This document shows, in pieces, positions 1-64,000 of a stretch of DNA of 64,000 nucleotides. This DNA comes from Betaproteobacteria bacterium HGW-Betaproteobacteria-22 (GTDB taxonomy: Bacteria > Pseudomonadota > Gammaproteobacteria > Burkholderiales > Methylophilaceae): assembly GCA_002842285.1 (NCBI GenBank), contig PHCJ01000001.1:148369-212368 (forward strand), written 5' to 3'. The position numbers and the translations under genes are program-made. Each line of letters begins with the position of its first letter. Position 1 is the stretch's first letter. The notes under the pieces are model-generated. The model saw only the letters and a list, made by a program, of their open reading frames with translations, was not told the DNA's origin and ran no database searches.

Positions 1-154
1 TAGAGCCAAGCGGTTAACGTAGCCCTGCGTACGGCGCAAGTGATCGCCCGTATCTGAATCACGAATTTCTGCAATATGCGCGAGTGCCCGTATTGCCAGC
101 TGCTGGGTCAGGTCGTTTTCAGCCATGCGTTTTTTAACTTCGGCCTCCAGCACG

Positions 155-565
155 CTATTTTTGTTTTTTTAGCCAATCACGTGCCTGCTTGGCCTGCAAT
201 TGCGCGCTCACGCGCGCCATCACGACCATTGGTTTGATTGGCTTGGTAATATAGTCCACAGCACCTAGCCGCAAACCGTGCTCTTCGTCTTGCTCGTCTG
301 CCAGTGCAGTCACAAAAATCACAGGGATCGTCTGTGTTGCCTGGTTGCGTTTTAATTGACGCAACACCTCATAGCCATCCATCTTGGGCATCATCACATC
401 TAATAGAATCAAGTCTGGCTTGTTTTCGCCATTGGCAATGCGCAAGGCAGCCTCGCCTGAGGTGGCAGCAAGCACTCGATGCTCTGCACTTAATAAGCCG
501 CTCAGCACGCGCAGGTTTTCTGCCAGGTCATCTACAATCAGTATTGTTGTGCTATTTTCTGCCAT
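155..565 (-). pseudogene. Response regulator receiver domain of a REC-HD-GYP (RpfG-like) protein; frame broken at about 155-170, HD-GYP part continues in another frame to the window edge
   Basis: REC motifs (ILIVDD, LILLDVMMPKMDGYEVL, KPIKP). Minus-strand reading of 1-155 in a shifted frame gives SVLEAEVKKRMAENDLTQQLAIRALAHIAEIRDSDTGDHLRRTQGYVNRLAL, typical of the HD-GYP start. Confidence 0.75.
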
Positions 566-741
566 TATCTTTAATTTTTTTCTTTGACTATTTTCAAGCT
601 AGCATATTAAACCCTTTCCAGCAGCATGACTATTTACCCGTAAGCATGGTTATCTTGAAAATGCGCAATAAACTAAAGAATAATATTTAAAATCAATACC
701 TTAAATTTTTATGTAAGACAAACGCCTACAAATTAAAGCGT

Positions 742-766
742 AAAAAAAGCCGCATTGCTGCGGCTT
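742..766 (-). terminator. Rho-independent terminator downstream of the DUF3240 gene
   Basis: Minus strand agccgca-gcaa-tgcggct followed by ttttttt. Confidence 0.75.
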
Positions 767-785
767 ATATGTTGCATATCACACT

Positions 786-1112
786 TTATATCGTTTGCAT
801 TTCTGCAATCGGCATCAATATATAGTGTATGTCTGTCTTGCTGAACCTGGCTTTGAACGCATTCACCAGATTCTGTAAATCCGACAAACTGGCATGCAGC
901 ATAAATTGCACGCGTTTCTGTCTGCCCGTCACCTGCTCCACCAGGCTCAATGCGACAGCACCATTGCCATGACTCGAGCCATGGCCACTGACATGGCTGG
1001 TGGTGAAGCCTGAAATCTCTTTCTGCTGCAACAGTAAATCCACCAATGTATCTTCTAAATCAGGTGGCGCAATCAGTATCAAAAGACCCTGCAACGTATT
1101 GTGCTCTGTCAT
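786..1112 (-). CDS. DUF3240-type (PII-like) protein associated with metal efflux
   Basis: 108 aa ORF immediately downstream of the CzcA-like gene; matches the remembered DUF3240 pattern. Confidence 0.65.
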   Translation of the reverse strand: MTEHNTLQGLLILIAPPDLEDTLVDLLLQQKEISGFTTSHVSGHGSSHGNGAVALSLVEQVTGRQKRVQFMLHASLSDLQNLVNAFKARFSKTDIHYILMPIAEMQTI

Positions 1113-1121
1113 ATCAGGCTC

Positions 1122-4100
1122 CTATTTAAAAAATCTACGATAAAAAATGGGCAGCAGCACTAAAGTTAGCGTCGTTGAGCTCACCAGGCCGCCAATCACC
1201 ACAATCGCTAAAGGTCGCTGAATCTCCGACCCAGGCCCTGTCGCAAACAATAACGGAATCAGGCCAAATGCCGCGATATTGGCTGTCATCAGCACTGGCC
1301 GCAGTCGACGCTTAGCACCTTCAATCACGATCGACACAATCTCCATGCCTTGCGCGGCTAACTGGTTAAAATAGCTCACCATCACTACGCCATTGAGCAC
1401 CGCAATCCCTAGCAAGGCAATAAACCCGACTGAAGCAGGTACAGACAGATACTCGCCGGAAAGCCATAACGCGAATACGCCACCTATCATCGCAAATGGA
1501 ATATTGGATAAAATCAGCAAAGCTTGCTTGACCGAACCAAATGTGGCAAACAAGATCAGGAAAATAAGCCCAATCGCCACCGGCACTACCACAGCCAACC
1601 TGGCTGAAGCACGTTGCTGATTCTCAAACTGGCCACCAAATTTCAATGAATAACCTTCGCCCAGTTCAACTTCAGCCTGCACACGCTGACTGGCCTCTTC
1701 GACAAAACTCACCAGATCACGGTCACGCACATTCGAGGTCACCACCACCATTCTGATGCCACGCTCACGGTCTACCTTAACAGGGCCTTCCTCACGCGCT
1801 ATTTTAGCCACAGCAGACAATGGCACATTCGTGCCGTTAGGCAGGGTCAGCATTAGGTTACTGAAATCGGCAGGCGAAGCACGCAAATCAGGGCTGCCAC
1901 GGACAAGTAATGGTGTGCGGCGCTGACCTTCCTGCACTATGCCAAGCTGCTTGCCTTCGAGCTGTGCCAATAGTATCGCTTCAATCTCACTGATACTCAA
2001 ACCCAAACGCCCTGCCGCAACACGGTCAATTTTAATTTGCAGGTACTGTACACCGCTATTTTGCGGGGTATACACATCTTCACTTCCTGCGGTGGACTCC
2101 AGGATTTTTACAATCTGCTGCGCCTTGGCATCTAACACTTTCAAATCCGGACCGAATATCTTAATCGCCAAATCCCCACGCACACCGAGGATCATCTCAT
2201 TCACGCGCATGTCAATCGGCTGTGTAAAGCTATAAGCCAGACCCGGCATTTCACTCATCACCTTACGCAACTCATCAATCAGCGCTTCTTTGGTTGTCAT
2301 GCGCCATTGAGCCATGGGTTTTAACACCAGAAAATTATCTGTCTGGTTAAGCCCCATGGGATCCAGCCCTAAATCATCAGAGCCCACACGTGAATAAATA
2401 CCTTTTACTTCCGGCACGTTGGCTAAAATCGCGCGCTGCACATTTAAATCCGTGAGTACCGATTGCTCCAGATTGATAGAAGGCAACTTTTCCACTCCGA
2501 TGATGATGTCGCCTTCATCCATGGTCGGCATAAACGTTTTACCTATCTGGATATAGGCAATTCCGGTGAACGCCAACATGGCAAACGCCGCCACGACAAT
2601 GGCTTTGGCATGATTCAGGCTCCAATGCAGCACAGGTTCATATACCGTCAATGCTTTACGCACCAGCCAAGGCTCTTCGTGGCTCACTTCTTTAAGCAAA
2701 AACGATGACAGTACAGGAATGACAGTCAGTGATAGCAGCAGGGAAGCTGCCAAAGCAAACATGATGGTAAGCGCTACTGGCGTAAACAGCTTGCCCTCCA
2801 GGCCCTGCAAAGTGAGTAACGGCAAAAATACCGTGATGATAATCAGCACCCCTGCGGTGACCGGTACACTCACCTCGCGCACAGCACGATAAATAATATG
2901 CATACGCGGTAATGTCACTGCCTGATGCTCACTGGCATGCCGATGCAGAGCCAAATGCGAAACGATATTTTCAACCACCACCACTGCCGCATCCACCAGC
3001 ATGCCAATCGCAATAGCCAAACCGCCCAGACTCATCAAGTTGGCGGACATACCAAACTGGCGCATTAACAAAAAAGTAGACAATGCCGACAACGGCAAAA
3101 TAAACGCAATGGTCAAAGCTGCACGGAAATTACCCAGAAACAGCACCAGCAATATCAGCACCAGCACCACAGCCTCAAGCAGCGCCTTGTTGACGGTATT
3201 CACGGCACGCTCTACCAAGTTACCACGGTCATAAAACACATTGATTTTCACGTCTTTCGGTAAAGTCGGTGCAAGCTCAGCCAATTTGGCCTTAACGCCC
3301 TCCACCAGCTTTTGCGCATTCGCACCGCGCAGACCCAGCACCAACCCTTCCACCTGCTCCTGATTGCCATTACTGGTCACCGCGCCGTAGCGCGTCATCG
3401 AGCCGATTTTTACTTGTGCCACATCTGCCACACGTACTGACATCCCCATATCAGTGCGGATAATGGTGTTCTGCACATCCTCTATAGTTTGAAAATTGCC
3501 TTCCGCACGAACCAGCAATGCATCCTCACCATCATTCAGACGCCCTGCGCCGCCATTGCGATTATTCTGCTCCAGCACACTCTGCAATGCGTCAATGGCA
3601 ACCCCTCTTGCATACATACGCGCATTATTAGGAATAATCTCAAAACTGCGCACCAATCCACCCAGCGCATTCACATCAGCCACGCCGGGCACAGTACGTA
3701 ATTGCGGACGGATGACCCAATCCAGCAAACTGCGTCGCTCCTGCAAGCTTAGCGAGTCACTTTCCACTGTGAACATAAACATCTCACCCAAAGGGGTTGT
3801 CATCGGCGCCATGCCACCCTGAACATCCGCAGGCAAGTTACCCCACACCGCATTCAAGCGCTCGGCCACCTGATTTCTGGCCCAATAAATATCCGTGCCA
3901 TCCTCAAAATCAACCGTGATGTCAGTAAGCGCATACTTCGCAACAGACCTAAGCCCTACCTGATGCGGCACGCCTAGCATTTCCACCTCAATCGGTGCCG
4001 TAATGCGCGCCTCAACCTCTTCCGGCGTCATACCGGGCGCTTTCACAATCACCTTGACCTGTGTGGATGACACGTCCGGAAACGCATCGATCGGCAAAGC

Positions 4101-4196
4101 CTGATAGGCCAATGCACCCGCCACGGCAAGACCGATTGTCAGAATAATCACCAGCATGCGCTGCGTCAGGGAAAACTGAATTAATTTAGCTAACAT
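1122..4196 (-). CDS. CzcA/CusA-family heavy-metal RND efflux transporter
   Basis: 1024 aa from ATG at 4196; RND motifs (ALPIDAFPDVSSTQVKV, GMLVDAAVVVVENI, MPTMDEGDI). Confidence 0.93.
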   Translation of the reverse strand: MLAKLIQFSLTQRMLVIILTIGLAVAGALAYQALPIDAFPDVSSTQVKVIVKAPGMTPEEVEARITAPIEVEMLGVPHQVGLRSVAKYALTDITVDFEDGTDIYWARNQVAERLNAVWGNLPADVQGGMAPMTTPLGEMFMFTVESDSLSLQERRSLLDWVIRPQLRTVPGVADVNALGGLVRSFEIIPNNARMYARGVAIDALQSVLEQNNRNGGAGRLNDGEDALLVRAEGNFQTIEDVQNTIIRTDMGMSVRVADVAQVKIGSMTRYGAVTSNGNQEQVEGLVLGLRGANAQKLVEGVKAKLAELAPTLPKDVKINVFYDRGNLVERAVNTVNKALLEAVVLVLILLVLFLGNFRAALTIAFILPLSALSTFLLMRQFGMSANLMSLGGLAIAIGMLVDAAVVVVENIVSHLALHRHASEHQAVTLPRMHIIYRAVREVSVPVTAGVLIIITVFLPLLTLQGLEGKLFTPVALTIMFALAASLLLSLTVIPVLSSFLLKEVSHEEPWLVRKALTVYEPVLHWSLNHAKAIVVAAFAMLAFTGIAYIQIGKTFMPTMDEGDIIIGVEKLPSINLEQSVLTDLNVQRAILANVPEVKGIYSRVGSDDLGLDPMGLNQTDNFLVLKPMAQWRMTTKEALIDELRKVMSEMPGLAYSFTQPIDMRVNEMILGVRGDLAIKIFGPDLKVLDAKAQQIVKILESTAGSEDVYTPQNSGVQYLQIKIDRVAAGRLGLSISEIEAILLAQLEGKQLGIVQEGQRRTPLLVRGSPDLRASPADFSNLMLTLPNGTNVPLSAVAKIAREEGPVKVDRERGIRMVVVTSNVRDRDLVSFVEEASQRVQAEVELGEGYSLKFGGQFENQQRASARLAVVVPVAIGLIFLILFATFGSVKQALLILSNIPFAMIGGVFALWLSGEYLSVPASVGFIALLGIAVLNGVVMVSYFNQLAAQGMEIVSIVIEGAKRRLRPVLMTANIAAFGLIPLLFATGPGSEIQRPLAIVVIGGLVSSTTLTLVLLPIFYRRFFK

Positions 4197-4319
4197 AATC
4201 ACCTCGTAACACAACAGGTGAATTTGAAATTAAAGACGCGCCCAGTTCGGGATAAGTCAACCCAAACCCAAGCCGCACGCTATTAAGTAACACGCTATTA
4301 AATACAAGTGTATTAGTCA

Positions 4320-5408
4320 TCACTCACCACCCAACCCTAACCATGCTCCCTTAAGGGCAGAAATACCAGTCACGGCAATTTTTTCAGAGCCACCCAATTG
4401 CGCATCCACAATCACCTCATCACCCTGCTCAGAAATCACACTCACCTGCATTGGTTCAAAACCGGATTTACTCTGCACAAACACCCAAGCTTCAGCTCCT
4501 TTCCGTGCCAGTGCCGATCTGGGCACGCTATATTGATGCGCTTGCCCACCCAGGCTGATTTCTGCCTCCACAAACTGCCCTGGAGAGAGTTTTTCTGCAC
4601 CTTGGGTGATTTCGGCACGCAAATGCAAGGTTTGGTCAGCTTTATTCACACTGCGTATTACCGCTATTAACTTGCCGCTTGCCTGTAACTTGGGCACAAA
4701 AACTGGCATCCCGACTTTAACAAACGGCAAACCCTCAAGCGGCGCATGAATTTCCAGCCATAGCGGATTCAACCTGGCAATACGATACAAAGGAGCTGCC
4801 ATATCAACGCGCTGCCCTGTCACCACCATCTGCTCCAGTACCAGACCATCCATCGGTGCAGTAATTGCAATCGCACTACTCATGCCAGCACTTGGGCTTA
4901 GCTTGTTAATCGCAGCATCGCCCATGCCGGCAAGCTTCAATGCCTGCCTGCGCTGTGCAAATTCGGCACTCGCTTCTTCATGCGTGCTTTCAGTCTGCAA
5001 ATATCGGCGCTGCGGAATAATGCCATCTTTCAACAACTCAGCGTCACGTGACAGATTTTTTGCAGCGAGCTTCTTTTGTGTCTGCGCTTGCAAATAATCT
5101 CGTTGCAACCCCAGTAAATCGGGGCTGGCGATGCTAGCAATCAACTGCCCCTTTTTAACACTTTGCCCAGCTGCTACGTGCAACTGATTCAACAGGCCTG
5201 ATTGTGGCGCACTCACCACACGCTCCTGCCCCACCGGCACCACAATCTCTGCCGGAAAACGCCGACTGCTTAACACGGCATTTTTACTGACCGGTGTAAC
5301 CATTACACCCAGATTCTTTTGCTGCTGCAAACTCATCACCACTTCATCCGCTTGCGCCTGACTTATTAACAACAACACTAATGTACTGATTAAAAAATGA
5401 TATTTCAT
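4320..5408 (-). CDS. RND efflux periplasmic adaptor subunit (CzcB-like)
   Basis: Signal peptide, lipoyl/HlyD-like regions (APQSGLLNQLHVAAGQSVKKGQLIASI), same operon as CzcA. Confidence 0.9.
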   Translation of the reverse strand: MKYHFLISTLVLLLISQAQADEVVMSLQQQKNLGVMVTPVSKNAVLSSRRFPAEIVVPVGQERVVSAPQSGLLNQLHVAAGQSVKKGQLIASIASPDLLGLQRDYLQAQTQKKLAAKNLSRDAELLKDGIIPQRRYLQTESTHEEASAEFAQRRQALKLAGMGDAAINKLSPSAGMSSAIAITAPMDGLVLEQMVVTGQRVDMAAPLYRIARLNPLWLEIHAPLEGLPFVKVGMPVFVPKLQASGKLIAVIRSVNKADQTLHLRAEITQGAEKLSPGQFVEAEISLGGQAHQYSVPRSALARKGAEAWVFVQSKSGFEPMQVSVISEQGDEVIVDAQLGGSEKIAVTGISALKGAWLGLGGE

Positions 5409-6712
5409 GGAAGTACTCCCACTGTCTGGTTATAGCGGGCGATATCCCACTTTAATTGTATTTGGCGCGTACTATAAGCACGCGCGGCTTCAAAGGCCTG
5501 TGACTGCACGCGTAACAGGCTAACTAAATCAGACTCACCCAGTCGGAATGACTTTTCACCTAAACGCGCATTTTCTTGGGCAATTTCATTTTGTTTGCCG
5601 GCAAGCACCAACTCGGCCTTGCTCACGTTCAAGTTGTGTTCGGCTTCATGCATGGCGGCCTCTAATGCCATTCTTAAAGACTCGCGCTCCGTAAGCGCAT
5701 TGCCCAACTCCAGCTCGGCTGCCGCTTTAATTGGTGCCGAACGCGCCTCACCACCAAATGGAATCCGCAGCTTCACGCCCACACTCTCATTGGCCGCATT
5801 ATCAAAACCGCCCTTTACACTGCGCATATTCAACAACACCTGCATATGCTCGCGGCTTTCAATCTGCGCCAAAGCACGTTCAGATTGCGCTAAGTTCACT
5901 TTAGATTCTGCTTCAAGCCAGATGGGCGACTGGCTGTAGTTTTCAAGTAGCGATTGCTGTTCTTCAAAGTTCGCAGGGATTTCGCGCAAACCAGTTAGCA
6001 GATAATAGCGGTAGCGCGCGTGCATCAACTCAGCCTCAGCACGCAACTGTTCTTTTTCTGCACGCAGACGCTCCTGTTGCGCCAGCATGACATCAGTCTT
6101 TGCCAACTCTCCAGCGCTATGACGTTTTTCCACGTCACTCTGCAATTGATTGGCAAGTGATAGCATATGTTGCGCCAAGGCAAGATTATTCTCGTTAAAC
6201 GCCACATCCCACAACGCGTCACGCAATTGGCCGGCAACCTGTAACCTGGTGCTGGTTTGGCTTGCATTCAGGTTGAACCTGCTATCATCGGCGACTTTAT
6301 GTCGGTTATTACGCTGATTAGGCAGCCAGACTGGCAACTCAAGCTCGGCCTGCCACTCACGCTCACCCCTGCCACTACCCAAAGTGTCGTTTTGATGTGC
6401 AAAACCTAGTGCGGGGGCAGTTGGCAGCCAGGCATTTGCCATTAACTGCTTTGATGTGACAACTGAATTTCTGGAATTGAGCAGTGCCTGCTTAGGGTTA
6501 CGCGCATAGGTTTTCTCCAACACCTCTGCAACGCTTAGATTGGGATTTACCGCCAACGCATCCCAATGCTCCACTTCGTGAACATCGGACGAGCCAGCTG
6601 GTATTTTTGACGCCGGACTAGCCAGCTCACCTTGTGCTGATGCCGCGTGCGTGTAACTGCCAAGCGATATCAACAACGCTATTACAAGCCATCTCAGCCT
6701 AAAAATAGACAT
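5405..6712 (-). CDS. TolC-family outer membrane factor (CzcC-like)
   Basis: 435 aa, signal peptide, coiled-coil OEP pattern, 4-bp overlap with adaptor gene. Confidence 0.88.
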   Translation of the reverse strand: MSIFRLRWLVIALLISLGSYTHAASAQGELASPASKIPAGSSDVHEVEHWDALAVNPNLSVAEVLEKTYARNPKQALLNSRNSVVTSKQLMANAWLPTAPALGFAHQNDTLGSGRGEREWQAELELPVWLPNQRNNRHKVADDSRFNLNASQTSTRLQVAGQLRDALWDVAFNENNLALAQHMLSLANQLQSDVEKRHSAGELAKTDVMLAQQERLRAEKEQLRAEAELMHARYRYYLLTGLREIPANFEEQQSLLENYSQSPIWLEAESKVNLAQSERALAQIESREHMQVLLNMRSVKGGFDNAANESVGVKLRIPFGGEARSAPIKAAAELELGNALTERESLRMALEAAMHEAEHNLNVSKAELVLAGKQNEIAQENARLGEKSFRLGESDLVSLLRVQSQAFEAARAYSTRQIQLKWDIARYNQTVGVLP

Positions 6713-6773
6713 AGAAACCTCCTATTAAAATACACAATTTCATGCCATTCTTGCATGAAATACGATTGCAAAT

Positions 6774-7160
6774 TTACAGGAAGCTTGGGGGGGCACGCGG
6801 CCGGGAAGCCGATCGCGTAAAGTGGAATAAATCAGAAAACTTGATAGCGCGGAACTGCGCTATCTGAAACAAGGGCAAGAGCAACAGTGCGATAAAAAGC
6901 ACCGCCAATACAGGTGGTGGCAACAGATCAGGCTGTTTTGTCAGGCCCTTATCAACACCGATGGTTTGTACTTCGTCATGCACCGCCTGCAAGGTAGGCG
7001 TGGTGGTGGTGCTGGACATCAGGCCATGCATATGCAAACCATGACCTTGCGTGGGAGAGTCACCTTTGATGTGGGCGTGAATAAACGGGCTGGCAACTTG
7101 CAATAATGCAAACCAAACCACAATCATCCACAAAAACTTCTTACCCAGATCCATACGCAT
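6774..7160 (-). CDS. His-containing small membrane protein of the metal-efflux cluster, unknown function
   Basis: 128 aa with N-terminal and C-terminal hydrophobic segments and HAHIKG/HGLHMHG motifs; upstream of czc-like operon. Confidence 0.55.
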   Translation of the reverse strand: MRMDLGKKFLWMIVVWFALLQVASPFIHAHIKGDSPTQGHGLHMHGLMSSTTTTPTLQAVHDEVQTIGVDKGLTKQPDLLPPPVLAVLFIALLLLPLFQIAQFRAIKFSDLFHFTRSASRPRAPPSFL

Positions 7161-7262
7161 GCAGTCAATATATCAGCTAAATTTAAAAATTACAAATGAA
7201 AACAAACTATTAAAACCTCATCGGTAACAAGGAATTATCACCATCAGGCTTTCAGTCTGTGA

Positions 7263-7526
7263 TCAATAGGTGCGCTTTCTTGGCGTATAGGTACCCGGGC
7301 CATGCTCAATATGCCGGAAAGTGATACGACCGTTATTCACGTCATATGGCGACAACTCCAACGTGACTTTATCACCCGCCAGAATACGAATATGATTTTT
7401 TTTCATCTTGCCGCCGGTATAAGCAATTAAGGTATGCCCATTGTCCAAAGTCACGCGATAGCGTGAATCTGGAAGAATCTCCGTCACCATACCGCTCATT
7501 TCAATCAGTTCTTCTTTAGCCAACAA
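7263..7526 (-). CDS. infA: Translation initiation factor IF-1 (second copy)
   Basis: S1-like IF-1 sequence ([54 protein letters not shown]); paralogue of 52710-52928. Confidence 0.9.
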
Positions 7527-7872
7527 ATACTCCTTACATATAACCCCGGTATTGAAGCAAAAAACTCAAAAACAATGAGCAAACTTAAATAATGTGGGAA
7601 TAATAAAAACGAACATGCACAAACGCACCCGCACTATAGGCCGAGACACCCAATTAAGCAAGCAATCACTGGAAAATAAACGCGCCAAAACACTGGTTGC
7701 CGTGTCTTCTCTGGAAATATATCTAAAAATAATGCTTGACACGGCCTTTAATAGTCCGTAAAAAGCAACGTAGGCGTTTGATTTTTTAATTTTTGGTCTT
7801 TTTTGGATTAAGTAATATTTAAAAACCCGAACTTTCAGGGTGCCTCCCTTTTTTAAAAGTATGGAATAAGAT

Positions 7873-8076
7873 ATGGCAACAGGTTTAGTAAAATGGTTTA
7901 ATGACTCTAAAGGTTTTGGTTTCATTACACCTGACGCAGGTGGTGACGATTTATTCGCACATTTCTCAGCTATCGTAGATAGCGGTTATAAAAGCTTGAA
8001 AGAAAACGATCGTGTTACTTTCGACGTAACAGACGGCCCAAAAGGCAAACAAGCTTCTAACATTCAAAAGGTTTAA
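7873..8076 (+). CDS. Cold-shock protein, CspA family
   Basis: [31 protein letters not shown]; 67 aa. Confidence 0.97.
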
Positions 8077-8093
8077 ACCTAAAGAATACTAAA

Positions 8094-8119
8094 ATGACCC
8101 TGACAGGGTCATTTTTTTT
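8094..8119 (+). terminator. Rho-independent terminator of the csp gene
   Basis: atgaccct-gac-agggtcat followed by ttttttt. Confidence 0.9.
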
Positions 8120-8285
8120 GCCTATTGCTTGCAGAAACTTGTAATATTACTCTTTGTTTTCTTAGTTTTTGTTTTTAATGTATCTGATACGCAATATCTA
8201 GGTTTATTTTTTATACGCATTACTACTTGTTACAATCGCGACAACGTGCAACAATCACCCGAACGGATGAATCAACAATAAGCAC

Positions 8286-10136
8286 ATGACTCAAAACATC
8301 AACCCTTTAGAAGTCGCAAGACAAACATTAATCAGGCTCGCAAAGAGCCAAAAACAGCCAACCCCGGAAAATTACCAGTTGGTTTATGATGAAATTGCCG
8401 GCACTGACTCAGCAAAGTCCGCAGGTAATCAGCTAGAACATACGCTGGAGAAAATCCTGCTCGAAAAAGGCAAGACCAACCCCAAATACGCAGCGATTGC
8501 CACTAAACTTGCAGGCCTGGCCAACAAAAAAGACCATGCCAAACTTGAGGCGCTTTTACAGTCATTAATCGATGACACCCGCTCCGCAGCCGACAGCGCG
8601 CAATGGGGCAATCTGCTGCGCTATTTGCTCAAACAGCTGGATGTCAATCACACAGGCATGACATTAAGCCGCAAGAAAGATGGGCTTAACCGTGTCATCC
8701 TGAATTTTGGCAACGATGCCAATGTATTGGCGCAAAAAATACAGGCACTGGTGACCTCATGGGGCGATGGCAAGCCTGTCGGCTTTGAAACCCCCAGCAC
8801 GCATGATACTAACCATTCAAACAGTGCTGAAAAACCCAGTAACACCGCACATGAAGCCCTACCCGACGTACCTCCACATACTGCACAGCCAGACTCACGC
8901 GTCACAGACACACAACTGGCAGAAGCCTGGCGTGACATGCTGCTTCGCACCATTAACGTGATCGTGGTTCCGCAGTTTCATGGTATTCCCAGTGCAGAGC
9001 ATCGCATCAAATCGCTGATAGCTCGCGCACTCGCTGCAAAAGATTTAGCGGAAATTGCAAAAATTAATCAAATATTAAAATCAACGCTGCTTAGGGCAGA
9101 AATGCAAACTGATGCACACAGACGCATGCAGGAAGCGCTTATTGAGATTCTACGTCTATTGGTTTCCAGCATGGCCGAACTCACCATTGAAGATGAATGG
9201 CTGCATGCCCAGATTTGCATCATCAAGGAAATTATTGCAAGCCCGCTCAAAATAGATACTATTTACAATGCTGAAAGTAGCCTGAAAGAGCTTATCTTCA
9301 AGCAGGCGCAATTAAAACCGAGCCTGCAAGAGGCTAAAGACACGTTAAGAAATATGGTCAGCACTTTTGTGAGCCGTCTGGCAGACATTGCCAACAGCTC
9401 TGGCGACTATCAAAACAAGATTCAGCATTATCACGACCAGATCAACGAAACCGATGACATCGCCGAACTAAGCACCATTCTTGAGCATCTGGTGAGCGAC
9501 ATCAGCGCCATGAGTTCAGAGGCCAAACAAAATCACGAAGAGCTACAAGCCGCGCAAGCCAAAGCTGCCGAAGCCGAGAAAAAAATCAACGAGTTGACAC
9601 TCAAGCTTGATTACATCAGTGAAGCCGCGCATGAGGACTTTTTAACAGGCGCGCTCAACCGACGCGGTATGGATGAAGCCATCATTCGAGAGTTTGAACG
9701 AGCAGACCGTCACGGCACTGCTTTATCGCTCGCCATGCTGGATATTGACCACTTTAAAAAAATCAACGACAGCATGGGTCACTCTGCCGGTGACAAGGCA
9801 CTCGCGCATCTAGCCAAGGTGGTGAAAAGCATTCTACGTAGCACCGACGTGCTCGCACGCTACGGTGGTGAAGAGTTTGTCATCCTGTTGCCAGGATCCA
9901 ATCAGGATGATGCGGTCACGGTTATCTCCGGCTTGCAGCGCGAGCTTACCAAAAACTTCTTTCTGCATAACAATGAGCGCGTTCTTATCACTTTCAGTGC
10001 GGGTGTAGCCGAGCGCGTACCGGGTGAAGAAATTGACAGCATCCTGCCACGTGCCGACGCTGCTTTATATATTGCCAAACAGTCAGGTAGAAACCGCGTG
10101 GTGGGTGCAGACGACCACAAACACGACCACCAATAA
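8286..10136 (+). CDS. GGDEF-domain diguanylate cyclase
   Basis: C-terminal DFLTGALNRRGM...YGGEEFVILLPG...AGVAER; long helical N-terminus. Confidence 0.92.
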   Translation: MTQNINPLEVARQTLIRLAKSQKQPTPENYQLVYDEIAGTDSAKSAGNQLEHTLEKILLEKGKTNPKYAAIATKLAGLANKKDHAKLEALLQSLIDDTRSAADSAQWGNLLRYLLKQLDVNHTGMTLSRKKDGLNRVILNFGNDANVLAQKIQALVTSWGDGKPVGFETPSTHDTNHSNSAEKPSNTAHEALPDVPPHTAQPDSRVTDTQLAEAWRDMLLRTINVIVVPQFHGIPSAEHRIKSLIARALAAKDLAEIAKINQILKSTLLRAEMQTDAHRRMQEALIEILRLLVSSMAELTIEDEWLHAQICIIKEIIASPLKIDTIYNAESSLKELIFKQAQLKPSLQEAKDTLRNMVSTFVSRLADIANSSGDYQNKIQHYHDQINETDDIAELSTILEHLVSDISAMSSEAKQNHEELQAAQAKAAEAEKKINELTLKLDYISEAAHEDFLTGALNRRGMDEAIIREFERADRHGTALSLAMLDIDHFKKINDSMGHSAGDKALAHLAKVVKSILRSTDVLARYGGEEFVILLPGSNQDDAVTVISGLQRELTKNFFLHNNERVLITFSAGVAERVPGEEIDSILPRADAALYIAKQSGRNRVVGADDHKHDHQ

Positions 10137-10139
10137 ACG

Positions 10140-11474
10140 CTAGTGCGCTGCGACACACACTTGATTGCGCCCGGACTCCTTGGCTCGGTAAAGCGCTTCA
10201 TCCGCACGATTGAGCAACACATCCATATTATCATCTATTGAAACAACTGAAGCCACACCGATAGAAACCGTAAATTTAACCGGCAGGCCATCTTTTAGCG
10301 GCACTTCCGTTGCTGCAACGGCACTTCTTAGGCGCTCCGCCGCCTCGACAGCTTCTTGTATGTCGGTTTCCGGCAGCAGTACGGCAAACTCCTCGCCACC
10401 TATGCGGCCAATAATATCTACTTCACGCAATGTAGTGCGAAAAGTATCCGCCATTTTTTTGAGCACGGCATCGCCTAATTTGTGCCCATGACTATCATTG
10501 ATGCGTTTAAACCAGTCAATATCAATCATAAAAATCGCCAAAGGTTTTGCGTAGCGCAACGTCCGTGCCAGCTCCTTTTCTGCCAGCTCCATAAAATGGC
10601 CACGATTATTGACCTCTGTCAGATAGTCTACATAGGCTTTTTGCCGCAGCTCTTCTTCGAGCTTCTTTCGCTCAGAAATATCCATATGGATACCAATCAT
10701 TCTGAGCGGCTCATGGTTGACGCGCCAGTCTATGACTTTAGCCACAGCAAATAGCCATATCCAGCCGCCATCTTTGGTTTTACGGCGATATTCTATACTC
10801 ACAGGTTCGTTACCTTGCATGCAACGCTGCAAGGCTGCCATCACTGCGGCAGCATCTTCAGGATGCAAATTGGCCTGCCATTCTTTTAGACTGCTGTGAA
10901 ATTCTTCAGGTGAATACCCCAGCATTTTTGAGTATTCATCGCTCACCTCAACCTCACCTGTTGCTACTTCTAAATCAAACCAGGCCTGTTTAGCGGCGAT
11001 CATGGCAAGCCGAATGCGCTCTTCACTTTTACGCAGGGCGGCTTCCGTTAACTTTATCTCGGTAATATCACGTGCCACTCCAAACAGCCCAACCACATCA
11101 CCGAACTTGTCATAAATGGCATATTTACGATTATCCACCCAACCTGCCTTACCATTACGGTCAAGTACAGGCTGAGTTTCGCGTGTCATCGCCATACCCT
11201 GGTTAAAGAGTTTTTTCTCTAATGCGTAATAAATATCCGCGTATTCCGCCGAGAAAACCTCATAGTCTGTTTTGCCTATTAAGTCCTGCCAGCTTTCCGC
11301 ATCATGCGTAATGTTAACGAGTGTTTGACTCGCACCGGTAAACTCATGCGCCCTGTTTTTAAAGTATATATAATCATCGGTGTTATCAAACATTGCCGTG
11401 AGGTTGGCGAGCGCATTCTGCTCCAGTGCTGATGTACCTGGCGCTGACGATTTACTGAGTGAGATTGAAATATG
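10140..11474 (-). pseudogene. C-terminal part (PAS-PAS-GGDEF) of a diguanylate cyclase gene split by the transposon
   Basis: PAS/PAC motifs and GGEEFAVLLPE. N-terminal portion lies at 18603-18925; the listed ORF start (MCGCYIIP) is encoded inside the transposon end. Confidence 0.9.
11467..11474. repeat. Target site duplication, left copy (gaaatatg)
   Basis: Identical 8-mer at 18603-18610, immediately outside both inverted repeats. Confidence 0.93.
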
Positions 11475-11500
11475 CGGAATTATGTAGCAACCGCACAAAG
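11475..11500 (+). repeat. Left terminal inverted repeat (cggaattatgtagcaaccgcacaaag)
   Basis: Exact reverse complement of 18577-18602. Confidence 0.95.
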
Positions 11501-11559
11501 CAAATTTGCCTCATCCCAGTAAAATAACCCCTGTTAAGAATCGTTTCATGGGGAAATAT

Positions 11560-11988
11560 ATGGGGCACACCTACGCTATATCTGGGTTAGTTGGCAAACG
11601 TTCGGAAATGGCCGGACTGGTCGAACACCACCAGAAGGAAATAGAGCGCCTTCGGCAAGGCTTGTACCAGATTGACGCCGCAATCCGTATTTTCGACCCT
11701 ACTTATCGTATCAGATCTATCAAGGCTACGGAATACAGGCGCTACAGTCGCATTTTTAAGAAGGGAGAATGCTATCGTCTGTGTCTTGAATCGCTACGTT
11801 GTGCAGATGATGTTCTAAGCACTACGCTCATTACCGAGATCATCATGCACAAGAAGAAACTGACGCATGACCAGCAGTCAACTATCACGGATAGTGTGAA
11901 CAACTCACTTCGTTTTGCAGAGCGCAGAGGTATCGTCAAGCGCGTTGGCATGGATGGCATAAGCATCCGCTGGAAGCTCGCGGAGTAG
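11560..11988 (+). CDS. Small hypothetical protein of the transposon, paralogue of the next gene
   Basis: MGHTYAISGLVGKRSEMAGLVEHHQKEIERL aligns with MSQPHVISALTDKRAELLGLIEHHQAHIQRL; listed TTG start at 11506 appears too far upstream. Confidence 0.75.
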   Translation: MGHTYAISGLVGKRSEMAGLVEHHQKEIERLRQGLYQIDAAIRIFDPTYRIRSIKATEYRRYSRIFKKGECYRLCLESLRCADDVLSTTLITEIIMHKKKLTHDQQSTITDSVNNSLRFAERRGIVKRVGMDGISIRWKLAE

Positions 11989-11995
11989 GTTCAAT

Positions 11996-12442
11996 ATGTC
12001 ACAGCCCCACGTTATTTCAGCACTCACGGACAAACGAGCGGAATTACTAGGCTTGATCGAACATCATCAAGCGCATATACAGCGCTTATCAATTAACGTA
12101 GATCAGTTGGATGCAACAATGCTGCTGTTTGATGCTGATTATGACTTCAAGAAAGCTAAATCTAAAGGAATACGTGTTACTAATCCTTGGTTTAAACAAG
12201 GAGAGGTGCCTCGACTGCTGCTAGAGATGCTTGGAAGGTCTGAGCAGCCAATAACGACCACGCAATTGACTGATACACTCATTCAAATGAAGGGCATTGA
12301 AGTGGCTGGATTGAAAGAGCGCGACCGCTTGGGCAAGCTGGTCTTTGGAGCGCTTAAACGCATGGCAGACAGGCATCAAGTTAAATCCACGGGCAAAATT
12401 AAAGGTGCTGGCGGCGGTGTAATGCTATGGACGCTGTTTTAG
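11996..12442 (+). CDS. Small hypothetical protein of the transposon, paralogue of the previous gene
   Basis: 148 aa, tandem to 11560-11988 with clear N-terminal similarity. Confidence 0.8.
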   Translation: MSQPHVISALTDKRAELLGLIEHHQAHIQRLSINVDQLDATMLLFDADYDFKKAKSKGIRVTNPWFKQGEVPRLLLEMLGRSEQPITTTQLTDTLIQMKGIEVAGLKERDRLGKLVFGALKRMADRHQVKSTGKIKGAGGGVMLWTLF

Positions 12443-13473
12443 GCAGCTAATCTTTCAGTTAAACGTCTATTGCCCTGCCAATATCCGCACCAGTCACGGT
12501 GAGTTTTGGTTTTGGCACACTTGCTGGCAATGTCATTAAATATTCTGCCATTCGCCCAGCGGCGGGTATCTTCACGGTAAGCGGCTTCATTGGCGTAGTT
12601 GGCGAGATATTCATTACCAAACTTATGCACTTGGCCGTATTGCATACGACGAAAACGTGCAAAGTAACTTTCTGCAAGATTGTTGGTAGTGCCATCATCG
12701 GCGCGATACTCAATACTGTGATTGACACGGCGCGTGTCATAACGTGCATGTAATGGGTCATAGGCATTAGCTTCGTCGGCACACACAATTGCACCACGAC
12801 TTACAAACCTATCTGCCAGGTTAATAACATCGGCTTGGTTCTCACTTTTAATCACGAAGGTTAACGTCTTTTTACCGCCAACATTTTCATTGATGCGGCC
12901 ATTGGCTAATTCAGTACACTTTTGGCGCATCACAAACACGCAGCGCTTATTGGGCTTTTGATGCTTGGCTAAACGGCGGTCTATACGATCTTCTTTCTTG
13001 TTTTTAGGACGGATATGCCCGTTCACATAAGCACCATCCATGTGAATTTCACCATCTAACTTATCAAGCTCGCGCTGTTCAATCAGTGACTCACGGATTT
13101 TATGTGCTAGTACGAATGCCGTCTTGTATTGCACGCCAAGATCACGGCTTAACTGTAGTGCTGATATGCCTTTTACCGCATTGGCATAAATGGCAATCGC
13201 TGCCAGATAGACGCGTAACGGCAACTTATGAAAGGCAAAGATAGTGCCACTGGTAACAGAGAAAGTGTGACTGCAATCCTTGCAACGCCATTGCTTGCGA
13301 GTGCGCTGATAATAATGCTTGCCAACTGTTCCACATGCAGGACACGCCACTTCATCGCCACCACCCCAACGCAACTCCTTAAACACATGGAAGGCCTCTT
13401 GGTTGGTCATCTCAAATACACGACGTACTGACAATGTACGGGCTTGAGCTGAAAGTAAGAAATGTTGAGACAT
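12439..13473 (-). CDS. IS1595-family (ISXO2-like) transposase
   Basis: N-terminal zinc ribbon (CPACGTVGKHYYQRTRKQWRCKDCSHTFSVTSGTIFAFHKLPL) and DDE region (EIHMDGAYVNGH, CADEANAYD, NNLAESYFARFRRMQYGQVHKF). Confidence 0.93.
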   Translation of the reverse strand: MSQHFLLSAQARTLSVRRVFEMTNQEAFHVFKELRWGGGDEVACPACGTVGKHYYQRTRKQWRCKDCSHTFSVTSGTIFAFHKLPLRVYLAAIAIYANAVKGISALQLSRDLGVQYKTAFVLAHKIRESLIEQRELDKLDGEIHMDGAYVNGHIRPKNKKEDRIDRRLAKHQKPNKRCVFVMRQKCTELANGRINENVGGKKTLTFVIKSENQADVINLADRFVSRGAIVCADEANAYDPLHARYDTRRVNHSIEYRADDGTTNNLAESYFARFRRMQYGQVHKFGNEYLANYANEAAYREDTRRWANGRIFNDIASKCAKTKTHRDWCGYWQGNRRLTERLAA

Positions 13474-13622
13474 AATTAATTGCATTCAATGTTGTTTGTA
13501 TGTCTTTATTATACATAAATATGTATGTTATGCAATAATAAAATATATAAATATGAATAATTAAGATATAAATATATCTTTTATAGATATATTTATTTAC
13601 TTATAGTAGATAGTATGTTCTA

Positions 13623-13913
13623 ATGAAGGCTAAAGTTAATGTAATAAGGTTTTTAATGGAATTGAGAGAGCTAATCCGTGGCGCACGCGCTTTAGTCGAG
13701 GCTAGAGAAAAAAGGTCTATTACCCAGACAGAGATGGCTGGGCGCATAGGTATTGGTTATCGCACCTATTTGGAATACGAAAGAGGTACAAATGCGCCTT
13801 TGGCAATGAAGGCATTGTTGAACTTGCTGACGTTACTTGACGATCAAGAGGTGGTAAGAGTGGTGCGTGAGTGGACGCAACATAAGGAGGTGACAAATGA
13901 ACAGCATCAATAA
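13623..13913 (+). CDS. XRE-family helix-turn-helix regulator
   Basis: ITQTEMAGRIGIGYRTYLEYERGTNAPLAMKALLNLLTLL. Confidence 0.8.
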   Translation: MKAKVNVIRFLMELRELIRGARALVEAREKRSITQTEMAGRIGIGYRTYLEYERGTNAPLAMKALLNLLTLLDDQEVVRVVREWTQHKEVTNEQHQ

Positions 13914-14844
13914 AATGGAAGTGGTTGGGAAAGCTAGCGGCTTATCAGCCTCTAACCCAATACCAAAATACCATCGCCAACAGTATTTGTTAGCCCTGCT
14001 GGAGCTTGCAGGCGGCGTATTGAGTAAAATGGATTTACAAAAACTGTTGTTTCTTGCCGAACAAGGAACAAAAAACGCACACTACGACTTTATCCCTTAT
14101 CACTATGGGTGTTATTCGTTTCAAGCACAGTCTGATATTGAGTTAATGGAATCACGTGGCTGGCTAACGATTGATGGTAATCACCTTAACTTAAATGGCA
14201 GTATTGTCCGCCATCTGGCACAGTCAGTTATACAGCACATTAAATACATACTCGCCAAATACAATGCGTATCGTGGCAATGAGTTGGTGCGCTATATTTA
14301 CGAGAAGTACCCTTACTTTGCGATTAACAGCAAAATCGCAAAGACCATATTAAGCCAAGAGGCCTATCAATCGGTACAGCAAAGTGCTGAGAGCCTTGAC
14401 CAAGAGCAAAGTGTGTTATTTACCATAGGCTATGAAGGTCTGACTCTAGAACAATATATTAACCAATTGATAAAAAACGATGTAAAGCTATTATGCGATG
14501 TGCGAATTAACCCGCTAAGCAGAAAATTTGGCTTTTCCAAAAGCACATTAAGCCATGTTTTACCGCAAATAGGCATCGGTTATATGCATGTTCCAGAGCT
14601 GGGAATTGAATCTGAGAAACGCGCTCATCTTGAAGAGAAGCAAGATTATACGAGGCTATTTAAGGCGTATCGCTTAACCCTTCCGCAAAAGACAACAGGC
14701 ATTGATAAAGTTAGGCACCTATTAGAGCAACATCAACGTATAGCACTTACTTGTTTTGAAAAAGAGCATGATGAGTGCCATCGCCACTGTGTGAGCGACC
14801 ATCTTATGCAAACCGACAATGCCATTAAAGTGGTTCACCTATGA
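13897..14844 (+). CDS. DUF488-domain protein with N-terminal winged-helix/SocA-like region
   Basis: C-terminus FTIGYEGLTLEQYINQLI...LCDVRINPLSRKFGFSKSTL...CFEKEHDECHRHCVSDHL is DUF488-like; overlaps flanking genes. Confidence 0.8.
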   Translation: MNSINKMEVVGKASGLSASNPIPKYHRQQYLLALLELAGGVLSKMDLQKLLFLAEQGTKNAHYDFIPYHYGCYSFQAQSDIELMESRGWLTIDGNHLNLNGSIVRHLAQSVIQHIKYILAKYNAYRGNELVRYIYEKYPYFAINSKIAKTILSQEAYQSVQQSAESLDQEQSVLFTIGYEGLTLEQYINQLIKNDVKLLCDVRINPLSRKFGFSKSTLSHVLPQIGIGYMHVPELGIESEKRAHLEEKQDYTRLFKAYRLTLPQKTTGIDKVRHLLEQHQRIALTCFEKEHDECHRHCVSDHLMQTDNAIKVVHL

Positions 14845-15668
14845 GCGAAACGCGCAAAGTTTTTATTACTGTAAAAACCTACCCAACATTATCAAAAAGT
14901 TATGATGAGTTGGTATGTACCGCAGGCATTTTAGATGATGGCAGTTGGATTCGGGTATATCCATTACCATTTAGAAAACTGGATTACGAAAACCGTTATC
15001 AAAAATATCAATGGATGGAACTGCCAATTGAGCGCAATTTAGCTGATCCAAGGCCAGAAAGTTTCAAAGTCACCGATTTGTCAAAAGTTAAACTGATTGG
15101 CACACCCATCGGCACAGAGCAAGGGTGGTTGGCTAGAAAGGAAATTATCTTTGCAAAAAACAAGGCTTATACAAACTTGGAAGCGCTTATCAAATTGGCT
15201 AACGATAATCATCTATCACTTGCCACATTCAAACCGACACGATTATTAGATTTTGTGGTGGAAGAAACTGAACGCAAATGGGGTGCCGAGCATTTGGAAA
15301 CCTTGAAACAAAAAGCCAATCAATTATCACTGTTTCAAACAGAAGATGAAGTGAGAAAAGAGTTTGCTGTAGTGGATAAGCTGCCCTATAAGTTCTCGTA
15401 TCGGTTTTGTGACGACACAGGCAAAGAAAGTACGCTGATGATTGAAGATTGGGAAATTGGCGCGTTATATTGGAATTGTCTTCAAAGAAGCGGTAGTGAA
15501 GAAGCAGCAATCGAACAAGTGAAGCAAAAATACTGGGATACATTTCTAAAAAATGATTTGCACTTGTTTTTAGGTACAACAAGACAGTTTCACGCCTGGG
15601 CTAAAAATCCTTTTGTGATTATTGGTGTATTTTATCCACCGCTAGATCAACAACAAGCACTGTTTTAA
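14841..15668 (+). CDS. Hypothetical protein translationally coupled to DUF488 gene
   Basis: 275 aa ORF with 4-bp ATGA overlap with the DUF488 gene; no family recognised. Confidence 0.75.
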   Translation: MSETRKVFITVKTYPTLSKSYDELVCTAGILDDGSWIRVYPLPFRKLDYENRYQKYQWMELPIERNLADPRPESFKVTDLSKVKLIGTPIGTEQGWLARKEIIFAKNKAYTNLEALIKLANDNHLSLATFKPTRLLDFVVEETERKWGAEHLETLKQKANQLSLFQTEDEVRKEFAVVDKLPYKFSYRFCDDTGKESTLMIEDWEIGALYWNCLQRSGSEEAAIEQVKQKYWDTFLKNDLHLFLGTTRQFHAWAKNPFVIIGVFYPPLDQQQALF

Positions 15669-15731
15669 AGTTATGTAATTCGACCTGATCCCGCCAAAAG
15701 TATGTATAAATAATGATAAAGTAGTTGACAA

Positions 15732-16885
15732 ATGAAAAATGACGCCATAATAACTGCAAGCAAGCAAGCAAGCAAGCAAGCGAATCTACATCTAGCAGTC
15801 GTGCTCTATCCAATGCAAAGAAAGCTAAGAAGGATGAGTTCTATACCCAACTTGGCGACGTCAGCAACGAACTGAAATACTACAAGTCGCAACTGCGAGA
15901 CAAAACAATTTTATGCAACTGCGATGACCCATTTGAGAGCAATTTTTTCAAGTATTTTGCGCTCAACTTCAATACACTTGGCATCAAGAAGCTCATCGCT
16001 ACAAGCTACAAAAAATCACCTATCGTTGGTGGCCAATTACCGCTCATTACCATTGAAGGCTTAAAACCAGAAGGCAAAGAGCCATACGCGATAGAAATCA
16101 ACGAAGTACCTGATCAAAACGTTGACGGTGCGACCGACCTTGCCGACGTAGAATACCTCCTCAAGCACAACGCCAATACAGCTAGTTCACTCAAGGCCGA
16201 CAACACTTACAATGCTGGTGACTTCCGAAGTAGTGAGTGTGTGGCGTTATTAAAACAGGCTGACATCGTTATCACCAATCCGCCTTTCTCTCTGTTTCGT
16301 GAATATGTGGCGCAACTCGTCACGTACAATAAACAGTTCATCATAATCGGGAATAAAAACGCGATTACTTACAAAGAGATTTTTAAGTTAATTAAGGAAA
16401 ACAGAGCATGGGTTGGCGCCACCCCAATGGGCGTTGATATGTTATTTGACGTTCCAGAGGAATACGCCAAAATCATGATTGAAAATGGAAAAGAAGGCAG
16501 TAACTACAAAATTGTTAATGGGATTGTCAAAGGTCGATCGTCGTCAATTTGGTTCACAAATATGGACAACCCTAAGCGTCACGAAGAAATCACCCTCTAC
16601 AGAAAATACACATCAGGCGAATATCCGACCTATGATAATTACGATGCAATCGAGGTTGGCAGGGTAGCAGAAATTCCAGTTGATTATGATGGCGCAATGG
16701 GTGTGCCAATAACTTTTTTAGACAAATATAACCCTGAACAGTTTGAAATTATTGGAATGTCTGCATCTGCTGGTTACGATGTAGAGGTTGTTGGGCTTGA
16801 AAAAAACTCTAAATTCAAAGATGCACGGCCACTTCTTAGCGGAAAAAATACTTACGCAAGAATTTTCATTAAGCGAAAGAAATAA
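15732..16885 (+). CDS. M.EcoRI-like adenine-specific DNA methyltransferase, phase-variable; OFF in this register (ATG 15732 is in frame 0, the methylase in frame 2)
   Basis: Frame-2 reading 15743-16885 is open: AKKAKKDEFYTQLGDVSNELKYYKSQLRDKTILCNCDDPFESNFFKYFALNFNTLGIKKLIATSY...ADIVITNPPFSLFREYV. It strongly resembles the M.EcoRI N-terminus as I recall it, with an NPPF catalytic motif. Confidence 0.85.
15757..15780 (+). repeat. Tetranucleotide simple sequence repeat (CAAG)6
   Basis: caagcaagcaagcaagcaagcaag read directly, near the 5' end of the methyltransferase frame. Confidence 0.97.
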
Positions 16886-16886
16886 T

Positions 16887-17978
16887 ATGATAATCATTCT
16901 GAAAAATATCAAGGTGTCAGAACTCACCAAGGGGTATGAAGATAAAGCTGAAGAAGGTGTGCGTGGCTACGATGGCACACTCAATATCCGACCAGCGTAT
17001 CAGCGCGAGTTCATCTATAAAGAAAAGCAGCGTAACGAGGTTATCAACACTGTCCGCAAGAGCTTCCCTCTCAACACGATGTATTGGGCTGTGGCAGGCG
17101 AAGGTTATGAGCTTATGGATGGCCAACAGCGCACCGTTAGCATTTGCCAATATGTACAAGGTGACTTTGCGGTAGAAATTGATGGATCTCCGATGTTCTT
17201 CAACAATCTTACATCCGAGAAGCAGCAGCAAATTCTGGATTACGAAGTTTCAGTTTATGTTTGTGAAGGTGCGGAAGGAGAAAAGCTTGACTGGTTCAAA
17301 ATCATTAACATTGCTGGTGAGAAATTAACAGACCAGGAGCTGCGTAACGCGATTTATACAGGCCCGTGGCTCGCTGATGCGAAGCGATGGTTTTCGCGCT
17401 CAGGCTGCCCTGCGTATCAAATTGGCGAAAAGTATGTGAATGGTTCACCTATACGTCAGGAGTTGCTAGAAAAGGCTATTGAGTGGATTTCTGGGGGTAA
17501 AATTGAGGACTACATGAGTCGTCATCAGCATGACTCTGACGCTCAAGAACTGTGGCAATACTATCAGGAAGTGATTGCGTGGGTAGAGCGTATATTCCCA
17601 GAGTATCGAAAAATTATGAAGGGTCTTGATTGGGGGAAGTTCTACAACGAGCACAAGGATGATAAGCTGAATGCGTCGAAATTGGAGCAGCGTATCGTGG
17701 AACTCATTGAAGACGACGAGGTAGACAACAAAAAAGGCATTTACGAGTATCTTTTAACCAACAACGAAAAGACCTTGAGCCTACGTATGTTCGACGAAAA
17801 GACAAAAGTAAAAATTTACGAAAAGCAAAAAGGAATTTGCCCGACCTGCAAAAAACACTACGACATAGGTTCAATGGAAGCTGATCATATTATTCCGTGG
17901 AGCAAGGGTGGCAAAACAACATCAGATAATTGCCAAATGCTTTGTAAGATGGACAATAGAACAAAAAGCGGGAAGTAG
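16887..17978 (+). CDS. DUF262 (ParB-like) protein with C-terminal HNH endonuclease domain
   Basis: RPAYQREFIYKEKQRNEVINTV...YELMDGQQRTVSIC (DUF262) and CPTCKKHYDIGSMEADHIIPWSKGGKTTSDNCQMLCKMDNRTK (HNH); starts 1 nt after methylase stop. Confidence 0.9.
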   Translation: MIIILKNIKVSELTKGYEDKAEEGVRGYDGTLNIRPAYQREFIYKEKQRNEVINTVRKSFPLNTMYWAVAGEGYELMDGQQRTVSICQYVQGDFAVEIDGSPMFFNNLTSEKQQQILDYEVSVYVCEGAEGEKLDWFKIINIAGEKLTDQELRNAIYTGPWLADAKRWFSRSGCPAYQIGEKYVNGSPIRQELLEKAIEWISGGKIEDYMSRHQHDSDAQELWQYYQEVIAWVERIFPEYRKIMKGLDWGKFYNEHKDDKLNASKLEQRIVELIEDDEVDNKKGIYEYLLTNNEKTLSLRMFDEKTKVKIYEKQKGICPTCKKHYDIGSMEADHIIPWSKGGKTTSDNCQMLCKMDNRTKSGK

Positions 17979-18487
17979 TGAGTAGCAAGATAATGGAAAT
18001 TAAAAAAGACAGATTGCTATTGTTCTTTGATACTGAGTTCACAGACTTTAAGGATATGGATCTAATCAGCATAGGCATAGTGTCGCAACACTGGCATGAG
18101 TTCTACGCTGAAAATTCAGAATATAACAAAGCCTGGTGTAACGATTTTGTTAAGACCGAAGTCCTAACTAAACTTCAAGGCGGTGAATACACTATGCCTT
18201 ACAATCAGCTCAAAGAAAAGTTACAAATATGGATTTCTGATTTGCTTGAAGAGTATGTATCCGTATTGTTTGTATTTGATTATTCTGGCGACTGGTTTCT
18301 AATGGGCGATTTACTAACTGATTATCCACAAAAAGAGAAAGTCCACGGTCAAAAAGACGAACTGGACGCAGGCATAGAGTTGTATTTTATGCATGATCGA
18401 TCAAATGAGCACCATGCTTTACATGATGCTAAAGCCTTATTTAATGGGTTTAAGGTTAAGTACGCAGGGAAAGAGTTAACGTATTAG
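17978..18487 (+). CDS. DEDD-type 3'-5' exonuclease-like protein (RNase H fold)
   Basis: LLLFFDTEFTDFKDMDLISIGIV ... HHALHDAKALFNGF; GTG start overlaps upstream stop by 1 nt (ATG at 17993 is an alternative). Confidence 0.7.
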   Translation: MSSKIMEIKKDRLLLFFDTEFTDFKDMDLISIGIVSQHWHEFYAENSEYNKAWCNDFVKTEVLTKLQGGEYTMPYNQLKEKLQIWISDLLEEYVSVLFVFDYSGDWFLMGDLLTDYPQKEKVHGQKDELDAGIELYFMHDRSNEHHALHDAKALFNGFKVKYAGKELTY

Positions 18488-18576
18488 TCAGGAGCTAGAC
18501 AATTCAAGCGCAATGCTTAAGGGTGGCTTTCTCAGATGGTAATCATAATCAACTTGCAACCTATTGATTAATTTAA

Positions 18577-18602
18577 CTTTGTGCGGTTGCTACATAATTC
18601 CG
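18577..18602 (-). repeat. Right terminal inverted repeat
   Basis: ctttgtgcggttgctacataattccg, exact reverse complement of 11475-11500. Confidence 0.95.
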
Positions 18603-18610
18603 GAAATATG
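18603..18610. repeat. Target site duplication, right copy (gaaatatg)
   Basis: Identical to 11467-11474. Confidence 0.93.
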
Positions 18611-18925
18611 CGTAGTGAGTTTGCCAAAATCAGAGCTTTTGCGGTAACGTGCGTTTAAAATCATCACTTGACCGTCTTTTTTTATCAATCTCAGGGTCAA
18701 TAGCGGCAAGCCATTAGCGGGTGCGTGCGAGAACAGCATGTCGCGCACATCTAAATCATCAACATGAAAAATATCAGCAAAACTTGGATTGGAGTTGATA
18801 AAATCCTCGGTACTGTAGCCCGTCAGTAGCTCAACATCCCCCGACACCTGCTCACAGCTCAGTGTATCTTGTGCCAATGCAAACTCCAGTTGCACCTGCA
18901 TGGTATTTTGTTCTCGCGCTTGCAT
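18603..18925 (-). pseudogene. N-terminal PAS part of the split diguanylate cyclase gene
   Basis: MQAREQNTMQVQLEFALAQDT...DFGKLTTHIS ends at the transposon; continues in frame with 10140-11474 if the element is removed. Confidence 0.88.
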
Positions 18926-19212
18926 GGTTATGTGGTTTTATACTTTAGAAAGACTTCCGATGTTCTTTAAGTGAGTTAGTGATCTCTCTTGGAACAATCT
19001 TAACCCTTTATATTTAGCAATGCCAGCGTAATTTAAACCCAGATGTTGCATCTAGTCTTGCCAGTGGCTGATAGTCAACACTAAAGCCAACAAGTTGGCA
19101 AGTGTTGCTAAAAATGGCAACGGCGCACAGTTTGATGGGCAAGTTGACATTCAAGTAGATGTAAAATCGCCTAATGGAAAATCTGGGTTAAAGCCTACCT
19201 GCGAGACAAAAT

Positions 19213-19240
19213 AAAAAGCCGGCTTAAATGCCGGCTTTTT
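19213..19240. terminator. Bidirectional-type terminator next to cytochrome c gene
   Basis: aaaaagccggc-ttaaat-gccggcttttt. Confidence 0.85.
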
Positions 19241-19261
19241 ATTTAAGTAAAAATACAGAAA

Positions 19262-19588
19262 TTACAGCGATAAAACCCATTGCACGATGGTGGTGATATC
19301 CGCATCTTTAACTTGCGGGCTGTTAGCAGGCATAGGCATAGGACCCCAAACACCGCTACCGCCTTTTTTAACTTTTTCAACTAGTTTAGCTTCTGCTGAC
19401 TTGTCACCTTTGTATTTGGCAGCAACATCTTTAAATGCCGGGCCCAACACTTTTTGATCAACAGAGTGGCATGCCAGACAGCCGCTCTTTTGTGCTAACG
19501 CTTTTGATGCTGCGGCATCGGCAGCATAAGATTGTGATGCAAGCAGCAGTGAACCGGCAGCAGCGATTGATAATAATAAAGCTTTCAT
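19262..19588 (-). CDS. Small c-type cytochrome (class I, cyt c551-like)
   Basis: Signal peptide, CLACH haem motif, GPMPMPANSPQVKD. Confidence 0.93.
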   Translation of the reverse strand: MKALLLSIAAAGSLLLASQSYAADAAASKALAQKSGCLACHSVDQKVLGPAFKDVAAKYKGDKSAEAKLVEKVKKGGSGVWGPMPMPANSPQVKDADITTIVQWVLSL

Positions 19589-19882
19589 GCTATCTCCTTG
19601 AATTAATTTTAATTAATGCTTAATCTATCATATTTTCTTGATTTACAGCCTGCTTATCATACTCATAATTTAAATTATGACAAGTGAGCTAAATCAAACT
19701 ATGCTAAATATTATTTCCATTGGCTCAATAATGGCTCACTATTTGTGATTCGCTCAATGTGGCACACCAACAATACGTTGTGAACCCATAACGCATTGGT
19801 GTTTGCAGCCGTTGACAGCATCAAGATTTTTTATTGGGTGATTTTGCATCTACTGCAATATCACCCGCATCAAGCAGATGCT

Positions 19883-20821
19883 TTATAACGCTTCTACACT
19901 ATACTCCACAGACATGGTGTGCGTGCGGTTAGGTGAAATCACTACAGAGTTCTCGAGTGCGTTGGCTGTTTCAACGCAGATTGTTTTACGCCACTCTTCA
20001 CTACTGCCCATGTCACCCATGGCATGCGCTTTCTCCGCACCCGGAGACCATACCACGGTAGTATCACTGCCCGACTTACCTACACGTATCACGCGGTTAT
20101 AAACTGGGTCGTGCACCAGGCAATCTGAATTGTGATCCAGATAAACACGGTCAAATTCACCGTCAAATTTTAATACGTTATGTTCCACGTAACGCTTATA
20201 TTCACGCAATTTGTCAGCGTAAATACAGTCTTGCAGGCCGGTGATACGCACATTACCAACATCGCTCACGTTTAAATAGGTGTGAAACGCTTCACCAATC
20301 AAAAATGGATGGTCCGCCTTGTTGGTAGTCGCGAGGTCAATTTTCAGGCGTTTGCCTATTGTTACCATCATGGTTAGCACATAAGAATAAGAAAGCTGGC
20401 GTTTTGCTTCTTGTGTTTCTATCATTTGCAGCACAATGCGTGTGGCATCGGTGTCGGTTGAGTCAACATCCACTAGCTGCCATGGAATGACGCGTGCAAA
20501 TCCGTGCGGGCATAAAGTGCTGTCTGTGGGATGTGCGCCAAACCATGGCCAACAAATGGGCACGCCGCCTCGAATAGAGCGCCCCTGCACATAACGTGCA
20601 TTTTCTGATAGCCAAAGCACGGGTTGTTTTTCACATTTTGGCTGCCACTGCATGACATGCGCGCCTTGTAATGCAATTTTTGCAGTGGCGAGCGGGTTAT
20701 CTACTTCAATATACTGCAGGCCATTTGTATCTTGAGTGATCTTGATGTGAGGATGCAATGTAGTACAGCCTTCTATGCCTTTTTTTCTGAAAAGATGATC
20801 TTCTAACGAGTCGAGTGTCAT
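19883..20821 (-). CDS. Aldose 1-epimerase / D-hexose-6-phosphate mutarotase family (YeaD-like)
   Basis: GGVPICWPWFGAHP, HGFARVIPW, GEAFHTYLNVSDV motifs. Confidence 0.88.
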   Translation of the reverse strand: MTLDSLEDHLFRKKGIEGCTTLHPHIKITQDTNGLQYIEVDNPLATAKIALQGAHVMQWQPKCEKQPVLWLSENARYVQGRSIRGGVPICWPWFGAHPTDSTLCPHGFARVIPWQLVDVDSTDTDATRIVLQMIETQEAKRQLSYSYVLTMMVTIGKRLKIDLATTNKADHPFLIGEAFHTYLNVSDVGNVRITGLQDCIYADKLREYKRYVEHNVLKFDGEFDRVYLDHNSDCLVHDPVYNRVIRVGKSGSDTTVVWSPGAEKAHAMGDMGSSEEWRKTICVETANALENSVVISPNRTHTMSVEYSVEAL

Positions 20822-20852
20822 AACTTACCTTAATTTTCAAGCAATTCTGATG

Positions 20853-22709
20853 CTATTTATTTCTTTCAATCTGGGACACATCACGCACTGCACCACGTGC
20901 AGCACTGGTGCTCATGGCGGCATACGCACGCAAGGCCGGTGAAACCGCACGCTCACGATTAACCGGCTTCCAGGCATCTTTGCCTTTGTCTTCCATTATT
21001 GCACGGCGGTGCGACAACTCTTCATCAGACACTGCCAAATGGATGATGCGGTTAGGAATGTCAATCTCGATAGTGTCATTTTCGTTTACCAATCCAATTG
21101 CACCGCCCTCCGCCGCTTCGGGTGAGGCATGGCCAATACTCAAGCCCGAGGTGCCTCCTGAAAAACGGCCATCTGTCAGCAAGGCGCACGCCTTACCTAG
21201 CCCTTTTGATTTCAGGTAAGAAGTCGGGTACAGCATCTCCTGCATCCCCGGGCCACCACGTGGGCCTTCGTAACGAATCACCACTACGTCACCCGCTACT
21301 ATTTTATCGGCAAGAATCGCTTCCACTGCAGCATCCTGGCTTTCAAATATACGTGCGCGGCCGGTGAATTTTAAAATGCTGTCATCCACCCCTGCAGTTT
21401 TCACGATACAGCCATCTAAAGCGATGTTACCGTACAGCACAGCCAAACCGCCATCCTGAGAATAGGCATGCGCTTTGTCGCGAATACACCCTTCAGCACG
21501 GTCATCATCCAGCGTCGGATACAGCATGCTCTGTGAAAATGCAATTGTGGTTGCAATGCCGCCCGGTGCGGCACGGTAGAATCGCTTCACATCCTCACTA
21601 TCCGTGACTTTGATATCCCACTGATTTAATGCATCGCCCAGTGTCGCACTGTGTACGGTGGGAGTGTCACGGTGAATCACGCCTGCACGGTCCAACTCAC
21701 CCAAAATGCCCATCACGCCACCCGCGCGGTGCACGTCTTCCATATGATATTTAGCCGTTGCCGGTGCCACTTTACTCACACAAGGTACTCTGCGTGAAAT
21801 ATGGTCAATGTCACTCATGGTGAAATCCAACCCTGCTTCATGTGCTGCTGCCAGCAAATGTAGCACCGTATTGGTTGAGCCTCCCATTGCCACATCCAGA
21901 CTCATGGCATTTTCAAAAGCTTTGATATTAGCGATACTGCGCGGTAATACCGTGTAATCATCCTGCTCGTAGTGGCGTTTTGCCAGTTCAACAATCAAGC
22001 GACCGGCTTTCAGGAACAATTCCTTGCGTGCAGAATGCGTAGCCAAGGTTGAGCCGTTACCCGGCAAACTCAAACCCAGCGCCTCGGTCAGACAGTTCAT
22101 CGAGTTGGCCGTAAACATGCCGGAACATGAACCACAAGTTGGGCAGGCTGAGCGCTCAATGGCATCAGACTCTGCATCGCTCACATTGCTATCTGCTGCC
22201 GCTACCATCGCATCTACCAAATCCAGCTTGTGGGTATTCCCTTGCCAGTTCACTTTACCGGCTTCCATCGGGCCGCCTGAAACAAATACCACCGGGATAT
22301 TCAGGCGCAGGGCTGCCATCAGCATACCGGGCGTGATTTTGTCGCAGTTTGAAATACAAACCAATGCATCAGCACAATGCGCATTCACCATGTACTCGAC
22401 GCTATCGGCAATCAAATCGCGGCTGGGTAAACTGTAAAGCATGCCGCCATGTCCCATGGCAATGCCGTCATCCACTGCAATCGTATTGAACTCCTTAGCC
22501 ACGCCGCCTGCTTTTTCAATCTCGCGCGCGACTAACTGCCCCATATCCTTCAAATGCACATGCCCTGGCACAAACTGCGTAAAAGAATTGGCCACGGCAA
22601 TAATAGGTTTATCAAAATCGCCGTCTTTCATGCCGGTTGCACGCCATAATGCGCGCGCGCCCGCCATATTGCGGCCATGAGTAGTAGTACGTGAACGATA
22701 AGCTGGCAT
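20853..22709 (-). CDS. ilvD: Dihydroxy-acid dehydratase
   Basis: 618 aa; [60 protein letters not shown]. Confidence 0.98.
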
Positions 22710-23130
22710 GATATAAATCCGTAAAAATTCTGTAGATAATTAATCAACAATTATAAAGTGTAATTTTAGACCAGCTAGCGCTAACTAGCCAAAGAAATGT
22801 GTGATTTAAAACTATTTTTGTACTGAATTTTGACGAACCCATGCAAGGCCAGCTTGCGTAGCCTTGATGGCATGAAATGCAATCGAGGGCAGTTTGAGGA
22901 TAGTTTAACCCCTTGATTCCGCGCCGCTTCATCAAGGCTTGCATTATGTTAAACGGATTATTTGCAAGCAGCATCTAAAAAGGTAATGGAGTTGCCATAT
23001 GGTATTGACTATAATAAGTACGCACTATGTTATCAACCTAAGCAAATGATATGACAAGAAAATTAAAAATAACGCGCGCATTTACACGCCGTCATTGCGA
23101 CTAGCACTTAATAGTTAGAGCACTTTACAT

Positions 23131-23445
23131 ATGAACAGGCGAGATATTCTATTCATCGTATTGATTACAACTATTCCGCTTGGAGTTCTGGCTATTGCTC
23201 GATATCAAACAGTCCATATGACAGAGGATGCAATTAACGCAAAACTAACCAACAGCCATGGGGCGAAATTCAAGAATATTCGCCGCACCACAACAGGCAC
23301 AATATGTGGCGAGGTGAATGCAAAAAACAAAAATGGCGAATATCAAGGTTTTCGATTTTTTTACGTCAGCAACTTGGCTGAAAAGCAAACCGTGTGGATT
23401 GATAATGATTCCGCTTATTTGGCCTACAAAGTCTGCAGCAGATGA
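23131..23445 (+). CDS. Hypothetical membrane-anchored small protein
   Basis: 104 aa ORF with N-terminal TM segment. Confidence 0.5.
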   Translation: MNRRDILFIVLITTIPLGVLAIARYQTVHMTEDAINAKLTNSHGAKFKNIRRTTTGTICGEVNAKNKNGEYQGFRFFYVSNLAEKQTVWIDNDSAYLAYKVCSR

Positions 23446-23730
23446 TACGACTGGTTCGAGTCAACTCATTTATTAGAAGGTCACACGCTGAGTTGCCCAG
23501 ATCGCCAGACAAAACCAGTGCAGCATTCCCTCTATTGGGGCTGCTTTATGCTTGAAACTTTATCTGGGGCAGCAGCGGGTGAGCCCATTGATTTTTATAG
23601 CATTTCGTTAGGCTTGCAAAGAATTTTTTACAAACCTAAAAATCTTCTAAAATAACCCCGAGTTCTCCCCAATTTAATTGGTTAATCAAAGTATCAACAC
23701 TATCACTTAATATGCACATCGGGAAAAAAT

Positions 23731-25566
23731 TTGCTGTTATCCACACAAAAATCTAAGCGTTGGCTCCAGCCCAGTAAAATCATCACGCTTTTCTTCATGC
23801 TGCTTGCCTGCCTGAATTTTTACCTTGGCAATCCGCTCAAACCGTTAGACAGACTGAGTGGCGACCTGCTGGCCCGGATACACGCAAAGCACAGGCTGCC
23901 TCCCGAGAACATTGTGCTTGTCAATATCGACCAGGCAAGCCTGGACCACCCTACCATGCTTGAATTAGCGGGCAATTGGCCTTGGCCCCGCTTGATTCAC
24001 GGTGAGTTACTGCATTATTTGGCGCAGTTGAATCCACGCGCGGTTATCTTTGATATCACTTTTAGTGAAGCGGATGTTTTTCAACCGCGTAGCGATGAGG
24101 CATTTGCCGAGGCTATCCGCAGGAGCGCAGCCCCCGTTTACTTGCCTATGATTATTCCTGACGATGGCATGGGCAGCAGGTTAAGTGAGCTCCCTGCCAT
24201 GATGGGGCTTAAACGAAACCAGCATGCAAACCCTGCCGCCACGCTGCCTATCATCGCACCCAAGGCTTTACCTCCAGACACATGGCGTACCGGACATATT
24301 AACTTTTATATGGATGAAGATGAGATTGGACGTCGTGCGGAATTATTCAGGGCTTATGCAGGATGGGAAATTCCCAGTCTGGCTGGCAGAGTTGCGCGAG
24401 ATTTGAATGTTTCATTGCCTAATACGCCTCTGATTACCTTGAACTGGTATGGTGCACCCTTTCGCCAACTGTCATATCACTCACTTTATCTGGCATCGTT
24501 ATCTGACGAATCCACCATACAGCCTGATTTAACCAATAAAATCGTGATTATAGGCTCCAGCGCATCGGGGCTGGTTGATTTCAGGCCTACTCCGCTCAGC
24601 ACCAATACCCCAGGACAAGTGATACTTGCCACCTCACTCGCCAACCTGATGCATCAAGATTGGCTTAACCAGGCAAGCCCTTATTGGTCGCTCATGCTGG
24701 CACTTGTGCTGATTATCGTGAGCGCGCTTGGCACAAGAGCCAATGTACATCCTGTATTGGCGGGCGTGTTGGGAGTTGTTATTTCAGCGCTCATCATTAT
24801 ATTGAGTTACCTGCTGCTCGCTCGGCATATTCAATGGCACCCTTTTTCAGCATTGACCATTGGCTGGCTTGCGCACATCAGCCATGCGACAGAGTCTTTC
24901 CTGCAAGAGAAAAAGCGGCGTCTGCATGTTGTGCAAATGTTTAACCGGTTTTTAGACCCGCACGTGGTCCAGCAGCTGACACTGCATTCTGAAAACCATG
25001 CAATCGAGGCTAGCCACAGCCAGGAAATCACCATTTTATTTTCAGATATTCGCGGGTTTACCTCTTTGTCAGAATCAAAACTGCCTGAAGAAATTGTGAC
25101 TTTGCTAAATGATTATTTTAATAAGCAGGTTGAGGTGATTTTTGAACACGGTGGCACTTTGGATAAATTTATCGGCGATGCCATCATGGCATTCTGGGGT
25201 GCTCCGGTCAGGTCAAACCAGCACGCAGTGCAAGCTGTTTCAGCGGCATTGGCCATGGGCGAGCAGCTTGCCAGGTTTCAAAAAACATTGAATCATCCGT
25301 TTGAAATCGGTATTGGCATTCATACAGGCAGTGCTGTGGTGGGATTTATTGGTAGCAATCGCCGTCTGGACTATACTGCTATTGGTGACGCGGTCAATTT
25401 AGCAAGCCGGATTGAGGGGGAAACCAAAGGTGTTGCACAAATTTTAGTGTCAGAATCTACTAAACAGGCATGCGATGACGCATTCAGCTTTATTGATCAT
25501 GGCGAATTTCATGTAAAGGGGCGCTTACAGCCCGTGCGCTTATTTGAACCTAGGAGCAAACAATGA
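23731..25566 (+). CDS. CHASE2-domain adenylate/guanylate cyclase
   Basis: CHASE2-like N-terminus (VLVNIDQASLDH), TM segments, class III cyclase (ITILFSDIRGFTSLSE, FIGDAIMAFWGAP, DYTAIGDAVNLASRIEG). Confidence 0.93.
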   Translation: MLLSTQKSKRWLQPSKIITLFFMLLACLNFYLGNPLKPLDRLSGDLLARIHAKHRLPPENIVLVNIDQASLDHPTMLELAGNWPWPRLIHGELLHYLAQLNPRAVIFDITFSEADVFQPRSDEAFAEAIRRSAAPVYLPMIIPDDGMGSRLSELPAMMGLKRNQHANPAATLPIIAPKALPPDTWRTGHINFYMDEDEIGRRAELFRAYAGWEIPSLAGRVARDLNVSLPNTPLITLNWYGAPFRQLSYHSLYLASLSDESTIQPDLTNKIVIIGSSASGLVDFRPTPLSTNTPGQVILATSLANLMHQDWLNQASPYWSLMLALVLIIVSALGTRANVHPVLAGVLGVVISALIIILSYLLLARHIQWHPFSALTIGWLAHISHATESFLQEKKRRLHVVQMFNRFLDPHVVQQLTLHSENHAIEASHSQEITILFSDIRGFTSLSESKLPEEIVTLLNDYFNKQVEVIFEHGGTLDKFIGDAIMAFWGAPVRSNQHAVQAVSAALAMGEQLARFQKTLNHPFEIGIGIHTGSAVVGFIGSNRRLDYTAIGDAVNLASRIEGETKGVAQILVSESTKQACDDAFSFIDHGEFHVKGRLQPVRLFEPRSKQ

Positions 25567-26045
25567 GAGCAGTTTTCATATTTTTCACACTGGCTGCATT
25601 GTATGGCAATGCCTCGGCTGAGCAGGCTACGGCCATTCGTTCTAGCAGTGTATTAACTAAACCTGCATTAACGGCACCTGCAGTTGCCAAGCTGGCTGAA
25701 GGCAGCTTGATTGAGGTCATCTCGCATCAGGGTGGCTGGTCTAAAATAAAAACTGCCAACGGCAAAACAGGGTATGTGAGGTTGCTGAATCTACGCCCGA
25801 TACAAAATGCAAATAAATCAGACAAACTCAGTCAGCTTGGCAATGTTATCCGCACAGGGAGTACAGGTGCGGTTGCCACAACGGGGGTTAAAGGCATCAC
25901 TAAAGAAGACCTCGCCAACGCCGCCCCCAATGTACACGAGGTCGCTAAAATGGAGCGCTATGCAAGCAGTGCGGATGAAGCCATAACCGTGGCCAAGTCA
26001 GTAAAATTAACTGCACAGCCTGTTGTTTACATGGAGGCAAAATAA
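25563..26045 (+). CDS. SH3-domain exported protein
   Basis: Signal peptide, bacterial SH3 pattern (GSLIEVISHQGGWSKIKTANGKTGYVRLLNL). Confidence 0.8.
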   Translation: MRAVFIFFTLAALYGNASAEQATAIRSSSVLTKPALTAPAVAKLAEGSLIEVISHQGGWSKIKTANGKTGYVRLLNLRPIQNANKSDKLSQLGNVIRTGSTGAVATTGVKGITKEDLANAAPNVHEVAKMERYASSADEAITVAKSVKLTAQPVVYMEAK

Positions 26046-26974
26046 TGAACTATCGTCGCAATATATTGAGCCTGCTGCTCACTTGCCTGGCCTTACAGAT
26101 GACAAGTTGTGTCACAACAGGCAGCAACCAAGCCTTAAACAAAACCATCGATCAAATGATACCTGAAGGTGGTCATAAACAGGCATTAAAAGGCGCGCTT
26201 GAAGCTACCCGTGACTGGACACCTGAAGAAGAACACCAGCTTGGACAGGATATGTCGGCAATATTGCTTGGGGCCAGCCCACTTGTTGCCAACAGTGAAG
26301 CGCAGCAATATGTGAATCATGTCGGCATGTGGCTTGCGCTGCAAACCGAGCAGCCGCAAATCCCCTGGCGTTTTGGAATTATCGATACACCCAACATCAA
26401 TGCATTTGCAGCACCCGGAGGCTATATTTTTATTACGCGCGGGCTTTTTCTAAACCTATCCAGCGAGGCCGAGCTAGCCGGGGTTTTAGGACACGAAATT
26501 AGCCATGTACTCAAAAAACATCACATACAAGTGATAAAAAAACGTGGTGCCGGCGATGTAGTCTTTGGCCTGCTTAAAGCCAAAGCGGAGAAGTCTGCGC
26601 AAGTGGATATGACCGCTATTAACAACCTCACCCGCAATTTATATAGTGCAGGGCTGGATAAAGCCGATGAATACGAGGCAGACCGGATGGGCGTAGTGCT
26701 CGCAGCACGTGCAGGTTACTCTGCATTTGGTTTGCCTGCGGTCCTGCAAATGTATGCCGCCGCGCCGCAGGATGCTTCATTTACATTACTGTTTGCAACG
26801 CACCCTGCCCCTAACGACAGATTAAATGCACTCGACCAACTCATGAGCGATCGTTTCAATGACCTGAATGCAGGATTGACCAAGTTCACAAGGTTGGAAA
26901 CAATGCAAAGAAAGCTAAGTTATCAGGCGCCACAAAAACCAACTAAAAATAGCGGCAGTAAAACCAAGAAATAA
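26045..26974 (+). CDS. M48-family metalloprotease (lipoprotein)
   Basis: Lipobox-like LQMTSC, HEISH zinc motif, DEYEADRMGVVL. Confidence 0.93.
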   Translation: MNYRRNILSLLLTCLALQMTSCVTTGSNQALNKTIDQMIPEGGHKQALKGALEATRDWTPEEEHQLGQDMSAILLGASPLVANSEAQQYVNHVGMWLALQTEQPQIPWRFGIIDTPNINAFAAPGGYIFITRGLFLNLSSEAELAGVLGHEISHVLKKHHIQVIKKRGAGDVVFGLLKAKAEKSAQVDMTAINNLTRNLYSAGLDKADEYEADRMGVVLAARAGYSAFGLPAVLQMYAAAPQDASFTLLFATHPAPNDRLNALDQLMSDRFNDLNAGLTKFTRLETMQRKLSYQAPQKPTKNSGSKTKK

Positions 26975-27043
26975 CATACACCTAAAAAAATAAGATTTAA
27001 GGTGTGTAGCTTAGTGAACTTACACTCATAGGGGAAAATTGCA

Positions 27044-27574
27044 ATGAAAAGAAAAGATATCGTTCCCACCAGCCATGAGCGGCTCATGCGTGAACATGAC
27101 TTTATCGTCTCGAAAACTGATCTTAAAGGCCGCATCACCTACGGCAACGAAATTTTCATTGAGTTTTCAGGCTATAGCGAGGAGGAGTTAATCGGCACCC
27201 AGCACAATATTATTCGCCACCCAGATATGCCACGCGCGGTGTTTCAATTATTATGGAATTACCTCAACCAGGACAAAGAAATATTCGCATTCGTTAAAAA
27301 CATGTCTAAGGATGGTGGCTTTTACTGGGTATTTACCCAAGTGTCACCGATGAGAGATAAAAACAATCATAAAATCGGATATTCTTCTGTGCGGCGCATG
27401 CCTAACCCTAAAGCGATTCCCATCGTGACAGATCTTTATCGCGCCATGCTGGAGGCTGAAAGTAAAGCAGGCCCTAAAGACGCCATTGCCACTTCCACGG
27501 CAATTTTGGTAAGCGTATTGCAAGAGAAGGGATTAAGCTATGAGGAGCTCATCAATGTTTTACAATCTCTTTAG
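27044..27574 (+). CDS. PAS-domain (Aer-like) sensor protein
   Basis: [49 protein letters not shown]. Confidence 0.88.
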
Positions 27575-29720
27575 GCATTGCCAACCCTACGCATCCATTG
27601 CGGCAGGCGCACTCTGGTCGGCATGCCTTGTTTATATCTGGCTGAATGTCACATCAGGTCATTTATGGGTGCCCATTGTTTTAACCCTGGCTTCTATGAT
27701 CGTCGCTATCATATGGCTTCGCGCACGTGCTGAAGAAAAAAAACTGTTTCAGCGCATTCTCAATGCCAGCGAGTCCTGGCAGCAAGGGGCACTAGGCGAA
27801 CGCATCATCCACATTGGCGGCAATCAGCACCCTATGCAGCAGCTTGCCTGGCATCTCAACAACCTGATGGATCAGGTTGAAACCATGCAAGTGGATATTT
27901 ATTACTCTACAAAATCTGTTGCTGAAGGTGATTTTTCTAGAAAAGGCTACCCGCAAGGCCTGCATGGCGAATTTGCAAGCGCGCTGAATTTGTTTAATGA
28001 TGTCGCTGCAACACTCTCACTCACAACCTCAACCATCACCTCTTTAATGCAGGCCATTGCAGATGGCGACTTTAATAAAACCGTGAGTGTCGACATTAAA
28101 GGCAGCTACAAACATACGATAGAAAGCGCAATACACGCAATGAGTACCATGCAGGTGATGCTGGGTGATATTGGCCGGGTCATGGGGAGTGTGGCGCAAG
28201 GCAAAATAGATGATCGTGTACAGGCAGAGGGGCGCGGCAGCCTCAATCAATTAAAAACTGACATCAACCTCTCATTAGACGCACTTAATAGCCTTCACGA
28301 CATTGCGCATATATCCAGCGCTTTGGCAAAAGGCGACCTAACACAATCTATCGACAAAACCTACCCAGGCACATTTGGTGAGATGATCAGCGGGATGAAC
28401 AATACCGTCAAAACCCTAAACAGCATTGTAGGTGAAATACATGACCTAGTTGAAGCTGCCGCAAATCATGGTGACTTTAGCAAACGTATCAAACTTGATA
28501 ACAAACAGGGCTTTGCTAAAACCATAGGCGAGTCGCTCAACCAGCTGTCTGGCACAACAGAATCTGCGCTGCTGGATATCACCCGTGTGGCGCAGGCACT
28601 TGCTGCCGGGAATTTTAACCACACAATCACCAGCACCTATCATGGCACGCTAGGTGAAACCAAAAACGCCATTAACTCGTTAGCGGACACCACTGCTACC
28701 AGCCTGAATGACGTATTGCGGGCTGCCAGTGCACTGGCCAACGGTGATCTCACACAAAGTATTACCGCACATTACCCTGGTGCATTTGGCCAAACCAGCG
28801 CAGGCTTTAACAGCACCATCGACACCCTCAAAAGGCTGGTCACCGAGATCAAAATTGCAACTGAGTCTATCACGACCGACACCAAGCAAATTGCTGAAGG
28901 CAATGTAGATTTATCGCGCCGCACCGAAGATCAGGCTTCCAGTCTGGAACGCACCGCCTCAAGTATGGATGAATTATCTTCTACCGTAAAACAAAATGCA
29001 GATAATGCAAAGCAGGCTAACCAGTTGGCCTTTGCTGCATCTGATGTGGCAACAAAGGGCGGACAGGCAGTTAATGCCGTAGTGGCAACCATGAGTGCGA
29101 TTAACGATAGCGCCAAAAAAATTGAAGACATTATTACCGTGATTGACAGCATTGCTTTCCAAACCAATATCCTTGCTCTGAATGCCGCAGTAGAAGCAGC
29201 ACGCGCTGGCGAGCAAGGCCGTGGTTTTGCGGTAGTGGCAGGTGAAGTGCGCAATCTGGCTCAACGCTCAGCCACCGCAGCCAAAGAAATCAAGGCGCTC
29301 ATTACAGATTCTGTCAACAAAACCACCGAAGGCACATTACAAGTTGAAAATGCGGGCGATACCATGCAGGAAATTGTCACCTCAGTAAAGCGCGTCTCAG
29401 ACATCATCGGTGAAATAGCCGCCGCCTCACAAGAGCAAAGCATAGGCATTGCGCAGGTGAATGATGCCATCATGAAGATGGATGAGGTCACCCAGCAGAA
29501 CACCGCGCTGGTAGAGCAGGCTGCTGCTGCGGCCGAATCCATGCTGGAGCAGGCAGATGAGTTGGCCAATGCTGTCAGCATGTTTCAAATAGAAGATGCC
29601 TGCGTGCCAAGCACCAAACGGACTATGCCTCATGATGCACGTGGCACGCCCAAAACCGTCAACCAACACATTCAAATCAAAAAAGTAGCGGCGGCTGACA
29701 GCGACTGGGAGGAATTTTAA
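27540..29720 (+). CDS. Methyl-accepting chemotaxis protein with tandem HAMP-like repeats
   Basis: Hairpin tip [44 protein letters not shown]; repeated [15 protein letters not shown] units. Confidence 0.93.
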
Positions 29721-29833
29721 TCTATCTAATGGCCATATTTCAGCTTTTTAAAGCTAACCGTTAAATCTGCGCATACCCATAACATATAAGGTAAAATCTT
29801 GACTTACTTTACTTTAAGTTTCCGAGTGCGCAT

Positions 29834-30616
29834 ATGTTGATACATCCACAGTTTGACCCGATTGCGATCCACATTGGGAATTTTGGCATCCATTGGTATG
29901 GATTGATGTATTTGCTGGGGTTTCTGGCATTTTTGGCATTGGGTCACTATCAAGTCAATCATCGCAAATGGCATGGCTGGACTCACGCCATGCTGGATGA
30001 CGCATTATTCTATGGTGCACTGGGCGTGATTATTGGTGGCCGGCTAGGCTATGTATTGTTTTACCAGCCTGATTATTTCTTAACACACCCAAGCGAAATC
30101 ATTGCAGTATGGCAAGGCGGCATGAGCTTTCATGGTGGCTTTTTAGGCGTACTGGCAGCCATGTGGCTGTTTGCCAGAAAATACCGCCTGGCATGGCTTG
30201 GCATCATGGATTTTATTGCACCCTTGGTACCTATTGGCTTGGGTGCTGGTCGCATGGGTAATTTCATTAACGCCGAGCTGTGGGGACGGGTTACCCATTC
30301 ATCATTTGGGATGATATTCCCGCAGGTAGACAATACCCTTCGTCACCCATCCCAGCTTTATCAATTCGCACTAGAAGGGGTCGTGTTATTTCTAATCCTC
30401 TGGATTTATGCGGCCAAACCCCGTGCTACTGGCAGCATTTCGGCATTGTTTCTTATTGGTTATGGTAGCTTTAGATTCCTGGTCGAATACACCAGAGAAC
30501 CTGATAGTTACTTAGGCTTACTTTCACTTGGGCTCAGTATGGGGCAGTGGCTAAGCCTGCCGATGATTATCATCGGCGGCCTGATGCTGGCAATTATTAA
30601 AAAACAACAATCATGA
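29834..30616 (+). CDS. lgt: Prolipoprotein diacylglyceryl transferase
   Basis: [45 protein letters not shown]. Confidence 0.97.
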
Positions 30617-30756
30617 TGATTAATTGTCAGCGTTTTTTGACTAACAGTTTAATTTAGCCATAAGCACTGGCGCTTATCATAATTGCTTAAATATTAAACT
30701 TATTAAATTCAATAAGTTAACAACGGTTTTTTATAGAAAAAATTAAAAACAAAGTT

Positions 30757-30773
30757 TGGCACGTACTTTGCAT
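30757..30773 (+). promoter_or_regulatory. Sigma-54 (-24/-12) promoter candidate
   Basis: TGGCAC-gtact-TTGCAT with 10 bp between GG and GC. Confidence 0.75.
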
Positions 30774-30817
30774 ATGTTCTGTTAACAATAGCTTAACAAT
30801 GCAAGTGGAGGTGTCAA

Positions 30818-31060
30818 ATGTTAAAAAATCTTCTTGAGTCAATATTTTTTAAAAAAACCAAGGCAGTTGTGCCTGAAACGCCAAAGTTCAAAATTACTGA
30901 AAACAAGCCGGTAAAGTCCGACTTTGAAGTGACTGAGCTAAGCTATGAAGAATACGTGAAGTTTGCCAGCTCTGAGCGCAGACACACCGCACATTCAGTG
31001 GTTTATGACCGCAGAAAGCCGACCGGCGCGCACCAAGCCAATCAGCATTCTCACGCCTAA
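30818..31060 (+). CDS. Small hypothetical protein (80 aa)
   Basis: ORF with RBS-like ggagg upstream, preceded by the sigma-54 site. Confidence 0.65.
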   Translation: MLKNLLESIFFKKTKAVVPETPKFKITENKPVKSDFEVTELSYEEYVKFASSERRHTAHSVVYDRRKPTGAHQANQHSHA

Positions 31061-31084
31061 TTGGTGCCCCTGGCACCAATTAGG
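31056..31084. terminator. Perfect 13-bp hairpin between convergent genes (no U-run)
   Basis: cctaattggtgcc-cct-ggcaccaattagg. Confidence 0.6.
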
Positions 31085-31150
31085 TGACAGGGATCTGCTT
31101 TAAGAAACGTGCCCATAGCAGCAATTGCACACTTTAGCCTTAACACAAGC

Positions 31151-31342
31151 TTAGCAGCAGCGATTAATGCCTTTCCATTTATTATCCTGCCACAGTTTAT
31201 AAAATTCTTTACGCGTGAGTGCCGCCGGCGCATCCACTGTTGACTGATGAAATTCAGCATGATGTTTAAGATACTGTTCATAAGCATCATCACCGGAAAG
31301 CTGGCGTAACATATGCCATAGATGTTTTATCTTTTTAAGCAT
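31151..31342 (-). CDS. YbdD/YjiX-like small protein (DUF466)
   Basis: MLKKIKHLWHMLRQLSGDDAYEQYLKHH; directly follows cstA. Confidence 0.85.
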   Translation of the reverse strand: MLKKIKHLWHMLRQLSGDDAYEQYLKHHAEFHQSTVDAPAALTRKEFYKLWQDNKWKGINRCC

Positions 31343-33411
31343 TAATCTCTCACCCAATTTTCAACCAGCCGGCTTGGCTCGTGCGGCACTTCTGATAATT
31401 TAGGTACCGGCCTGCCAGCCAAATAGCGCGCACATAAACGTAGCATATCAATAATTACCACCCATAACACCACCACAAAAAACAGAGTCAAATAGGCGTC
31501 TAAGTGCTGATTAAATATCAGCTGTGGCGCCACCGCGGCTTTTTCGGCTGATAACACACCGCTTGCCAATTTCGTGGCCATGTCATCTGCTGCGGCAAAA
31601 AAGCCGATGCGAACATCAGTGCTAAAAATCTTTTGATAAGCCGCCGTTGTGGTCACGGCAATCAACCACGCTAGAGGCAAGCCCGTGACCCATGCGTATT
31701 TCAACTTACCTGACTTCACTAAAATGCCCGTGCCTACGCATAAGGCAATCGCTGCCAGCATTTGGTTCGCAATCCCAAACAATGGCCAAAGTATATTAAC
31801 GCCGCCGTTAGGGTCTATGACGCCGATATACAAAAAGTAGCCCCACCCTGCCACCACGATACTGCTGGTGAATATCACCGACGGCATGTATGAGGTTTCA
31901 CCCAGTTTTTTGTTAAAGTTGCCCAGCATGTCTTGCAACATAAAGCGGCCAACACGCGTACCGGCATCGAGCGTGGTGAGGATAAAAATCGCCTCAAACA
32001 TAATGGCAAAGTGATACCAAAGTGCCAGCATACTTTTACCGAAGGCACTGCCAAAAATGCTCGCCATACCAACGGCTAGGCTAGGCGCACCACCCGTGCG
32101 CGCAAATAAAGTGCTTTCACCCATATCACTCGCAAGCTGTTGCATTTGCTCTACCGTCACGGCAAAACCCCAGCTATTTATTTTTGCTATCGCATCAACC
32201 GCCTCTTTGCCCACCACACCCGCAGGGCTGTTGATGGCAAAGAATACGCCAGGCTCTAATACAGTGGCGGCAATCATCGCCATAATCGCGACAAAGCTTT
32301 CTAGCAACATGCCGCCGTAGCCTATCATGCGGATATCACGCTCATTCATGAGTAATTTTGGTGTAGTGCCAGAGGCGATAAGTGCATGAAAGCCTGAAAT
32401 AGCACCGCAAGCGATGGTAATAAATACAAACGGGAACAACTTGCCGCCAAAAATCGGTCCGCTACCATCAATAAACTGAGTCACGGCAGGCATGTGAATT
32501 TCAGGGCGCAAAATCACAATGGCCACAGTCAATAGTAAAATTGTGCCCAGTTTCATAAAGGTAGATAAATAATCACGCGGGGCAAGCAACAACCACACGG
32601 GCAGTACCGCAGCGGCAAAGCCATACACAATAATGGCATAGGCCAGTGGCAAGCCGTCATGGTCAAACCATGTGCGCAACGTCTCGTGATGATCTATCCA
32701 ACCACCCGCAAATACAGAAAGTAGCAACAACACCACGCCTATTGCCGAGGCTTCCAACACGCGTCCAGGTCGAACATTACGCATATAAAAGCCCACGATC
32801 ATGGCAATCGGAATGGTCGCTGCCACGGTTGAAGTGGCCCATGGGCTATGCTTCATGGCGTTTACCACCACCAAGCCCAGTACGGCAATCAAAATAATCA
32901 TAATCAGAAAAGTGCCAATAAGCGCTGCCGTGCCACCAATGACGCCAATTTCATCACGCGCCATTTGCCCTAGGCTACGCCCATTGCGCCGCGTTGAAAC
33001 AAACAGCATGACCATATCTTGCACCGCACCGCCCAACACTGCGCCGATTAAAATCCACAACGTGCCGGGCAAGTAACCAAACTGCGCGGCTAAGGTTGGC
33101 CCGATTAAAGGCCCTGGCCCTGCAATCGCAGCAAAATGATGCCCGAAAACAATCCATTTATTAGTCGGAATAAAATCGCGCCCATTGTCTAGCCTTTCAG
33201 CAGGCGTGGCGCGTGTTTCATCCAGAACCAACACTTTAGCCGCAATCCAGGCCGCGTAAAAACGGTAAGCAATGGCATAAATACACACCGCAGCGGTAAT
33301 GAGCCACAACGCGTTAATGCTCTCGCCACGGTTAAGCGCAATGCCAGCCAGTGCAAATGCACCCATTAAGGCAACGGCAATCCATAGAATGATTTTTAGG
33401 TTTTTATGCAT
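31342..33411 (-). CDS. cstA: Carbon starvation protein CstA-family pyruvate/peptide transporter
   Basis: 689 aa; GPGPLIGPTLAAQFGYLPGTLWILIGAVLGGAVQDM, GTTPKLL, FEAIFILTTLDAGTRVGRFMLQD. Confidence 0.96.
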   Translation of the reverse strand: MHKNLKIILWIAVALMGAFALAGIALNRGESINALWLITAAVCIYAIAYRFYAAWIAAKVLVLDETRATPAERLDNGRDFIPTNKWIVFGHHFAAIAGPGPLIGPTLAAQFGYLPGTLWILIGAVLGGAVQDMVMLFVSTRRNGRSLGQMARDEIGVIGGTAALIGTFLIMIILIAVLGLVVVNAMKHSPWATSTVAATIPIAMIVGFYMRNVRPGRVLEASAIGVVLLLLSVFAGGWIDHHETLRTWFDHDGLPLAYAIIVYGFAAAVLPVWLLLAPRDYLSTFMKLGTILLLTVAIVILRPEIHMPAVTQFIDGSGPIFGGKLFPFVFITIACGAISGFHALIASGTTPKLLMNERDIRMIGYGGMLLESFVAIMAMIAATVLEPGVFFAINSPAGVVGKEAVDAIAKINSWGFAVTVEQMQQLASDMGESTLFARTGGAPSLAVGMASIFGSAFGKSMLALWYHFAIMFEAIFILTTLDAGTRVGRFMLQDMLGNFNKKLGETSYMPSVIFTSSIVVAGWGYFLYIGVIDPNGGVNILWPLFGIANQMLAAIALCVGTGILVKSGKLKYAWVTGLPLAWLIAVTTTAAYQKIFSTDVRIGFFAAADDMATKLASGVLSAEKAAVAPQLIFNQHLDAYLTLFFVVVLWVVIIDMLRLCARYLAGRPVPKLSEVPHEPSRLVENWVRD

Positions 33412-33488
33412 GATGATGGGTTGGTAAACTTAAAGTAAGATGCGTCATAGTATAAATCAGAGTTGAAAAAACTGTTACTTAACGCTTA

Positions 33489-34565
33489 TCATGTGCTTAA
33501 AAAAGCATAAACACCTTGCGTTTTGAATAAGCAAAATACTTTGCAACCTTGCGTAATTTTCAGGTCATCCAGCGCTTTAGCGGTAATTTCCGCAATCAAT
33601 TCAGCGCCCACATCCACTGACACCAGCACCTTTGAGCCGACTTGCTGTATTGAAGTCACCGTACCTGCTAGCTGGTTTTGTATAGAAATACCTTCAGCCC
33701 GATGGGTAGATAAGGCGAGATTAGAAGCAGCAACAGAAATCGACACTTCACTGCCGATAGCAGCATCCACTGGCGGAATGCTGACAGCTTGCGTGTCCAC
33801 CATGACAACCGTATAACCTTGGCTGGGATAATGGGCTGCAATTTTCGCATGCAGTACATTTTCTAAGCCTAACGACTGTGCCAATGCCAGCACTCGCTCA
33901 TCATGAATCACTTGATTAAAAGCCCCAGCGGCTAGCACTTTGCCGCCATCGAGCATGACAATTTGTGAGGTTAAATACAAAATCTCATCAAGAGCATGGC
34001 TCACATAAACCATCGGCGTTTGCGTTTCATCTTTAATGCGGCGTAAAAATGGCAGAATTTGACGTTTAAGGCGTACATCTAATGATGCCAGCGGCTCGTC
34101 TAACAACAACAAACGTGGTGATGCTAATAAAGCGCGGCCTAAAGCAACACGCTGTTTTTCACCGCCCGAGAGTTGGTGAGGTTTTTGTGCAAGTAAATGA
34201 CCAATTTCTAATAAATCAACAATTTGTTGCAAGCTAAAACGACGGTCTTTAGTCGCTAAAAGTTTAAAACCATAATGTAAGTTATCTTGCACAGTTAAAT
34301 GTGGAAATATACGGCTATCTTGAAATACCATGCCTATGCGCCGCAGATGTACAGGTACGTTAATGCCGTGAGCACTATCAAATAAACAGTCCGCGCCTAG
34401 ATTAAAGCGCCCTGAATCTGGCTGAATAAATCCAGCCATCATCGCTAGCATGGTGCTTTTTCCAGCGCCTGATGCGCCATAAACGCCCACAGCACCGTGG
34501 TCTGGCAAGGTGGCTTCTATATCCAGCGTAAAAGATTGTCGCTGATGATGAAAACGTAATTCCAT
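33489..34565 (-). CDS. modC: Molybdate ABC transporter ATP-binding protein
   Basis: Walker A GASGAGKST, signature LSGGEKQRVALGRALL, C-terminal Mop/TOBE-like domain. Confidence 0.95.
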   Translation of the reverse strand: MELRFHHQRQSFTLDIEATLPDHGAVGVYGASGAGKSTMLAMMAGFIQPDSGRFNLGADCLFDSAHGINVPVHLRRIGMVFQDSRIFPHLTVQDNLHYGFKLLATKDRRFSLQQIVDLLEIGHLLAQKPHQLSGGEKQRVALGRALLASPRLLLLDEPLASLDVRLKRQILPFLRRIKDETQTPMVYVSHALDEILYLTSQIVMLDGGKVLAAGAFNQVIHDERVLALAQSLGLENVLHAKIAAHYPSQGYTVVMVDTQAVSIPPVDAAIGSEVSISVAASNLALSTHRAEGISIQNQLAGTVTSIQQVGSKVLVSVDVGAELIAEITAKALDDLKITQGCKVFCLFKTQGVYAFLST

Positions 34566-34583
34566 GAATAAGTCTAGGCTTAA

Positions 34584-35264
34584 CTAATTGATATTTTTAT
34601 GCGCAGGACGCAAGGTGTAAATAAACAACAGCACCACAAATGAAAACACTAGCATTACCGCTGACAGCGCATGCGCTTGCATGTATTCCAACGCTTCTAC
34701 ATGGTCATAAATTTGCACGGAAGCCACGCGCGTCACCCCTGGAATATTGCCGCCTATCATCAACACCACGCCAAATTCTCCAATGGTATGCACAAAGGTG
34801 AGAATAATCGCCGTTAAAAATCCTGCGCGTGATAAAGGTACGGCAATCGTCACAAACCTGTGCATCACAGAAGCGCCTAAATTAGCCGCCGCATCAAGCA
34901 GGTTTTTATCTAGCGCTTCAAATGCATTTTGCAGTGGCTGCACCATAAAAGGCAAAGAATAAAATACCGATGCCACCACCAGACCGGCAAAGGTAAATGG
35001 TAAGGCTTGCCAGCCCAATTGCTGCATCAGGCCGCCAATGACTCCATTTGGCCCCATTGCCAATAAAAAGTAAAAGCCCAGAACAGTGGGCGGCAATACC
35101 AACGGCAACGCCACCACAGCGCTGATGACCCCTTTACTTTTTGAAGAAGTCCGTGCCAGCCACCAGGCCAATGGGGTTGCCAGCAGCAGCAAAATAACCG
35201 TGACTACGCTTGCGAGCTTTAGGGTTAAAAATATGGCTTGAATGTCAGCAGGGCTTAAATGCAT
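34584..35264 (-). CDS. modB: Molybdate ABC transporter permease
   Basis: ModB motifs (LPLVLPPTVLGFYFLL, GEFGVVLMIGGNIPG). Confidence 0.95.
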   Translation of the reverse strand: MHLSPADIQAIFLTLKLASVVTVILLLLATPLAWWLARTSSKSKGVISAVVALPLVLPPTVLGFYFLLAMGPNGVIGGLMQQLGWQALPFTFAGLVVASVFYSLPFMVQPLQNAFEALDKNLLDAAANLGASVMHRFVTIAVPLSRAGFLTAIILTFVHTIGEFGVVLMIGGNIPGVTRVASVQIYDHVEALEYMQAHALSAVMLVFSFVVLLFIYTLRPAHKNIN

Positions 35265-35273
35265 AGCGTATGT

Positions 35274-36074
35274 TTATTGGCTAGCGGTTTCATTGGGCAG
35301 ATTAAAGCCATATTTCACCATGATTTTCCTGGCATTAGCGCTAGCCATATACGCAGAGAATTTATGCGCCAGTTTATTATTTTCTGCCCGTTTGGTCATG
35401 ATGTAACCTTGCTTTAGTGGGTTATGTAAAGTGTCTGGAATCAGCCAATAATGTCCCTGTTTCGTAAGCTCAGCACTCAACGCAAGCGATAAAGCAATAA
35501 TCCCCACTTGCGCATTCCCCGTTTGTACAAACTGTGCCGTTTGCGCAATGTTTTCGCCATAGACTAATTTTGCTTCAACTTTATCCCAAAGGTTTTTTGA
35601 CCTTAATGCTTCCTCTGCACGCTTGCCATAAGGCGCATGTTTAGGATTGGCAATGGCAATACGCGTAATATCCGAGCGAGTCAAATCTTCCAAAGTCAGT
35701 TTAGCCGCATCTAACTGTGTCTTAGGGCTCCATAATACAATACGCCCAAAAGCGTATGGTGTTGCAGGGCCAGCCGCAAAACCTTCTGCCGCTAACTTCT
35801 CCGGGTAGCTAATATCTGCTGAAAAGTACAAATCGTAAGGTGCGTCCTGCTGTATTTGCGTGAACATCTTACCTGAAGACCCATAAATGACATTCACATC
35901 ATCTGCAGGATTATTGCTTTTAAACTGCGTGACAATTTCATCCATGGCAAATTTAAGGTCTGATGCCGCTGCAATGTTGATTTTTTCAGCAAAGGCTGAT
36001 GATGATAAACTCATCATCAAAATAGCCATCAGTGTTTGCTTATACTGCATTAAAAATGTTTTAATCATTTGCAT
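35274..36074 (-). CDS. modA: Molybdate ABC transporter substrate-binding protein
   Basis: Signal peptide, AAASDLKFAMDEI, YGSSGKMFTQIQQ, GNAQVGIIALS. Confidence 0.95.
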   Translation of the reverse strand: MQMIKTFLMQYKQTLMAILMMSLSSSAFAEKINIAAASDLKFAMDEIVTQFKSNNPADDVNVIYGSSGKMFTQIQQDAPYDLYFSADISYPEKLAAEGFAAGPATPYAFGRIVLWSPKTQLDAAKLTLEDLTRSDITRIAIANPKHAPYGKRAEEALRSKNLWDKVEAKLVYGENIAQTAQFVQTGNAQVGIIALSLALSAELTKQGHYWLIPDTLHNPLKQGYIMTKRAENNKLAHKFSAYMASANARKIMVKYGFNLPNETASQ

Positions 36075-36108
36075 TGAATTATCCTTTATTTTTATAAATA
36101 TCGAGAAA

Positions 36109-37572
36109 TTAAAAATCGTACTCGGCTCTTAATACCACTGCTTTTTCAGCATCATCTAGCTTGCCTTTGATGCGAATATCAGTATCAAAATTTGTATGTA
36201 TATAATTAAGCAAAATGCGTGCATTTGGGTTAACTATCCACTTAGCACCAGCAGTCCAAGCGTCGGCCTCGCTAGTGTAGGCGTTGGTCGCCGTTGGCGC
36301 TGTTAATAATGATTTAAAATCTGAAGCATCAAATTTACTGTAGCGCAGCCCTATCTCAAATGCGCCCCAGCCATCTTTATTATCAAAATTTGTTTTTGGT
36401 CTAATGCGGCCAAACGTCGCGCTTCTGTAGGCATCTGCATAAGCTTCACCTGTTATTAACCAATTAATATCTGCGTACCAGGTTTTAATGTCGTTATCAA
36501 AATGAGTAGTGCCTTTTGTGCCTTCAAAGTTAGTGCGGATATATTCAGATTGAAGCTTAACTGGGCCGTAAGCAAGTGCAGCTTCAACGCCACTTCGATC
36601 TCTATCAGTTATTGAAGTGCCAAGAATATTGGCTACATTAAAAAACTGCGCACCACTGCCTTCAGTGCTTTGGGTGAGGCTGCTTCCTGCAGCAGTTGAA
36701 AACCCGATACTCCCTTTACTGGCTGATGCCCCTATATGCATTACCAAGGCTTTGTTCTCGGTAAATTTAGCTAAGTTTGCATTAACTCTTGCTCCAATAT
36801 CTTTACCGTCTCTAACATCATCATTATTTTGCCCACTGCCATTGACGATATAGGCGTTGTAATTTAGCCAAGGTAGCGGGTCGCCAAATAACATTACACC
36901 ACGATCGTAAGTAGAGGTGAATACAGCTCCATTATTAGTGGCGAGCGACAGTTCAGTAAAATCTGTAAAGCGCGTACTTTGCGCACGCTCTAAACCAAAA
37001 AATGGCTTAAATTGCCCAGCTCTAACTTTGGCGCCTGGCCAACGCGTAAAATCAAGATAGCCATAGGTAAGTGCTGTTGTGCCTTTTGCACCAGCGTTGT
37101 CATTGGCATACTCACCTTCAACACGCATTGTAAAATCTTTTAAAAATGAAAATGTACCGCCTAATCTTGCGCGTCGAATACTGAAGGTGTCATTTTTCCA
37201 ATCATCTGGCGTGTAAGTTCTGTAATCTACCTGTACTCGACCATTAAGTTGCATTTTCCAGTTACCAGTACCATCTTCAAACACCAATCCCTCTTTAAAC
37301 GTAGCAAATACAGGGTTTCCTTTACTTGTACCTTTTTCTTCGGTTTTAGCAACTTTAGACTGACTCACATGATTCCCAATAGTCACCAACTCTTTAGTCA
37401 ATAACTCCAACTGTTTATCTTGCTCTGCACGTTGTTGCTGCATAGATTGAATGGTTTTTTCTAGCTGTTGGATACGCACCTCAAGCTCAGAACCTTCAGC
37501 ATGACCAACAATAGGAAATACACTTGAAATGAGTGCAGGTAAAATTAATCGGTTTAGTTGAATGAGTTGCAT
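36109..37572 (-). CDS. OprP/OprO-like phosphate-selective-type porin
   Basis: Signal peptide, coiled-coil N-terminus, beta-barrel porin pattern ending in YDF; start at MQLIQLNRL. Confidence 0.88.
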   Translation of the reverse strand: MQLIQLNRLILPALISSVFPIVGHAEGSELEVRIQQLEKTIQSMQQQRAEQDKQLELLTKELVTIGNHVSQSKVAKTEEKGTSKGNPVFATFKEGLVFEDGTGNWKMQLNGRVQVDYRTYTPDDWKNDTFSIRRARLGGTFSFLKDFTMRVEGEYANDNAGAKGTTALTYGYLDFTRWPGAKVRAGQFKPFFGLERAQSTRFTDFTELSLATNNGAVFTSTYDRGVMLFGDPLPWLNYNAYIVNGSGQNNDDVRDGKDIGARVNANLAKFTENKALVMHIGASASKGSIGFSTAAGSSLTQSTEGSGAQFFNVANILGTSITDRDRSGVEAALAYGPVKLQSEYIRTNFEGTKGTTHFDNDIKTWYADINWLITGEAYADAYRSATFGRIRPKTNFDNKDGWGAFEIGLRYSKFDASDFKSLLTAPTATNAYTSEADAWTAGAKWIVNPNARILLNYIHTNFDTDIRIKGKLDDAEKAVVLRAEYDF

Positions 37573-37620
37573 ATTTAAGAACCTAAAAGTTAGTTTAAAA
37601 AGCAGGCTTACTAAATAAAG

Positions 37621-37662
37621 TGCGCGCATCGCTATATTATCAAATATATAACGATGCGCGCA
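37621..37662. promoter_or_regulatory. ModE operator-like palindrome
   Basis: tgcgcgcATCGCTATATtatcaaaTATATAACGATgcgcgca between modE and the porin-modABC genes. Confidence 0.8.
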
Positions 37663-37699
37663 ATCAAGCAATATCTACCATTTTTAAAATTAAAGGAAT

Positions 37700-38074
37700 T
37701 TAACTTACGGGATCAGATTCACTTTTGTTCACAAGCAGCTCACGTAAATCTGCTGATTCTGACAACACAAAAACTTCTGTTTTTATTTGCAAAGCTTGAT
37801 AATGCTGTAGCACTTTAAAACCAAACTCAGTAACAATAGCACCGCCACCATGAGAACCGCCAACAGATGTCATCACTAACGGGCATTTGAAGCCAGCGTT
37901 CATTACTGAAACCAAATCCCAGGCACGCTTGTAAGACATATGCATGCTTTTAGCAGCGGCAGATATTGAGCCATGCTGATGAATCGCAGCCAATAACTGC
38001 GCCTTACCTGGGCCCATTGCGATATCACCATCCATGGGGAACTGGATTTTAATTTTCACTGGTCGCATTTTCAC
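37700..38074 (-). CDS. ModE-type winged-helix molybdate regulator (DNA-binding domain only)
   Basis: LLAAIHQHGSISAAAKSMHMSYKRAWDLVSVMNAGFKCPLVMTSVGGSHGGGAIVTEFG. Confidence 0.93.
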   Translation of the reverse strand: MKMRPVKIKIQFPMDGDIAMGPGKAQLLAAIHQHGSISAAAKSMHMSYKRAWDLVSVMNAGFKCPLVMTSVGGSHGGGAIVTEFGFKVLQHYQALQIKTEVFVLSESADLRELLVNKSESDPVS

Positions 38075-38118
38075 ATCTCAAACATCCCAATATGGCAAGC
38101 ATAAAGAAATCAAACCGC

Positions 38119-39357
38119 TCAAAATAACCACCAGCCTAGCCAAATCGCTGCCACTTGTATCACTAACCCTAATGTCACTTGACGAAAAAACTCCTTGCCA
38201 CCCGTCACTGCTGCCGTAATCATTTTAGAAATAGCATTGGTCGAGAACGCTACTAATATGGGGACAGCGGCGCTCACTGGCAATAATTTATTTTCAGCAG
38301 ACAAAGATGCAACCGAAATAGTAGAGGCATGCACATCGGCCAGCCCCGCCACACCTGAGGCAAACACTAGCCCTGCTTGACCGAACCAAGCCTTAAAAGC
38401 TGCCGAAGCGAGCAGTACTGCGGCTATCACCAAAGCCAGCATCATGGCCGTTTTAACACTAAAAGAACGGCTAGGTTGGCTCATTTCTAAATGATGATGG
38501 TGAAACGAATTCAGCGTCACCATCAAACCATAGCCGGCGATAGCTAAACCACCAAAAATTAACGGCACCATCAATGCCTGCAATGTAGGGTGATGTATTG
38601 CGGCAAGCAACATGGCTATTTGCAATATCGTGGATAAGCTGGAAAGCGTTGCTCCGGCTACTGCCGTACCCATCAGCTCTGGATTATTGCGCACCCGCGT
38701 CCCCATGGCACCGATGGTAGCAATGCTCGAAATAAAACCCGAAACCATGCCTACAATAGGCAAACCAGTTCGGCTACCCAGCAAGCGAAGTGCCAAATGC
38801 CCTAGCGCCCCAATAAACATCACCAAAATAACAATCAACCAGAGGTTACGCGGGTTAATTGCATCAAATGGCCCAATAGCCGCATTGGGTACCAGCGGCA
38901 ATACAATCAATGTGGCGGCGGCAAGAATCAAAAAATCGATCATTTCATCTTTGGTCACCACGCCGCGTACAAAGCCGTGAATAGGCTCTTTTGCCGCAAG
39001 AAGTATGGCTGCCGCTACCGCCAAGCTCGCGGCTAAAGACGCGGCACTCATCGCTAAGCCGCCTAAAATTACCGTAAATATCAGGCTGATTTCAGTCGTC
39101 AGCCCTGGGTCTTCATCGTTCCTTACGAAATAAGCTGTGGCGACAAAAATCGTCACACAAATAATTGAAACTACCAGCAACCAAAAATCGACTGAGGTAC
39201 TCACCGCACCCAGTAATGCTGCAATGGTAAAAGTACGCACTCCGGCAATGGTACTTTCGCCACCATCACCTTTGCTACGCTCGCGCTCAGCACCTATTAA
39301 CAAACCTATGCCTAAAGCCACCGCCAGATTAAGCCAATGGGCGTTATCTATTACCAT
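38119..39357 (-). CDS. MgtC/SapB + DUF4010 membrane protein
   Basis: ALGIGLLIGAERERSKG...AGVRTFTIAALLGA. Confidence 0.88.
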   Translation of the reverse strand: MVIDNAHWLNLAVALGIGLLIGAERERSKGDGGESTIAGVRTFTIAALLGAVSTSVDFWLLVVSIICVTIFVATAYFVRNDEDPGLTTEISLIFTVILGGLAMSAASLAASLAVAAAILLAAKEPIHGFVRGVVTKDEMIDFLILAAATLIVLPLVPNAAIGPFDAINPRNLWLIVILVMFIGALGHLALRLLGSRTGLPIVGMVSGFISSIATIGAMGTRVRNNPELMGTAVAGATLSSLSTILQIAMLLAAIHHPTLQALMVPLIFGGLAIAGYGLMVTLNSFHHHHLEMSQPSRSFSVKTAMMLALVIAAVLLASAAFKAWFGQAGLVFASGVAGLADVHASTISVASLSAENKLLPVSAAVPILVAFSTNAISKMITAAVTGGKEFFRQVTLGLVIQVAAIWLGWWLF

Positions 39358-39379
39358 AAATTTTCCTATCCATTAACAT

Positions 39380-40054
39380 TTACAGCAACCCACGTTCAGC
39401 AAACGACAGCGTTTGATTACCCGCCACAATAAAATGATCCAGCACACGTACATCTACCAACGCCAGCGCCTGTTTTAATTGTTTGGTCAGCAACTCATCG
39501 GCCGAACTCTGTTGCGCTACGCCAGATGGGTGGTTATGTGCCAAAATTACTCCTGCTGCATTGTGGTGCAAAGCACGTTTGATGACCTCACGTGGGTAAA
39601 CACTGGTTTGTGTGAGCGTACCACTAAACAATTCTTCAGTGGCATTTAAGCGATTTTGTGCATCTAAAAACATCACTAAAAACACCTCACGTGTGAGAGC
39701 GCCTAGCCTCAAAACCAAATAATCACGCACTTGCTGTGGCGATTGAAAAATATCGCGTTGCAAAAACTGCTCATTCAAAGCGCGACGGCTCATTTCAAAA
39801 ATTGCCTGTAATTGCACATATTTACTGCTACCAATGCCGTGTACTTGGCTTAACTCACTTTCACTGGCGGCAAAAATACCATTGAGGCTACCAAACTGGT
39901 TGAGCAGATCGCGCGCTAAATCAACCGCACTTTTACCCACGACGCCTACGCGTAAGAAAATAGCGAGCAACTCTGCATCAGATAACGACTCAGCACCTAG
40001 CTCAATCAACTTTTCACGCGGACGCTCTGCGGCTGGCCAGTCAGTAATTGCCAT
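39380..40054 (-). CDS. radC: RadC-family JAB/MPN-domain protein
   Basis: [34 protein letters not shown]. Confidence 0.97.
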
Positions 40055-40303
40055 TTATTACTCCTTTGTTCTATCAACCTATAAAAAGCAGTTGTCCACG
40101 AAATTCACCAAAAACACTAACAAAATCAAAGCAATATTACACTTTAATGCCTCACCCATTTGGTGAGTGCTTGCATTAAGCTAACTTGTTATTTTATTTC
40201 GTGACTTTAGCTGTACTTGCCAGTTTACTGGCTTAGTACGGCTTATCAGTTTTTCTGGTTCGTGTTTTTAGTGGATGAACTGCAGCTTTTATGATCAAAA
40301 GTT

Positions 40304-40573
40304 GTTATCCACGAAATACACAAAAATTAAATAAATAACAACAGCGAGTTGACATAATGTCATCAAATAATCGCCATTCTCACCCGCGCCGTTCCCTGAG
40401 CTTGTCGAAGGGATGCGTGCGATAAACTGCTTGGCTTTACAATCATATCCCTTCGACAAGCTCAGGGAACGGCTTTGGTTAAATGGCGAAAGTTTAACTT
40501 TAAGAACTAAAAACATTCATTCAAAGCGCTCATATTATTTTATTTCGTGATTTTGGTGTATTTCGTGGATAAC
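40304..40573. repeat. Intergenic inverted-repeat unit: 24-bp flanks (40304-40327, 40550-40573) enclosing a 27-bp-arm palindrome
   Basis: gttatccacgaaatacacaaaaat versus attttggtgtatttcgtggataac (one mismatch); inner arms 40388-40414 and 40447-40473. Confidence 0.85.
40388..40473. repeat. REP-like palindrome gccgttccctgagcttgtcgaagggat / atcccttcgacaagctcagggaacggc
   Basis: Perfect 27-bp inverted repeat, 32-nt loop; CTGAGCTTGTCGAAGGG is a widespread bacterial intergenic repeat core. Confidence 0.92.
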
Positions 40574-40591
40574 TACTTTTTTAGCTTAAAA

Positions 40592-41359
40592 CTATTTCAA
40601 CCAGCCTATCTCTCGTGCCGTTTTTTCACCCACCAACGTATGTTTCAAACTTTTTGGTATTTCTGCATGCGCTTCACTCTTAGCTACACGCCCACCCATC
40701 AGTTCGGCAAAATCCTGCGGATAAAGCGGCGTTTTATTAGGCTCAGCAAAGCCATCCGGATAAGCCGGTAAGTTAGTGCTTAAATCATATTTGTCAGTAG
40801 CATTTAAAGTGTGCAATAACTCATGGGCAGTAATCACCAAATTTTGTTTGGCATAAGCGTGATCTCCAAACAGGTTAACACGCCCAATTCGCCCCTTATT
40901 AAGCGCGGTAGAATGGCTTAATTGCGGATGGGTTGCAGGGTCATGGTAGAGTAAATACAAACGAATATCCGGCTTCACATTGACTTTGGGGCTATTAGAC
41001 CAAGCAAAAGCTCTAAATTTCAAACTCCAGATAATGGTGCTCAAAACACTACCGCGAGCGGGAGGTTCTGGCGGCACATCATTGACTTGCGCCCCTAACA
41101 GCACTTCAATGGGTCGGCGTAAACCTAGCTTATATTGTGCGGCTTCTTCAGCAAAATATTCCGCAACTGGCTCAAAATCCTCACGAGCCAAGGTACGTAA
41201 GTAGGCGCTCACTTTTTCGCTGCCATCCGCATTCACAGGATAAACCGCCACATAAAGATTATGCTTCCACGTCAAATCAGCTTTATCTAGCCATGTTTGC
41301 TGTACCACTGTTGCTAAAATCAGCAACAAAATAATAATTCTGATATTACGCCACATCAA
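40592..41359 (-). CDS. Hypothetical exported/membrane-anchored protein
   Basis: 255 aa, N-terminal TM; contains ITAHELLHTLNATDKYD, a possible metallopeptidase-like HELLH. Confidence 0.75.
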   Translation of the reverse strand: MMWRNIRIIILLLILATVVQQTWLDKADLTWKHNLYVAVYPVNADGSEKVSAYLRTLAREDFEPVAEYFAEEAAQYKLGLRRPIEVLLGAQVNDVPPEPPARGSVLSTIIWSLKFRAFAWSNSPKVNVKPDIRLYLLYHDPATHPQLSHSTALNKGRIGRVNLFGDHAYAKQNLVITAHELLHTLNATDKYDLSTNLPAYPDGFAEPNKTPLYPQDFAELMGGRVAKSEAHAEIPKSLKHTLVGEKTAREIGWLK

Positions 41360-41446
41360 TGACCAATCTTTCGCCAGTGTTTGCTATTAGAAAATCTAGG
41401 TTAAAATGAAAACATTACGCAATATTAACCTTAATGTTTCACAAAT

Positions 41447-42637
41447 ATGCAAAAAAACAAATCAAGCGTGCTGGGCAAACTTGTATTAGGCATTACAGGC
41501 GGTATTGCTGCATACAAAGCGGCCGAACTCGTTCGCCTATTGGTAAAAAGCAATATTGACGTGCAAGTGGTGATGACCGAGGCCGCCTGCCAGTTCATCA
41601 CCCCCGTCACCATGCAGGCCTTATCTGGCAAGCCTGTTTACACCGGCTTATGGGATGCCTCCATCCCTAACGGCATGCCGCATATTGAACTAAGCCGCGC
41701 TGCCGATGCCATTATTATCGCGCCCGCCAGTGCTGACTTTATGGCCAAGCTAGCACATGGTCGTGCCGATGACTTGCTGTCCACCCTTTGTTTAGCAAGA
41801 GATTGTCCGCTATTGGTTGCACCAGCCATGAATAAACAAATGTGGGATAACCCAGCCACACAACGCAATATCAACCAACTGCAAGCAGATGGCGTTCAGA
41901 TACTTGGCCCAGATAGCGGCGAGCAAGCTTGTGGCGAGGTCGGCTTAGGCCGCATGTTAGAAGCAGAAGACCTGCTTTATTTAATTGAAGCCCACTTGCA
42001 GCCCAAACTACTTAAAGGCAAAAAAATCCTCATCACCGCAGGTGCCACGCTGGAGATGATAGACCCAGTGCGCGCCATTACCAATCTCAGCTCAGGCAAA
42101 ATGGGCTACGCCATTGCGCAAGCTGCATTTGAAATGGGCGCAGAAGTCACGCTGGTCAGTGGTGCAGCTGCACTTAAACCGCCTTTTGGCGTCAATACAA
42201 TCTCTGTCACAAGCGCTGAAAGTATGTATCAAGCTGTGATGCAGCATGTTGCAAAGCAAGACATTTTTATCGGTGTAGCCGCCGTGGCAGATTACAGCCC
42301 TGTAAACGCCAGCGCACAGAAAATCAAAAAAAGTGAGTCATCACTCACCATAGAACTCAAGCCCAACAAAGACATTTTGGCACAGGTGGCCAGCCTACCC
42401 AATGCGCCATTCTGTGTAGGCTTTGCCGCCGAAACTGAAAATATACTGGAGCATGCAGAGCAAAAACGTCTGCGCAAAATACTACCCTTGATCGTGGCAA
42501 ACGACGCAAACGATGCGTTGGGAAGCGACCAGAACAGCGTGACGCTACTCGATAAAAATGGCGCGCATCCATTAGCACGCGCGCCAAAAATTGAAGTAGC
42601 CAGATTACTGTTGCAGCACATAGCCAACATGCTGTAA
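41447..42637 (+). CDS. coaBC: Bifunctional phosphopantothenoylcysteine decarboxylase/phosphopantothenate-cysteine ligase
   Basis: LGITGGIAAYKAAELVRLL, APAMNKQMW, ITAGATLEMIDPVRAITNLSSGKMG. Confidence 0.97.
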   Translation: MQKNKSSVLGKLVLGITGGIAAYKAAELVRLLVKSNIDVQVVMTEAACQFITPVTMQALSGKPVYTGLWDASIPNGMPHIELSRAADAIIIAPASADFMAKLAHGRADDLLSTLCLARDCPLLVAPAMNKQMWDNPATQRNINQLQADGVQILGPDSGEQACGEVGLGRMLEAEDLLYLIEAHLQPKLLKGKKILITAGATLEMIDPVRAITNLSSGKMGYAIAQAAFEMGAEVTLVSGAAALKPPFGVNTISVTSAESMYQAVMQHVAKQDIFIGVAAVADYSPVNASAQKIKKSESSLTIELKPNKDILAQVASLPNAPFCVGFAAETENILEHAEQKRLRKILPLIVANDANDALGSDQNSVTLLDKNGAHPLARAPKIEVARLLLQHIANML

Positions 42638-42823
42638 ATATAGTAGCGTCACCTCACCTGGTGGCGACCAACACCATTCACGCATCCCCACAAAGCCACC
42701 CTATGATTTAGCGCATATATCATGAAAATACTGATGCCGGCACAACGGCTTTCATCATAAAATCTAATCAAATTATTACTTACAACATTTATTTACAACA
42801 AAGTCATTACCTAAGGTTTATTT

Positions 42824-44959
42824 ATGTCACACCCCAACACCTACAAAAAAAGAATATTATCACTCGCTGTTTTAAGCGCTTTAGGCACCAGCCATCATGT
42901 CATGGCTGAAGAAACTCCATCAGATAAAATTGTTACCGCCCCCGTGGTAGTCACCGCAACGCGCGTAGAGCAAAACAGCTTTGATTTGCCAGTAGCGATT
43001 GATGTAGTGCAGCAAAAAGATATTCAAGACGGTCAGCTACAAATGACGCTATCAGAAAGCCTGATTCGCATTCCGGGCATTACCGCGCAAAACCGTACCA
43101 ACCAATCACAAGACCCGCAAATTTCATCACGCGGCTTTGGCTCACGCTCCAGCTTTGGCGTACGTGGCATTCGCGTTTACGTCGATGGCATTCCGCTCAC
43201 CATGCCCGATGGCCAAGGTCAACCTGGCGTTGTAGATTTATCTGCCATTAAAAGTGTAGAAGTGATGCGCGGCCCTTTCTCAGCACTTTACGGCAACTCT
43301 TCTGGCGGGGTCATTCAATTAATCACCAAAGATGCTCCAAAAACCGCTGAAGTCGGTGGCACTGTCATGTTTGGTAGTGATGACACCAAACGTCAAATAC
43401 TGAATGCCGCAGGCACCGCAGAAAACATTGAATATTTACTCAATGTATCCAACTTTGAAACTGACGGTTATCGAGATAACAGCGCTGGCGATAAACAACA
43501 AGCCACCGCAAAATTCAAATTCAACATTAGCCAAGATACCAAGCTAACCGCGCTTGTAAATTGGTTTGAGCAAAAAGCGCAAGATCCAGGTGGGCTGGAT
43601 AGAGCAAGAGCCTTTAATAGCAGCACACGTGACAGCGTAGTGCCTGCTATCCTCTTTGCTAATACCAATGTAAAAAGAGACCATGCACAGATAGGCTTCA
43701 ATCTAGAGCACGCTTTCAATGAGAATAACAAACTCTCAATCACACCCTATGTCGGGACACGTAAAAACGCGCAAGTGCTGACTACTTCACCGCTTGCCAC
43801 AGTCTTAACTAGTACAAATGCCCGACTGAGTGAAATTGACCGCGAGTTTTACGGCACTGATGTTCGTTGGGACAATACTGGCACACTGGCCGATATGCCC
43901 TACAATCTCAGTTTCGGCCTGAATTATGGTAAATCAAAAGATGCGCGAAAAGACACTAACATACTCATCAATGGCGTCACTAGCAGCGTAGCAAACCGTA
44001 ATGAGGATAATATTGTTGACAATTTCGACCAGTATATCCAAGGTAAATTATCTATTCTGGATAATGTTGATCTGCATGCGGGCGCACGCCACACCAAAGT
44101 TAATTTAAAAGTAAACGACTATTTAATCTCAGGCACAAATAAAGACAACAGCGGCTCAGTTGAATACAAAAAAACCACGCCTGTGATTGGTGCAGTTTGG
44201 AAAGTAACGCCCGCCTTCAATCTGTACGCCAACTACGGCAGAGGGTTTGAAACACCCACCTTTTTTGAAGCGGGATTTGACAGCACGGGCGGTGATGCAA
44301 AACCTAACCTAAGCTTAAAACCCAGTGAAAGCCGTAATTTTGAGCTTGGAGCCAAGGCTTTTGTGAATGACAACACACAAGTAAATCTGAACCTATTTAG
44401 GATCACCACTAAAGATGAACTCGTCGTGAGCAATACCGCAAATGGAAAAACCGTTTACACCAATGCTAATGACACCAAGCGTACAGGAGTTGAGTTATCT
44501 GTTGACTCGCAATTCGCGAACAACATCTCGACCTATTTATCATACTCATTGCTAAATGCGAAATTCGATTCCGATTTTACTAATAAAAAATCAACTCCAG
44601 AAACCATCACTTCTGGCAACAAAATTCCTGGTACTTACAAGACACAAATCTACGCTGAAATTGCCTGGAAATACCAACCACTAGGCTTCAATACCGCATT
44701 TGAAGCGCGGCATAACAGCCAAGTGTACGCCAATGACACCAACACGGAAACCGCGCCTTCTTATACCATCTTCAACCTACGCGCAGGTTTTGAGCAAACA
44801 TTGGCCAACTGGCACTTTAGTGAATATTTACGTGTTGAAAATATGTTTGATAAAAACTATATCGGCTCTGTACGCGTTAATGATGGCAATGCACTCTTCT
44901 TTGAACCAGCAGCAGATAGAAACTATTTATTGGGTTTAAGTGCAAAATACAGGTTCTAA
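42824..44959 (+). CDS. TonB-dependent receptor
   Basis: Signal peptide, plug (VVVTATRVEQ...MRGPFSALYGNSSGGVIQL), barrel ending LGLSAKYRF. Confidence 0.95.
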   Translation: MSHPNTYKKRILSLAVLSALGTSHHVMAEETPSDKIVTAPVVVTATRVEQNSFDLPVAIDVVQQKDIQDGQLQMTLSESLIRIPGITAQNRTNQSQDPQISSRGFGSRSSFGVRGIRVYVDGIPLTMPDGQGQPGVVDLSAIKSVEVMRGPFSALYGNSSGGVIQLITKDAPKTAEVGGTVMFGSDDTKRQILNAAGTAENIEYLLNVSNFETDGYRDNSAGDKQQATAKFKFNISQDTKLTALVNWFEQKAQDPGGLDRARAFNSSTRDSVVPAILFANTNVKRDHAQIGFNLEHAFNENNKLSITPYVGTRKNAQVLTTSPLATVLTSTNARLSEIDREFYGTDVRWDNTGTLADMPYNLSFGLNYGKSKDARKDTNILINGVTSSVANRNEDNIVDNFDQYIQGKLSILDNVDLHAGARHTKVNLKVNDYLISGTNKDNSGSVEYKKTTPVIGAVWKVTPAFNLYANYGRGFETPTFFEAGFDSTGGDAKPNLSLKPSESRNFELGAKAFVNDNTQVNLNLFRITTKDELVVSNTANGKTVYTNANDTKRTGVELSVDSQFANNISTYLSYSLLNAKFDSDFTNKKSTPETITSGNKIPGTYKTQIYAEIAWKYQPLGFNTAFEARHNSQVYANDTNTETAPSYTIFNLRAGFEQTLANWHFSEYLRVENMFDKNYIGSVRVNDGNALFFEPAADRNYLLGLSAKYRF

Positions 44960-44980
44960 CGCAATCTGACCATGGCATCA

Positions 44981-45008
44981 AGCCAGCAAAGTAATTTGCT
45001 GGCTTTTT
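44981..45008 (+). terminator. Rho-independent terminator after TonB receptor
   Basis: agccagcaaa-gtaa-tttgctggct followed by tttttt. Confidence 0.88.
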
Positions 45009-45067
45009 TATTCATCATATTTAGTGTTTAATACGACCTTACTCTAATTCAATAAAATCACAACATT

Positions 45068-45520
45068 ATGTCTATCCTCATCGACCTAAAAATCCTAGAT
45101 GACCGCCTACGCAGTCAGTTCCCCACTTACGCCACACCAGGCTCTGCTGGGCTGGATTTACGCGCCTGTATTGACGCCTCTATCACCTTGCAACCCGGTG
45201 AAACCACACTTATCCCCACCGGCATGGCAATTCATATTGATAACACTTACTATGCTGCACTCATTTTGCCGCGTTCAGGGCTTGGGCATAAGCATGGTAT
45301 CGTACTGGGCAACTTGGTGGGCTTGATTGATTCAGACTACCAAGGCCAGCTCATGGTGTCGTGCTGGAACCGCGGAAATACAGCGTTTGAGCTTAACCCG
45401 ATGGAGCGCATTGCTCAGTTAGTGATTGTGCCTGTGATGCAAGCCGAGTTCCATGTCGTGGATGATTTTGACACCTCTGAACGCGGCGAAGGCGGGTTTG
45501 GCAGTACAGGCAAACATTAA
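45068..45520 (+). CDS. dut: dUTP diphosphatase
   Basis: [46 protein letters not shown]. Confidence 0.97.
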
Positions 45521-45623
45521 TGTGCAGATAATCTATTAATTTCATACAATTTACTTGAACAAAGTAAGCGTTATAGACTATAATCACGCTCTTTCTCAAA
45601 AACAGAGTTCTTCGGAGATAACC

Positions 45624-45860
45624 ATGGCACGTGTATGTCAGGTAACAGGCAAAAAGCCAATGGTGGGTAACAATGTTTCTCACGCACAAAACAAAACAAA
45701 ACGTCGTTTCTTACCTAATTTGCAAAACCGCAAATTCTGGGTTGAGAGCGAAAACCGCTGGGTAAGCTTGCGTATCACTAACGCTGCTTTGCGTACAATC
45801 GACAAAAACGGTATTGATGCTGTTTTGGCTGATTTGCGTGCCGCTGGCCAAAAAATCTAA
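45624..45860 (+). CDS. rpmB: 50S ribosomal protein L28
   Basis: [34 protein letters not shown]; start trimmed from the listed ORF. Confidence 0.97.
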
Positions 45861-45873
45861 AAGGTAGATCATC

Positions 45874-46029
45874 ATGCGCGAAAAAATAAAATTGGAATCT
45901 AGTGCTGGTACAGGTCACTTTTATACCACCACTAAAAACAAACGTACAATGCCGGGCAAATTCGAGATTAAAAAGTTTGATCCAGTTGCTCGCAAGCACG
46001 TAATGTACAAAGAAACAAAACTGAAATAA
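45874..46029 (+). CDS. rpmG: 50S ribosomal protein L33
   Basis: 51 aa: [51 protein letters not shown]; not in ORF track. Confidence 0.97.
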
Positions 46030-46050
46030 TTGCTCGTATTATTATTTCTG

Positions 46051-46089
46051 CAATAAAAAAGCTCACTTTAAAGGTGAGCTTTTTTATTG
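46051..46089. terminator. Terminator after rpmG, between convergent genes
   Basis: caataaaaaagctcac...gtgagcttttttattg. Confidence 0.88.
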
Positions 46090-46119
46090 CTTGCGATTTC
46101 CGCGATTTATCTATTCGCC

Positions 46120-47382
46120 CTAATTTTTCAATATACGCACCTCGCGCTGCGGATACGGAATTGAAATATCATGGGTTTTAAATAGCTTCCATATCGTCAT
46201 ATAAACCTCTGATCGCAACGAGGCTGTGCCCTCCTCCGCATCTGGAATCCAGATGGACAACGTCAAATCTATACCGCTATCAGCAAACCCTTTTATCAAG
46301 GCATTAGGCTCCGGTGTGACAAGCACCCTAGGATGCTCGTCAGCGGCTTTTAACATCAACTGCATCGCCAACTCAAGGTCGGTCTGGTATGCCACCTGCA
46401 ACTCCATCAGCACGCGCGTGTTTCTATCAAGAAACGAATGATTAATCACAGGGTTGATAATGATTGTTTCATTAGGAATAATGACTTCGGTACCATCCAG
46501 CTTATGCAGGACAAGGTAACGCGTACGCAAATCGCGCACCACGCCATAATGCGCATCTATGGTCACAACATCGCCTATCTTGATAGACTTATCCAGCAGA
46601 ATAATAAAACCACTCACGTAGTTACTGGCAATGCGCTGCAGGCCAAAACCCAACCCCACACCTAATGCGCCACCGAATACAGATAGCAAAGTCAGGTCCA
46701 GACCAACAGCGGATAGGCCAATCAGCACTGCGATAAACAGCAATATCACGCGCAGGACTTTTGTGAGTACCACACGCGTACTGGCATCCACCTGCTCTAC
46801 ACGCATCAACTTGTTTTCAATCAGCCTGCCTAGCCACATTGCAACAAACAAAGTCGCCACGATGGTGAGCAGGCCCTGTAAAATCAATAATAAATTTACT
46901 GGCGACTTGCCAATCGTAATCTCCACCGACTCCATGCTCTCTAGCACTTCTGGCAGCAAACCACTTAAATGCAATGCCATAATGACCCAGATCAGTGTTG
47001 CAATGCTGTTTTCCAATGCTTTTAACAGACCGCCAGGGGCGATAATATAGCGCGCCGCATATACAATCAAACGTACTACCGCCATAGCAAGCAGCAGCTT
47101 ACCTGCTAAATGCAACATACTCGTATGCTGCCAATAAGCAAGCACCCATTTTGAGAGAGAAACAAACAAGAGTGACGACAGCGGAAACAGTACGCGGTTA
47201 ATGCTACCAATGGCCATGCGCCAGTTATCCGGCGCATGGCGCATGACGTAAGCACGCAATGCCCCATTAATCATAGCTGCAGACGCAAGTGAAACCAATA
47301 TCACTACAATCTGCCAAACCGCGGCTACGGTTGTGATATCAGCGACGATTTCCTGCCAAATCAAATGTATTTCCGTATGCAT
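46120..47382 (-). CDS. MscS-family mechanosensitive channel
   Basis: GGALGVGLGFGLQRIASNYVSGFIILLDKSIKIGDVV. Confidence 0.93.
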   Translation of the reverse strand: MHTEIHLIWQEIVADITTVAAVWQIVVILVSLASAAMINGALRAYVMRHAPDNWRMAIGSINRVLFPLSSLLFVSLSKWVLAYWQHTSMLHLAGKLLLAMAVVRLIVYAARYIIAPGGLLKALENSIATLIWVIMALHLSGLLPEVLESMESVEITIGKSPVNLLLILQGLLTIVATLFVAMWLGRLIENKLMRVEQVDASTRVVLTKVLRVILLFIAVLIGLSAVGLDLTLLSVFGGALGVGLGFGLQRIASNYVSGFIILLDKSIKIGDVVTIDAHYGVVRDLRTRYLVLHKLDGTEVIIPNETIIINPVINHSFLDRNTRVLMELQVAYQTDLELAMQLMLKAADEHPRVLVTPEPNALIKGFADSGIDLTLSIWIPDAEEGTASLRSEVYMTIWKLFKTHDISIPYPQREVRILKN

Positions 47383-47416
47383 CTATTCCCCAACCCGGAG
47401 CTCACAACAAGCCCAA

Positions 47417-48850
47417 TCACATAAGAAAAATGGTCGCCAAGCCTAAAAAGATAAAAAATCCGCCACTGTCTGTCATTGCTGTAATTAACACACTGGAACC
47501 TACAGCAGGGTCGCGCCCGGTTTTATTCATCACTAACGGAATCATCACGCCCATAATGGCTGCCAATAACAAATTTAGCGTCATAGCCGACATCATCACC
47601 AACCCCAATGGGTAGCTACCATACAATAAATAAGCAATTACACCAATCACACTCCCCCACAGCAAGCCATTTAGCAATGCAACACCCAGCTCTTTGGAAA
47701 TAAGCGACTTCATATTATGTGATGCCACCTGACCCAATGCCAAGCCACGCACAATCATCGTTGTCGTCTGATTGCCTGAGTTTCCGCCTACACCTGCGAC
47801 TATCGGCATCAAGGCGGCAAGCGCGACTATTTTTTCAATTGATCCTTCAAAAAGGCCAATCACACGCGAAGCAATTAAAGCAGTGACTAAATTAATCGCT
47901 AACCATGCCCAACGGTTTTGCACTGACTTCCATACAGAAGCAAAAAAGTCTTCTTCTTCACGCAAGCCGGCCATGGACAACACATCATATTCGGCCTCTT
48001 CACGAATCAAATCCATGACTGCGTCTACGGTAATCCGCCCCACCAACTTATTATGCGCATCCACAACGGGGGCGGTCACCAGGTCATAACGCTCAAATGC
48101 TTTTGCAGCATCATCTGCAACATCCTCAGGGTGGAACACCACGGCATCTTCAGACATCACGTCCGCCACTTTTGCATCCAAATCACTCACTACCAGACGC
48201 TTGAGAGGCAAGACACCATGCAGCACATCATCCCTGTCCACCACAAACAATTTATCTGTGTGGTCAGGCAGCGCACCCAAGCGTCGCATATATCTCAATG
48301 CCACTTCCAGTGTAATGTCCTCACGAATCGTGACAATGTCAAAGTCCATGATAGAACCAACAGCGTCATCTGAGTAAGAAAGTGCAGATTGCAAACGTGC
48401 ACGATTCTGCGCATCCAGACTGTCCAGCAAGTCCTGCAACACATCCTTAGGCAGATCTGGTGCCAGGTCAGCCAACTCATCAGTATCAAGTTGCTCAGCA
48501 GCAGCCAGCAACTCTTCTGAATCCATATCGGCAATCAGCGTCTGACGTACCGCATCCGACACCTCAAGCAAGATTTCGCCATCGCGGTCTGCTTTGACCA
48601 ACTCCCAAACATTCAGGCGCTCTTCTAGCGGTAATGCTTCAAGAATGTAAGCAACATCAGCGGGGTGCAGTAAATCCAGTTTCTTTTGCAGTTCATACTG
48701 GTTTTGCTTATGCACCAACGATTCAATTAGCTCATGGTTATGCATATCCTGATTATGCACGATAGTTTCTACCAGGCGCTGCTTATCGAGCAAAGTGATA
48801 ATTTGCTGCAGGCTCTCGCTTAAACTTTCTTTTGAGTCTTGTTCCACCAT
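47417..48850 (-). CDS. mgtE: Magnesium transporter MgtE
   Basis: N domain, CBS pair, PIVAGVGGNSGNQTTTMIVRGLALG. Confidence 0.95.
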   Translation of the reverse strand: MVEQDSKESLSESLQQIITLLDKQRLVETIVHNQDMHNHELIESLVHKQNQYELQKKLDLLHPADVAYILEALPLEERLNVWELVKADRDGEILLEVSDAVRQTLIADMDSEELLAAAEQLDTDELADLAPDLPKDVLQDLLDSLDAQNRARLQSALSYSDDAVGSIMDFDIVTIREDITLEVALRYMRRLGALPDHTDKLFVVDRDDVLHGVLPLKRLVVSDLDAKVADVMSEDAVVFHPEDVADDAAKAFERYDLVTAPVVDAHNKLVGRITVDAVMDLIREEAEYDVLSMAGLREEEDFFASVWKSVQNRWAWLAINLVTALIASRVIGLFEGSIEKIVALAALMPIVAGVGGNSGNQTTTMIVRGLALGQVASHNMKSLISKELGVALLNGLLWGSVIGVIAYLLYGSYPLGLVMMSAMTLNLLLAAIMGVMIPLVMNKTGRDPAVGSSVLITAMTDSGGFFIFLGLATIFLM

Positions 48851-49033
48851 AGTGTGTTAATTGAATATTGTCTTTTTGTTATTGGATTATGTCATTATGA
48901 TTTAATTTTGCTTACAATTTAGAATTAATAACAAAAAATAACTAAATTTTACAAGCTGATGGCGATTGGCATTACCTCCGGCATCAAAGTTGATGCCTGA
49001 ACTTTAACATCAACCTTTTAAAAGTCACTACTG

Positions 49034-49273
49034 ATGATAGCGCTAAAATTTTACACCACCTCCCATTGCCATCTATGTGAACGTGCCGAAGCTTTATTGC
49101 ATAGAATAGCAAAAGAATATGACATGCAATGGAACAAGCTGGATATTGCGAATGACGAATCCATGATTGAACAATATGGCACGATCATTCCAGTGATACA
49201 ACGCACAGACAACAACACAGAGATTAAGTGGCCATTTACCTACGATGAACTGCTAACCTTTATCTGCAGCTGA
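49034..49273 (+). CDS. Glutaredoxin-family (DUF836) protein
   Basis: LKFYTTSHCHLCERAEALL. Confidence 0.9.
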   Translation: MIALKFYTTSHCHLCERAEALLHRIAKEYDMQWNKLDIANDESMIEQYGTIIPVIQRTDNNTEIKWPFTYDELLTFICS

Positions 49274-49298
49274 CTATGCACGAGATGCCCTTATAAAA

Positions 49299-49326
49299 TA
49301 AAAAGCCAGCATACGCTGGCTTTTTA
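49299..49326. terminator. Terminator between glutaredoxin-like gene and rplQ (convergent)
   Basis: ataaaaagccagc-atac-gctggctttttat. Confidence 0.88.
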
Positions 49327-49346
49327 TTTAAATACAGAATCACTTA

Positions 49347-49736
49347 TTACTCAGCAACGACCGCCTCAGCAGCGTTATCAGGACGATCAACAAGTTCTAC
49401 CAAAGCCATCGGTGCATTGTCTCCATTACGGAAACCGCATTTCAAGATACGCAGGTAACCACCGTTACGTGCATTGTAGCGAGGACCTAATTCGCCAAAC
49501 AACTTACCAACGATGTCACGATCACGCAAGCGATCAAACGCCAGACGACGATTCGCTAATGTTGCGGTTTTACCTAGTGTGATTAAAGGCTCAGCGAATT
49601 TACGCAATTCTTTAGCCTTTGGCAACGTGGTTTTAATGATTTCATGACGCAATAAAGAAGCTGTCATGTTACGAAACATAGCTGCACGATGGCTGCTAGT
49701 ACGATTTAATTTACGATTGCTATTACCGTGACGCAT
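49347..49736 (-). CDS. rplQ: 50S ribosomal protein L17
   Basis: [24 protein letters not shown]. Confidence 0.98.
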
Positions 49737-49776
49737 AGTAATTCCTTAAGGTTTCTTAAACTTCAATATAAGCTTA

Positions 49777-50763
49777 TTAAGCTTTTTCCAGACCAACTGG
49801 TGGCCAATTTTCCAACTTCATGCCCAATGTCAGGCCACGAGAAGCCAACACATCTTTAATTTCATTGAGTGACTTACGACCCAAGTTAGGTGCTTTCAAC
49901 AGTTCATTTTCAGTGCGCTGAATCAAATCACCGATATAGAAAATATTTTCTGCTTTTAAGCAGTTAGCTGAACGTACGGTGAGTTCCAAATCATCCACTG
50001 GGCGCAACAACACAGGATCCACCTGAGGCGCAGCCTTCACTTCAACTTCACTTGGCGCACCTTCCAAATCAGCAAACACAGACAACTGACCCATCAGAAT
50101 GCGTGCCGCGTCACGAATCGCTTGCTCTGGTTCCACAATACCATTCGTTTCAACATCCATAATCAACTTGTCCAAGTCGGTACGCTGCTCAACACGTGCA
50201 CTATCAACATAATAGCTCACTTTGTTGATCGGGCTAAATGATGCGTCAACCATAATAAAACCCAACACACGGTCTTCATCATTAGCTTTTTGACGCACAG
50301 GCACCGGTTGATAACCGCGACCCATTTCCACTTTAACTTCCAGATTTAATTTACCACCTTTTGTCAGGTGAGCAATCACATGATCAGGATTTACAATTTC
50401 CGCATCGTGACCAGTGTTAAAATCAGCAGCAGTCACAACACCTTCTGATGATTTATTCAACGTCAGAACCGCCTCTGTCTTAGCGTTAAGCTTTAGCGCA
50501 ACCCCTTTAAGATTCAGAAGGATATCAACCACATCTTCCTGAACGCCTTCAAGTGTAGAGTACTCATGAACAACACCATCAATCTTAACTTCTGTAATGG
50601 CAAAGCCTGGAATAGATGAAAGTAAAACGCGACGTAAAGCATTACCTAGCGTATAGCCAAAACCACGCTCCATAGGCTCCAGTGTCACGCGTGCACGCAA
50701 TGGAGATAACACCTCAACATCAACAACACGCGGTTTCAAATACTCGGTAGGACTGTTTTGCAT
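49777..50763 (-). CDS. rpoA: RNA polymerase subunit alpha
   Basis: [53 protein letters not shown]. Confidence 0.99.
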
Positions 50764-50867
50764 AGTTATACCTTTAATTTTTAATAATTTTATTGCCAAG
50801 TTAAGCTTGGCAATAAATAAATTTAGCAAGCCTATAAAGACTTGCTAATTATCTAGTTTGATATCAA

Positions 50868-51497
50868 TTACTTAGAGTAAAGCTCAACAACCAACGATTC
50901 ATTGATTGTTGGCGGCAACTCATCACGTTGCGGCTTAGCTTTGAAAGTGCCTTTCAATGCCTTAACATCCACTTCCAACCACTCTGGGAAGCCACGTTGC
51001 TCTGCCGCCTCAAGCGCGCTCTTAATGCGCAACTGAGATTTAGACGCCTCTGCCACGCTGATCACATCGCCAGCTTTTACTTGGTATGAAGGAATATTCA
51101 CGCGCTTGCCGTTCACCAAAATACTGTTGTGACGCACGATTTGGCGCGCCTCAGTGCGTGAACCACCCAATCCCATTCTATAGGCTACGTTATCTAAACG
51201 AGATTCCAGCAATTGAAGCAAGTTCTCACCGGTCACGCCTTTTTTACGGTCAGCTTCAGCGTAGTAGCTGCGGAATTGCGCCTCTAATACACCGTAAATA
51301 CGGCGTACTTTTTGTTTCTCACGCAATTGAACACCATAGTCAGACAAACGTTGGTTACGACGTTGTCCATGCTGACCTGGTGGAAAATTACGCTTTTCAA
51401 TTGCACATTTATCTGTAAAGCATTTTTCAGCCTTCAAGAAAAGCTTTTCGCCCTCACGACGGCACTGACGGCATTTAGGATCTAAATTTCTAGCCAA
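50868..51497 (-). CDS. rpsD: 30S ribosomal protein S4
   Basis: RpsD sequence, [17 protein letters not shown]. Confidence 0.98.
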
Positions 51498-51523
51498 GAT
51501 AGTTCTCCAGTAATCTTTTTCGC

Positions 51524-51913
51524 TTAGATGCGACGTTTTTTAGGTGGGCGGCAGCCGTTATGAGGCACAGGCGTCACATCAGTAATGCTGGTAATTTTAA
51601 ATCCAGCCGCATTAAGTGCGCGCACAGCAGATTCACGACCTGGGCCAGGACCTTTAATACGCACTTCCAAATTCTTCACACCATTCTCTTGCGCCGATTT
51701 ACCAGCAACCTCCGCAGCCACTTGAGCTGCAAATGGCGTACTCTTACGTGAGCCCTTAAAGCCTTGACCACCTGAAGTTGCCCATGACAACGCGTTGCCC
51801 TGACGATCCGTGATAGTGATGATGGTGTTGTTAAAAGAAGCATGCACGTGGGCAATACCCTCGGCAATATTCTTTTTAACCTTTTTTCTTACGCGTACAT
51901 TAGCTTTTGCCAT
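51524..51913 (-). CDS. rpsK: 30S ribosomal protein S11
   Basis: [28 protein letters not shown]. Confidence 0.98.
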
Positions 51914-52014
51914 GTTGCACTTTCCTTACCAATAAATCTTACTTAAATTTGTAAATTCAAACAATTAACGTTGATTGCTAGTCAACCAGACCGCAACCTA
52001 CCATCAAAAAGCGA

Positions 52015-52377
52015 TTATTTAGACTGCTTAATAGGTTTAATTGGGCCTTTGCGTGTGCGCGCATTTGTTTTGGTACGTTGACCACGCACCGGCATGCCGC
52101 GACGATGGCGAACACCACGATAGCAACCCAAATCCATTAAACGCTTAATGTTCATTGAAACTTCACGACGCAAGTCGCCTTCAACTTTAAATTTAGCAAC
52201 TTCTTCACGCAATTTTTCAACATCAGCATCATTTAAATCTTTGATTTTAGCAGTAGCAAGAACGCCGGCTGCGACACAGATTTTTTGTGCTGTATTACGT
52301 CCAATACCGTAAATTGCAGTCAATGCAATTTCAGTGTGTTTGTTATTTGGGATATTAACCCCTGCAATACGCGCCAT
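52015..52377 (-). CDS. rpsM: 30S ribosomal protein S13
   Basis: [26 protein letters not shown]. Confidence 0.98.
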
Positions 52378-52548
52378 ACTTTACTCCAAATTAGGCCAAC
52401 CTAAATCTACTGCTTCAAAAAAGCCGACGATTTTAACAGGAAAACCATTTTTTATCAATTAGCTATTCTTCTGATCAAAACATTTTTTTGACCAACTCAA
52501 CCAATATCTTTAAAACTTGATATTGATTTAAAGGTTAATTAAAAAACA

Positions 52549-52662
52549 TTAACCTTGACGTTGTTTATGACGTGGGTCAGTACAGATAATACGTACAACA
52601 CCGCGACGACGAACAACCTTACAATGACGGCATAAAGCCTTTACTGATGCACGAACTCTCAT
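52549..52662 (-). CDS. rpmJ: 50S ribosomal protein L36
   Basis: 37 aa [37 protein letters not shown]; not in ORF track. Confidence 0.97.
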
Positions 52663-52709
52663 ATTTCACTCCAAAACTTCTAAACTGTAATTCAATTAAA
52701 TCTACAAAT

Positions 52710-52928
52710 TTACTTAGCGCGAAAGGTAATTCTCGCACGCGATAAATCATAAGGTGTCATTTCTACCGTAACTTTATCTCCAGGTAATATGCGTATATAG
52801 TGCATGCGCATTTTTCCAGAAATATAGCCCAATACAACATGACCGTTTTCTAACTTAACTCTAAAAGTTGCATTAGGGAGATTTTCTAAAATCTCACCCT
52901 GCATCTCAATTCTATCTTCCTTGGCCAT
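52710..52928 (-). CDS. infA: Translation initiation factor IF-1
   Basis: [53 protein letters not shown]. Confidence 0.98.
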
Positions 52929-52936
52929 GCTTAAAA

Positions 52937-54259
52937 CTATTTAGCGCCTTGCGCATTACCTTTAAAATTTGCTTTTCTTAGCAATCCCTCATATTGGTGT
53001 GACATTAAATGAGATTGCACTTGTGTCATAAAATCCATGGTTACAACAACAATAATCAGCAAAGAAGTACCACCAAAATAAAATGGTGTATTAAATTTCA
53101 GAATCAAGAATTCAGGCAACAAACATACCAAGGTGATGTAAGCTGCACCAACTAGTGTCAAACGGCCCATGATACGGTCAATGTATTTGGCAGTCTGATC
53201 ACCAGGGCGAATGCCGGGAACAAAAGCACCGCTTTTCTTCAGGTTGTCAGCTGTATCTTTCGGGTTAAACTGCAACGCAGTGTAAAAGAAACAGAAAAAC
53301 ACAATCGCCGCTGCAAACAGGAATATATAAATAGGCTGACCTGGTGAGAGTGCTGCTGCAATATCCTTCAACCAGAACATGCTCTCGTTACTGCCAAACC
53401 AGCCTGCCAATGTTGCAGGAAACAAAATAATGCTTGACGCAAAAATTGGTGGGATAACACCAGCCATATTCAGCTTCATAGGCAGATGTGTCGTTTGCCC
53501 ACCATACACTTTGTTGCCTACCTGACGCTTGGCGTAATTCACGGTGATTTTACGTTGTCCACGTTCTACAAACACAACCAGCGCTGTAACCAATATAGTT
53601 GCCACCAGCAGGAAGAAAGCCAGCGGGATACTGAATGCACCTGTATTGACCATTTCAGCAGTATGGCTGATTGCACTTGGCAACCCGGCAACAATACCAG
53701 CGAAGATAATGATAGAAATACCGTTACCGATACCGCGCTCAGTAATCTGTTCACCGAGCCACATCAAGAACATCGTACCTGAAACCAGCGTAATCACGGC
53801 AGTTAACCTAAAAGCCATACCAGGATCAAACACCAAATTAGGTTGACCTTCCAGCATTATAGCAATACCCAATGCCTGGAATGTTGCCAATAGCACAGTG
53901 CCATATCTTGTATACTTGGTAATGGTCCTGCGTCCTGCTTCACCTTCCTTTTTCAGCTGCTCTAGCTGAGGTGAAACTGCAGTCATCAGCTGCATGATAA
54001 TTGAAGCAGAAATGTAGGGCATAATACCTAATGCAAATACGGTAAATCTAGACAGCGCCCCACCGGAAAACATATTAAACATACCCAGGATACCACCACT
54101 TTGAGAGGCAAATAATTTTGCCAGCTCATCAGGATTAATGCCAGGTACGGGAATATGCGCACCTAACCGGTATACGACTAGGGCGCCAAGCACAAACCAC
54201 AGGCGACTTTTAAGCTCGCCCATCTTTGCTGCTGTTTTTAAAATGCCTTCTTGTGCCAA
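52937..54259 (-). CDS. secY: Preprotein translocase subunit SecY
   Basis: [49 protein letters not shown]. Confidence 0.98.
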
Positions 54260-54270
54260 GATAGCGACCC

Positions 54271-54714
54271 TTATTCAGCAGCGTCTAATACTTTACCACC
54301 GGCAGCCTCAACCGCGGCACGAGCACCTTTGGTTAAAAGCAAACCTTGGATGTTGTATTTTTTGCTAACATCGCCTGATAAGAATATCTTTGCATTTTTA
54401 ACAGTACCTGAAACAATGTTTGCTGATTTCAAAGCCAACAAATCGATCACTTCATTTGGAATCAATGCAAGCTCACTTGTACGCACATGCGCTGTATCTG
54501 CCTTAGTCAATGACTTAAAACCACGCTTAGGCAAGCGGCGCTGAATAGGCATTTGACCACCTTCAAAACCTACCTTATGAAAACCACCCGTACGTGATTT
54601 CTGACCCTTATGACCACGGCCAGCTGTTTTACCCAAACCTGAACCAATACCACGACCAACGCGGCGACGTTCTTTTTTAGCGCCTTCTGCAGGCTTAATC
54701 GTATTTAATTGCAT
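54271..54714 (-). CDS. rplO: 50S ribosomal protein L15
   Basis: [38 protein letters not shown]. Confidence 0.98.
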
Positions 54715-54911
54715 TATGCTTCTACCTTTAAGAGATAGCCAACGGCATTGATCATGCCGCGAATCGCTGGTGTATCTTGTAACTCAACTGTATGGTGCAT
54801 GCGGCGTAAACCCAAACCTTTAACAGTTGCCTTATGCGCTTCGATGCGACCAATAACACTTCTTACCAGCGTTACTTTAATTGTTGATGCTTCTTTTTTT
54901 GCTTTAGCCAT
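54714..54911 (-). CDS. rpmD: 50S ribosomal protein L30
   Basis: [44 protein letters not shown]. Confidence 0.97.
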
Positions 54912-54913
54912 GA

Positions 54914-55429
54914 TTAGCCTCTGATTTCTTCGACTGATTTGCCACGTTTAGCTGCAATTTCTGCAGGCGTATTCATAGACTCCAAGCCGTTTAAAGTAGC
55001 GCGCACCAAATTGTAAGGATTAGTTGAACCGATACATTTAGCCACTACGTTAGTAACACCCATCACTTCAAAAATAGCACGCATTGCGCCACCAGCGATA
55101 ATGCCGGTACCTTCTGAAGCCGGCTGAATAAACACTTTAGCTGCCCCGTGCACGCCTGTAACGGCATGATGCAAGGTACCGTTTGTTAAATTAATTTTTA
55201 ACATACCGCGACGCGCCTCATCCATTGCTTTTTGCACTGCAACCGGAACTTCACGTGCCTTACCTTTACCCATACCGACCGCGCCATCACCGTCACCTAC
55301 TACTGTAAGTGCTGCGAAACTCATAATACGACCACCCTTAACCGTTTTACTTACACGGTTAACTGCAATCATCTTTTCACGCAAACCATCGGTCTGCTGC
55401 TGTTGCTGTTCAATTTCTTTTGCCATCAT
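54914..55429 (-). CDS. rpsE: 30S ribosomal protein S5
   Basis: [39 protein letters not shown]. Confidence 0.98.
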
Positions 55430-55451
55430 TTACCTCGTCAGCAAAGACCAA

Positions 55452-55805
55452 TTAGAAGGACAAACCGTTTTCGCGAGCGGCATCAGCCAACGCTTTAATA
55501 CGGCCATGATATTTATAACCAGAACGGTCAAAAGCAACAGTAGTAACACCAGCTTTTTTCGCTTTCTCAGCAATTAATTTACCGATTGCAGCAGCAGCCT
55601 CAATATTGCCGCCATTCTTGATTTTTTTACGTACATCTGCCTCTACTGTAGAAGCACTCACAATTACCTTATCACCAGTTTCAGCAATAATTTGTGCATA
55701 AATGTGCGTGTTAGTACGATGCACACTTAAACGGGTAACTTTTAGCTCTGCAATTTTGGCACGGGTTTTACGTGCACGACGCAAGCGATTATTTAAGTTG
55801 TTCAT
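55452..55805 (-). CDS. rplR: 50S ribosomal protein L18
   Basis: RplR sequence, [27 protein letters not shown]. Confidence 0.98.
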
Positions 55806-55815
55806 TTTCTAAGCC

Positions 55816-56349
55816 TTATTTCTTCTTGGTTTCTTTAATTGCAACAACCTCATCAGCATAACGAACACCCTTGCCTTTATAAGGTTCCGGCGCACGATAA
55901 GCACGAATTTCTGCAGCAACTTGACCAATCACTTGTTTATCAACACCCGTCAACACAACCTCTGTCGGGCTTGGTGTCTGAACTGTTATACCAGCAGGCA
56001 TTTTGTAGCTAATGGGGTGTGAATAACCCAACTCAAGATTCAAAACAGCACCTTGAGCAGCCGCCTTATAACCAACACCAATCAGTGTTAATTTACGCGT
56101 AAAACCTTCTGATACACCCTTTACCATATTCGCTACCAAAGCGCGCAAAGTGCCTGACATCGCCTGAGAATGCTTCTCATCATTAGCTGCAGCAAAAGTA
56201 ATTGCATCACCTTCGCGTTTTAGCACTACTGCACCTGTCAATGCCTGAGATAACTTGCCCAATGGACCACTTACATTAATCGCATCAGCACTTAACACCA
56301 CCTCTACTTTTGCAGGAATAGCTACTGGATTTTTAGCAACACGTGACAT
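55816..56349 (-). CDS. rplF: 50S ribosomal protein L6
   Basis: [17 protein letters not shown]...[16 protein letters not shown]. Confidence 0.98.
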
Positions 56350-56359
56350 TTGCTTCTCC

Positions 56360-56755
56360 TTAAGCCACTACGCACAGCACTTCACCGCCGATACCGGCAG
56401 CTTGCGCTTTACGATCTGTCATTACACCCTTAGAAGTAGACATAATTGTCACACCTAAGCCATTCATTACTTTAGGAATCTCTTGACTCCCTTTATAAAC
56501 ACGCAAACCAGGCTTACTTACACGCTGGATACGTTCAATTACTGGACGACCAGCATAATATTTAAGACTAATGCTTAAAGTCGCCTTATTGCCTTCTTTT
56601 TGCACTGCAAAATCTTCAATATAACCTTCATCCTTAAGCACACTAGCAATAGCAGACTTAACGTTTGAAGAAGGCATAACTACTGACGCTTTATTGACCA
56701 TTTGCGCATTACGAATACGCGTCAACATATCGGCAATTGGATCACTCATACTCAT
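56360..56755 (-). CDS. rpsH: 30S ribosomal protein S8
   Basis: [16 protein letters not shown]. Confidence 0.98.
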
Positions 56756-56769
56756 AGATCTACTCCCTA

Positions 56770-57075
56770 TTACCAGCTAGCTTTGGTGACGCCTGGCACT
56801 TGGCCACTCATCATCAGGTCACGCAATTTGCTGCGACCAATACCAAATTTACTAAACACACCACGAGGGCGACCAGTTAACGCACAACGATTACGAAGAC
56901 GTACTGGACTTGAATTACGTGGCAAAGCTTGTATTTTCAAGCGCGCTTCACGACGCTCTTCAGGAGCAGCCTTTTCATCATTAACAATCGCCTCTAACGC
57001 AGCGCGTTTTGCTGCGAATTTTTTTACAGTTTCGCGACGTTTAAGTTCGCGTTCTGTCATACAGGTTTTAGCCAT
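56770..57075 (-). CDS. rpsN: 30S ribosomal protein S14
   Basis: RpsN sequence, [27 protein letters not shown]. Confidence 0.98.
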
Positions 57076-57078
57076 ATC

Positions 57079-57618
57079 TTAACCCCTGAAAGGAAAACTA
57101 AACGCAGCAAGCAAAGCTTTTGCTTCTTCATCTGTTTTCGCAGTAGTTGTAATAGTAATATTCATCCCACGAATCGCATCGATTTTATCGTATTCAATTT
57201 CAGGGAAAATGATTTGTTCCTTAACACCCATGTTGTAGTTACCACGACCGTCGAACGACTTGGCAGAAATACCGCGGAAGTCACGAATACGTGGAATCGC
57301 TACTGTAACCAGACGATCCAGGAACTCATACATACGTTCACGACGCAAAGTCACCTTACAACCGACAGGATAATCATCACGAATCTTAAATGAAGCAACA
57401 GACTTCTTAGCTTTGGTAACAATTGCTTTTTGTCCAGCAATTTTTTCCATATCACCAACCGCATGCTCCATCACTTTTTTATCAGCAACCGCCTCACCCA
57501 CACCCATATTCAGCGTGATTTTCTCAATGCGAGGCACTTGCATCACCGAAGTATAACCAAATTGCTCAGTCAGCGACTTGACCACTGAGTCTTTGTAAAA
57601 TTGTTTTAAACGCGCCAT
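57079..57618 (-). CDS. rplE: 50S ribosomal protein L5
   Basis: RplE sequence, [16 protein letters not shown]. Confidence 0.98.
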
Positions 57619-57626
57619 GATTATTC

Positions 57627-57944
57627 CTATGCGTCTACAGCTTCGCCATTAGATTTGAATACGCGAATTTTGCGACCATCCTCTAATGTCTTAAAGCTTA
57701 CGCGATCACCTTTTTGGGTCGCACTGTTAAATAAAGCAACGTTAGAAATGTCAATCGGCATTTCTTTAGCAATAATGCCACCAGCAATACCTTTCATCGG
57801 GTTAGGCTTTGCATGCTTCTTAACCAAGTTAAGACCCTCCACAACCACCTTACCTGAGTCAAGGACATTCAATACTGTACCTTGCTTGCCTTTATCTTTA
57901 CCTGTATTTAGGATGACCTGATCACCCTTGCGAATTTTATTCAT
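57627..57944 (-). CDS. rplX: 50S ribosomal protein L24
   Basis: [23 protein letters not shown]. Confidence 0.98.
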
Positions 57945-57952
57945 GTGAGCTC

Positions 57953-58321
57953 CTACAATACTTCTGGCGCTAATGAAACGATTTTCATGAATTTCTCTGA
58001 ACGCAATTCACGAGTAACTGGCCCGAAGATACGCGTGCCAATAGGTTCCAGCTTGTTATTTAACAACACAGCCGCATTACCGTCGAACTTAACCAAAGAG
58101 CCGTCTGGACGACGCACACCTTTAGCAGTACGCACAACAACCGCACTGTACACTTCACCTTTCTTAACGCGACCACGCGGAGCAGCATCCTTGATGCTCA
58201 CCTTAATGATATCGCCAATACCGGCGTAACGGCGCTTTGAGCCACCCAACACCTTAATGCACTGCACAGAGCGAGCACCAGTGTTATCGGCAACTTCTAG
58301 CCGAGATTGCATTTGAATCAT
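57953..58321 (-). CDS. rplN: 50S ribosomal protein L14
   Basis: [33 protein letters not shown]. Confidence 0.98.
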
Positions 58322-58466
58322 GAGAATAATCTCCAACTTAATCCGTAAAAACCAACACCAGCCACTTATAGTTAAAAACTACGCAGGCCGACAGACCACG
58401 GTCAGTATTGGGGCGAGAGCTTTGTGGCTTTTAATGATTTAAGAGCCGCTCGCCGAAAAACAAAAC

Positions 58467-58495
58467 ATTATATATTGCTTGAAATAGTTACGCAA
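58467..58495 (-). promoter_or_regulatory. Sigma-70 promoter candidate upstream of rplN
   Basis: Minus strand TTGCGT-(17 nt)-TATAAT at the rpsQ/rplN junction. Confidence 0.65.
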
Positions 58496-58517
58496 TTACT
58501 TTTGAAAGTAATTGCGT
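58490..58517. other. Perfect 12-bp hairpin immediately after rpsQ, overlapping the -35 of the rplN promoter candidate
   Basis: acgcaattactt-ttga-aagtaattgcgt. Confidence 0.75.
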
Positions 58518-58525
58518 TTACCGGC

Positions 58526-58771
58526 TTAGGCTTGTTTAACGACCCAAGTTTTTGTTTTGGATAATGGGCGACTCTCAACGATCGTCACTACATCACCCTC
58601 TTTACAACTATTTGTTTCATCGTGCGCGTGAAACTTCTTAGACTGACGTACCACTTTACCAATCAAAGGATGTTTAACTTTACGCTCAACTAAAACAGTC
58701 ACAGTTTTGTCCATTTTGTCGCTAACAACGCGGCCAGTAAGACTACGCACTACTTTTGTTGTATCTGTCAT
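58526..58771 (-). CDS. rpsQ: 30S ribosomal protein S17
   Basis: [35 protein letters not shown]. Confidence 0.98.
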
Positions 58772-58772
58772 A

Positions 58773-58967
58773 TTATGCCTGCTTTGCTTTCTCAGCCAAT
58801 ACAGTCTTAACACGCGCTACATCTTTGCGTACTTTACCTAGCTGATCCACTTTATTTAATTGCTGAGTAGCCAATTGCATACGTAGAGAGAATTGCGCAC
58901 GGCGCAGCTCAATCAACTCAGCATTCAACTCATCAACGCTTTTTGCTCTTAAATCGGTTGCTTTCAT
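58773..58967 (-). CDS. rpmC: 50S ribosomal protein L29
   Basis: [26 protein letters not shown]. Confidence 0.98.
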
Positions 58968-58982
58968 ATTAGCATGCCTCTC

Positions 58983-59399
58983 TTAACTACCAAGTTGGCG
59001 TGTCATGAATGTCGTTTCGATTGGCAACTTAGCTGCAGCCAAGCGGAACGCTTCACGCGCTAGCTCTTCGCTAACACCGTCCATCTCGTATAACATTTTA
59101 CCTGGTTGGATTTGAGCTACGTAGTACTCGGTACTACCTTTACCGTTACCCATACGTACTTCAGCAGGCTTTTTAGAAATTGGTTGATCAGGGAAAATAC
59201 GAATCCACACGCGACCACCACGTTTGATGTGACGCGTCATCACACGACGCGCTGCTTCAATTTGACGTGCTGTCAAACGTCCACGACCAATCGCTTTTAA
59301 GCCGAAATCACCAAAACTTACTTTATTACCCGTAGTTGCAATGCCTTTGTTACGGCCTTTTTGCATCTTACGGTATTTTTGTCTAGACGGTTGTAGCAT
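58983..59399 (-). CDS. rplP: 50S ribosomal protein L16
   Basis: [19 protein letters not shown]. Confidence 0.98.
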
Positions 59400-60105
59400 C
59401 TTTAGCCCTCGCCTTTCTTACTCTTTTTTCAGGTTCAGCAGCTGGAGCGGCAACAGCCTGCGCAGCTTGTGCATTACCTGCAAATATTTCACCTTTGAAT
59501 ACCCACACTTTGATACCGATAATGCCGTATGTAGTTGAAGCTTCAGCTACGCCGTAATCAATATCAGCACGCAATGTATGGAGTGGCACACGTCCTTCAC
59601 GATACCATTCAGTACGTGCGATCTCGATACCATTCAAACGGCCTGAACTCATGATCTTGATACCTTGCGCACCCAAGCGCATTGCATTTTGCATGGCGCG
59701 TTTCATGGCACGGCGGAACATCACACGCTTTTCAAGCTGCTGTGCGATTGACTGTGCTATCAAAGTTGCATCAAGCTCAGGCTTACGCACTTCTTCAATA
59801 TTAAGATGAACGGGAATGCCCATCAAACCTTGAAGTGAAGCGCGCAATGACTCGATATCTTCACCTTTTTTACCAATCACAACACCTGGACGTGCACTGT
59901 AGATGGTAATCTTTGCATTCTTGGCAGGACGCTCAATCAGAATACGGCTCACTGCTGCACTTGCTAATTTCTTATTAAGAAATTCACGAACCTTGATGTC
60001 ACCTTGCAACATCGCAGGAAAGTTTTTACTATTGGCATACCAACGTGAGGCCCAGTTTTTTTGAACACTCAGACGGAAACCAATTGGATGAATTTTCTGA
60101 CCCAT
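59383..60105 (-). CDS. rpsC: 30S ribosomal protein S3
   Basis: [24 protein letters not shown]. Confidence 0.98.
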
Positions 60106-60127
60106 ATATTATCCTTAGGATTATCCC

Positions 60128-60457
60128 TTAGTTACCGACTGTCACATGAATGTGACAGGTTGGCTTAGTGATACGACCCGCACGACCTTTTGCACGTGGA
60201 CGAATTCGTTTAAGTACAATGCCTTTATCAACATAAATTGAAGTTACTTTCAATTCATCAATATCAGCCCCATTGTTATGTTCAGCATTAGCAATCGCAG
60301 ACTCAACAACCTTCTTGATGATTTCAGCACCTTTTTTAGGCGTGAAATTCAAAATGTTAAGCGCATGATCTACTTTCTTGCCGCGAACAAGGTCTGCCAC
60401 CAGTCTAGCCTTTTGGGGAGAGAGATGTACACCTTTTAATATTGCAGATACTTGCAT
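60128..60457 (-). CDS. rplV: 50S ribosomal protein L22
   Basis: [25 protein letters not shown]. Confidence 0.98.
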
Positions 60458-60465
60458 CGTCAGTC

Positions 60466-60741
60466 CTATCTCTTAGCTTTCTTGTCGGCTACATGGCCTT
60501 TGAATGTGCGTGTTAACGCAAATTCACCAAGCTTGTGGCCTACCATATTTTCAGAAATCAACACTGGAATGTGTTGCTTACCATTATGTACTGCAATAGT
60601 AAGACCAATAAAATCTGGCAGAATTGTAGAACGACGTGACCAAGTCTTGATTGGCTTACGGTCCCGGCTAGCCGCCGCAACTTCTACTTTTTTTGCCAAA
60701 TGACCATCAATGAATGGTCCTTTTTTAATTGAACGTGCCAT
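60466..60741 (-). CDS. rpsS: 30S ribosomal protein S19
   Basis: [19 protein letters not shown]. Confidence 0.98.
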
Positions 60742-60746
60742 ATTGA

Positions 60747-61580
60747 TTACCTTACATTTCTTGGACGACGACTAACGCGCATATTATCTGTACGTTTACT
60801 GCTACGTGTGCGATAACCCTTAGTTTTAACACCCCATGGGCTAACTGGATTCATACCAGCAGCCGTTCTACCTTCACCACCACCATGCGGGTGATCAACC
60901 GGGTTCATCACCACACCGCGCACGGTTGGACGAACACCACGCCAGCGCATTGCACCAGCTTTACCAATAGAACGCAATGAATGCTCTTCATTACCCACTT
61001 CACCTAAAGTAGCCTTGCAATCTACGTGCACACGACGAACTTCGCCTGAGCGTAAACGCAACTGAGCATAACTACCTTCACGTGCAAGCAGTTGCACTGA
61101 AGTACCAGCTGAACGCGCCAGCTGCGCTCCTTTGCCTGGCTGCAATTCGATACAATGAATTGTGCTACCTACCGGAATATTTCGCAACGGCATTGCATTA
61201 CCTACACGAATCGGCGCATCTGAACCACTGATCAACTGCGTCCCTGCAGTTACACCGCGCGGCGCAATAATATAACGACGCTCACCATCTGCATAAACAA
61301 GCAGTGCAATGTGCGCAGTACGATTTGGGTCATACTCGATATGCTCAACTTTTGCAGGAATACCATCTTTATTGCGACGGAAATCCACCAAACGATAATG
61401 CTGCTTATGACCACCACCCTGGTGACGTGTTGTAATACGGCCATTATTATTACGGCCTGCTTTTTTACTTTGACTTTCCAACAACGGTGCGTGCGGCTTA
61501 CCTTTGTACAAATCAGGGGTTACCACCTTAAGTACACCACGACGGCCTGGGGAAGTTGGTTTGACTTTAACTAATGCCAT
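60747..61580 (-). CDS. rplB: 50S ribosomal protein L2
   Basis: [17 protein letters not shown]. Confidence 0.98.
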
Positions 61581-61591
61581 ATCTTCTCTCC

Positions 61592-61906
61592 TTATTCGCC
61601 CGCTGCGAAGTTAATTTCTTGACCCGGCTTCAAGCTCACATAAGCTTTTTTCCAGTCTTTACGCTTGCCTATATTGCGGCCAGCACGCTTTACTTTGCCA
61701 CCAACATTGATTACAGCAACGCTTGCCACTTCAACTTTAAAAACAAGCTCGACTGCGGCTTTGATTTCTGGCTTAGTTGCATCGGTACGCACTTTGAATG
61801 CGATCTGTTGATGTTTATCGGCAATGTAAGTTGCTTTTTCAGTAATTTGCGGAGCTAAAATCACTTGCAACAAACGGTCTTGAGTTTTAGTTACTGCGTT
61901 CATCAT
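61592..61906 (-). CDS. rplW: 50S ribosomal protein L23
   Basis: [28 protein letters not shown]. Confidence 0.98.
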
Positions 61907-62529
61907 GCTAGCATCTCCTCAAGTTTCTTCACTGCAGCAGTTGTTGCCACCACATTTGGGAAGCGAACCAAGCTGACCGGATCAGCATATTGCGCTTCGA
62001 CTACCATCACATTCGTGAGGTTACGTGAAGATAAATACAAGTTCTCATTGAAGCTATCTGTTAGCACCAACACACCATCAGCGTAACCTAGGCCATTGAT
62101 TTTCTCTACCAATGCTTTTGTTTTTGGCGTATCTACAGAGAAATCTTCCACAACGCTCAAACGGTCTTGACGAACCAACTCAGACAGAATGGTTTGCATG
62201 CCGGCACGGTAGGCCTTACGGTTTACCTTGTGGCTGAAATTTTCATTGGGTGAATTAGGAAATGCGCGACCGCCTCCACGCCAGATTGGACTTGATGTCA
62301 TACCTGAACGCGCATTACCAGTACCCTTTTGCGCGTATGGTTTATGCGTTGTATGCGCAACAGTATCGCGGCCTTTTTGCGCGCGCGTAGCTGTACGGGC
62401 ATTTGCCATGTACGCAACAACGACTTGATGCACTAAAGCCTCATTAAATTCGCGACCAAATGTACCTTCAGATACAGTCACGCCTTTTTTAGCAGCTTTG
62501 CCGTTTTTGTCTATTAATTTAAGTTCCAT
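61903..62529 (-). CDS. rplD: 50S ribosomal protein L4
   Basis: [26 protein letters not shown]. Confidence 0.98.
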
Positions 62530-63197
62530 TATTTAGAACCCCCTTGAGCCTTAGTAGCTTTAGCTTTAATGGCCGGACGCACAACAACATCTCCACCTTT
62601 AGAGCCAGGGACTGCACCTTTAATCAGCAATAAGTTACGCTCAACATCCACACGAACCACTTCCAGATTCTGCGTCGTCACCTTGATAGCACCCAAATGG
62701 CCAGGCATACGCTTACCAGGGAAAACGCGACCTGGATCCTGCGCCATACCAATAGAGCCGGGCACATTATGTGAACGTGAGTTACCATGAGAAGCACGGT
62801 TTGAGCTGAAATGGTGACGCTTAATCGCGCCCGCAAAACCCTTACCTAAAGAAGTACCTGTAACATCTACCTTTTGACCTGCCTGGAAAATATCAACGGT
62901 GATATTTGCGCCCGCAGCGTAATTAGCTAAAACGTCATCAGTTACTGAAAATTCATGAATACCGGCACCCAAAGCTGAACCTGACTTGGCATAATGCCCG
63001 GTCAATGCTTTATTTACACGGCTAGCACGACGAGTGCCGTAAGCAACTTGAAGGCCAGTATAGCCATCGCTCGCAGTCGTCTTGATCTGTGTCACGCGGT
63101 TAGGTATCACTTCCAGCACGGTTACAGGAATGCTTGCGCCATCCTCTGTAAACACGCGGGTCATACCCACTTTGCGACCAATAAGCCCTAAGCTCAT
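62529..63197 (-). CDS. rplC: 50S ribosomal protein L3
   Basis: [30 protein letters not shown]. Confidence 0.98.
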
Positions 63198-63263
63198 GAT
63201 CGATTCCTTATATTATAGTTAAAAAGTCGATTACAATTGACCGACTTCTGTGAAAGAGGCCGG

Positions 63264-63292
63264 ATTATACCGAACCTCTGCTTTTTTTACAA
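63264..63292 (-). promoter_or_regulatory. Sigma-70 promoter candidate between rpsJ and rplC
   Basis: Minus strand TTGTAA-(17 nt)-TATAAT. Confidence 0.65.
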
Positions 63293-63390
63293 CATGTTTT
63301 ACTACTTAAAATGTTTACTACTTAAACGTCTTGCCACTTAACTTTTTTTAAATCTACTTTCGGCGTAGCGCTTAAGTAGATTTTTTAAAA

Positions 63391-63699
63391 TTAAAGCTTG
63401 ATTTCCACATCCACACCAGCAGGCAAATCCAATTTCATCAATGCATCTACTGTTTTATCTGTCGGATCTACGATATCCATTAAACGTTGATGTGTACGAA
63501 TTTCGAATTGATCGCGTGAGGTTTTGTTGACGTGTGGTGAACGCAAAATGTCAAAACGTTCAATGCGTGTTGGAAGCGGTACTGGACCCTTCACTACAGC
63601 GCCAGTACGTTTAGCAGTTTCAACAATCTCTTGAGCAGATTGATCAATCAAGCGATAATCAAATGCCTTTAAGCGAATACGAATTTTTTGAGCTGCCAT
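63391..63699 (-). CDS. rpsJ: 30S ribosomal protein S10
   Basis: [29 protein letters not shown]. Confidence 0.98.
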
Positions 63700-63789
63700 G
63701 ATTTTTCCTTATAAAGAGCGAAACGGCAGACTTGAGCCTGCCGTTTTATTAAAATTACTTACGATTCAATAAAACTAATTTCAAGACTA

Positions 63790-64000
63790 TTATTCAATAA
63801 TCTTAGCAACAACACCCGCACCCACTGTACGACCGCCTTCACGAATAGCAAAGCGCAAGCCTTCTTCCATCGCGATTGGGGCAATCAATGTCACGGTGAT
63901 GGATACGTTGTCGCCTGGCATTACCATTTCTGTACCTTCTGGCAATTCAACTGCACCAGTTACGTCTGTGGTACGGAAGTAGAATTGTGGACGGTAGCCT
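63790..64000 (-). CDS. tuf: Elongation factor Tu, C-terminal part (truncated by window edge)
   Basis: Minus-strand reading [69 protein letters not shown]. Confidence 0.98.

Follow-up and report, generated by a model that had tools for sequence, protein, structure and literature searches.

Does the EcoRI-like methyltransferase frame of this locus, which has no start codon ahead of its domain and lies in the wrong register behind a short tetranucleotide repeat, belong to a dead gene or to one that was sequenced in its silent state? Our analysis of the window, by which we mean the whole stretch of 64,000 nucleotides, leads us to read it, with a probability of roughly 0.8, as a restriction-modification module that is phase-variable and travels as cargo on an IS1595-family transposon. 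This reading is built on the anatomy of the locus and on the recurrence of repeats in its homologues. Switching itself is an inference, because variation in repeat number has not been observed (there were no reads or strains). The features at issue are the following.

15732-15875, plus strand: frame as sequenced, in the OFF register, from ATG 15732 to TGA 15873-15875 (47 aa)
15743-16885, plus strand: frame of an EcoRI-family adenine-specific DNA methyltransferase (PF13651, 445 bits), without a start of its own before 16241
15757-15780, plus strand: (CAAG)6 simple sequence repeat (SSR); 7 copies (or 1, 4, 10) fuse ATG 15732 to the methyltransferase frame
16887-17978, plus strand: DUF262(GmrSD_N)-HNH nuclease (PADLOC REase_II, 454 bits), its ATG one base past the methyltransferase stop

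The arrangement put forward in the earlier note, that is, the tract, the ATG and the early stop that ends its 47-aa product, is reproduced at every coordinate. On recounting the sequence, the tract is (CAAG)6 within a perfect period-4 run that spans 15756-15781. Frame 2 follows a TGA at 15740 and, as had been claimed, offers no ATG, GTG or TTG until GTG 16241, which lies inside the methyltransferase domain. Simulation of the copy number confirms that the two frames join at 7 or 4 copies and adds 1 and 10 to these; the four numbers give full-length products of 377-389 aa (385 aa at 7 copies, beginning MKNDAIITASKQASKQASESTSSSRALSNAKKAKKDEFYTQ), and other numbers give short ones (47 aa at 6 copies, 19 aa at 5). 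With six copies, the sequenced allele is indeed in the OFF register. The tract thus satisfies the criterion for an SSR of this kind, a unit length that is not a multiple of three at the 5' end of a coding frame, and the further one that a computed change in copy number exchanges a full-length for a truncated methyltransferase product. The (CAAG)6 tract is not due to chance, since dinucleotide shuffling of the window leads one to expect only 0.06 occurrences of even three consecutive CAAG units in 64 kb, and the tract is the only site with at least four units in the 2.53-Mb genome. Inspection by eye finds no clear ribosome-binding site before ATG 15732. Promoter-like matches are no more frequent than in shuffles, and a terminator scan likewise does no better than chance.

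Behind the repeat, the domain that had been likened to M.EcoRI is intact. It matches PF13651 (EcoRI_methylase) over its full length (profile positions 2-345 of 345), and the NPPF motif is invariant across the methyltransferase alignment; the two together meet the criterion for membership of the family. No stop interrupts the remainder of the 380-codon frame. Differences at the three codon positions are 52/36/150 against the homologue L149 and 68/59/200 against L009, an excess at third positions in both comparisons, and dN is 0.15 against L149 at a dS near saturation. On this pattern of substitutions, the frame has been under strong purifying selection. The AlphaFold model (pLDDT 68) is too weak for a useful fold search of the PDB, and a PDB sequence search at E 0.001 found no relative of the methyltransferase.

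The methyltransferase is followed at once by the DUF262-HNH nuclease, an adjacency that is observed well beyond this locus. A homologue of the nuclease lies downstream of the methyltransferase in 77 of the 80 loci taken from genomes, and the remaining three end within 160 nt of the methyltransferase. Of 101 pairs measured, 82 have a nuclease start that is at most 13 nt past the methyltransferase stop or overlaps it; the spacing is +1 in the window and in L009, and -4 in L012 and L089. A PDB sequence search with the nuclease returned chiefly HNH-domain matches. The criterion for a Type II restriction-modification pair in the sense of PADLOC, a methyltransferase with an adjacent REase_II-type gene, is met. 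That for an EcoRI restriction-modification system is not met, as the neighbour is a DUF262-HNH protein and no R.EcoRI-type endonuclease lies beside the methyltransferase. By gene content and conservation, the methyltransferase gene opens a conserved restriction-modification pair whose second member is the DUF262-HNH nuclease; the cleavage activity of the latter is inferred. The earlier note covered neither the partner nuclease gene, nor the exact boundaries of the element, nor the repeats in homologues. Its proposal of a mobile on/off epigenetic switch stands as far as mobility is concerned, given the transposon; a stand-alone switch of methylation is not shown, in view of the pairing in 77/80 loci.

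The proposed mechanism is as follows. Slipped-strand mispairing in the (CAAG)n tract behind ATG 15732 would alter the copy number. With 3k+1 copies the ATG would join the methyltransferase frame (ON), and in the other two registers translation would meet an early stop (OFF), so that the sequenced genome, with six copies, would be OFF and one gained unit away from ON. Variation of the copy number within a population, and the activity of the ON protein, are inferred. Given that the nuclease ATG follows the methyltransferase stop by one base, translation of the nuclease is probably coupled to that of the methyltransferase. In that case the module would most likely switch together, and an unprotected cell would not be cut. 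As the methyltransferase is the first gene of the pair, the whole defence module probably switches and not methylation alone, although coupling of the nuclease to the methyltransferase, or its dependence on it, is an inference. Six tetranucleotide copies are few compared with well-studied phase-variable tracts, and the switching rate may therefore be low.

The strongest evidence for switching comes from comparison. Three homologous methyltransferase loci carry tracts of different units in the 5' leader: (CAAGCCG)9 in L009 (70% identity), (AGCCGACA)7 in L012 (62% identity) and (GCGAACC)17 in L089, a homologue of about 42% identity from the window's genus. In each of the three, a start codon lies 3-25 nt before the tract, the methylase frame is startless ahead of it, and the two differ in register by a single unit, whose gain would put L009 and L089 back in frame and whose loss would do so for L012. 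We scanned 116 methyltransferase loci (953,002 bases) for frame-shifting tracts with a unit of at least 2, at least five copies and at least 20 nt. There are six, and 6/6 lie within the methyltransferase gene, three in the short 5' leader (1.7% of the scanned DNA) and three near the 3' end. The methyltransferase region (-150 to +1250) makes up ~17% of the scanned DNA, and by our arithmetic the chance of 6/6 is ~2e-5. A further 58 loci from viral contigs added one tract, (CGGCA)12, just upstream of the methyltransferase. CCATAAT followed by a CAAGC core is common to the leaders of the window, L009 and L012, which look related. The repeats of these three may therefore not represent three independent origins, and the repeat may be ancestral with turnover of its unit; L089 belongs to a distant branch.

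Three further observations are recorded here in their own right. The (CGGCA)12 tract occupies 2378-2437 of L185, directly upstream of an EcoRI-family methyltransferase. A poly-G of 22 at 4461-4482 of L206 lies in the position of the downstream nuclease gene. In L092, a Helicobacter phage (PQ159904.1), an EcoRI-type methyltransferase at 2465-3426 is annotated as two pieces (a split frame) and adjoins an annotated EcoRI endonuclease.

These comparisons bear on three other explanations. The gene may have been inactivated recently, a chance loss of 4 nt having permanently killed a working methyltransferase next to an incidental repeat. A register that is OFF, the single state seen and the mere six units of the tract are all compatible with such decay, but it would not predict that L009, L012 and L089 carry different frame-shifting SSRs at the corresponding leader, nor that 6/6 such tracts in 116 loci fall within the methyltransferase gene, and a stop-free frame under purifying selection speaks against it as well. 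We consider inactivation unlikely. Because different SSR units occupy the same position, because all six tracts lie in the methyltransferase gene and because the frame is under strong purifying selection, comparison speaks for phase variation and against decay of the gene, and the slipped-strand arrangement recognized in the earlier note is to this extent supported.

Selection on the frame could equally be cited for a gene that is expressed as it stands, without any genetic switch, either by programmed +1/-2 frameshifting on the repeat, as repeats can promote frameshifting, or from a non-canonical internal start. The frame has no ATG, GTG or TTG before the one inside the domain, however, and the unit lengths (4, 7, 8) and offsets differ among the window and its homologues, which is not what a conserved frameshift signal would look like; this explanation is very improbable. 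Least credible of all is an error of assembly or consensus, under which the majority allele would really carry 7 copies and leave the gene ON. The genome is a draft of 40 contigs and SSRs are error-prone in some sequencing chemistries, but any usual read is longer than 24 nt, the length of the tract, the three homologues are off-register too, and a mixed tract would itself amount to phase variation. Phase variation of the module thus remains our preferred reading.

The earlier note had also placed the gene on a transposon. The following features delimit it.

10140-11474, minus strand: 3' part of an interrupted PAS-GGDEF gene (5' part, 18611-18925)
11467-11474: left copy of the 8-bp target-site duplication GAAATATG, present as a single copy at the empty site of sister species G137
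11475-11500, plus strand: left terminal inverted repeat CGGAATTATGTAGCAACCGCACAAAG, 26/26 identical to the right one
12439-13485, minus strand: IS1595-family transposase (PF12762 + PF12760; 156 bits), 97% identical in G137 and 91% in G119
18577-18602, minus strand: right terminal inverted repeat, a perfect match over 26 nt to the left one
18603-18610: right copy of the target-site duplication GAAATATG

The element measures 7,128 bp (11475-18602) and meets the criteria of the IS1595 family with its PF12762 transposase, terminal inverted repeats and 8-bp target duplication. Removing it in silico, together with one copy of the duplication, restores a continuous PAS-GGDEF frame of 553 aa. In G137 the same gene is uninterrupted and 84% identical, and the DNA crosses the junction with one copy of GAAATATG, so that the 26-nt repeats, the duplication and the empty site together confirm the location on a transposon. 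G137 carries a 94%-identical element on another contig in different flanking sequence. From this copy and the empty site, we conclude that the element has moved. The G137 copy stops at a contig end equivalent to 15302, before the repeat tract, and a search of that genome did not find its other part. Searches of IMG/VR gave no match to the exact terminal inverted repeat and none to the exact leader plus repeat, hence no second allele is counted. Among the homologues, the L009 pair with its (CAAGCCG)9 tract rides on an IS1595-family transposon of 3,406 bp with target-site duplication TTTTTAAA; around the L012 and L089 homologues no convincing pair of terminal inverted repeats was found. The host had been taken for a probable methylotroph, with which two hexulose-6-phosphate synthase matches above the curated cut-off in the genome are consistent.

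Apart from the transposase and the restriction-modification pair, the element carries the following genes.

11506-12442, plus strand: two small accessory ORFs (11506-11988 and 11996-12442), with counterparts in the related G137 and G119 elements
13623-13913, plus strand: helix-turn-helix regulator (HTH_3)
13897-14844, plus strand: DUF488 protein, PADLOC phage-defence candidate PDC-M19A (351 bits)
14841-15668, plus strand: partner protein, PADLOC phage-defence candidate PDC-M19B (370 bits)
17978-18487, plus strand: DEDD exonuclease-like ORF with a weak RNase AS match (42.6 bits, below the curated cut-off of 200)

Going by these assignments, the cargo is a small mobile defence island.

To judge from the tracts in G119, G148 and G185, the window is not the only place in this bacterial family with SSR contingency loci. 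A related IS1595 element of G119 holds a methyltransferase frame that has the DPPY motif and contains (AGCCAAC)10 in frame. By eye, this frame resembles a Type III Mod; it has no Pfam match. The Type III Mod (PF12564) of G148 continues into (AGCC)34 and lies beside a fragment of an IS1595 transposase.

L137 (G119:C159), 2346-2840: the DPPY-motif frame containing (AGCCAAC)10, truncated close to the contig end
L148 (G148:C18), 1-633, minus strand: Type III Mod (PF12564) with (AGCC)34, the tract at the contig end

In G185, a (CAAG)6 tract (L169, G185:C8, 5526-5549) separates the two Methylase_S halves of a Type I hsdS, probably a phase-variable specificity subunit. The CAAG tracts of G072, G117 and G157 are not clearly within genes. 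The G148 locus also adjoins genes that by eye resemble TniQ/TniB transposition genes. In G052, (CAAG)10 opens a large glycine-rich, autotransporter-like frame (L165, G052:C65, 5886-5925, minus strand), possibly that of a phase-variable surface protein.

What is new is not the mechanism, which is known, but the class of enzyme, its pairing with a DUF262-HNH nuclease and the transposon as vehicle. Reviews describe phase-variable methyltransferases as Type I and III (PMC13076061; PMC7394358). By survey, 17.4% of Type III mod genes contain SSRs, which occur in Type I genes as well (PMC7394358), and a 2026 review finds that ON/OFF switching has 'limited representation' in Type II systems (PMC13076061). 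The window resembles the Type III mod and Type I hsdM/hsdS phasevarions in having an SSR near the start of, or within, the gene of an N6-adenine methyltransferase whose state would depend on the frame; unlike them, it has an EcoRI-type methyltransferase (PF13651), a DUF262-HNH partner and an IS1595-family transposon. With M.EcoRI it shares the full-length family match and not the partner, which is a DUF262-HNH protein here and in the 77/80 sampled loci, whereas the plasmid EcoRI system pairs its methyltransferase with R.EcoRI. The nuclease has the N-terminal DUF262 and C-terminal HNH domains of the GmrSD, BrxU and SspE proteins (DUF262 + DUF1524 or HNH), which target modified DNA or work alongside other modification systems (PMC12707154), but differs from them in matching PADLOC REase_II and in its consistent pairing with an EcoRI-type methyltransferase. 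As in other IS1595-family transposons with passenger genes, the PF12762/PF12760 transposase, inverted repeats and 8-bp duplication are present; the passengers differ, being the two-gene defence candidate PDC-M19AB and a putatively phase-variable restriction-modification pair. We found no report of SSR phase variation in EcoRI-type or Type II systems in the open-access papers searched, which is weak evidence of absence, and no description there of such cargo on IS1595-family transposons, most subscription journals not being covered.

Most known phase-variable methyltransferases belong to Type I and III systems, which have been studied mainly in host-adapted pathogens. Here, an environmental bacterium has a Type II-like pair with apparently switchable repeats on a transposon, and related repeats are found again in the corresponding methyltransferase gene across several phyla. 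If switching is confirmed, a mobile element would turn defence and DNA methylation on and off at random, and it would become testable how a restriction system switches without its nuclease killing the host. Our findings suggest that broken-looking or start-less EcoRI-like methyltransferase genes be re-read as possible switches.

The other end of the gene may hold a second switch. The C-terminal tail after GVPITFLDKYNPEQFEI is strongly variable and modular: its similarity hardly follows that of the core or of the nuclease (Spearman 0.13 and 0.16), whereas core and nuclease go together (0.61). The window shares its tail type with L018, L022 and L084 at about 55-61% core identity, and L149 has a different type despite a core 78% and a nuclease 85% identical. 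Five tracts lie near the 3' end of EcoRI-family methyltransferase genes.

L033, 2812-2833: (GA)11
L122, 2011-2030: (AG)10
L032, 3874-3888: poly-G of 15
L064, 3461-3469: poly-G of 9
L037, 6061-6148: (CAGA)22

Each lies within or just ahead of the variable tail, and at least two frames after it encode different, overlapping tails; the alternative tails end in the family's Y/F-x-R-[IL]-x-[IV]-[KR]-type motif. The tracts look like a means of frame-selected tail swapping, with a possible change of the recognition domain, which we regard as a lead. More tentatively still, EcoRI-type methyltransferases with DUF262-HNH partners might form a widespread phase-variable class of Type II defence with two modes. 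In the first mode, a 5' SSR would turn the system ON or OFF, as in the window, and IS1595-family transposons, which in this genus also carry phase-variable Type III mod-like genes, would spread it. The second would exchange the C-terminal, probably target-recognizing tail of the methyltransferase through an SSR or poly-G before overlapping tails, as in the five loci listed. In this picture, the methyltransferase would dictate the specificity of the nuclease, and switching of this kind would then be safe.

As a separate observation, L080 carries a poly-G of 9 at the corresponding 3' position.
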